Virus record (IMG/VR): IMGVR_UViG_3300028706_000031
Coordinates: 1-26,572 of that record
Source of the DNA: a virus
Reading direction: 5' to 3' (one strand)
Length of the DNA: 26,572 bases
Part shown: in pieces, positions 1 to 26,572 of the stretch
Layout: the number at the start of each line of letters is the position of its first letter
Numbering within the stretch: position 1 is the first letter of the stretch
Notes under the pieces: generated by a model
What the model saw: the letters and a program-made list of their open reading frames with translations, nothing else
The model's database searches: none
What the model was told of the DNA's origin: nothing
Position numbers and translations under genes: made by a program

Positions 1-215
1 AAAGAATAGGATCAGGTAGAAAATCTAAAGCAGACGAGATAGATTTAATAGAGAAACTAACTCCATTAGAAGATGCTGCATATCAAGCATTAAAAGCAGG
101 TGTAGAATCCGGAGACTTTAAATATGTTCAGATGTTTTATAACTATTATGCAGGAAAACCTACTGAGACTAAAAATATTAGTATAAACGAAGACACACCA
201 CTGTTTATTGACTAA
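1..215 (+). CDS. Terminase small subunit, C-terminal part (cut by window edge)
   Basis: The reading frame is open from the left edge (first full codon at base 3) to TAA at 213-215, giving about 70 residues. It ends 'NEDTPLFID'. The visible part is charged and mostly helical, with a 'YAGKPTETK' stretch followed by an acidic tail. That composition, and its place directly before TerL with a TAATG stop/start overlap, fit the C-terminal half of a phage small terminase subunit, which recognises phage DNA and regulates the large subunit. The DNA-binding helix-turn-helix expected in the N-terminal half lies outside the window. The overlap suggests translational coupling with the next gene. The functional call rests mainly on position and general resemblance. 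Confidence 0.65.
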   Translation, partial: RIGSGRKSKADEIDLIEKLTPLEDAAYQALKAGVESGDFKYVQMFYNYYAGKPTETKNISINEDTPLFID

Positions 216-1387
216 TGAGAGTCAAAAAGACTATAGCATTTGATAAATTATCAGTATTAAATAATAGAGTTAAGATAGTTAGAGGTGGAACCTCAGCTGG
301 AAAGACTATTTGTATTTTATCTATTTTAATAGACAAAGCTATTAGGAATCCAGGTTTAGAGGTTAGTGTAGTATCAGAGTCCATCCCTCATTTACGTAGG
401 GGTGCTCTAAAAGACTTTCTAAATATTCTTAAAGGTCTTAACAGGTATAGCGAAGAAAAGTACAATAGGAGCATTTTAAAATATACTTTTAGTAATGATA
501 GTTATATTGAATTTTTCAGTACAGACCAACCTGATAAGTTAAGAGGTTCTAGAAGAACTGATTTATTTATTAATGAATGTAATAATGTTAACTTTGAAGC
601 ATATCAGCAACTATCAATTCGTACTTCAGGAGATATATGGTTAGATTATAACCCTACTAATTTGTTCTGGGTAGATAAAGAGTTAGTTAATACTGAAGAT
701 ACTAATTTTATTACATTAACATATAAAGACAATGAACAACTACCTGAGTCTATAGTTAAAGAAATAGAGAAAGCAGAAATAAAAGCAAAGAAAAGTACAT
801 ATTGGGCTAATTGGTGGAGAGTGTATGGGTTAGGTGAGATAGGTATATTAGAAGGAGCATGTATATCAGATTGGAAGAAAATTGAAGTAATACCACCACA
901 CGCTAGGTTATTATGTCATGGTTTGGACTTTGGTTATTCAGTAGATGAAGCATCAGTGATAGCTTTATATAAATTAGATGATGGATATATATTTGACGAA
1001 GTACTATATAGAAAAGGTATGCTAAACTCACATATAAGTCAATACCTAAAGAATAATCAAATATTAGGAAGTATTTGGGCAGACTCTGCAGAGCCTAAAT
1101 CAATAGCAGAATTAAACACATACGGACATCAAGTGTTTCCAGTTAAAAAAGGAAGAGATAGTATAGTGTATGGAATTAATTTAATTAATCAAAATAAAAT
1201 ATACATCACTCAGAGATCTAAGAATCTAATAAAGGAATTACAAGGCTACGTTTGGATGAAAGACAAACAAGGTAATACACTACAAAAACCTAACCCTATG
1301 TCTGGAGATCACAGTATAGATGCAGCTAGATATGCTTTAACCTCTCAACTACAAGATCCTAATAAAGGCGAATACCATATTTGGTAA
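215..1387 (+). CDS. terL: Terminase large subunit (packaging ATPase/nuclease)
   Basis: This is the motor protein that cuts concatemeric phage DNA and pumps it through the portal into the prohead. The 390 residues carry a Walker A motif GGTSAGKT (24-31), a Walker B LFINE (117-121, with the catalytic Glu last) and a C-terminal RNase H-like nuclease with acidic residues at D238 (in LDFG), D290 (in IWAD) and D365/D369 (in SGDHSIDAARYA). Motif order and spacing match the Terminase_3 / Terminase_3C families, and the length is slightly short but within the usual range. ATG 215 overlaps the stop of the small-subunit gene, so coupled translation is likely. The portal gene, which usually follows TerL, lies about 15 kb away in this window. 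Confidence 0.95.
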   Translation: MRVKKTIAFDKLSVLNNRVKIVRGGTSAGKTICILSILIDKAIRNPGLEVSVVSESIPHLRRGALKDFLNILKGLNRYSEEKYNRSILKYTFSNDSYIEFFSTDQPDKLRGSRRTDLFINECNNVNFEAYQQLSIRTSGDIWLDYNPTNLFWVDKELVNTEDTNFITLTYKDNEQLPESIVKEIEKAEIKAKKSTYWANWWRVYGLGEIGILEGACISDWKKIEVIPPHARLLCHGLDFGYSVDEASVIALYKLDDGYIFDEVLYRKGMLNSHISQYLKNNQILGSIWADSAEPKSIAELNTYGHQVFPVKKGRDSIVYGINLINQNKIYITQRSKNLIKELQGYVWMKDKQGNTLQKPNPMSGDHSIDAARYALTSQLQDPNKGEYHIW

Positions 1388-1423
1388 TATGTTAAAATTT
1401 TGTTAAAATGATAATTGTTTACA

Positions 1424-1451
1424 TTGGTTGTTAATAAATGTAGTATATTAG
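1424..1451 (+). promoter_or_regulatory. Candidate Bacteroidota-type promoter
   Basis: TTG at 1424-1426 is followed after 17 bases by TATATTAG (1444-1451), which fits TAnnTTTG except for the seventh base. The site lies in the only intergenic gap after TerL, 22 bases before ATG 1474. The -33 element is minimal and AT-rich chance matches are common, so this is only a candidate. Confidence 0.3.
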
Positions 1452-1473
1452 CTTTAACATTAAAACAATACAG

Positions 1474-1692
1474 ATGCTGATAACCCGTAGTAACATAAAA
1501 ACACTAAAACCGATATCAATCATGGATTATTATCCTAGTGAGGAATTTAGTAAGTCTAATGTGAATGGGCAGCATCTTTTTAAAAACAAACAAATGAAAA
1601 ACAAAGAAATGATTAAATGGGCTTTTATTATCTACTTTGTAGTATTTAGTTTTTTAGGAATTATAGGAACATTAACTTATTATTTACCATAA
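1474..1692 (+). CDS. Small membrane protein, unknown
   Basis: Not recognised. The 72 residues have a polar N-terminal half and one clear transmembrane segment at about 48-70 (IKWAFIIYFVVFSFLGIIG), with a short tail outside it. The true start is uncertain: ATG 1474 gives 72 residues, while ATG 1522 and ATG 1594 would give shorter forms. ATG 1594 leaves little more than the membrane helix with a basic N-terminus, which is a plausible small membrane protein by itself. Its stop overlaps the next start (TAATG), so it is probably translated with that gene, which also encodes a single-span protein. A holin-like or membrane-remodelling role is possible, but nothing in the sequence proves it. Confidence 0.55.
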   Translation: MLITRSNIKTLKPISIMDYYPSEEFSKSNVNGQHLFKNKQMKNKEMIKWAFIIYFVVFSFLGIIGTLTYYLP

Positions 1693-1853
1693 TGAAAACA
1701 ATATACAAAGCAACACAACAAGATATTAATATGCCTGTAGATAAAAAACTACAGAGGATAATACTTAAAAACTTCTTTTGGGGTTTAGGTATCTGGACTG
1801 TAACAATGATTTTTACAATTAATTTTTTATTTTATGTCATTAGAGGATATTAA
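1692..1853 (+). CDS. 53-residue single-span membrane protein, unknown
   Basis: The ORF starts at the ATG overlapping the previous stop (TAATG at 1690-1694) and ends at TAA 1851-1853. It has a charged N-terminus with several lysines, then a hydrophobic stretch at about residues 27-50 (FFWGLGIWTVTMIFTINFLF), and ends RGY. One transmembrane helix with a cytoplasmic N-terminus is the simplest reading. Its last 20 bases overlap the start of the following gene. The family was not recognised. With the preceding membrane protein it forms a tight pair directly after terL, a position where Bacteroidota phages often carry unannotated short genes. Confidence 0.5.
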   Translation: MKTIYKATQQDINMPVDKKLQRIILKNFFWGLGIWTVTMIFTINFLFYVIRGY

Positions 1854-2049
1854 AAAGGAATTAGATAACATAGAGTGTAAAATATTTAGGAACCAAGATC
1901 TTTCCACGAATGAGTTAATTAAAATATGTTTACCATTAAGTAAATCAATAAATCAACTTGAAAAAAAAATTAAAAGTAAAGAAAAGTCTAAATCTGAAAA
2001 CCAAAAAACAATACGAGAAGGAGATGATGATTTTCAAATGGTGTATTAA
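1834..2049 (+). CDS. Small coiled-coil protein, unknown
   Basis: Not recognised. The 71 residues are highly charged. Heptad-like hydrophobics run through the first 45 residues, and a lysine-rich stretch (about 44-56) precedes an acidic end. A short coiled coil is likely, with no membrane segment. The start at ATG 1834 lies inside the previous gene and the 3' end overlaps the next one, so this gene sits in a chain of overlapping starts and stops typical of a single mRNA. There is no evidence for function. Confidence 0.5.
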   Translation: MSLEDIKKELDNIECKIFRNQDLSTNELIKICLPLSKSINQLEKKIKSKEKSKSENQKTIREGDDDFQMVY

Positions 2050-2272
2050 AAACGATATTAGAGTATATCCAAAACCTAATAGACCTGGAAGATTTCCAAA
2101 AGTGTTAATTGTTTTAGAGTATAAAGGACAAATTAAAGTAGGTGTTAAAGAATACTTTCAAAACTCTACTGAGTATCACCAAAAAGTATTAGAGATTTAT
2201 GAGTGGGCTTATGATAATGCAAATGAAGCTATTAAAAGACAATTAAAAGTCAAGAGAGATAATAATCCTTAG
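2024..2272 (+). CDS. Small conserved-looking protein, unknown
   Basis: I prefer ATG 2024 or 2027 over the upstream ATG at 1958. The purine run GAAGGAG lies just upstream (one of the few SD-like sequences here), and the extra N-terminal residues of the longer form are lysine-rich and look like a shadow of the overlapping gene. From ATG 2024 the product is 82 residues. It has a Pro/Arg-rich segment 'YPKPNRPGRFPKV', a beta-rich middle and a helical C-terminal third. The segment suggests a folded domain rather than noise, but no family was identified. It is the last gene before the terminator at 2311-2337. Confidence 0.5.
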   Translation: MMIFKWCIKNDIRVYPKPNRPGRFPKVLIVLEYKGQIKVGVKEYFQNSTEYHQKVLEIYEWAYDNANEAIKRQLKVKRDNNP

Positions 2273-2310
2273 ACTTCTTTTTTCGTTAATTAGTTTTTAT
2301 GTTTGGAATT

Positions 2311-2337
2311 AGGGAATCAGAAACGGTTCCCTTTTTC
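2311..2337 (+). terminator. Rho-independent terminator
   Basis: AGGGAATC (2311-2318) can pair with GGTTCCCT (2325-2332) through one T-G wobble, leaving a six-base loop, followed by a T run (2332-2336). It closes the small-gene group after terL and separates it from the tail module. Confidence 0.75.
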
Positions 2338-2393
2338 TATATACTTATATTATATTATATTATACAAATAATATATATTATTATTGTATATAT
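2338..2393 (+). promoter_or_regulatory. AT-only leader with possible promoter before the tail module
   Basis: This 56-base stretch after the terminator is almost purely A/T, with TTATA/ATATT repeats. TATTATTG at 2379-2386 is a weak match to the TAnnTTTG -7 element, with no clear -33 TTG. A promoter is expected here because a terminator precedes it and a long operon follows, but the exact site cannot be fixed by eye. Confidence 0.3.
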
Positions 2394-3056
2394 ATGAAAG
2401 TAAAGATAGAGGTTCCTGATTCACTTAGAGATGTTAGTTTAGGTCAATACCAAAAGTATCATAAAATTAATACTGAAGAAAACCAAAATTCTAATTTTTT
2501 ATTACATAAGACTGTAGAGATTTTCTGCAACCTAAATTTACAAAATGTAATTAAAGTAGAATTTAACAGTGTTATGAAGGTTGTTAAAATAATAAATAAG
2601 TTATTTGAGCAAGAATCAAAGTTAGTTCCTACGTTTACTATGGATAACGTTTCATACGGTTTTATTCCTGATTTAGATAAAATTACATTAGGAGAATATA
2701 TTGACTTAGATACAACAATTAGCGATTGGAGCAAGATGGATAAAGCAATGTCAATATTATATAGACCGATAAAGGACGTATATAAAGAAACATATATAGT
2801 AGAGGACTATAAAGGAACTACAGGTTATGAAAAATTTAAAAAGATGCCACTAGACATAGTTATGGGAAGCATACTTTTTTTTTACAATTTAAACAACGAG
2901 TTAGTGAAAACTATCCTGAAATCTTTGAACAAGGAAGCGACGAGGAATTCAACGTATCAGCAGAGAGAGGATTTACTAGGAAGTGGGGATGGTTTAACTC
3001 GATATATAGCTTGGGTGGAGGAGATGCAACCAAAATTGAATCTGTTACAGAATTAA
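2394..3056 (+). CDS. Tail assembly chaperone, short (zero-frame) product
   Basis: The zero-frame product is 220 residues. The N-terminal 160 residues contain a 'LGEYIDLD' motif, resembling proteins I associate with tail or baseplate-hub assembly chaperones. Up to residue 163 it is shared with the frameshift product; the last 57 residues are read in frame 0 across a stretch that is also open in frame -1. Position at the head of the tail operon, upstream of the tail-completion candidates and the tape measure gene, fits the gpG role of lambda: a chaperone that coats the tape measure protein. The slippery run T9 at 2875-2883 lies inside the gene. Assignment to the chaperone role is by context and arrangement, not proven homology. 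Confidence 0.7.
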   Translation: MKVKIEVPDSLRDVSLGQYQKYHKINTEENQNSNFLLHKTVEIFCNLNLQNVIKVEFNSVMKVVKIINKLFEQESKLVPTFTMDNVSYGFIPDLDKITLGEYIDLDTTISDWSKMDKAMSILYRPIKDVYKETYIVEDYKGTTGYEKFKKMPLDIVMGSILFFYNLNNELVKTILKSLNKEATRNSTYQQREDLLGSGDGLTRYIAWVEEMQPKLNLLQN

Positions 3057-3142
3057 ATGTACATTCTGCATTTTTTTATTTAGCTTATCAAAAAGATAAA
3101 CTAGAAATAGAAAAAAGAATACTTAAAAATAAAACACGATGA
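2394..3142 (+). CDS. Tail assembly chaperone, -1 frameshift fusion product
   Basis: If ribosomes slip back one base on T TTT TTT (2876-2882), reading continues from TTA at 2882 to TGA at 3140-3142. This gives 163 + 86 = 249 residues. The extension has protein-like features, notably 'RKWGWFNSIYSLGGGD' and 'LNVHSAFFYLAYQKDKLEIE'. It contains no methionine, and the -1 frame is closed by TAA at 2837-2839 with no ATG between there and the slip site, so it has no start of its own. Its stop overlaps the next start (ATGA, 3139-3142), filling what would otherwise be an 82-base gap. This matches the gpG/gpGT logic of tailed phages. The alternative is an indel error in a homopolymer: with ten Ts one long ORF would result. 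Confidence 0.7.
2875..2883 (+). other. Slippery nine-T run, probable -1 frameshift site
   Basis: Nine Ts read as CTT TTT TTT TAC in frame 0. The heptamer T TTT TTT (2876-2882) allows both P- and A-site tRNAs to re-pair perfectly after a -1 slip. I see no convincing downstream hairpin or pseudoknot. Transcriptional slippage on the T run is an alternative mechanism. Confidence 0.65.
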
Positions 3143-3594
3143 TAGGATTTTATGAACTAACAAAAAAAATAAAAGAAGCTCTGGAAGCAGAACCATTCGT
3201 GAATAATGTCTCGTATGGTAGTTTCGATAATGTTGATCTAAACAAACAGACTTTATTTCCATTATCACATATCATGGTTAATCAATGTAGTATTAATTCT
3301 AAAGTTCTAACATTTAATATATCTGTGATGTGTATGGACATAGTAGATATAAGCAAAGAAAAAACAACAGACTTATTTAGAGGTAATGATAATGAGCAAG
3401 ATGTACTAAATACACAATTAGGAGTGTTAGAAAGATTAATATCCCTACTTCAAAGAGGAGATCTATATTCCGATAAATATCAAGTTACCACGGATGTAGC
3501 ATGTGAGCCATTTGTAGATAGATTCGAAAACAAATTAGCAGGTTGGGTAGCAACATTTGATATACAAATACAAAATGATATGACAATATGTTAA
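3139..3594 (+). CDS. Tail completion / terminator-like protein
   Basis: The 151-residue protein starts at an ATG overlapping the stop of the frameshift product (ATGA). It has an alpha/beta pattern and segments such as 'NKQTLFPLSHIMVNQ', 'NDNEQDVLNTQLGVLERL' and 'RFENKLAGWVATFDIQIQN' that look strongly conserved and match a family I associate with Bacteroidota phage tail modules. Size, position beside the chaperone pair, and the partner gene after it fit a tail terminator, which caps the tail tube and joins it to the head. The role is inferred. It overlaps the next gene by 7 bases. Confidence 0.5.
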   Translation: MIGFYELTKKIKEALEAEPFVNNVSYGSFDNVDLNKQTLFPLSHIMVNQCSINSKVLTFNISVMCMDIVDISKEKTTDLFRGNDNEQDVLNTQLGVLERLISLLQRGDLYSDKYQVTTDVACEPFVDRFENKLAGWVATFDIQIQNDMTIC

Positions 3595-4115
3595 CTAAGA
3601 ATACAGAACAAGCATTAGAAGCATTTAAAGATTATGTTATTAGTCAATCAAGAGCAAACTTAACTAGAAAGAATAAGAATGTATCAGGTAACCTGTACAA
3701 CTCTCTGAAAGGTATAGTAAAAAATATGCCTAACTCTATGAGTTTAAAGTTTGAGATGGAAGATTACGGTAAGTTCCAAGATCAAGGAGTTAAAGGAGCA
3801 AAAAGCACATACCCTGAATCAACTAATAGTCCATTTAAGTTTGGTACAGGAACAGGAAAAGAAGGTGGACTATCAGGAGGAATTAAGAAATGGGTTAAGG
3901 ATAGGAGATTTCAATTTAAAGATAAAAAAGGAAAGTTTTTAAGCTATGAATCTACAGCATTTATAATATCAAGATCGATATGGAACAAAGGTATTAAAGC
4001 AAGTTTGTTTTTTACTAAACCTTTTGAAAAAGCATTTAGAGATCTACCTAAAGATTTAACAAAAGCTTATGGGTTGGATGTAGAAGAATTTTTAGAATTT
4101 ACACAAAAAAAATAG
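3588..4115 (+). CDS. Tail/neck structural protein, HK97 gp10-like candidate
   Basis: The 175 residues are basic. An N-terminal helix is followed by 'NVSGNLYNSLKG', a small beta segment ending 'YGKFQDQGVKG', a Gly/Ser/Thr-rich loop (about residues 70-100), 'GIKKWVKDRRFQFKDKKGK', and a C-terminal helical part. The pattern 'Y..F.D.GV.G' followed by a flexible loop and 'I..W' recalls HK97 gp10-like neck/tail-completion proteins, though I cannot confirm it. Its place between the terminator-like protein and the 311-residue structural protein supports a role at the tail end or neck. The start overlaps the previous stop. Confidence 0.5.
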   Translation: MLTKNTEQALEAFKDYVISQSRANLTRKNKNVSGNLYNSLKGIVKNMPNSMSLKFEMEDYGKFQDQGVKGAKSTYPESTNSPFKFGTGTGKEGGLSGGIKKWVKDRRFQFKDKKGKFLSYESTAFIISRSIWNKGIKASLFFTKPFEKAFRDLPKDLTKAYGLDVEEFLEFTQKK

Positions 4116-4118
4116 AAC

Positions 4119-5054
4119 ATGGCAAATATATTACTAAGATCACCGTATTACGTTTATAAAACAAGAGCAGGAGCCTCATCAGCAAAATTAGAATTAGACA
4201 TTGAAGGTACATTAAGATACACAATAATAAAAAACACCCCAACAGAGACAGTTACTTTTGAGATAGCTGATTTAGTTAGAGACTATTTAGATATCACATA
4301 CACTGGTACTTATCAAAATCAAAAGGTTGTTGTCGCAGGTGAAATAAAATATTATGATGGAGTTAATGCTACAGGGAGTTTAATAGGTAACCCAGATACA
4401 TTTACACATAATGCCTTTGATGGATATTGGGATTATTGGAATGATTCATCGACTAAAGATTATTGTTCTACGGGAGATTGTATGATGCAAGATAATACTA
4501 CCGTGTACGTACCAGAAGGTCAAGGGGGATTCATACCTGTGTTAGCTGCTGGATCTATTATATATAATTCATTTACATCTTCAACTACATCTATAGCGGT
4601 AGGTAACCCAGCGGTAACGGTAACTATATCTAGAACACAATGTTCATATTATAATCCTATAAAAATTACTTTTGTAAATAAATATGGAGCATTACAAGAT
4701 ATATATTTTGATGCTAAAAGCACAGAGATATTAAATACAACACAAGAATCATACAAAAGTAGTAACATATCTACACAAGGAACATATTCAAAAACATCTC
4801 ATCAGTATAAGACGTTAAGTAAATTAGGTAGAGAAGTAATGACATTAAATACAGGTTTTATAGATGAAGGAATGAATGAATCAATGAAGCAATTAATGTT
4901 ATCAGAACAAGTATGGATGACTATGCAATCACAAGTGCATCCAGTAAATATAACAAGCCCATCCTTGCAGATGAAAACAAAAGTAAATGATAAATTAATT
5001 AATTATACAATTCAAGTAGAACATGCTCACGAACATATAGACAATGTTAGGTAA
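4119..5054 (+). CDS. Tail structural protein, distal tail / baseplate candidate
   Basis: The 311 residues are predominantly beta-rich. The N-terminus begins 'MANILLRSPYYVYKT', and a Trp/Tyr-rich loop 'DGYWDYWNDSS' sits near residue 105. Cysteines at about 117, 121 and 176 stand out in this low-Cys context. The C-terminal third carries 'SKLGREVMTLNTGFIDEGMN' and ends with a strand-rich 'INYTIQVEHAHEHIDNVR'. I associate this arrangement, a mid-sized beta protein directly before a very long tail-tip protein, with Bacteroidota phages, where a distal-tail or adapter role is likely. No named family is claimed. The TAATG overlap couples it to the giant gene that follows. Confidence 0.5.
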   Translation: MANILLRSPYYVYKTRAGASSAKLELDIEGTLRYTIIKNTPTETVTFEIADLVRDYLDITYTGTYQNQKVVVAGEIKYYDGVNATGSLIGNPDTFTHNAFDGYWDYWNDSSTKDYCSTGDCMMQDNTTVYVPEGQGGFIPVLAAGSIIYNSFTSSTTSIAVGNPAVTVTISRTQCSYYNPIKITFVNKYGALQDIYFDAKSTEILNTTQESYKSSNISTQGTYSKTSHQYKTLSKLGREVMTLNTGFIDEGMNESMKQLMLSEQVWMTMQSQVHPVNITSPSLQMKTKVNDKLINYTIQVEHAHEHIDNVR

Positions 5055-8000
5055 TGAAGAACATACTACAACTATATATAGAAGGAAATAGAATAGACTT
5101 ATTTGACGATGAATCAGTTAACATTATTCAATCGATTCAGAATGTTAAAGATATATCTAAAATATTTGTTGCATTTTCTAGAACCTTTAATGTTCCTGCA
5201 TCAAAAGTAAATAACAAAGTATTTAAACACTATTATAATTATTCTATAGTTGATGGCTTTGACGCTAGACTTAAAAAAGATTCCCTATTAGAATTAAACT
5301 CTAGACCTTTTAAAACAGGAAAGATAAAGTTAAATGGAGTAGATTTGAAAGAAGGAGTACCTAATAACTATAGAATAACCTTTTTTGGTGACACAATAGA
5401 TTTAAATGATTTATTAGGAGATGACAATTTAAGTTCTTTAGAGTTATCTGACTTTGATACAACTTATAATGCTTCAACTGTTAAGGATAGACTAAAGGGT
5501 GTTGGAACAAGTATTACATATTCACATCCTGATAGAACAACAGACGTAGTTTATCCAGCAGGTATTATTGCACCATTAATCTCACACACAACCAGATTAT
5601 ATTATCAAGACGCTGATTCAACAGATTATCCAGACTCAAATGGTGGTAATCTATATCCTAAATCTACTTCTCACCAAGGAGTTTATTATGGTGAATTAAA
5701 GTACGCTATAAAAATAGATGCTATAATAAAAGCAATAGAAGATAAATATGGCTTAACATTTAGTACGGATTTTTTTAATACTACTAACACACCTTATTAT
5801 AATCTTTATTTATGGATGAATAGAAAAAAAGGTGAGGTATTTGAAGATACACAAGTAGAAAAAAGAATTAGTAATTTTTTAATAGACTACAACCAAGAAT
5901 TACCTATTGTAACAAGTTATGGAGATAGGATAACAGTAGCTAACGCAACAAGTCAAGTTCAATTTTCAGTTACCATACAAGCTAACGCAGCTTTTACTGG
6001 GACTATATATATTAAAGAGAACGGGATAACAAGAGATGATTTAAGTATAAACGTAACTAATTCTACTCAAGGAACAATTACCGGTTATATGTCTAATGGT
6101 ACCTATGAGGTTTGGGTTAAATCAGCAGAATCATCAATAACATTTAACACTAATTCACAATGGGACTTAGATGCTTTACAATATCCAGATGGATCAGCCA
6201 CCTATCAAATGCAATCAGGAGGTTATGTGTTTAATAATACAAGAACTTTTATAATATCTGAACAAATGCCAGAAATGAAAGTTATAGACTTTTTAACTGG
6301 TATATTTAATGCGTTTAATCTTACAGCATACACTGATAATAATACAATCATAGTTAAAACATTAAATGATTATTATGAAGATTCAACTACAGTATGGGAT
6401 ATTACAAGTTATTTAGATACCAGTGAATCAAGTGTCAATAAAGCATTACCATATAAGGAGATAGAATTTAAATATTCAGGACTTGATACAAAACTAGCTA
6501 AACAACATGAGCAAATAAGTAATATATCTTGGGGAACAGAAGAGTATTCAGGTGATGATTATTACGACTCAAGTTCAGAAACATATACTATTGAAATTCC
6601 TTTCGAACACATGAAGTATGAGAGGCTAACAGGATCTGATATACAGGTTGGTTGGTTTGTAGATGATAATAATGAACCTTACTTCGGAAATCCACTTTTG
6701 TTTTATGCTTATAAACAAACAACATCAACAACAATAAGATTTTTAGAAACAGAAAATGTAGGGACCTATGACGACATAACAGATTACTATATACCATCTA
6801 ATAGTGTGGATATAGATCCAACAGAAACAGAGGTAAATATAAATTTTAAGAACGAATTAAATGAATACACTAATACTAATGAGTTTGAAAATACATTGTT
6901 TAAGGTATATTATCAAGATTATATAACAAAAGTATTCAAGGAAAATAGAAGACTAACCATTGTATATGCTTATCTACCTATAAAAATATTACAGGAATTT
7001 ATATTAGCAGACATAATAGCAATATTTGATCGCAATTACAATATTAACCAGATTGAAACAGATTTCACTACTGGAAGATCTAGAATAGAATTACTAAATG
7101 AAATTACATCCTCAATTGGAGGATCTACACCAGTAGAACCAACTACAACTGATCCAAATGAATGTTTAGAGTGTTCAGCAGACTCAACATTATGTACAGT
7201 AGATAAATTAACTCCTACTGCAGATAAAACTTGTGACATTGGTAGGTCTGTTACTATTGCTGGATTAACTACAGCAGAACAAAATACAGATATTGATCTT
7301 GAAGCAACACCAAATAATTTTATTGGAACTCCATCTTATTTGTGGTCCGGTGGTGATGCAGCAGGAAAAACAACTTCAAGTATCACCGTTAACGAGTCAT
7401 CAACAGGAAATGTAACTTATACTTGTGATGTAACAGATGATAGTGATAGTGCTGTGTTTTCAGATTCACATATAGTTTTATGGACACCTAAGTTCTATAC
7501 AATAACATTATCAATAACTAATCAAATACAGGGTCCTCCAGCAGGTTACAATATAACAGGAAATCAGACTGGAGATACTCAAGTATTAATAGAAGGATCT
7601 ACGTACTCTTTTAATACAAACGTAAGCGCAAATGCAGGTTATACTTTTTCAACACTACCCGTAATATCAAACGCAACAGGTACAGTAGCAACAAGTAACC
7701 AAACAGTATATACAATTTTGACTGGTTCAATTCAATTATCACAATCCTATATAACAATATACGGACCAACTCAACAAACTATAAATTCTGATGCGCATTT
7801 AACCACTGTAGCAACAGGAATTACTCCAACAGCATATCAATGGTCTAGGTCTACAGATGGAGGATCAACTTATACTAATGTTAGTGGAGAGACTAATTCT
7901 CAATTTGATGCAAATGAATCTTCTGCAGGAACATATTGGTATAAAATTACAGCATCAGATTCAACAGATACAGTTGAAGATGTACATGAGGTTATATTTA

Positions 8001-9862
8001 CAACTAGTTCGCTAATAACGTTAACATTAAACGTTGACACATCAAACATATCAGCTTCTGGCTATAGTCCTGTAGCTAATGGATTTACATTAGGAGGAAA
8101 TCAAACCGGTGATACGTTAACCCAAAACTCTGGTACTGTGTTTTTGTTTAATACAACTATATCTTTAAATGCTGGATTTGAATGGGTAGGTAGTCCTACT
8201 AGTGTTAATAATGCTGGAGGAACATATACCACTAGCCAAACTGTAGACACTACTTTTACTACAGCAACAATTCAATTAATAGTTTATAATTATTATGTAG
8301 TTACAGGATGTGCTGGAGAGTCAGTAGCAGGAGATACAAAATATGTAAGAACGAGAGATACGTTCACAGTAGGGACAAGCGCAACAGGTAGTTATGTTAC
8401 AATAGATAATCAATGTTGGTATACTTCATCCACAGCATTTGAAACAGATTGGGCAACTAACAATGGTATAACTATAGGAAATAAAGAAGGAACTGGATGT
8501 GCAACTTGTACAAACGTAACAACAACCGATCCTTGTCTAAATACTAAATCTTTATTTTATCTTAGATATTCTACTCAAAACGATGTTTGTGAAAATGAGC
8601 AATCAAAAGGGTATTATTATGTAGATGGTGCAAGTGTATCTCAATCATTAACTAATTTTTGTAATAGGACAAACATATATACTTATAATGATTGTACTGT
8701 TAATGCTCCAGCAGGTTATTACTCTTTAGATAGTGACAACACTGAAAGAAGATATTGGAACGGATCCAGTTTTAGCACTTGTGTAACATGTATTGATGCT
8801 AATGGATTATTCTATTTAGGTCAAGGTTGGAATCCAGCAAATCAATATTGTGATTGGTCTGGAAGAGTATTTGGGTATTATTATTTTGACAACAATGCTA
8901 CATTAATTACAGCAACTAGTAACGATCACATGTATACTTCAGCAACTAATGTAGGAACACCAAATAGAGCTCTCGAAGGATTTTATACAGATGGAACAAA
9001 TTATAGATATTACGAACCACCATCATTACAGGTTTGGGATCCATACGGGACATGTCCTCCAACTCCAACAACAAGTCCATGTAATACCATACCAACTAAA
9101 CCAACTTTAACTAATTGGATGCAGTATGTAGATTGTGCTACGGGATTAGAACAAACATTAGTTGTTGGTCATAATGCTTCGACTGGTTTTCCTGCAGTTA
9201 TACAAGTTAATACAAGTGGAGAATGTTTTAAAAATCCTACAGTAGTATCAGGAGCTCAGTCGGATGGATGGATAAATGGTCAAACTTGTGTTAGTAATAC
9301 ACCAGTAGATGATTATAATCATTACAACGATTGTACGTCTTGTACAGGTACTACGACAACATTACCACCTGCGACAACTACTGTTAGACCTGATAATGTG
9401 TTTGTAATGGAGAGACAGTCTGATGGGTTTAGCACATACGTTCAGTTAGATCAAACTCACCAAGTTGGAGACACCAATTTAACCATTTCAACAGGAGCAG
9501 GAGATTGTTACGATATACAAGGAGTTGCATCAGTGCCAACACCAACTAACTATGGTACTATAACAGGAACTTGTACAACAACAACAACTACTACTACCAC
9601 AACTACTATAGCTTGTGGATCTCAACTATTATATAAATCTTCAGTAGACGCTTTAACAGCATGTTGTAATACCACTGTAGCAAAATTAGTTTATATGGAT
9701 TCAAATAGTATAACTACAGCCACAGCAATATACACAAGTGATACTTGTGGAACATTATTAGGAACAACAACTTTCTTTACAGATGACTTTAGTAATTATT
9801 ACCAATGGAATGCAACAACAAACTCATTAACAGGACCTACAACTTGTCCATCATGCCCATAA
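5054..9862 (+). CDS. Giant modular tail-tip / receptor-binding protein
   Basis: This 1602-residue protein has three visible parts. Residues 1 to about 690 form a long, aromatic-rich region likely to anchor in the tail tip. Residues about 714-1078 contain two copies of a paired module: an Ig-like domain (Trp core in 'PSYLWSGG' and 'AYQWSRSTDGG') followed by a domain with the shared motif GNQTGDT. Residues about 1079-1602 are Cys/Tyr-rich repeats with 'GYYY' motifs. Thr-rich linkers separate modules near 7141, 8517, 9062, 9346 and 9574; the last is a run of Thr codons (ACA/ACT/ACC). No catalytic motif was seen. Domain make-up and the place between the 311-residue protein and the tape measure gene fit a tail-tip adhesin contacting the cell surface. 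Confidence 0.75.
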   Translation: MKNILQLYIEGNRIDLFDDESVNIIQSIQNVKDISKIFVAFSRTFNVPASKVNNKVFKHYYNYSIVDGFDARLKKDSLLELNSRPFKTGKIKLNGVDLKEGVPNNYRITFFGDTIDLNDLLGDDNLSSLELSDFDTTYNASTVKDRLKGVGTSITYSHPDRTTDVVYPAGIIAPLISHTTRLYYQDADSTDYPDSNGGNLYPKSTSHQGVYYGELKYAIKIDAIIKAIEDKYGLTFSTDFFNTTNTPYYNLYLWMNRKKGEVFEDTQVEKRISNFLIDYNQELPIVTSYGDRITVANATSQVQFSVTIQANAAFTGTIYIKENGITRDDLSINVTNSTQGTITGYMSNGTYEVWVKSAESSITFNTNSQWDLDALQYPDGSATYQMQSGGYVFNNTRTFIISEQMPEMKVIDFLTGIFNAFNLTAYTDNNTIIVKTLNDYYEDSTTVWDITSYLDTSESSVNKALPYKEIEFKYSGLDTKLAKQHEQISNISWGTEEYSGDDYYDSSSETYTIEIPFEHMKYERLTGSDIQVGWFVDDNNEPYFGNPLLFYAYKQTTSTTIRFLETENVGTYDDITDYYIPSNSVDIDPTETEVNINFKNELNEYTNTNEFENTLFKVYYQDYITKVFKENRRLTIVYAYLPIKILQEFILADIIAIFDRNYNINQIETDFTTGRSRIELLNEITSSIGGSTPVEPTTTDPNECLECSADSTLCTVDKLTPTADKTCDIGRSVTIAGLTTAEQNTDIDLEATPNNFIGTPSYLWSGGDAAGKTTSSITVNESSTGNVTYTCDVTDDSDSAVFSDSHIVLWTPKFYTITLSITNQIQGPPAGYNITGNQTGDTQVLIEGSTYSFNTNVSANAGYTFSTLPVISNATGTVATSNQTVYTILTGSIQLSQSYITIYGPTQQTINSDAHLTTVATGITPTAYQWSRSTDGGSTYTNVSGETNSQFDANESSAGTYWYKITASDSTDTVEDVHEVIFTTSSLITLTLNVDTSNISASGYSPVANGFTLGGNQTGDTLTQNSGTVFLFNTTISLNAGFEWVGSPTSVNNAGGTYTTSQTVDTTFTTATIQLIVYNYYVVTGCAGESVAGDTKYVRTRDTFTVGTSATGSYVTIDNQCWYTSSTAFETDWATNNGITIGNKEGTGCATCTNVTTTDPCLNTKSLFYLRYSTQNDVCENEQSKGYYYVDGASVSQSLTNFCNRTNIYTYNDCTVNAPAGYYSLDSDNTERRYWNGSSFSTCVTCIDANGLFYLGQGWNPANQYCDWSGRVFGYYYFDNNATLITATSNDHMYTSATNVGTPNRALEGFYTDGTNYRYYEPPSLQVWDPYGTCPPTPTTSPCNTIPTKPTLTNWMQYVDCATGLEQTLVVGHNASTGFPAVIQVNTSGECFKNPTVVSGAQSDGWINGQTCVSNTPVDDYNHYNDCTSCTGTTTTLPPATTTVRPDNVFVMERQSDGFSTYVQLDQTHQVGDTNLTISTGAGDCYDIQGVASVPTPTNYGTITGTCTTTTTTTTTTTIACGSQLLYKSSVDALTACCNTTVAKLVYMDSNSITTATAIYTSDTCGTLLGTTTFFTDDFSNYYQWNATTNSLTGPTTCPSCP

Positions 9863-9863
9863 T

Positions 9864-10745
9864 ATGAAATATATATCAGCTCAACCAGAATCAAAATACT
9901 ATGAATGGCAAGTAGATACCATGATAAATTCATATATTAAAAATGGAGTAAGTGAGTTAGATATAATAATATTGTTAGGTGATAATGGAGAATATAAATT
10001 TGATAAATTAAGATCTAAATATAAGGAAGTTAGCTTTATAAGTTACCCACATAAAACAGAATCTTATGCACCTGCTATTAAACCTTATTTAATGAGTAGA
10101 TATTTTAGTAGTTGTGCGTGTACGCATGGAGAACAATATTATTATGCAGATGCAGATACAATTTTATTAAATCCTTTACCTAAATTCCCTAAAGACACAG
10201 TTTTTATGTCAAACACTAGAGGTTATATTGGTGTTAAATATATAGAATCTAAAGGTAAAGACATTTTAGATATTATGTGTAATGCAGCAAAGATAGATAA
10301 AAATATAGTAAAAGATAGAGATTTAGAAGCTGGAGGAGCTCAATTCATATTTTCAGGAACAGATGGCAAATTCTGGAGAGATGTATACGTTAACTCTAAT
10401 GCATTATTTAGAGAGATGAGAAAGTATAATAACGAACACAAAGACAATTACACTGACAGTTATCCTATTCAAGCTTGGACTGCAGAGATGTGGGCAACTT
10501 TATGGCAATTTTGGAAAAAGGCATATAAAACAGAAATAACTCATCTTTTAGATTTTGTTTGGTCTACAGATCCAATCTCATCATTAGAGGGTAAAAATAT
10601 TCTACACAATGCAGGAGTTACTACACAAGAAGGAATGTTTAGAAAATCTCAGTGGATGAGAGAATATCCACCAAAAGATCTCAATGTAACAAAAACCCAT
10701 TGTAATTATTATTATTATAAGCAAGTATTAGAAGCAACATGTTAG
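9864..10745 (+). CDS. Glycosyltransferase-like protein (GT-A type, DAD motif)
   Basis: The 293 residues show an N-terminal alpha/beta half with strands 'DIIILLGD' and 'EVSFISYP', then 'YYYADADTILLNPL' with the DAD at 96-98. This corresponds to the DxD motif that binds the metal and sugar nucleotide in GT-A enzymes. Later signatures are 'GGAQFIFSG' (157-165), 'WTAEMWATLWQFW' and 'ILHNAGVT' (246-253), which resemble the acceptor-side and histidine elements of some glycosyltransferases. Length fits a single-domain enzyme without signal peptide, so it should act in the cytoplasm. It lies one base after the giant adhesin and before the tape measure gene, so a virion protein is a likely substrate. 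The substrate is inferred. Confidence 0.65.
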   Translation: MKYISAQPESKYYEWQVDTMINSYIKNGVSELDIIILLGDNGEYKFDKLRSKYKEVSFISYPHKTESYAPAIKPYLMSRYFSSCACTHGEQYYYADADTILLNPLPKFPKDTVFMSNTRGYIGVKYIESKGKDILDIMCNAAKIDKNIVKDRDLEAGGAQFIFSGTDGKFWRDVYVNSNALFREMRKYNNEHKDNYTDSYPIQAWTAEMWATLWQFWKKAYKTEITHLLDFVWSTDPISSLEGKNILHNAGVTTQEGMFRKSQWMREYPPKDLNVTKTHCNYYYYKQVLEATC

Positions 10746-10879
10746 GAAAAACTTTAGAATTATTAAGATTAGCAAAAGAAGAAGGAGTAAGAGGTGAGTA
10801 TATAGATATAGCTCTCGGTAAAAACAAAATGCCTACTAGTTTAAAAGAAGTAATGATGAAATTTAAAAACAAAGAATAA
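10739..10879 (+). CDS. 46-residue protein between GT and tape measure, unknown
   Basis: A short ORF from ATG 10739 (overlapping the stop of the glycosyltransferase gene) to TAA 10877-10879, which overlaps the tape measure ATG (TAATG). The product begins 'MLGKTLELLRLAKEEG' and is basic and helical. Both junctions are overlaps, which strongly suggests that it is translated, since it exactly fills the space between its neighbours. No family is recognised. A small tail-assembly factor would fit the location. Confidence 0.6.
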   Translation: MLGKTLELLRLAKEEGVRGEYIDIALGKNKMPTSLKEVMMKFKNKE

Positions 10880-12630
10880 TGGCTCAAGAAATAGATATTG
10901 ATATTAACGTAAAAACCAAAGGAGCTCAAAAGAATATTCAGAAGTTTGGTGTAGGTCTTGAAGGTATACAATCAGGAGCTAAAGCCGCAGGAAAGGCTAT
11001 GTTCTCATTAAACAAAATATTTAAAGCTAATGTTGCTATAAAAGCATTCAATGCTGTGTTGGATATTCTTAAAGATACATTTATGTCTAATCAGAAAGTT
11101 GTAGACACATTTGCTACAGCTACTACAAGTTTACAAATAGTATTTAACGACTTATTTAAGTTTGTAGAAAATAATGTAGGTGTTATAACTGGTTTCTTTA
11201 AAGGAATATTTGAAGATCCAGTTGGTGCTATCGTAGATTTTGGAAATGCAATAAAAGATAACGTAATAGAAAGATTTAATAGTTGGATTGAAACTTTAGG
11301 TTTAGTAGGAAGTGCTATAGCTAAAGTATTTAAAGGAGATTTTGCAGGAGCATTAGAGGATGCAAAAAGCGCAGGTAAAGAACTTGTAGATGTATATACT
11401 GGAGTAGACGGATCTTTTGATAAAATAGCAGAAGCGTTACCAGAATTAATTAAGAAAACAAAAGAATATGCTGGAGAAGTTATTAATGAGGCTAAAAGTG
11501 TTACTAAATTAAATAAGCAAAGAGATAAAAGCATTGTACAAAACAATATTATTAAAGAGCAAAAAGATAGAGAAGCAGAATCATTAAGACAAATAAGAGA
11601 TGAGGAAAGAAATACTATAAAAGAAAGAATACAAGCTAATAACGATCTTGCTTTAGTTTTAGAAGAGCAAGCGAAATTAATGTTAGCAAATAACCAATTA
11701 GTAATTGAAGCTGCCCAAGCACAAGTTGATTTAAATGCTAATCAAGAAAACGAAATAGCTTTACTAGAAGCAAAAGCAGAAAAAGCAGCAATATTAGCAC
11801 AAATAGAAGGATTTAGATCTGAACAAAAAGCAAATGATTTTGCTTTAGATAAAGAAAGATTAGAGTTAGAACAAACAACCGCACAAGGTGCAATTGAAAC
11901 TCAAAACATAATAAAGAAAGGACAAGCAGAGTTAATAGATAACGAAGTATTAAGGTTACAAAAGCAAAAACAAATTGCTGTAGAAGAAGAAAAAATAACA
12001 AAAGATTTACTTGAAAGTAAAAAAGCAAGTTATAAAGAAGGAACACAAGCCTTTATTGATGCAACTAATGAATTAAATAATTTTAATGCAGAAAGTGCTA
12101 ATACACAAAAGAAACTAGATAAAGATATAGCAGATGCAAAGGTTTCAGCTATTACAGGAGCGTTAGGATCATTAGCTAGTTTAGTTGGTGAGAATAGTAG
12201 ATTTGGAAAAGCAATAGCTATAACACAAGCAATAATAGACACTTATGCTGGTGCTACTAAAGCTTTTGGTCAAGGTGGAGTATTTGGATTCGTTGGAGCA
12301 GCATCAGTCCTTGCTGCAGGTTTTGCTAATATTAAAAAAATAACATCTACTAAAGAACCACCGTTACCAAGTTTTGCTAATGGAAGTTCAGGAGGTTCAA
12401 TATCTACTCCAGCAGCAGTTACATCTAGCCCACCAAGTATAAATGTTGTAGGTGCATCAGCAGAAAGTCAATTAGCACAAACAATCGCAGGATCACAAAC
12501 AAGACCAGTAAAAGCATACGTTGTAAGTACTGAGGTAAGTACTCAACAAGCATTAGACAGACAAACAGCAAACCAAGCAACATTAGGAAGAGCAAAAAGA
12601 GCTAGAGCAAATGTTCAAGGTGGTTTATAG
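10879..12630 (+). CDS. Tape measure protein
   Basis: The 583-residue protein sets tail length and is threaded through the tail tube. It starts with 'IDINVKTKGAQKNIQKFG', typical of tape measure N-termini. Hydrophobic/amphipathic segments lie at about residues 40-60 and 95-160, a long charged coiled coil at about 200-425, and a glycine/alanine-rich hydrophobic stretch at about 445-485 ('TYAGATKAFGQGGVFGFVGA'). The C-terminal tail is Ser/Pro-rich, then basic. At roughly 0.15 nm per residue it would predict a tail of about 87 nm, a rule-of-thumb estimate. It lies far from the tail-tube candidate at 15185, separated by head genes, which is unusual. Confidence 0.85.
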   Translation: MAQEIDIDINVKTKGAQKNIQKFGVGLEGIQSGAKAAGKAMFSLNKIFKANVAIKAFNAVLDILKDTFMSNQKVVDTFATATTSLQIVFNDLFKFVENNVGVITGFFKGIFEDPVGAIVDFGNAIKDNVIERFNSWIETLGLVGSAIAKVFKGDFAGALEDAKSAGKELVDVYTGVDGSFDKIAEALPELIKKTKEYAGEVINEAKSVTKLNKQRDKSIVQNNIIKEQKDREAESLRQIRDEERNTIKERIQANNDLALVLEEQAKLMLANNQLVIEAAQAQVDLNANQENEIALLEAKAEKAAILAQIEGFRSEQKANDFALDKERLELEQTTAQGAIETQNIIKKGQAELIDNEVLRLQKQKQIAVEEEKITKDLLESKKASYKEGTQAFIDATNELNNFNAESANTQKKLDKDIADAKVSAITGALGSLASLVGENSRFGKAIAITQAIIDTYAGATKAFGQGGVFGFVGAASVLAAGFANIKKITSTKEPPLPSFANGSSGGSISTPAAVTSSPPSINVVGASAESQLAQTIAGSQTRPVKAYVVSTEVSTQQALDRQTANQATLGRAKRARANVQGGL

Positions 12631-12668
12631 AAATTAAAACAAAAAATCAAAAAAAATATTAATATATT

Positions 12669-13307
12669 ATGGATATTATAGAACTTTTTATCGACGAAAA
12701 TGACGAAGTATCAGGTATTGATGCAATTAGTATAGTAGAGAATCCTGCTATTGAAGAAGATTTTGTTTATTTAAAAAATCAAGAATTTAAATTAGCAGAA
12801 AAAGATTCAGAAAAAAAAATATTGTTAGGCCCAGCCTTAATTCCAAATAAACCAATATATAGAAAGAGTGGTGATAAAGAATATTATATATATTTTTCTA
12901 GAAACACTGTAAGAAAAGCAAGTGAACTATTTTTAAAGAGATTTAAGCAGAATAGATCTACACTTGAACATGAATTGCCATTAGAAGGATTAACGGTTGT
13001 TGAATCATGGATAGTAGAAGGAGAGAAAGATAAAACTAGAATATACGACATGGATGTTCCTATAGGTACTTGGATGGTTTCTATGAAAGTTGATAATGAT
13101 GATGTTTGGGAAGATTTTATCAAATCAGGTAAAGTTAAAGGATTTTCAATAGAAGGTTATTTTGCTGATAAATTAGAAAGACCTAATGAGACTAATAAAC
13201 TTTCAGTTTGTGATTGTGAAAATAAATTAGACTCATGTGATTGTGAAAGGCAAGCAGAAAATAAATTAAGTAAATTAAAAGATATTTTAAAGCAACAGTA
13301 TGACTAG
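12669..13307 (+). CDS. XkdF-like prohead protease
   Basis: The 212 residues begin with 'MDIIELFIDENDEVSGIDAISIVENPA'-type sequence followed by the core of the XkdF-like family. Likely functional residues are H101 ('TLEHELPL'), E112-W114 ('VVESW'), 'PIGTWMVSMKV' (131-141) and S160 ('KGFSIEGYF'), which fit a His/Ser protease that processes scaffold and capsid proteins during head maturation. The C-terminus has Cys pairs ('CDCENKLDSCDCE') and a basic helix. Position directly upstream of the scaffold and capsid genes supports the assignment. It is preceded by a short A-rich leader, and the next ORF starts inside its end. Catalytic residues are assigned by eye. Confidence 0.75.
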   Translation: MDIIELFIDENDEVSGIDAISIVENPAIEEDFVYLKNQEFKLAEKDSEKKILLGPALIPNKPIYRKSGDKEYYIYFSRNTVRKASELFLKRFKQNRSTLEHELPLEGLTVVESWIVEGEKDKTRIYDMDVPIGTWMVSMKVDNDDVWEDFIKSGKVKGFSIEGYFADKLERPNETNKLSVCDCENKLDSCDCERQAENKLSKLKDILKQQYD

Positions 13308-13446
13308 AAGAAGATATAATGTCCCTCATAAAGACCAAAGAGCTTGTTTGTGTAGAGATAGCGATACATATTCTATAGAGTGTTGTGACGATCAAGACTA
13401 TATGAGACAGGGTATTGGAAACATTACCGGAACAGATAGTGAATAG
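13300..13446 (+). CDS. Cys-rich 48-residue conserved-looking protein
   Basis: A small ORF from ATG 13300, overlapping the end of the protease gene by 8 bases, to TAG 13444-13446. The product has a basic N-terminus, then 'ACLC', 'ECCDD' and 'QGIGNI'. The CxC ... CC pattern with a C-terminal QGIG matches short proteins I remember at this position in Bacteroidota phages, which makes it likely real in spite of its size. The cysteines could bind a metal or form disulfides. Its place between protease and scaffold genes suggests a head-morphogenesis role, but there is no direct evidence. Confidence 0.65.
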   Translation: MTRRRYNVPHKDQRACLCRDSDTYSIECCDDQDYMRQGIGNITGTDSE

Positions 13447-13505
13447 TAGTAAAAAAACTATATTTTAAAAATATAACAAACGGAAATTAATTTAATTATA
13501 ATAGT

Positions 13506-14156
13506 ATGAAAGCGACAGAAATGTTAAATAAAGTGAAGAATCTTTTAGGTGTTGAAGCTAGTGAAGAAATCAAGGAACAAGAAACTCAGTTAGAGTCTCA
13601 AGAAATCCAAGAAGAAACATTAGCAGAAGATACTACAAAAGAAACATCTTCAAAGAAAGTTGAGCTAGAAACAGCTGAACTGGAAAATGGTACAATTGTC
13701 GAAGCAGACTCTTTTGAATCAGGTAACGAAGTGTTTATTGTTACTGATGATGAGAGAGTAGCTCTACCAGTTGGAGAATACATTCTCGTTAACGGTGATA
13801 CTTTAATTGTTAAGGAAGAAGGTATAATTGAGAGTGTAGGTACTACAGAAGAATCTCCTGAAGAGGAAGTTCAAGCTGAGGAAGAAAAAGAAGTATCAAA
13901 CTATGCTACCAAAGAAGAACTTGCAGAAGTAAAAAAAGCTGTAGACGAAATCGTTTCAATGATCGAGGAACTAAGCTATGGTAAAAAAGAAGAAATGACT
14001 TCTGAAGAAATAGATCAAAAAGAAAATTTATCTGAAGTTGAAAAAGTTAAACACAATCCAGAAAGTGAAGAAAAAACTCAATTAAAAATTCCTTCATCAA
14101 ACGGAACTATGAATACTTTAGATAGAGTAATGCAAACAATATCAAATTTTAACTAA
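13506..14156 (+). CDS. Capsid scaffold protein
   Basis: The 216 residues are strongly acidic, with Glu-rich helices at about 15-50 and 120-190. A beta-rich insert lies at about residues 54-112 ('LENGTIVEADSFESGNEVFI' through 'LPVGEYILVNGDTLIVKEEG'). The C-terminal part is helical, ends 'LDRVMQTISNFN', and probably contacts the capsid protein. An acidic coiled-coil protein directly between the protease and the major capsid gene is the standard position of a scaffold, around which the prohead forms before proteolytic removal. The insert resembles that of other Bacteroidota phage scaffolds I know. No own terminator separates it from the capsid gene. Confidence 0.7.
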   Translation: MKATEMLNKVKNLLGVEASEEIKEQETQLESQEIQEETLAEDTTKETSSKKVELETAELENGTIVEADSFESGNEVFIVTDDERVALPVGEYILVNGDTLIVKEEGIIESVGTTEESPEEEVQAEEEKEVSNYATKEELAEVKKAVDEIVSMIEELSYGKKEEMTSEEIDQKENLSEVEKVKHNPESEEKTQLKIPSSNGTMNTLDRVMQTISNFN

Positions 14157-14168
14157 AAATAAACAAAA

Positions 14169-15113
14169 ATGGCAGATAGTACAACATCGATAACTTCTAC
14201 TTATGCAGGAGAATTTGCAGGCAAATATGTCTCTGCAGCTCTTTTAAGTGGAAATACATTAGCTAATAACTTAATAACAATTAAGCCAAATGTAAAATAT
14301 AAAGAAGTAATGAAAAAAGTTGCTTCTACAAGTATTGTTAAAAACGGAGCATGTGACTTTACAGGACAAGCAGACGTATTAACTTTAACTGAAAGAATAT
14401 TAACACCAGAAGAATTCCAAGTGAACTTAGAGCTTTGTAAAAAAGACTACGTATCAGACTGGGAAGCAATTCAAATGGGATATTCAACAATTAATGAAAA
14501 TATGCCTCCTGCATTCTCTGATTTCTTATTAGGACATGTATCGGCTAAAGTTGCTCAAAAAATTGAAAATAATATTTGGACAGGAACTGATGCAACAGAC
14601 GGAGAGTTTGCTGGATTCATTACTACTTTAGGTGCTGACGCAGACGTTAATGACGTTACAGGTACAGCATCAACTGCAGCAAACATTATAACGGAGCTTG
14701 GTAAGATAGCTGATGCTATCCCAACTGCAGCATATAGTTCTGAAGATATGACTATTTATCTACCAGCTAATATGTACAGAAACTACGTTAGAGCACTAGG
14801 AGGCTTTGGAGCATCTGGTTTAGGAGCTGCAGGGACAAATAATCAAGGTACTCAATGGTACTCAAAAGGAGCAGGTCTTCAATTTGATGGTATTCCAGTT
14901 GTATTAGCACAAGGTTTATCAAGCAATGACGCCGTAGCAGCTGAAAAATCAAACCTATTCTTTGGAACTGGTTTAATGTCAGACTACAACGAGGTAAAAG
15001 TATTAGACATGGCTGATCTAGATGGTTCTCAAAATGTAAGAATCGTAATGAGATTTACTGCTGGTATTCAGCACGCTATCGGATCTGACATTGTATTATA
15101 CGCAACAGCGTAA
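14169..15113 (+). CDS. Major capsid protein (HK97-fold candidate)
   Basis: The 314 residues start 'MADSTTSITSTYAGEFAGKY'. They show the architecture of HK97-type capsid proteins: an N-terminal arm, an extended strand region with 'KYKEVMKKVASTSIVKNGAC', a long spine-like helix region with 'AKVAQKIENNIWTG' (127-140), an A-domain with 'YLPANMYRNYVRALGG', then 'GIPVVLAQGL'. It ends with a 'MRFTAGIQHAIGSDIVLY' strand. Preceded by protease and scaffold and followed by its own strong terminator, it has the typical context of the most abundant virion protein. The fold is inferred, since sequence alone does not show it directly. Confidence 0.85.
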   Translation: MADSTTSITSTYAGEFAGKYVSAALLSGNTLANNLITIKPNVKYKEVMKKVASTSIVKNGACDFTGQADVLTLTERILTPEEFQVNLELCKKDYVSDWEAIQMGYSTINENMPPAFSDFLLGHVSAKVAQKIENNIWTGTDATDGEFAGFITTLGADADVNDVTGTASTAANIITELGKIADAIPTAAYSSEDMTIYLPANMYRNYVRALGGFGASGLGAAGTNNQGTQWYSKGAGLQFDGIPVVLAQGLSSNDAVAAEKSNLFFGTGLMSDYNEVKVLDMADLDGSQNVRIVMRFTAGIQHAIGSDIVLYATA

Positions 15114-15138
15114 TTAAAGATTGTATAACATAAGAAAG

Positions 15139-15170
15139 GGTAGGTAGCTAAACTGCCTACCTTTTTTTTT
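15139..15170 (+). terminator. Rho-independent terminator after the capsid gene
   Basis: GGTAGGTAG (15139-15147) pairs with CTGCCTACC (15153-15161), with one T-G wobble and a five-base loop, followed by nine Ts (15162-15170). This is one of the strongest stem-loops in the window. It probably ends part of the transcripts after MCP. Confidence 0.85.
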
Positions 15171-15184
15171 AAAATAAAAATAAT

Positions 15185-15733
15185 ATGGCTTGTGATTTAA
15201 CACTAGGAAGAAAAGAACCTTGTAAAGACGTAGTTGGAGGTATAAAAAAAGTATATTTTACTGATTTTGGTGATTTTGGAACTGTAACAGATTCAAATGA
15301 AGAAATTACTGATATGAGTGGAACTTTTACTGCCTTTGAATATGATTTAAAAGGGAATTCATCTTTCGAAACAACAGTAAATAGCTCAAGAGAAAATGGA
15401 ACAACATTTTTTGAGCAAACACTAAACATAACATTAAAAAAATTATCTAAAGAGGATAACAAAGAATTAAAGCTGTTAGCTTATGGGAGACCACATATAG
15501 CAGTAGAAGATTATAATAGTAATGTTATGGTGATGGGATTAGAAAATGGAGCAGACGTAAGTGGAGGAACAATAGTAACAGGAGCAGCAATGGGAGACCT
15601 TTCAGGGTACACATTAACGTTCACTGCACAGGAAACTTCACCAGCTAAATTTTTAAATAGTCCTACAGCAGCAGATCCATACGCAGGTATGGCGTCAGCT
15701 ACAGTAACAGTAACTGAAGGAACTAACTCTTAA
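15185..15733 (+). CDS. Major tail tube protein candidate
   Basis: The 182-residue, beta-rich protein begins 'MACDLTLGRKEPCKDVVGGI' with Cys at 3 and 13, followed by 'VYFTDFGDF', a central strand region ('FFEQTLNITLKKLSKED') and a C-terminal 'GYTLTFTAQETSPAKFLNS'. It fits a family I associate with Bacteroidota phage tail-tube proteins. It lies between two strong terminators and directly follows MCP, which is what an abundant virion protein would have. It is separated by head genes from the tape measure gene. Other possible roles are a head decoration protein or a minor structural protein. Confidence 0.55.
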   Translation: MACDLTLGRKEPCKDVVGGIKKVYFTDFGDFGTVTDSNEEITDMSGTFTAFEYDLKGNSSFETTVNSSRENGTTFFEQTLNITLKKLSKEDNKELKLLAYGRPHIAVEDYNSNVMVMGLENGADVSGGTIVTGAAMGDLSGYTLTFTAQETSPAKFLNSPTAADPYAGMASATVTVTEGTNS

Positions 15734-15755
15734 TAATTCCTTAATTTTAATAAAG

Positions 15756-15780
15756 AAGGCACTAATTGGTGCCTTTTTTT
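15756..15780 (+). terminator. Rho-independent terminator
   Basis: AAGGCAC (15756-15762) pairs with GTGCCTT (15769-15775), with a six-base loop and a T run to 15780. It closes the tail-tube candidate gene as a separate unit. Confidence 0.8.
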
Positions 15781-15824
15781 ATGCTTAATAATTAACAAAA
15801 AAACATTTATTTTATTGTATTAGT

Positions 15825-16202
15825 ATGATAATATTACAAAGCTCAACAAGTTCTCAAACAATTAACTTTATACCAAGAGAATATACAACGGCTGAAACTG
15901 ACATTTATAACATATCAATTATAAATGAAACAACAAACAAATCAGTATATGATGAAGACACAAACGCTTTTACTTTGCTAGATTATTATTATACATACTC
16001 TGCAGCGTTTACAAGAGTGGTAAATTCAGCAACGGTATCCAGTTTTGATGAAGATACTTTTTACGTTTTAACAATTAAAAAAAGTGGAAGTATTATTTAT
16101 AAAGATAAAATATTTTGTACTAATCAAACCACATCAGATTATACTGTTAATTATAATCAGTACGACGAGCAAGAAACAACCAACGAATTTATAGTATTAT
16201 AA
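15825..16202 (+). CDS. Small beta-rich structural protein, unknown
   Basis: The 125 residues alternate hydrophobic and polar residues in a beta-sandwich-like pattern, with 'TINFIPREY' near the start, 'TFYVLTIKKSGSIIYKDKIFC' in the second half, and an acidic C-terminus ending 'NEFIVL'. It has a single cysteine and no membrane helix. Similar short beta proteins occur just before the portal in Bacteroidota phages I recall, but their role is unknown to me. It ends two bases before the portal ATG, so it is probably co-translated with it. The upstream leader (15781-15824) is AT-rich, and a promoter there is possible but not recognisable. Confidence 0.5.
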   Translation: MIILQSSTSSQTINFIPREYTTAETDIYNISIINETTNKSVYDEDTNAFTLLDYYYTYSAAFTRVVNSATVSSFDEDTFYVLTIKKSGSIIYKDKIFCTNQTTSDYTVNYNQYDEQETTNEFIVL

Positions 16203-16203
16203 T

Positions 16204-17982
16204 ATGGATAATTTACACATAGTCACGTTAGCAGAATATAACAGACCTAAAATAAAAGAACAAAACAATAGAGATTGGGTGAGTTATGGGGACAATAACG
16301 ATTATTATTCTTATTTGATTAAACTCTTTATAAATTCAGCTACTAATAATGCTATTATTCAAGGAGTATCACAAATGATTTATGGAAAAGGAATAGATGC
16401 GTTAGATAGCTCATCTAAACCTAACGAATATGCTGCAATGAGATCTATATTTAATGATAATGATTTAAGAAACGTAATTTTAGATTTAAAATTGTTAGGA
16501 GAAGGAAGTTTCCAAGTATTATACCAAGATAAAAAAGTAGTAAAAGCAGAACATTTTCCAAGACAAACATTAAGAGCAGAAAAATGTAATGATGATGGAG
16601 AGATCGAAGCATACTATTATTTTCATGATTGGACTAAGATAAAACCAAGTAGCAAACCAAAGAGAATATCAGCTTTTGGTTTTGGTAACGGGAAAGAACC
16701 AGAGATTAAAATAGTAAAAAGATACGTAAGTGGATATGATTATTATTGTCCAGTAGATTATCAAGGAGCATTAGCTTATGCGGAATTAGAATCCGAAATA
16801 TCTGATTATTTAATTAATGATGTTCAAAATGGATTTTCAGGAACTAAAGTTGTTAATTTTAATAATGGAGTACCTGATAGAGAAAAACAATTGCAAGTTA
16901 AAGGCGATGTGATGAACAAGTTAACAGGTGCAAGAGGAGAAAAAGTAATTATAGCGTTTAACAATAATGCAGAGAGCAAAACAACAATAGATGACGTTCC
17001 TTTAACAGATGCACCAGCTCATTATCAGTATTTATCCAATGAGTGCTCTAATAAGCTAATTATAGGCCACAGAATAACGTCTCCATTACTTTTAGGTATA
17101 AGAACAGAGAATAATGGATTAGGTTCAAATGCAGAGGAAATCAAGACCGCATCTTTGTTATTCGATAATGTAACTATAAAGCCTTACCAAGATCTAATAA
17201 CTGAGTGCATGAAAATGATTCTGAGTGTAAATGATATTAGTTTAAAGTTGTATTTTAAAACCCTTCAACCTCTTTCTTTTATTGAAACTGATAACGCAGT
17301 AACAGATGAAGCAAGAGAAGAAGAAACAGGAATAAAATTATCAGAAGAGCTATATAATGATGTTCCAAAAGAACATATTAATGAATTATTAGAAAAAGGT
17401 GAAAATGAAGAAGATTTAATTAAAGATGGTTGGGAGTTAGTAGATTCAAGACCTGTAGAATATGAACAAGAAGAAGGTTTGGACAAAATGGTAGGATTAG
17501 CGAGTACAGGTACTGCTAGACCAAACGCGAAATCAAAACAAGATGGCGAAAATGAAGAAGGATTTAGATTTAGAGTAAGATACCAATATTCACCATTAAA
17601 AACTACTAAAAGAAAAATTAAAGATAAAACAGTAGACGTTACAAGAGATTTTTGTGACAAAATGATCACTGCAAAAAAACTTTATAGAAAAGAAGACATA
17701 CAACAAATGTCTAACAAACCTGTTAACGCGGGATTTGGAGTAAAGTCATCAGCAACATACGATATTTGGTTCTATAAAGGTGGAGCTAATTGCCATCATT
17801 TTTGGATGCGAAAAACATTTATGAGTAAAAAAGAAGGTTCAAATCCGGATGTTAAGAATCCAAACGCAGATATCTCGGTTAACAAGGCAAAAAAAGAAGG
17901 ATTCAAACCAGAAAAAAATAATATAAAGGTGGCAAAGAGACCTATTGATATGCCAAATAACGGATATAAAAACCCTAGATAA
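16204..17982 (+). CDS. Portal protein with C-terminal extension
   Basis: The portal forms the ring at the head vertex through which DNA enters and leaves. Residues 1 to about 400 have the expected alpha/beta core: 'WVSYGDNNDYYSYLIKLF' (26-43), 'SATNNAIIQGVSQMIYGKG' (46-64), a 'LLGEGSFQVLY' strand, 'ITSPLLLGIRTENNGLGSNA' near 290-310, and the helical 'KPYQDLITECMKMIL' clip/stem region. From about 450 on, an extra basic domain follows, with 'RDFCDKMITAKKLYRKEDI', 'YDIWFYKGGANCHHFW' and a disordered Lys/Asn/Pro tail. At 592 residues it is longer than typical siphophage portals. The core assignment is strong; the function of the extension is unknown. Confidence 0.85.
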   Translation: MDNLHIVTLAEYNRPKIKEQNNRDWVSYGDNNDYYSYLIKLFINSATNNAIIQGVSQMIYGKGIDALDSSSKPNEYAAMRSIFNDNDLRNVILDLKLLGEGSFQVLYQDKKVVKAEHFPRQTLRAEKCNDDGEIEAYYYFHDWTKIKPSSKPKRISAFGFGNGKEPEIKIVKRYVSGYDYYCPVDYQGALAYAELESEISDYLINDVQNGFSGTKVVNFNNGVPDREKQLQVKGDVMNKLTGARGEKVIIAFNNNAESKTTIDDVPLTDAPAHYQYLSNECSNKLIIGHRITSPLLLGIRTENNGLGSNAEEIKTASLLFDNVTIKPYQDLITECMKMILSVNDISLKLYFKTLQPLSFIETDNAVTDEAREEETGIKLSEELYNDVPKEHINELLEKGENEEDLIKDGWELVDSRPVEYEQEEGLDKMVGLASTGTARPNAKSKQDGENEEGFRFRVRYQYSPLKTTKRKIKDKTVDVTRDFCDKMITAKKLYRKEDIQQMSNKPVNAGFGVKSSATYDIWFYKGGANCHHFWMRKTFMSKKEGSNPDVKNPNADISVNKAKKEGFKPEKNNIKVAKRPIDMPNNGYKNPR

Positions 17983-17984
17983 AA

Positions 17985-18485
17985 ATGGCACAAGCATTAT
18001 TAATTAGTAGAAAAGACATAGTAAAATTCACGGCAATGAACGGTAATGTTGATACTGATAAATTTATTCAATTTATTAAAATAGCACAAGACATTCATAT
18101 ACAAAATTATCTAGGTACAGATCTATTAGATAAAATAGAAGCTGATATAATTGCAAGCAGTTTAACTGGAGATTATTTAACATTAGTTACTGACTACGTT
18201 AAACCAATGCTAATTCACTGGGCTATGGTTGAATATTTGCCATTCGCAGCATACACACTCGCAAACAAAGGTGTATATAAACATTCAAGCGAGAATGCTG
18301 TAAATGTAGACAAAGTGGAGATTGACTTTCTGATAGAAAAAGAAAGAAATCTAGCTCAGTACTATACTGATAGATTTATCAGCTATATGAGTTACAATAG
18401 TAGCTCCTTTACAGAGTATAATAGTAATTCTAATAGTGATGTGTATCCTGATAAAGATGCAAGTTTTGAGGGATGGGTATTATAA
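17985..18485 (+). CDS. Head-tail connector (adaptor) protein
   Basis: The 166 residues are mostly helical. The N-terminal part 'LLISRKDIVKFTAMNGNVD' and 'KIAQDIHIQNYLGTDLLDKI' are followed by 'LVTDYVKPMLIHWAMVEYLP' and a Ser/Asn-rich tail. This pattern of four to five helices with a central 'YLGTDL' motif fits the adaptor proteins that dock under the portal, and I associate it with DUF6712-type proteins of Bacteroidota phages. It follows the portal by two bases, as expected for a connector. A small ORF starts inside its 3' end. Homology is by recall; no structure-level evidence is available here. Confidence 0.65.
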   Translation: MAQALLISRKDIVKFTAMNGNVDTDKFIQFIKIAQDIHIQNYLGTDLLDKIEADIIASSLTGDYLTLVTDYVKPMLIHWAMVEYLPFAAYTLANKGVYKHSSENAVNVDKVEIDFLIEKERNLAQYYTDRFISYMSYNSSSFTEYNSNSNSDVYPDKDASFEGWVL

Positions 18486-18583
18486 AGAAAAAATACAAAC
18501 CTAAATCATATAATATAGCTAGACTAAAATCTTATATATTTGATAAGGTAAAGAATAACAAAAAATTAAAAAACTTATTGTAA
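18473..18583 (+). CDS. 36-residue basic protein, unknown
   Basis: The ORF begins at ATG 18473 inside the connector gene and ends at TAA 18581-18583. The product is extremely basic ('MGIIKKKYKPKSYNIARLK' at the N-terminus, 'NNKKLKNLL' at the end) and lacks aromatic or membrane features. Its neighbours leave no other ORF in this stretch, which favours a real gene, but it could also be a spurious open frame in A-rich DNA. Confidence 0.35.
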   Translation: MGIIKKKYKPKSYNIARLKSYIFDKVKNNKKLKNLL

Positions 18584-18587
18584 TAAT

Positions 18588-18755
18588 ATGAGTTTCGGTT
18601 CAATATATGACGTATCTTGGTGGGGATTAACAAATGAATCAAATGGTTGGGGTAATATATACCCTTTTGATGCAGATGGATCTAATTTTAGAGCAGATAC
18701 AACATTAGTATTGGCAGACACAACAAATTATACAGGAGATCAAACAATATTTTAA
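18588..18755 (+). CDS. 55-residue tail/virion-associated protein
   Basis: ATG 18588 to TAA 18753-18755, with next ATG at 18759. The product begins 'MSFGSIYDVSWWGLTNE', then 'GWGNIYPFDADGSNFRADTT' and ends 'DQTIF'. The motif 'IYPFDADGS' after a Trp-rich start matches short proteins that I recall from marine phages, next to fibre genes. This suggests a small structural component or a fibre accessory, but the function is unknown. The pattern and position, immediately before the 197-residue fibre-like protein, make it a confident gene despite its size. Confidence 0.65.
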   Translation: MSFGSIYDVSWWGLTNESNGWGNIYPFDADGSNFRADTTLVLADTTNYTGDQTIF

Positions 18756-18758
18756 AAA

Positions 18759-19352
18759 ATGGCAAAACAAACAATTAATATAGGAACAACAGCAAATGAT
18801 GGAACTGGTGATCCAATAAGATCCGCATTTGACAAATCAAATGACAACACCAACGAAATATATTCACTTTTTGGTGATGGCACAACACTTGCAGTAAGTG
18901 GAGACGCAACTGTTTCGGCAGGAGCTTTAACAATAGCAGCAGATGCAGTAGTAACTGCTAAAATATTAGATTCAAATGTAACTACAGCTAAACTAGCAGA
19001 TGATTCTGTAAGTTTTGAAAAAGTAGACGCAGAGTTTACAACAAGTAGTGCGTTAAGTGCAGGTGCAACAGTTGCAGTAGATTTTGACGCAGCACAAGTA
19101 TTTACGCTAACACCTAACGCTAATACAACATTTAACATAACAAACCCTAAAATAGGAGTTACTAAAACACTAATAGTAACAGGAGCAGGAAGTACATATA
19201 CAGCAGATACTTGGACAGTAGGAGGAGGAGCTGGTACATTTAACAGAATAGCAGGAACTTATGATGATACAAGTTCAACTAAAAACTTTTATCAAATAAC
19301 GTGTGTAAGTGCTACAGAATTTTGGTATAGTATTAGTCAAATAGCAAGTTAA
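18759..19352 (+). CDS. Tail fibre-like structural protein
   Basis: The 197 residues start with 'INIGTTANDGTGDPIRSAFD', a well-known N-terminal signature of fibre or tail structural proteins in marine phages. The middle is a repetitive beta region with 'DAVVTAKILDSNVTTAKLAD' and 'DSVSFEKVDAEF', typical of elongated trimeric fibres. The C-terminal part has beta strands with 'AQVFTLTPNANTTFNITNP' and 'FWYSISQIAS'. It probably belongs to the host-contacting structure with the following glycine-rich protein. Exact location in the virion is inferred from context. Confidence 0.65.
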   Translation: MAKQTINIGTTANDGTGDPIRSAFDKSNDNTNEIYSLFGDGTTLAVSGDATVSAGALTIAADAVVTAKILDSNVTTAKLADDSVSFEKVDAEFTTSSALSAGATVAVDFDAAQVFTLTPNANTTFNITNPKIGVTKTLIVTGAGSTYTADTWTVGGGAGTFNRIAGTYDDTSSTKNFYQITCVSATEFWYSISQIAS

Positions 19353-19371
19353 AATATTAAATTAATATAGT

Positions 19372-21099
19372 ATGTTTGGACAAGGTATAAATTTTGGAAC
19401 TTTAGCAGCAGCACAAGTAGTAGCAGATTTTCTTGCAATAGCAGGAGGAGCAGGTGGTGGTGTCGGTGGTGGAGGTGCTGGTGGGTATAGAACATCTGCA
19501 GGAACATCAGGTGGAGGTGGAAGTGCTGAATCAAAAATTACATTAGTAGATGCAACAACTTATACATTTACTCTAGGTGCAGGTGGAACAGGAGTAGCAA
19601 ATGGTAGTGGAGTAAAAAGTGGCAATGGTGTTGATTCATCTATTGCAGCAACTGGAATTACAACAATTACATCTGTTGGAGGAGGTGGTGCAGGAACTGG
19701 AGGTGCAATAGGAAGTTATAATAGTGGTGCAGATGGAGGTTCAAGTGCTGGTGCTGGAACTGCTAATCAAGGTTTTGCAGGAAGTAATGCAGAACAAGGA
19801 GGTGGTGCTGGTGGAGGTGCAGGTTCAGTAGGTGCAACTCCAAGTGCTTATTCAGGAGGTAACGGAGGTTCAGGTGTATCTTCTACTATAACAGGTTCTG
19901 CAGTATCAAGAGCAGGTGGTGGTGGAGGTTTAGGTTATGGTGCAGGAAGTGCAGGAACTGCAAGTAACGGAGGAGGAGCTGGAGGATATGGTTTCCCATC
20001 TACAGGAACAAGTGGAACAGCTAATACAGGTGGTGGAGCAGGTGGAGGTTCAACTACAGGCTCAAATGGTGGTTCAGGATTAATCATATTTAGATTACCA
20101 ACTTCTGCTTATACAACAGGATATACAACAGGTTCGCCAACAGTTACAACAGATGGCACAGATTCAATATTAAAATATACAGGTTCAGGAACTTATAATC
20201 ACGGACTGACAGCAGTAAATATGGACTTTTTAGTAATTGCTGGAGGAGGAGCAGGTGGAAACGCTTTAGGTGACGGTTCTGGAGGTATTGGTGGTGGAGG
20301 AGCAGGTGCAGGAGGATTGAGAACGTCTTATGGTTCTACATCTGGAGGTGGAGCAAGTGCAGAAGATAATATTATATTTTCATCAGGCACTTTTACAATC
20401 ACAGTCGGTGCTGGAGGAGCGTCAGGTGTAGGAAATTCAACAGATAGTTCTATTGCCGCTACAGGTTTAACTACGATTACATCTTTAAAAGGTGGTTATG
20501 GTGGTTCGCGTGCAGGAAATGTTCTTGGACAAGGTGGAAATGGTACTGTTGGTTCAGCAGGGGCAACTGCTACTGATTCAGGAGGAGCTACTCCAGTTGG
20601 TACAACAGGACAAGGATATGCATCTGGAGCACCAGTTACTTCAGGGACAACAAGGTCAAGTTCAGGAGGTGGAGGTGCCGGTGGAGCTGGTGTTTCAGCA
20701 GGTTGGGATGGTCCTGGTGAAAACGGAGGTACTGGTGGTTTAGGATTATCAGTATCAATAACAGGTTCTTCTGTTGGTTATGCTGGCGGAGGTGGCGGTG
20801 GAGCTGGAAATACAAGTAGTGGTGTACCTGGAGGTGTAGGAACATCAGGAGGTGGTTCTGGAGGTTCTACTCACGGAAATAATGGTGGAAACGGAACAGC
20901 TAACACAGGCGGTGGAGCAGGAGGTGCTGGAGGTGGTTCATCTTACGGAAGTTCTGGAGCAGGAGGTTCAGGTGTGGTTATATTAAGATTACCGACAGCA
21001 GATTATTCAGGAAGTACAACAGGAAGTCCTACAGTAACAACATCAGGTAGTGATACAATAATGAAATTTACAGGTAGTGGTACATACGTACATAGTTAA
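19372..21099 (+). CDS. Glycine-rich fibre tip protein with two long repeats
   Basis: The 575 residues consist of two glycine-rich units. The first runs from about residue 17 ('VADFLAIAGGAGG') to about 283, the second from about 284 ('MDFLVIAGGGAGG') to the end. Each includes a Gly-rich core with a '[S/A]IAATG[I/L]TTITS' segment and ends with 'LPT...TTGSPTVTT...GSGTY'. Glycine arrangements of this kind are found in phage adhesins whose tips form polyglycine helix bundles, and such tips decide host range in T4-like phages. The gene is purine-rich (GGA/GGT/GCA codons), unlike its neighbours. Host recognition is a reasonable inference; no receptor can be named. Confidence 0.65.
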   Translation: MFGQGINFGTLAAAQVVADFLAIAGGAGGGVGGGGAGGYRTSAGTSGGGGSAESKITLVDATTYTFTLGAGGTGVANGSGVKSGNGVDSSIAATGITTITSVGGGGAGTGGAIGSYNSGADGGSSAGAGTANQGFAGSNAEQGGGAGGGAGSVGATPSAYSGGNGGSGVSSTITGSAVSRAGGGGGLGYGAGSAGTASNGGGAGGYGFPSTGTSGTANTGGGAGGGSTTGSNGGSGLIIFRLPTSAYTTGYTTGSPTVTTDGTDSILKYTGSGTYNHGLTAVNMDFLVIAGGGAGGNALGDGSGGIGGGGAGAGGLRTSYGSTSGGGASAEDNIIFSSGTFTITVGAGGASGVGNSTDSSIAATGLTTITSLKGGYGGSRAGNVLGQGGNGTVGSAGATATDSGGATPVGTTGQGYASGAPVTSGTTRSSSGGGGAGGAGVSAGWDGPGENGGTGGLGLSVSITGSSVGYAGGGGGGAGNTSSGVPGGVGTSGGGSGGSTHGNNGGNGTANTGGGAGGAGGGSSYGSSGAGGSGVVILRLPTADYSGSTTGSPTVTTSGSDTIMKFTGSGTYVHS

Positions 21100-21116
21100 A
21101 ATTAAAATAAAATAAA

Positions 21117-21494
21117 ATGGCACATTTTGCAGAAATAAACGATAATAACATAGTAACAAAAGTAATTGTTGTACATAACAACGAAATAACAGTTGATGGT
21201 CAAGAATTAGAATTTAAAGGTATAGATTTTTGTGAGGGATTATTTGGTCACAGGAATTGGGTTCAAACATCTTATAATGGAAATATAAGACATAATTTTG
21301 CAGGTCAAGGTTATACTTGGGATAGTGCTAATGATGCTTTTTATGCACCACAACCTTATGCAAGTTGGTCATTAAATGAAGATTATAAATGGGAAGCACC
21401 TGTACCTTATCCTGAAGATGCATCAGAAGATAAAGTATATGCTTGGGATGAAGAAAACCAAGAGTGGAAAATAGTTGAACTTACAATAGAATAA
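21117..21494 (+). CDS. Fibre-associated protein of marine phage type
   Basis: The 125 residues begin 'MAHFAEINDNNIVTKVIVVHN', then have 'NWVQTSYNGNIRHNFAGQGY' (41-60), 'APQPYASWSLNEDYKWEAPV' and 'VYAWDEENQEWK'. I recognise this order from small proteins in marine cyanophages and pelagiphages that lie close to tail fibre genes; they are thought to be structural or assembly accessories. It is acidic and Trp/Tyr-rich with no signal peptide. It follows the glycine-rich fibre gene after a short A-rich spacer, in line with a joint role. Confidence 0.6.
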   Translation: MAHFAEINDNNIVTKVIVVHNNEITVDGQELEFKGIDFCEGLFGHRNWVQTSYNGNIRHNFAGQGYTWDSANDAFYAPQPYASWSLNEDYKWEAPVPYPEDASEDKVYAWDEENQEWKIVELTIE

Positions 21495-21498
21495 TGTT

Positions 21499-21660
21499 AT
21501 GGTATATTTAGATTTCAAACCCACATTAATTGGAATAGCAGTTTATATAATATCTATGACACAATTGAATGAAGTATTACAAGCATTATTAATAGTAGCA
21601 ACGTTGGTTTATACAGTAATTAAGATCATACAACTTTTAGATAAATTCGATAAAAAATAA
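21499..21660 (+). CDS. Small two-span membrane protein, holin-like candidate
   Basis: The 53-residue ORF runs from ATG 21499 to TAA 21658-21660. It contains two hydrophobic segments at about 10-20 ('LIGIAVYIISM') and 27-47 ('VLQALLIVATLVYTVIKIIQ') and a charged tail 'LDKFDKK'. The size, membrane segments and position just upstream of the M15 peptidase match small holins or spanin-like helpers, which permeabilise the inner membrane at the end of infection. The GTA-type 3-TM protein downstream is also a candidate holin, so the function is not certain. Confidence 0.5.
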   Translation: MVYLDFKPTLIGIAVYIISMTQLNEVLQALLIVATLVYTVIKIIQLLDKFDKK

Positions 21661-21663
21661 ATT

Positions 21664-21762
21664 ATGGTAAGAATATTAAGATACATAGCCATTAAATTAG
21701 AAAAATTTAATATTGCAGTCGCTAAAGGCTGGAATAGATGGCTTGGTAAAATAAAAATGTAA
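21664..21762 (+). CDS. 32-residue amphipathic peptide, unknown
   Basis: A short ORF from ATG 21664 to TAA 21760-21762. The product is basic with alternate hydrophobic residues ('RILRYIAIKLEKFNIAVAKG') and a Trp pair ('WNRW'), suggesting an amphipathic helix at a membrane surface. It lies between two lysis-region genes and starts 3 bases after the previous stop. Small size makes a chance ORF possible. Confidence 0.35.
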   Translation: MVRILRYIAIKLEKFNIAVAKGWNRWLGKIKM

Positions 21763-21772
21763 TTTATGTCTA

Positions 21773-22132
21773 ATGAAATCATATTTTAGATATAGTGAAT
21801 TTGACTCGCCTGACTTTCCTGATAGTGGTTATAATATGGATCCAACCTTTTTACGCATGCTCAACTATGCACGTCAAATTGCAGGGATACCATTCAGGAT
21901 TAATTCAGGATTCAGAACTACAGAACATAATGCAAAAGTGGGAGGATCGGAGAATTCATCACATTTACATGGATTCGCTGCCGATATACATGCAACATCC
22001 AGTACAGCAAGATACGAAATACTATCAGCACTTATCAAAGCTGGATTCTATAGGATAGGAATAGCAAACACATTTATACATGTAGATGCAGATCCTAATA
22101 AAATACAAAAAGTAATATGGACATATGATTAA
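21773..22132 (+). CDS. M15-family peptidase, endolysin candidate
   Basis: This 119-residue enzyme likely cuts peptide cross-links of peptidoglycan (D,D- or L,D-carboxypeptidase/endopeptidase type). It shows the M15 metal site: H64 and D71 within 'SSHLHGFAADIH' and H103 in 'FIHVDAD', plus the conserved 'NSGFRTTEHNAKVGG' (44-58). It corresponds to the Peptidase_M15_3 family in length and motif order. There is no signal peptide, so a holin is needed for access to the wall, and two holin candidates flank it. The start at ATG 21773 lies inside a seven-codon open frame that begins at 21767. The stop overlaps the next start by 8 bases. Confidence 0.85.
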   Translation: MKSYFRYSEFDSPDFPDSGYNMDPTFLRMLNYARQIAGIPFRINSGFRTTEHNAKVGGSENSSHLHGFAADIHATSSTARYEILSALIKAGFYRIGIANTFIHVDADPNKIQKVIWTYD

Positions 22133-22496
22133 GATATTAAAAGCTTTATTAGGATTAAGAGGTAATGGTGGGTCTGGTTTAGGACTAGAAATAAGAGAAC
22201 TTATAAAGGGAAAAGAAATAGACCCACAGAAGTTAATTGAACTGCAAGGAGAAATCAACAAAGTAGAAGCTCAGCACAGAACAATCTTTGTAGCTGGTTG
22301 GAGACCTTTTATTGGATGGGTTTGTGGTGTAGCTTTAGCATACAACTTTGTATTAAGAGATTTACTAATATGGTTTATTGGACCTGAACAGGTACCTCCA
22401 GCATTACAGATGGAACATTTAATGACAGTATTAATAGGTATGTTAGGGCTAGGAGGAATGAGGACTTTTGAGAAACTAAAAGACAAAAGTAATTAA
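22125..22496 (+). CDS. Holin of the 3-TM GTA type (candidate)
   Basis: The 123-residue protein has a glycine-rich, charged N-terminus (1-55), the signature 'EAQHRTIFVAGWRPFIGWVC' (48-67), and hydrophobic segments at about 61-85 and 97-115 ('LMTVLIGMLGLGGMRTFEKL'). This matches the GTA_holin_3TM family (holin for gene-transfer-agent and phage release). Directly downstream of, and overlapping with, the M15 peptidase gene, it would form pores that allow the lysin to reach the wall. A third segment is not obvious, so the membrane topology is uncertain. Confidence 0.75.
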   Translation: MIKILKALLGLRGNGGSGLGLEIRELIKGKEIDPQKLIELQGEINKVEAQHRTIFVAGWRPFIGWVCGVALAYNFVLRDLLIWFIGPEQVPPALQMEHLMTVLIGMLGLGGMRTFEKLKDKSN

Positions 22497-22504
22497 CACA
22501 CTGA

Positions 22505-22630
22505 GTGGCTAGAAATATTATATCTATATATAACTTTAAACCAAAGAAAAAAAGACCAGGGGTACACTCTAAGAATGCTAGTCGAGGTCAAACGGGTTAT
22601 AAGAATAAGTATAGAGGTCAAGGACGTTAA
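22505..22630 (+). CDS. Basic 41-residue protein with GTG start
   Basis: The frame is bounded upstream by TGA (22502-22504) and opens with GTG at 22505, so GTG is the only reasonable start; it ends at TAA 22628-22630. The product includes 'FKPKKKRPGVHSKN' and ends 'YKNKYRGQGR'. I recognise this pattern (KRPGVH then GQGR at the end) from short proteins in Flavobacterium-type phages, which argues for a real gene. The role is unknown. It is strongly basic, so nucleic acid or membrane binding is possible. Use of GTG is rare in this window. Confidence 0.6.
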   Translation: MARNIISIYNFKPKKKRPGVHSKNASRGQTGYKNKYRGQGR

Positions 22631-22637
22631 TTATATT

Positions 22638-22728
22638 GTAAATAACTTTGTTTAGTCGTTTATTTACTTTATCAAAAAAAGTGAGTAAATTTGGTGGGTA
22701 GTGGTATTATAAAAAATTATATATAATT
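22638..22728 (+). promoter_or_regulatory. Promoter and operator-like region before replication genes
   Basis: Two perfect -7 elements are present: TAACTTTG (22643-22650) and TAAATTTG (22686-22693); neither has a clear -33 TTG at the right distance. The first overlaps an inverted repeat GTAAATAA (22638-22645) / TTATTTAC (22660-22667), and GTAAAT recurs at 22685. A 14-base palindrome AATTATATATAATT lies at 22715-22728. This arrangement suggests regulated transcription of the genes that follow, and possibly a replication origin. Both are unproven. Confidence 0.45.
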
Positions 22729-22742
22729 AATTATAATGTAAA

Positions 22743-22973
22743 ATGGAAGAAGTAATAAAAATTGCAAATAATATATATGATAGTAATATTACTATAAAAT
22801 ATAAAATAGACGACTTATTAAGGTTAGACGCGATACAATATACAAACCTCGGTAGAGAAAGTACGAAAGAAGAAAAACGAATCGTAAAAGAAAATAGTAA
22901 ACACATATATAAGATCATTCAAGAGTTATCACCCGAAGTAGGTGACCAGTTAATAAAAGCTTTAGATGGCTAA
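22743..22973 (+). CDS. 76-residue protein, unknown
   Basis: First gene of the right-hand module after the regulatory stretch. The product is charged and helical ('IYDSNITIKYKIDDLLRLDA', 'KEEKRIVKENSKHIYKII') and ends with 'ELSPEVGDQLIKALDG'. No family or catalytic motif was recognised. It overlaps the NinG-like gene by 8 bases, so the two are probably coupled, which suggests a part in replication or recombination. There is no direct evidence. Confidence 0.5.
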   Translation: MEEVIKIANNIYDSNITIKYKIDDLLRLDAIQYTNLGRESTKEEKRIVKENSKHIYKIIQELSPEVGDQLIKALDG

Positions 22974-23355
22974 AAAACTATCAAGAAAAAAATTAGTAAA
23001 TAAATTAGACAGTGTATTTAGTTTATACGTTAGGCAAAGAGATTCCGACTCTAACGGTTATTGTAAATGTATTACGTGTGGAGAATCAAGTCATTGGAAA
23101 AAAATTCAAGCTGGCCATTTTATAAGCAGGAAACATTATGCAACTAGATGGGATGAAGAAAATGTTTATGCACAATGCATAGCGTGTAATGTGTTTAGAT
23201 ATGGTGAACAATATAAATATTCTTTATCTCTTGGTCAAAAACTGTCAAAAAGATTATTGAGTAAGTCAAGGGAAATTGTTAAATTTACTAATTATGAATT
23301 AGAAGACATGATAGAAAAGTATAAAAAGAAATTAAAATCTTTCGAAGGCTCTTAA
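22966..23355 (+). CDS. NinG/Rap-like recombination nuclease
   Basis: The 129-residue protein resembles the lambda NinG (Rap) family, which acts on recombination intermediates (Holliday junctions and D-loops). Evidence is the zinc-binding pattern C33-K-C35-x2-C38 (in 'YCKCITCGE'), 'AGHFISRKHYATRWDEENVY' (49-68) with H51, and C71-x2-C74 ('CIACNVFRYG'), an arrangement close to HNH-type endonucleases. The C-terminal helix is basic. It is shorter than lambda NinG (about 204 residues). It lies among replication genes and is followed by a strong terminator. Confidence 0.8.
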   Translation: MAKKLSRKKLVNKLDSVFSLYVRQRDSDSNGYCKCITCGESSHWKKIQAGHFISRKHYATRWDEENVYAQCIACNVFRYGEQYKYSLSLGQKLSKRLLSKSREIVKFTNYELEDMIEKYKKKLKSFEGS

Positions 23356-23385
23356 CTTCGATTGTTCTTTGTTTTTTTGAAAAGG

Positions 23386-23413
23386 AGGGATATTAATTTA
23401 TCCCTTTTTTTTT
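23386..23413 (+). terminator. Rho-independent terminator
   Basis: AGGGATA (23386-23392) pairs with TATCCCT (23399-23405) around a six-base loop, followed by a run of Ts to 23413. It separates the NinG-like gene from the next group. Confidence 0.8.
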
Positions 23414-23418
23414 ATTTA

Positions 23419-23439
23419 CATTTTTTTTATGTAATTTAG
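23419..23439 (+). promoter_or_regulatory. Promoter-like motif TGTAATTTAG, copy 1
   Basis: After the terminator, a T-rich run is followed by TGTAATTTAG (23430-23439), five bases before ATG 23444. TAATTTAG matches TAnnTTTG at all but one position. The same decamer after a T run occurs at 26561-26570, which makes a chance match less likely. The spacing to the start codon would make the mRNA nearly leaderless. Confidence 0.45.
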
Positions 23440-23443
23440 ACTT

Positions 23444-23602
23444 ATGATAGTACAACATTATATAGAATTAGTTCAAAAGCAACAAAAAGAAATTGAACAG
23501 TTAAGAACAACATTATTTGAAGTAATGATGATAGATAAGCTATCTAAAGTTAAAAAACAAATAATTATAGATAAATTTTTTACAAATGACACAGAACAAT
23601 AA
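23444..23602 (+). CDS. 52-residue helical protein, unknown
   Basis: The ORF begins at ATG 23444 directly after a promoter-like motif and ends at TAA 23600-23602. The product has a Gln/Lys-rich helix ('YIELVQKQQKEIEQLR') with heptad-like leucines, followed by a hydrophobic turn and a second basic helix. A short coiled coil is likely. It overlaps the next gene by 17 bases. The family is unknown. As first gene after the terminator and motif it may be expressed early, but this is speculation. Confidence 0.5.
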   Translation: MIVQHYIELVQKQQKEIEQLRTTLFEVMMIDKLSKVKKQIIIDKFFTNDTEQ

Positions 23603-23837
23603 TAACCCGAATAGAATTAATACAACACAAGATTCTATTAGTAAACAAGGAGCTGTAGATAGAGCTACCGAAATAGCACTTAATCCTATATGGAGAAATG
23701 CTACCGATGACGAGAAAACACGAATACTAGGAGATATAAGTCTTATAGGAAAGTACCTTTATTTCGAGAAGAACCTGTTACCAACAACAGATGATTATAA
23801 AACACTTTATAATCTAACAGATAAAAAAGAAAAATAA
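23586..23837 (+). CDS. 83-residue protein, unknown
   Basis: The product has an Asn-rich N-terminus ('MTQNNNNPNRINTTQD'), then a helical domain with 'NPIWRNATDDEKTRILGDIS' and 'GKYLYFEKNLLPTTDDYKTL'. The 'IW.NAT..EK..IL' pattern looks conserved and could be a compact helical domain. I cannot name it. It is located just before the ssDNA-binding candidate, with a 22-base AT-rich spacer, so it may be part of the replication module. Confidence 0.5.
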   Translation: MTQNNNNPNRINTTQDSISKQGAVDRATEIALNPIWRNATDDEKTRILGDISLIGKYLYFEKNLLPTTDDYKTLYNLTDKKEK

Positions 23838-23859
23838 ATAATATGAAAAATTAAATAAT

Positions 23860-24180
23860 ATGATACAAACCGGTGAAATTATAAACATACTTAATTCAGA
23901 AACCGTAGGGCAAGCACCTAAAACAATGACTATAAAAAAAATTATAGTAAAAACAAAAGGTGAATACCCTCAATCTGTTGCTATTGAATTTATGAATAAA
24001 AACATAGATAAATTAGCACAGTTTAAAATTGGAGATATAGTTGACGTAAATGTCGATTTAAGATCAAGAGAGTATAACAATAAATGGTACTCAAATATTA
24101 TTGGATATGGAATACAAAGTGGTGCAGAAGCAGTACAAAGTTCGGATCAATTACCTGATTCTAATGACCTTCCTTTCTAA
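23860..24180 (+). CDS. DUF3127-type protein, ssDNA-binding candidate
   Basis: The 106 residues start with 'IQTGEIINILNSETVG', continue with 'KKIIVKTKGEYPQSVAIEFM' and 'FKIGDIVDVNVDLRSREYNN', and end in the acidic 'SNDLPF'. These features fit DUF3127, a family of small OB-fold-like proteins in Bacteroidota and their phages. The acidic C-terminus ending in LPF resembles the tip of SSB proteins that recruits replication partners. A role in coating single-stranded DNA at the fork is a sensible inference. Its stop is followed directly by the ATG of the helicase-like gene. Confidence 0.7.
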   Translation: MIQTGEIINILNSETVGQAPKTMTIKKIIVKTKGEYPQSVAIEFMNKNIDKLAQFKIGDIVDVNVDLRSREYNNKWYSNIIGYGIQSGAEAVQSSDQLPDSNDLPF

Positions 24181-25083
24181 ATGATATTAGATCCTTATAT
24201 ACTTTATAATAGACTATTAGATATAAAACATGGTCGTATAAAAGAAGGATTAAAAATAGATGTTCCAGAGATAGACGAATATTTAAGGTATAAACAAGGA
24301 AATTTTAACTTGTTGATTGGTCATGCAAATGTTGGTAAAACTACAGTTGTACTTTATTTATTCGTTCTTTGGGCTCTTAAACATAAGCTCAAGTTTTTAA
24401 TTTGGTCTTCAGAAAATACTCCACAAGCTATACAAAGAAAAATTATAGAATTCAAAATGCAAAAGCCTTTAACTCGTGCAAATGACGAGGAAATAAAAAC
24501 AGCTTTAGCTTGGTCAACATTACATTTTAAAATTATAGACGTTGAGGAACTTTACACATATACACAATTACTAGGAGAAGCAAAAGAAATTAAAGATGCG
24601 TGGGATTATGATGCAATACTAATAGATCCATACAACTCTTTAATAAAAGACAAAAAACTATATAAAGAGGTAGGAGGTCATGAATATGATTATCAAGTAG
24701 CTTCTGAATTTAGATTGTTTGCTAAAAAAAATAACATTACTGTTTTTTTAAATGCTCATGGAGTAACAGAAGCAATTAGAAGAACCCACATAAAAGGACA
24801 TAACTACGAAGGATTATCAATGCCACTTAATATGGCAAGCGTTGAAGGAGGAGGAAAATGGGGAAATAGATGTGATGATCTGATTTGCATACACAGATAC
24901 ACTTCACATCCTACAGATTGGATTTACTCAATGATTAGTGTTTTAAAAATAAAAGAAATGGAGACAGGTGGAAGATGTACACCATTTGATAATCCAATAA
25001 AATTAAAGATGGAAAAAAACAACATAGGCTTTACGTTTATGGATAAAGATTTAATGAAAAAAAATAAAATAATAGAGTTTTGA
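24181..25083 (+). CDS. DnaB/RecA-like replicative helicase ATPase domain
   Basis: The 300 residues contain Walker A GHANVGKT (47-54), a 'FLIWSSENT' strand with an acidic residue (E78) in the position expected for catalysis, Walker B 'DAILIDPYNSL' (144-154, D149), and 'VFLNAHGVTEA' with a polar sensor residue. Order and spacing match the RecA-like core of DnaB-family helicases. The N-terminal primase-interacting domain is absent and a conserved 'GGGKWGNRCDDLICIHRY' motif is present. It could unwind DNA at the fork, or be a recombination ATPase. It directly follows the ssDNA-binding candidate and ends in a TGA overlapping a TTG start. Confidence 0.75.
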   Translation: MILDPYILYNRLLDIKHGRIKEGLKIDVPEIDEYLRYKQGNFNLLIGHANVGKTTVVLYLFVLWALKHKLKFLIWSSENTPQAIQRKIIEFKMQKPLTRANDEEIKTALAWSTLHFKIIDVEELYTYTQLLGEAKEIKDAWDYDAILIDPYNSLIKDKKLYKEVGGHEYDYQVASEFRLFAKKNNITVFLNAHGVTEAIRRTHIKGHNYEGLSMPLNMASVEGGGKWGNRCDDLICIHRYTSHPTDWIYSMISVLKIKEMETGGRCTPFDNPIKLKMEKNNIGFTFMDKDLMKKNKIIEF

Positions 25084-25295
25084 TACTACAAGCATTACTA
25101 ATTACAGCATTACTCACATTAATTATAGGACAATTAAAAAACGCAGATATTTATATTGCGTTAATAAAAGGTTTTATGATTGGAGCACTTTTTCACAAAG
25201 AACAATATGATGACGGGTTTGATGAATACACCATACAGGTGTTAATTGGAATTGTTAATTTGACTGTGAAATGGGAAAGAGCGCACAATGGTTAG
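25080..25295 (+). CDS. Small membrane protein with TTG start, unknown
   Basis: The frame starts with TTG at 25080, which overlaps the helicase stop (TTGA). No ATG lies before residue 33, so TTG is the only start that includes the N-terminal hydrophobic segment 'LQALLITALLTLIIGQ'. The second part has 'KGFMIGALFHKEQYDDGFDE' and 'YTIQVLIGIVNLTVKWERA', a pattern I recall from small membrane proteins near replication genes of Flavobacterium phages. Probably two membrane segments. It overlaps the sigma-like gene by 25 bases. Function unknown. Confidence 0.5.
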   Translation: MILQALLITALLTLIIGQLKNADIYIALIKGFMIGALFHKEQYDDGFDEYTIQVLIGIVNLTVKWERAHNG

Positions 25296-25813
25296 CGTTA
25301 GTAGCTAAACAACATCAAGAGTGGATTAAAGTCGTAAACGGGTTTGGTGAATATGATTACGCAGAGGATATAGTTCAGCAAAGTTATTTAATATTATATA
25401 AATATGCTAAACCAGAAAAGGTTATTGAAAACGGATACATAAGACGTGGTTACATGTACTTTACTTTACGAAGTACATACTATGCTTATTATAATCAAAA
25501 ACGTAAAATTAGTAAAGTGTCTATAGACGATGGTTTCCTTCAATTAGAAGACAAAACAGATTTAAAAGAACAAGAAGCATACAACAAAATATGTATGAAA
25601 ATTGATGAAGAAATTAATAACTGGCATTGGTATGATAGAAAATTGTTTATATTGTATAGAAACACGGATATGAGTATCAGAAAAATTGCAGCAGAGACAA
25701 AAATAAGTTGGGTAAGTATATTTAATACGTTAAAAAATGCAAAAAATATAATTAAAGATAAATTACAAGAAGATTACGAAGATTATAAAAATGAAGATTA
25801 TGACAAAATATAG
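25271..25813 (+). CDS. Sigma-70/ECF-like factor
   Basis: The 180-residue protein is similar in layout to ECF sigma factors. Residues about 15-46 hold a region-2-like segment with 'YDYAEDIVQQSYLILYKY' (28-46), and residues about 121-165 hold a region-4-like helix-turn-helix ('WYDRKLFILYRNTDMSIRKI' then 'SWVSIFNTLKNAKN'). Tyr/Trp residues replace parts of the usual promoter-contact surface. The acidic C-terminal tail is unusual. It could redirect host RNA polymerase to phage promoters such as the TGTAATTTAG-type motif found nearby. Related Bacteroidota phage proteins carry the same annotation, but activity has not been shown here. Confidence 0.7.
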   Translation: MGKSAQWLALVAKQHQEWIKVVNGFGEYDYAEDIVQQSYLILYKYAKPEKVIENGYIRRGYMYFTLRSTYYAYYNQKRKISKVSIDDGFLQLEDKTDLKEQEAYNKICMKIDEEINNWHWYDRKLFILYRNTDMSIRKIAAETKISWVSIFNTLKNAKNIIKDKLQEDYEDYKNEDYDKI

Positions 25814-26201
25814 TAAATTTAAAGCTAATTTTCAATATCAACAGAAACAAGCAAATAAAGGATTTGGTGATACAATTGAAAAAATAACTAAAGCAACAGG
25901 AATAAAAAAGGTAGTAGACAAAGTGTCAGAAGCTATGGATGTTGATTGTGGATGTGATAAGAGAAAGAAGAAGTTAAATGATCTTTTCCCTTATAAGATG
26001 CCTGAGCTACTAACAGAAGATGAATTTGAATTTTTAGAATTTACATTTAATAATGAAAAAAATAAAATCAAAGATCCTGATAGAATACTAAAAATTTATA
26101 ATAGAGTATTTAAAGAAAAAAAACAAATGACAAATTGTAGCCCCTGTTTTGTTGGATCAATTTACAATAAATTAAAAGCAATATACAATGAGTACAAATA
26201 A
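25791..26201 (+). CDS. Cys-containing conserved-looking protein, unknown
   Basis: The 136 residues start at ATG 25791 (ATG 25800 is an alternative), inside the sigma-like gene. The N-terminal third is 'GFGDTIEKITKATGIKKVVD' (24-43), then C53 and C55 ('CGCDKRKKKLNDLFPYK'), an acidic middle, and a C-terminal C116-x2-C119 with 'IYNKLKAIYNEYK'. The two cysteine pairs could bind a metal. I recognise the GDTIEKITKATGIK...CGC...LFPY pattern from phage genes of this group, but have no function. The position next to the sigma-like factor suggests a regulatory or replication role. Confidence 0.55.
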   Translation: MKIMTKYSKFKANFQYQQKQANKGFGDTIEKITKATGIKKVVDKVSEAMDVDCGCDKRKKKLNDLFPYKMPELLTEDEFEFLEFTFNNEKNKIKDPDRILKIYNRVFKEKKQMTNCSPCFVGSIYNKLKAIYNEYK

Positions 26202-26532
26202 GTTAAGATTAATAGAGGAAATAGAGTATAATACAAACTTTAATAAAATAGGAGAAAAAATATTAGAGTGGTCTAATGACTCAGAAAATAAAGACCTTAA
26301 AATGTGTCGTGATTGTTTAGCACGAATAGGTGTTTATGTAGCAAAGTTAGAAACGGATCGTAGAAATTTTGATAAAGCATTAGAAGAATATCAATTAAGA
26401 ATACATAAGCTCCAAAATCACGTATTTGACATGAAAAAACAAATCTCTGAACTTAAAAATAAAAGTACTAATATGGAAAAAGAAATACTAGATAGCTTTA
26501 GTGAATCGTTAAAAAAAGAGAATAATAATTAA
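26188..26532 (+). CDS. Coiled-coil protein with CxxC, unknown
   Basis: The 114 residues have an N-terminal helical part, C40-x2-C43 ('KMCRDCLARIG'), then a long coiled coil (about 45-105, 'ALEEYQLRIHKLQNHVFDMK' and onward) and an acidic/basic tail ending 'KKENNN'. The overlap with the preceding gene (14 bases) indicates the same mRNA. No family was recognised; a helical oligomer is likely. Confidence 0.5.
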   Translation: MSTNKLRLIEEIEYNTNFNKIGEKILEWSNDSENKDLKMCRDCLARIGVYVAKLETDRRNFDKALEEYQLRIHKLQNHVFDMKKQISELKNKSTNMEKEILDSFSESLKKENNN

Positions 26533-26550
26533 CAAGTTATTGAATTTTTT

Positions 26551-26570
26551 TGTAATTTAGTTAAAAATAG
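26551..26570 (+). promoter_or_regulatory. Promoter-like motif TGTAATTTAG, copy 2
   Basis: TGTAATTTAG (26561-26570) follows a run of Ts directly after the last gene and lies at the edge of the window. It matches the copy at 23430-23439 for all ten bases and has the same T-rich upstream. It probably serves a gene to the right that is not visible here. Confidence 0.45.
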
Positions 26571-26572
26571 AA

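Follow-up and report, generated by a model that had tools for sequence, protein, structure and literature searches.

A conserved poly-T frame switch in a putative tail gene of flavobacterial phages, probably operated by RNA polymerase slippage

Two reading frames past a run of nine Ts

How can a reading frame without a start of its own be translated, and is it the ribosome or the RNA polymerase (RNAP) that gives access to it? The question is raised by a gene in the window analysed here, a complete IMG/VR virus record of 26,572 bases. The zero frame of this plus-strand gene (2394..3056) runs from an ATG at 2394 to a TAA at 3054-3056 and encodes a G-like product of 220 aa, classified as phrog_32199. 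It contains a T9 run at 2875..2883, read as CTT TTT TTT TAC, after which the zero frame continues for 57 codons. The -1 frame is closed upstream by a TAA at 2837-2839 and is open from there to a TGA at 3140-3142, without an ATG. Its extension past the run (2882..3142, plus strand) comprises 86 aa of a T-like domain with the motif FxxKWGW.xS.Y and five predicted helices, and would be produced solely when fused to residues 1-163 of the zero-frame product. The two frames overlap on the plus strand at 2884..3056, and the -1 stop overlaps, as ATGA, the ATG of the next plus-strand gene (3139..3594). The T9 and its two frames agree with a preliminary description of the locus, which had reported the T9, a zero frame continuing for 57 codons past it and a -1 frame open to 3142 but lacking its own start; we rechecked each of these in the sequence. 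The 749-nt gene was found identical in three further IMG/VR contigs from different samples.

The window holds other homopolymers. An A9 at 1961-1969 is shared by two overlapping ORFs (1834-2272; 71 and 104 aa, in a +1 relation). We rejected it as a second switch: near relatives retain the two ORFs without retaining the A9. The only remaining T9 runs of the window, at 15162-15170 and 23405-23413, are both intergenic and are possibly terminators.

Conservation of the run and selection on both frames

Relatives were collected by IMG/VR scans, a genome-contig scan and tblastn on cultured phages, giving 438 loci including the window. The N-terminal and C-terminal parts were queried separately, and thus the T run was not presupposed by the result. 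Removal of duplicates left 309 distinct genes with both parts, which form 186 clusters by shared 12-mers. They derive from IMG/VR contigs, one Winogradskyella MAG contig and two Nonlabens phages, P12024L and P12024S, with identity down to ~25%; no cultured relatives were found besides these two phages, both of which read CTT TTT TTT TAT. In 309/309 of these genes the C-terminal part is shifted to the -1 frame. Run length is 9 Ts in 253, 10 in 54 and 12 in 2, and none of the 309 has a run shorter than 9. No single-frame fused gene was found among them in the IMG/VR and genome-contig scans; relatives with a continuous frame and no homopolymer, which the preliminary description had considered decisive against a frame switch, are thus absent from this set. 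Two extra loci, truncated within the C-terminal part, likewise carry T9. Across the 474 kb that these loci encode on the same strand, T9 occurs only twice elsewhere. The comparison indicates that a poly-T site is kept at the same position in more than 300 related viruses, whose hosts appear to be marine flavobacteria.

The two tails differ in how freely their lengths vary. Among relatives, the -1 tail is near-constant at 80-90 codons and the zero-frame tail spans 16-83, with a median of 57. The ~57 codons noted initially are therefore correct for the window but are not a general length, and because the zero-frame tail varies more, its far end probably matters less. The junction with the next gene, among 186 representatives, is an ATGA overlap in 99 and of the TAATG type in 35.

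A codon-level substitution analysis, proposed as a check at the outset, was carried out on 73 disjoint pairs without length differences, with rates given by zero-frame codon position 1/2/3. Upstream of the run, the rates (.085/.046/.259) have the pattern of a normal gene; past the zero-frame stop (.048/.202/.079), they have that of a normal gene in the -1 frame. In the overlap (.056/.118/.116), the wobble positions of both frames are depressed, and the lowest rate is found at the position that is wobble in neither. Purifying selection thus acts on both frames downstream of the T run. Over 151 representatives, the chance of an open -1 frame, once zero-frame amino acids and codon usage are taken into account, averages only 0.011 per sequence, and the reverse chance, of an open zero frame given the -1 frame, only 0.015; chance is therefore excluded as the source of the two open frames. 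The architecture found in 309/309 relatives, with its dual-frame selection, is that of a short and an extended product sharing an N-terminus, the fusion being predicted. The initial proposal of a programmed -1 access with dual coding is strongly supported by these results.

Three other readings of the locus were weighed against the same relatives. Homopolymers are error-prone, and the window by itself could not exclude a mistake in assembly or sequencing, or gene decay. However, 309 genomes share the offset and have 9 or more Ts at the site, T9 is present in independent assemblies and in cultured phages, including the complete JQ823122 and JQ823123, and the overlap is under purifying selection in both frames. 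Error and pseudogene are refuted by the relatives, and we give them practically no weight. The -1 ORF could instead be an independent gene that has its own start, which is how gene 41 of P12024L/S is annotated; P12024L_41 begins at an ATG at 24473. Yet only 4/151 representatives have a -1 frame ATG before 60 nt past the slip site, and conservation of the -1 frame starts at the slip site itself, with an LxF motif upstream of that annotated ATG, which makes a separate gene very improbable. Since homopolymers mutate readily, replication slippage between T9 and T10 might also turn the fusion on and off. We find such phase variation hardly credible: genomes with T10 and T12 still have the -1 offset, indicating that their additional Ts are substitutions or whole codons, and 0/309 are fused.

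Polymerase or ribosome

Slippage of the transcribing polymerase and slippage of the ribosome would lead to the same product. By either route, a -1 ribosomal slip or the addition of one U to the transcript, the fusion reads ...SILFF-LQFKQR..., and mass spectrometry consequently cannot separate the two mechanisms. The pattern of variation at the run bears on the choice between them. Expressed as Ts before the first full codon, full TTT codons, and Ts after the last, the run is found in each of the three codon phases, as (2,2,1), (2,2,2), (0,3,1), (1,2,2), (0,3,0) and (2,3,1). Forms with 7 or 8 Ts that still hold an in-phase T TTT TTT were never seen among the 309 relatives. Where 2882 or 2883 is not T, 41/41 relatives (30/30 clusters) have a T at 2874 that brings the run back to 9 or more; where the usual run is intact, T2874 occurs in just 20/268 relatives (14/156 clusters; Fisher p about 3e-24 on clusters). 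Among the genomes extended by T2874, 14 retain T TTT TTC.

This compensation calls for caution. Genomes carrying C or G at 2882 could slip on a heptamer located one codon upstream, which would likewise require T2874, and a model with a movable U7 heptamer accounts for much of the compensation; only the (1,2,2) and (0,3,0) forms, in 4 clusters, contradict it. In addition, the Ts flanking the core are partly forced by two-frame coding, with positions 2875 and 2883 constrained in one or both frames. Two clean cases bear on this point: ATG TTT TTT TTT CTG, in 5 genes (2 clusters), whose heptamer would be complete even without T2874, and AAT/AGT TTT TTT TTG, in 2 genes, where the loss of an upstream T is accompanied by two Ts downstream. 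By arithmetic on the counts, these cases together have p roughly 1e-4 to 1e-3 if simple independence is assumed. As judged from these alignments, the conserved property is run length (at least 9 T in any codon phase), not the position of the heptamer.

The same fusion would result from a programmed -1 shift of the ribosome at T TTT TTT or T TTT TTC, as in lambda gpG/gpGT, and the long run would then be a by-product of coding constraints such as those at 2875 and 2883, or would offer the ribosome several slip positions. In its favour, an X XXY YYZ heptamer is present in phase, as U UUU UUU, in all 309 relatives. Ribosomal shifts of -1, -2 or +1 are also the classical route to the tail chaperone gene pair in tailed phages, lambda gpG/gpGT among them, according to a review (PMC5009743). 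Against it, there is no genome with 7 or 8 Ts, though the heptamer would fit in either, and T2874 compensation is found even where the heptamer is already intact, with 5 genomes keeping T TTT TTT without need of the extra T. A stimulatory downstream structure is common, though not universal, at programmed -1 ribosomal sites. None was detectable here over 151 representatives (mean z -0.11 +/- 0.08), in keeping with the lack of a clear structure noted for the window alone, and no upstream structure was found at the slip site. We therefore consider ribosomal slippage an unlikely, though not a negligible, account. The heptamer that the preliminary description had pointed to is real, but as the primary mechanism it fits poorly with a run conserved in length, in any phase and without structure.

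The same observations favour transcriptional slippage, which had initially been offered as a fallback. A long conserved A/T homopolymer, as expected for programmed transcriptional realignment, is present as T>=9 in 309/309 with compensatory extension. Because the run is never shorter than 9, occurs in all three phases, is compensated by T2874 and is followed by no downstream structure, insertion of one U by RNA polymerase is probably the mechanism, in preference to ribosomal slippage, as far as sequence comparison can tell. Insertion slippage by E. coli RNAP has a strong bias to poly(T) (PMC6260861), and slippage insertions grow exponentially with run length, the hybrid being 9 bp (PMC5574713). 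We propose that the host RNA polymerase would slip backward on the template A9 while a 9-bp rU:dA hybrid lies wholly inside the run, adding one U to a fraction of the transcripts. Transcripts with U9 would yield the 220-aa protein, and those with U10 a 249-aa fusion composed of the 163 shared residues and 86 residues from the -1 frame. Both products would be needed, since both frames are selected past the T run; the common form would be in excess, and the rare fusion would link the tape measure to tail subunits. Taken together, we consider it likely that this tail-module gene carries a programmed frame switch operated by RNA polymerase slippage on the T run and probably producing a tail-assembly chaperone pair like lambda gpG/gpGT.

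Tail context and comparison with known systems

The frameshift gene lies between a large terminase gene (215-1387), which precedes it, and the tail genes, and on the same strand as a gene for a tape-measure-like protein (10879-12630; phrog_3336, E=2e-9), upstream of it by ~7.7 kb and five genes (3142 versus 10879). The gene order at 9864-17982 is unusual, with a phrog_4417 protein (unknown function) and the tape measure before protease, capsid and portal. Further on, 19372-21099 encodes a glycine-rich repeat protein of 575 aa, which may be a tail fibre or an adhesin.

The zero-frame product matches phrog_32199, a PHROG family of unknown function (E=3.3e-18), as do all 71 aligned members; 7/71 members also touch phrog_166, 'tail protein' (best E=1.3e-4). 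There was no significant match in Pfam and NCBIfam, tail-chaperone models included, and no match in the PDB by sequence or by fold. Confidence in the AlphaFold models is moderate (pLDDT 76.5 and 74.8), and in BFVD the zero-frame model matches unnamed phage proteins and, weakly, a 'tail assembly chaperone' (E=0.02). Based on architecture, position and this weak fold match, a function resembling that of the lambda G/GT tail chaperone switch is the most likely one. The lambda parallel drawn in the preliminary description is thus reasonable in architecture, with fold comparison and synteny lending it weak support.

Another fold relative in BFVD, R9VW65 (E=2e-4), matched by length AGN89393 of Flavobacterium phage 6H. 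In the region 10000-10927 (minus strand), this gene ends soon after T TTT TTC, with an unannotated -1 ORF downstream. It was rejected as a clear parallel, because a simple -1 slip would run straight into TAG; the arrangement may reflect another kind of shift, a double one, or an error in the sequence.

On balance, we lean towards the broader reading that, throughout a very diverse group of tailed phages of flavobacteria, RNA polymerase slippage determines the ratio of a tail-morphogenesis pair, with an invariant run of at least 9 T and ~57 codons translated and selected in both frames. If true, the polymerase, and not the ribosome, would be able to drive a widely conserved tail-chaperone ratio switch in flavobacterial hosts, and more than 300 natural sites would make the minimum run length for slippage (9) readable. 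In the literature searched, transcriptional slippage was not described for any phage tail chaperone and only ribosomal shifts were described for such phage genes, so a polymerase-run switch would be new relative to it.

The Inhavirus pairs P12024L_40/41 and P12024S_38/39 are direct homologues with identical T9 and offset. They differ in a zero-frame tail of ~26 codons and in being annotated as two hypothetical genes. The GenBank records (JQ823123.1 23946-24640 and its counterpart) should have one frameshift gene in place of two hypothetical proteins. The fusion protein is missed in current annotations, where the cultured phages carry two unrelated hypothetical genes.

The lambda gpG/gpGT tail-assembly chaperone frameshift is said to have been described by Levin (1993) and by Xu, Hendrix and Duda (2004). 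Chaperones of the lambda type bind both the tape measure and the tail tube protein and are not part of the virion. The present gene shares with it an N-terminal domain common to both products, a -1 extension near the 3' end that ends at or overlaps the next gene, and a place in the tail module. In contrast to the lambda heptamer, there is here a run of at least 9 T, with a mechanism that is probably transcriptional; a long zero-frame tail (median 57 codons) is under selection; no Pfam/NCBIfam tail-chaperone match was obtained by sequence; and the gene adjoins a terminase gene, with the tape-measure gene ~7.7 kb downstream.

Two bacterial genes offer parallels in mechanism, according to the review (PMC5009743). 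In the Shigella type III secretion needle-length gene spa13, RNAP slippage adds a C-terminal extension that overlaps the next gene, with a link to the length control of a tubular structure; spa13 is a bacterial plasmid gene for an unrelated protein, and is described there without a long dual-coding overlap. Thermus thermophilus dnaX likewise uses programmed realignment on a homopolymer to make two products, although it is a different gene and its slipped mRNAs give the shorter product.

Follow-up and report, generated by a model that had tools for sequence, protein, structure and literature searches.

A putative GT-A glycosyltransferase of phages and its association with poly-threonine tags on virion proteins

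Does a glycosyltransferase-like gene lying amongst the tail genes of a phage act on the Thr-rich protein encoded beside it? The locus that raises this question is part of IMG/VR virus record IMGVR_UViG_3300028706_000031, analysed here as a single window of 26,572 nucleotides (26.6 kb), in which terminase, tail, head and portal genes are all carried on one strand (window coordinates below refer to the plus strand). The open reading frame (ORF) at 9864–10745 is intact, begins with an ATG start codon, and encodes a protein of 293 amino acids that contains YYYADADTILL. The original prediction took it for a genuine gene with a DAD motif, and both points are borne out by the intact ORF and its membership of a conserved family (phrog_4417). 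The gene had also been described as coupled to its neighbours on both sides. This holds upstream, where the preceding ORF stops at 9862 and a single base separates it from the enzyme gene start at 9864. On the downstream side, it holds only by way of a 46-aa ORF (10739–10879), which overlaps both the stop of the enzyme gene and the start of the tape measure gene, and is conserved in relatives whether or not they carry the enzyme (...IDIALGKxKxPxSxKE...). The tape measure protein (10879–12630, 583 aa; phrog_3336 tail length tape measure, E 2e-9) is a neighbour outside the module proposed below. Elsewhere in the window, downstream of a tail-fibre-connector-like gene, a very Gly-rich protein of 575 aa (19372–21099; phrog_2295) is likely to be a tail fibre.

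PHROG 4417, a family of "unknown function", matches residues 1–291 of the 293 (E 6.6e-60), and distant relatives of the enzyme match the same profile. No Pfam family (E up to 1) and no NCBIfam family above chance was found, and phmmer and profile searches of PDB sequences returned chance matches (fluorescent proteins, geminin) and no solved glycosyltransferase; by these same searches, the protein lacks the sequence similarity that defines CAZy family GT8. With no solved glycosyltransferase within reach of sequence profiles, the protein is treated here as a divergent GT-A family and is not filed under GT8 or another CAZy family. An AlphaFold2 model, for which 49 enzyme relatives served as the input alignment (pLDDT 94, pTM 0.91), has a GT-A fold across its whole length, with VIA Z scores of 14–15 over about 210–230 residues. 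The best PDB matches by VIA are Skp1 galactosyltransferase (6mw5, Z 15.2), glycogenin (6eql, Z 14.7) and LgtC (1g9r, Z 14.4), while Foldseek matched the model to WbbM (6u4b, E 5e-8). All top-ranked Foldseek and VIA-align matches are GT-A enzymes, namely WbbM, UGGT, LgtC, Skp1 galactosyltransferase, glycogenin, GlyE and GT6 enzymes. In a viral structure library, only two proteins are close over the whole fold, an uncultured phage protein and LP65 Orf49 (both of unknown function).

Both Asp residues of the DxD motif (D96-A97-D98; 10149–10157) are invariant in 49/49 relatives, as are Glu208, His248 and several Trp, Gly and Gln residues. The C-terminal His248, found in the sequence HNAG (10605–10607), is a candidate metal ligand by analogy with GT8 enzymes. 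The predicted fold, the DxD motif and the C-terminal His are all shared with GT-A enzymes of the GT8/GT24/GT6 kind (glycogenin, LgtC, UGGT, BoGT6a) and with the pneumococcal GlyE, although identity over the fold is 6–16% and there is no sequence-profile match. GlyE modifies a Ser-rich-repeat adhesin in the cytoplasm. By its predicted fold and motifs, the product of ORF 9864–10745 is a putative GT-A fold glycosyltransferase; structure prediction and comparison with glycosyltransferase families thus agree with the GT-A-like enzyme originally proposed.

Additional domains were observed in a few relatives. A C-terminal domain of ~55 aa, assigned to phrog_3673 ("Arc-like"), is carried by the enzyme in Bacillaceae phages (L063, 8001–9077; L059, 8001–9071). 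It resembles the N-terminus of a YqbF-like protein from the head-tail region (tblastn E 2e-4; compare L181, 4112–4270), and may recruit the enzyme to assembly intermediates. On the minus strand of locus L289 (1–1117), the enzyme carries a fused C-terminal segment that matches the methyltransferase PHROG phrog_3382 and perhaps serves glycan methylation.

The proposed substrate is encoded immediately upstream (5054–9862; phrog_38559). It is 1602 aa long with 15% Thr, and its six runs of at least three Thr, the longest of 11, agree with the five or more Thr-rich linkers with repeated Thr codons that had been noted earlier. It had also been called a giant Thr-rich adhesin; the richness in Thr stands, while the plain adhesin label fits less well. 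The first ~690 residues (5054–7123) yielded an AlphaFold2 model with pLDDT 83 that matches hubs or tail-tip proteins of A-1(L), 7-7-1, Milano, Mu (gp44) and T5 (VIA Z 10–12.5), and so has the gp27/gp44-like fold of phage baseplate hub or Tal proteins. These models point rather to a tail-tip hub that bears a long extension, for which host or surface binding is plausible. Residues ~267–377 of the hub part (5852–6184) form a C1q/TNF- or BclA-like beta-sandwich insert (VIA Z about 9–10), which is unusual for a baseplate hub. The hub part is also conserved in relatives that lack the enzyme. The remaining ~900 residues (7124–9859) make up a C-terminal extension rich in Thr and Cys, in which long poly-Thr is confined to enzyme-carrying relatives. 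It contains the run of 11 Thr codons (residues 1508–1518; 9575–9607), a mixture of ACA, ACT and ACC that is kept as a run of 9–14 in relatives, and the shorter runs TTTTLPPATTT, read from the protein sequence (residues 1433–1443; 9350–9382).

A tblastn search with the enzyme retrieved 74 phage records, of which those listed are 28–34% identical to it, from phages of Lactococcus, Enterococcus, Lactobacillus, Staphylococcus, Arcanobacterium and Chryseobacterium; the gene is most common in phages of Gram-positive bacteria. The gene that it often follows encodes the major capsid protein in 9183, 4995_1 and R9.1, the major tail protein in 1706 and phiFL1A, and a small Thr-rich protein in iLp84 and Iacchus. 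The capsid and tail proteins of phage 1706 each end in T9–T10 HHD, those of R9.1 terminate in T7–T9 SHV, and the C-terminus of the bIL285 tail protein reads KTTTTTTTTTRHD. Similar poly-Thr was found in phiFL1A, iLp84, SA2, TPWB06, 4995_1 and MA9V-3. The tagged protein therefore varies by phage, and can be a hub, major capsid, major tail, connector or small Thr-rich protein; amongst loci from isolate or metagenome-assembled genomes (MAGs), an identical tail is often present on both the capsid and the major tail protein. Poly-Thr tails on capsid and tail proteins rule out that the partner is always an adhesin.

The make-up of these tails also bears on which residue is modified. The enzyme could act on Ser, Tyr, Asn or Cys of the extension or tail, with the Thr runs serving for docking or as spacers, and it is true that the extension in the window is Cys-rich as well and that Ser and Pro surround the runs in small Thr-rich proteins. 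In most Firmicutes tails, however, the new residues are just Thr and one to four end residues (SA, GA, SHV, HHD), which leaves Thr as the only acceptor common to all. We regard modification at a residue other than Thr as very improbable.

How closely the gene and poly-Thr are associated was assessed in 75 enzyme loci, made non-redundant at 90% identity. A same-strand run of at least six Thr lies near the enzyme in 71/75. Seven of these loci came from a scan for poly-Thr itself (see below), and setting them aside leaves at least 64/68, spanning Bacteroidota-type, Firmicutes and Arcanobacterium phages. A run of at least five is present in every one of the 30 loci that come from bacterial genomes (isolate or MAG). 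The four loci without a run of at least six are L047, 521B, 9183 and L043, the last of which is truncated 239 bases upstream of the gene. Shorter Thr clusters are all that is found in 521B, which has PTTV repeats, and in 9183, whose tail protein ends TTTDPVTTTSTTRQ. The clade L047–L052 has the enzyme and no run of at least five Thr nearby; here, a Thr/Ser-rich protein follows the enzyme. Of the co-occurrence with Thr-rich adhesins that had been anticipated, the Thr-rich partner is thus retained and the adhesin is not. The gene does occur without a Thr-rich adhesin, which had been named as a refuting observation, yet this favours a more general pairing of enzyme and poly-Thr.

As the runs are repetitive DNA, (ACN)n, they could in principle have arisen by replication slippage in fast-evolving tails, with no link to the enzyme. 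Slippage is ruled out as their origin by codon usage, since each of the 181 runs of at least six Thr uses two to four different Thr codons. Nor do other residues form such runs: homopolymer runs of at least five in enzyme loci number 302 for Thr and at most 8 for any other residue. Thr runs of this length number 1 and 4 in two sets of enzyme-less loci (61 and 58 loci, respectively), and the runs are missing from 109 gene-less controls. An origin by slippage is hardly credible on these grounds.

Two unrelated protein families allow loci with and without the enzyme to be compared directly. Homologs of the hub part were gathered regardless of the enzyme, and amongst the 66 complete cases, a run of at least six Thr is present in 13/13 with the enzyme and 0/53 without it (Fisher 5e-14, a significance inflated by relatedness). 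Hubs without the enzyme usually stop at ~690 residues, and some carry other extensions, themselves up to ~700 residues long, with no long Thr run. In one Firmicutes major-tail-protein family, a run of at least five Thr is found in 18/19 with the enzyme and 0/56 without it (Fisher 2e-16, likewise inflated by relatedness); the sole enzyme-associated exception ends TTTSTTSA. Presence of the enzyme changes 11 times on the tail protein tree, four of which are forced by well-supported branches, and three times on the hub tree. In supported independent pairs, poly-Thr changes with the enzyme in 3/3 for the hub, while a mean of 3.8/4 agree for the tail protein and none is opposite. Because these comparisons are few (3 and 4), neither tree alone is significant after correction for relatedness.

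Two close relatives, loci L046 and L146, share 83% identity across 3.1 kb, and the match stops precisely where the L146 hub does (679 aa, after LLNVID). Past that point, L046 continues into a Thr-rich extension of 320 aa with the enzyme gene one base later, and L146 into the tape measure gene. The position of the break at the exact hub end indicates that extension and enzyme were gained or lost as one block. In L181, a connector-type protein with T10 (4486–4803) occurs with no enzyme gene detectable in 12.5 kb, perhaps through recent loss of the enzyme.

These comparisons also weigh on the target of the enzyme. DNA and polymers of the host surface are the substrates of many phage glycosyltransferases, and the GT8-like fold matches include the polysaccharide enzymes LgtC and WbbM, so that the enzyme might glycosylate phage DNA, teichoic acid or another host polymer, with poly-Thr providing flexible linkers that share these phages with it by chance. 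Such a coincidence is at odds with presence or absence of the enzyme predicting poly-Thr in two unrelated protein families, with the joint gain or loss of both in close relatives, and with the location of the gene within the structural operon, usually adjoining the tagged protein. We therefore consider a target other than virion proteins unlikely, and favour glycosylation of the Thr runs themselves.

The association was also approached from the poly-Thr side, by a scan for uninterrupted stretches of nine Thr codons in 2.9 million viral contigs. Among the matches listed, 9/58 loci with a real Thr ORF carry the enzyme, which amounts to a large enrichment given that a pattern search found at least 267 enzyme relatives in the whole collection. 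Seven enzyme loci were new, and their Thr-rich ORFs, of varied type, are positioned between a 92-base overlap with the enzyme gene and a 24-base gap from it. The other 49/58 listed loci show no enzyme, and many of them are short pieces. Amongst 103 neighbours of the other, enzyme-less Thr ORFs, one PF11397 GlcNAc transferase was detected, and its locus is absent from ten large candidates that were checked. In locus L301 (838–2911), an ORF with at least nine Thr in a row is followed, about 470 bases further on, by the gene for a radical SAM/SPASM protein, which could possibly represent a different modification system for Thr-rich proteins.

Some tags may be reached by recoding. In bIL285 (L026, 5880–6012), the major capsid ORF ends at a TAA stop codon that is followed in frame by NDKTTTTTTRHD and a further stop, and in-frame tails of the same type after the capsid TAA were also observed in L070, L073, L074, L076, L078 and L081–L084. 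The tail after the capsid stop in bIL285 and its lactococcal relatives is about the same as that on their major tail protein. Readthrough of the capsid TAA is thus a possible route to a tagged minor capsid form. In SA2 (L032, 5640–5940) and TPWB06 (L034, 5690–5940), the product of the major tail gene has the ending TTTTTTTT(T)P, at CCC TAA, and the gene overlaps a long Thr-rich stretch in the +1 frame. The arrangement resembles a programmed +1 frameshift like that of PSA; the tsh gene of Listeria phage PSA has a known +1 frameshift site at CCC TGA (review PMC5009743). As in the phages described here, PSA-type extensions add extra C-terminal segments common to the major capsid and major tail proteins (PMC5009743). 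Known extensions of phage capsid and tail proteins are mostly Ig-like domains (PMC5009743), in contrast to the Thr runs beside a glycosyltransferase found here. Judging from the reading frames, these sites suggest that some phages tag only a fraction of their capsid or tail subunits.

Virion glycosylation encoded by phages is already known from mycobacteriophages. According to the accounts of Freeman et al. (2023) given in PMC12363180, PMC12619734 and PMC11652166, phage glycosyltransferases (Che8 gp110, Corndog gp38) O-glycosylate the C-termini of capsid and tail-tube subunits, and this glycosylation shields the virions from antibodies. As far as those accounts go, a modification of the same kind is proposed here, with phage-encoded enzymes acting on capsid and tail C-termini. 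Membership of our enzyme in the Che8 family is ruled out, as hhalign of gp108, gp109 and gp110 against the enzyme profile gave probabilities of 0.4%, 0.1% and 0.05%, all below 1%. Che8 differs further in that there is no poly-Thr at the ends of its capsid and tail proteins, and that a long distance separates its glycosyltransferase genes from the structural ones. Most occurrences of the gp110 family (706 records) are in mycobacteriophages, whereas no Mycobacterium phage is amongst the 74 enzyme records. In the literature collection that was searched, no relevant paper on poly-Thr in phage virions came up. The glycosylation unit had been put forward as undescribed for this type of phage; in kind it has a precedent, while the Che8 enzymes gp108–gp110 are unrelated to it by sequence.

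General O-glycosylation in Bacteroidota, to which the enzyme had been linked, is periplasmic and takes place at D(S/T)(A/L/V/I/M/T) sites by a membrane oligosaccharyltransferase, whereas phage virions are assembled in the cytoplasm. Given this, and how common the gene is in Gram-positive phages, the link is probably irrelevant.

We consider it very likely that a cytoplasmic, metal-dependent GT-A enzyme glycosylates consecutive Thr residues in virion proteins of its own phage, and that enzyme and tag make up a portable module. The unit of enzyme and neighbouring Thr-rich substrate first suggested is well supported by the fold, the invariant residues and the poly-Thr association in two unrelated families, though not in its restriction to adhesins. 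For the events at the tag, we infer sugar transfer, its donor, Thr as the acceptor, the anomeric outcome and the biological benefit. The enzyme would act during virion protein synthesis, transferring from a nucleotide sugar, likely a UDP-sugar as used by its fold neighbours, to the hydroxyls of consecutive Thr. In the window phage, the target would be the Thr-rich extension at the C-terminus of the hub, whose gene lies one base ahead of the enzyme gene, and the distal tail would then carry clustered, mucin-like O-glycans. In Gram-positive relatives, the enzyme is paired with short poly-Thr tails that terminate the major capsid protein, the major tail protein, a connector or small Thr-rich proteins. 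The benefit could be shielding, solubility or surface binding. Across Firmicutes, Actinomycetota and Bacteroidota phages, it is likely that the phage enzyme O-glycosylates any virion protein that gains a run of about six or more Thr, be the run in frame or reached through frameshifting or readthrough.

Carrier phages thus probably sugar-coat their own particles at built-in Thr tags. If so, a function would be provided for an unannotated family in common phages of lactic acid bacteria, enterococci and staphylococci, and phages outside the mycobacteria would be found to glycosylate their particles via another enzyme family. The simplicity of the tag (six or more Thr) would make substrates predictable from sequence and the tag movable to other proteins, and so offers a direct test of the idea in well-known lactococcal phages. 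Virion glycosylation influences antibody binding, stability and host adsorption.
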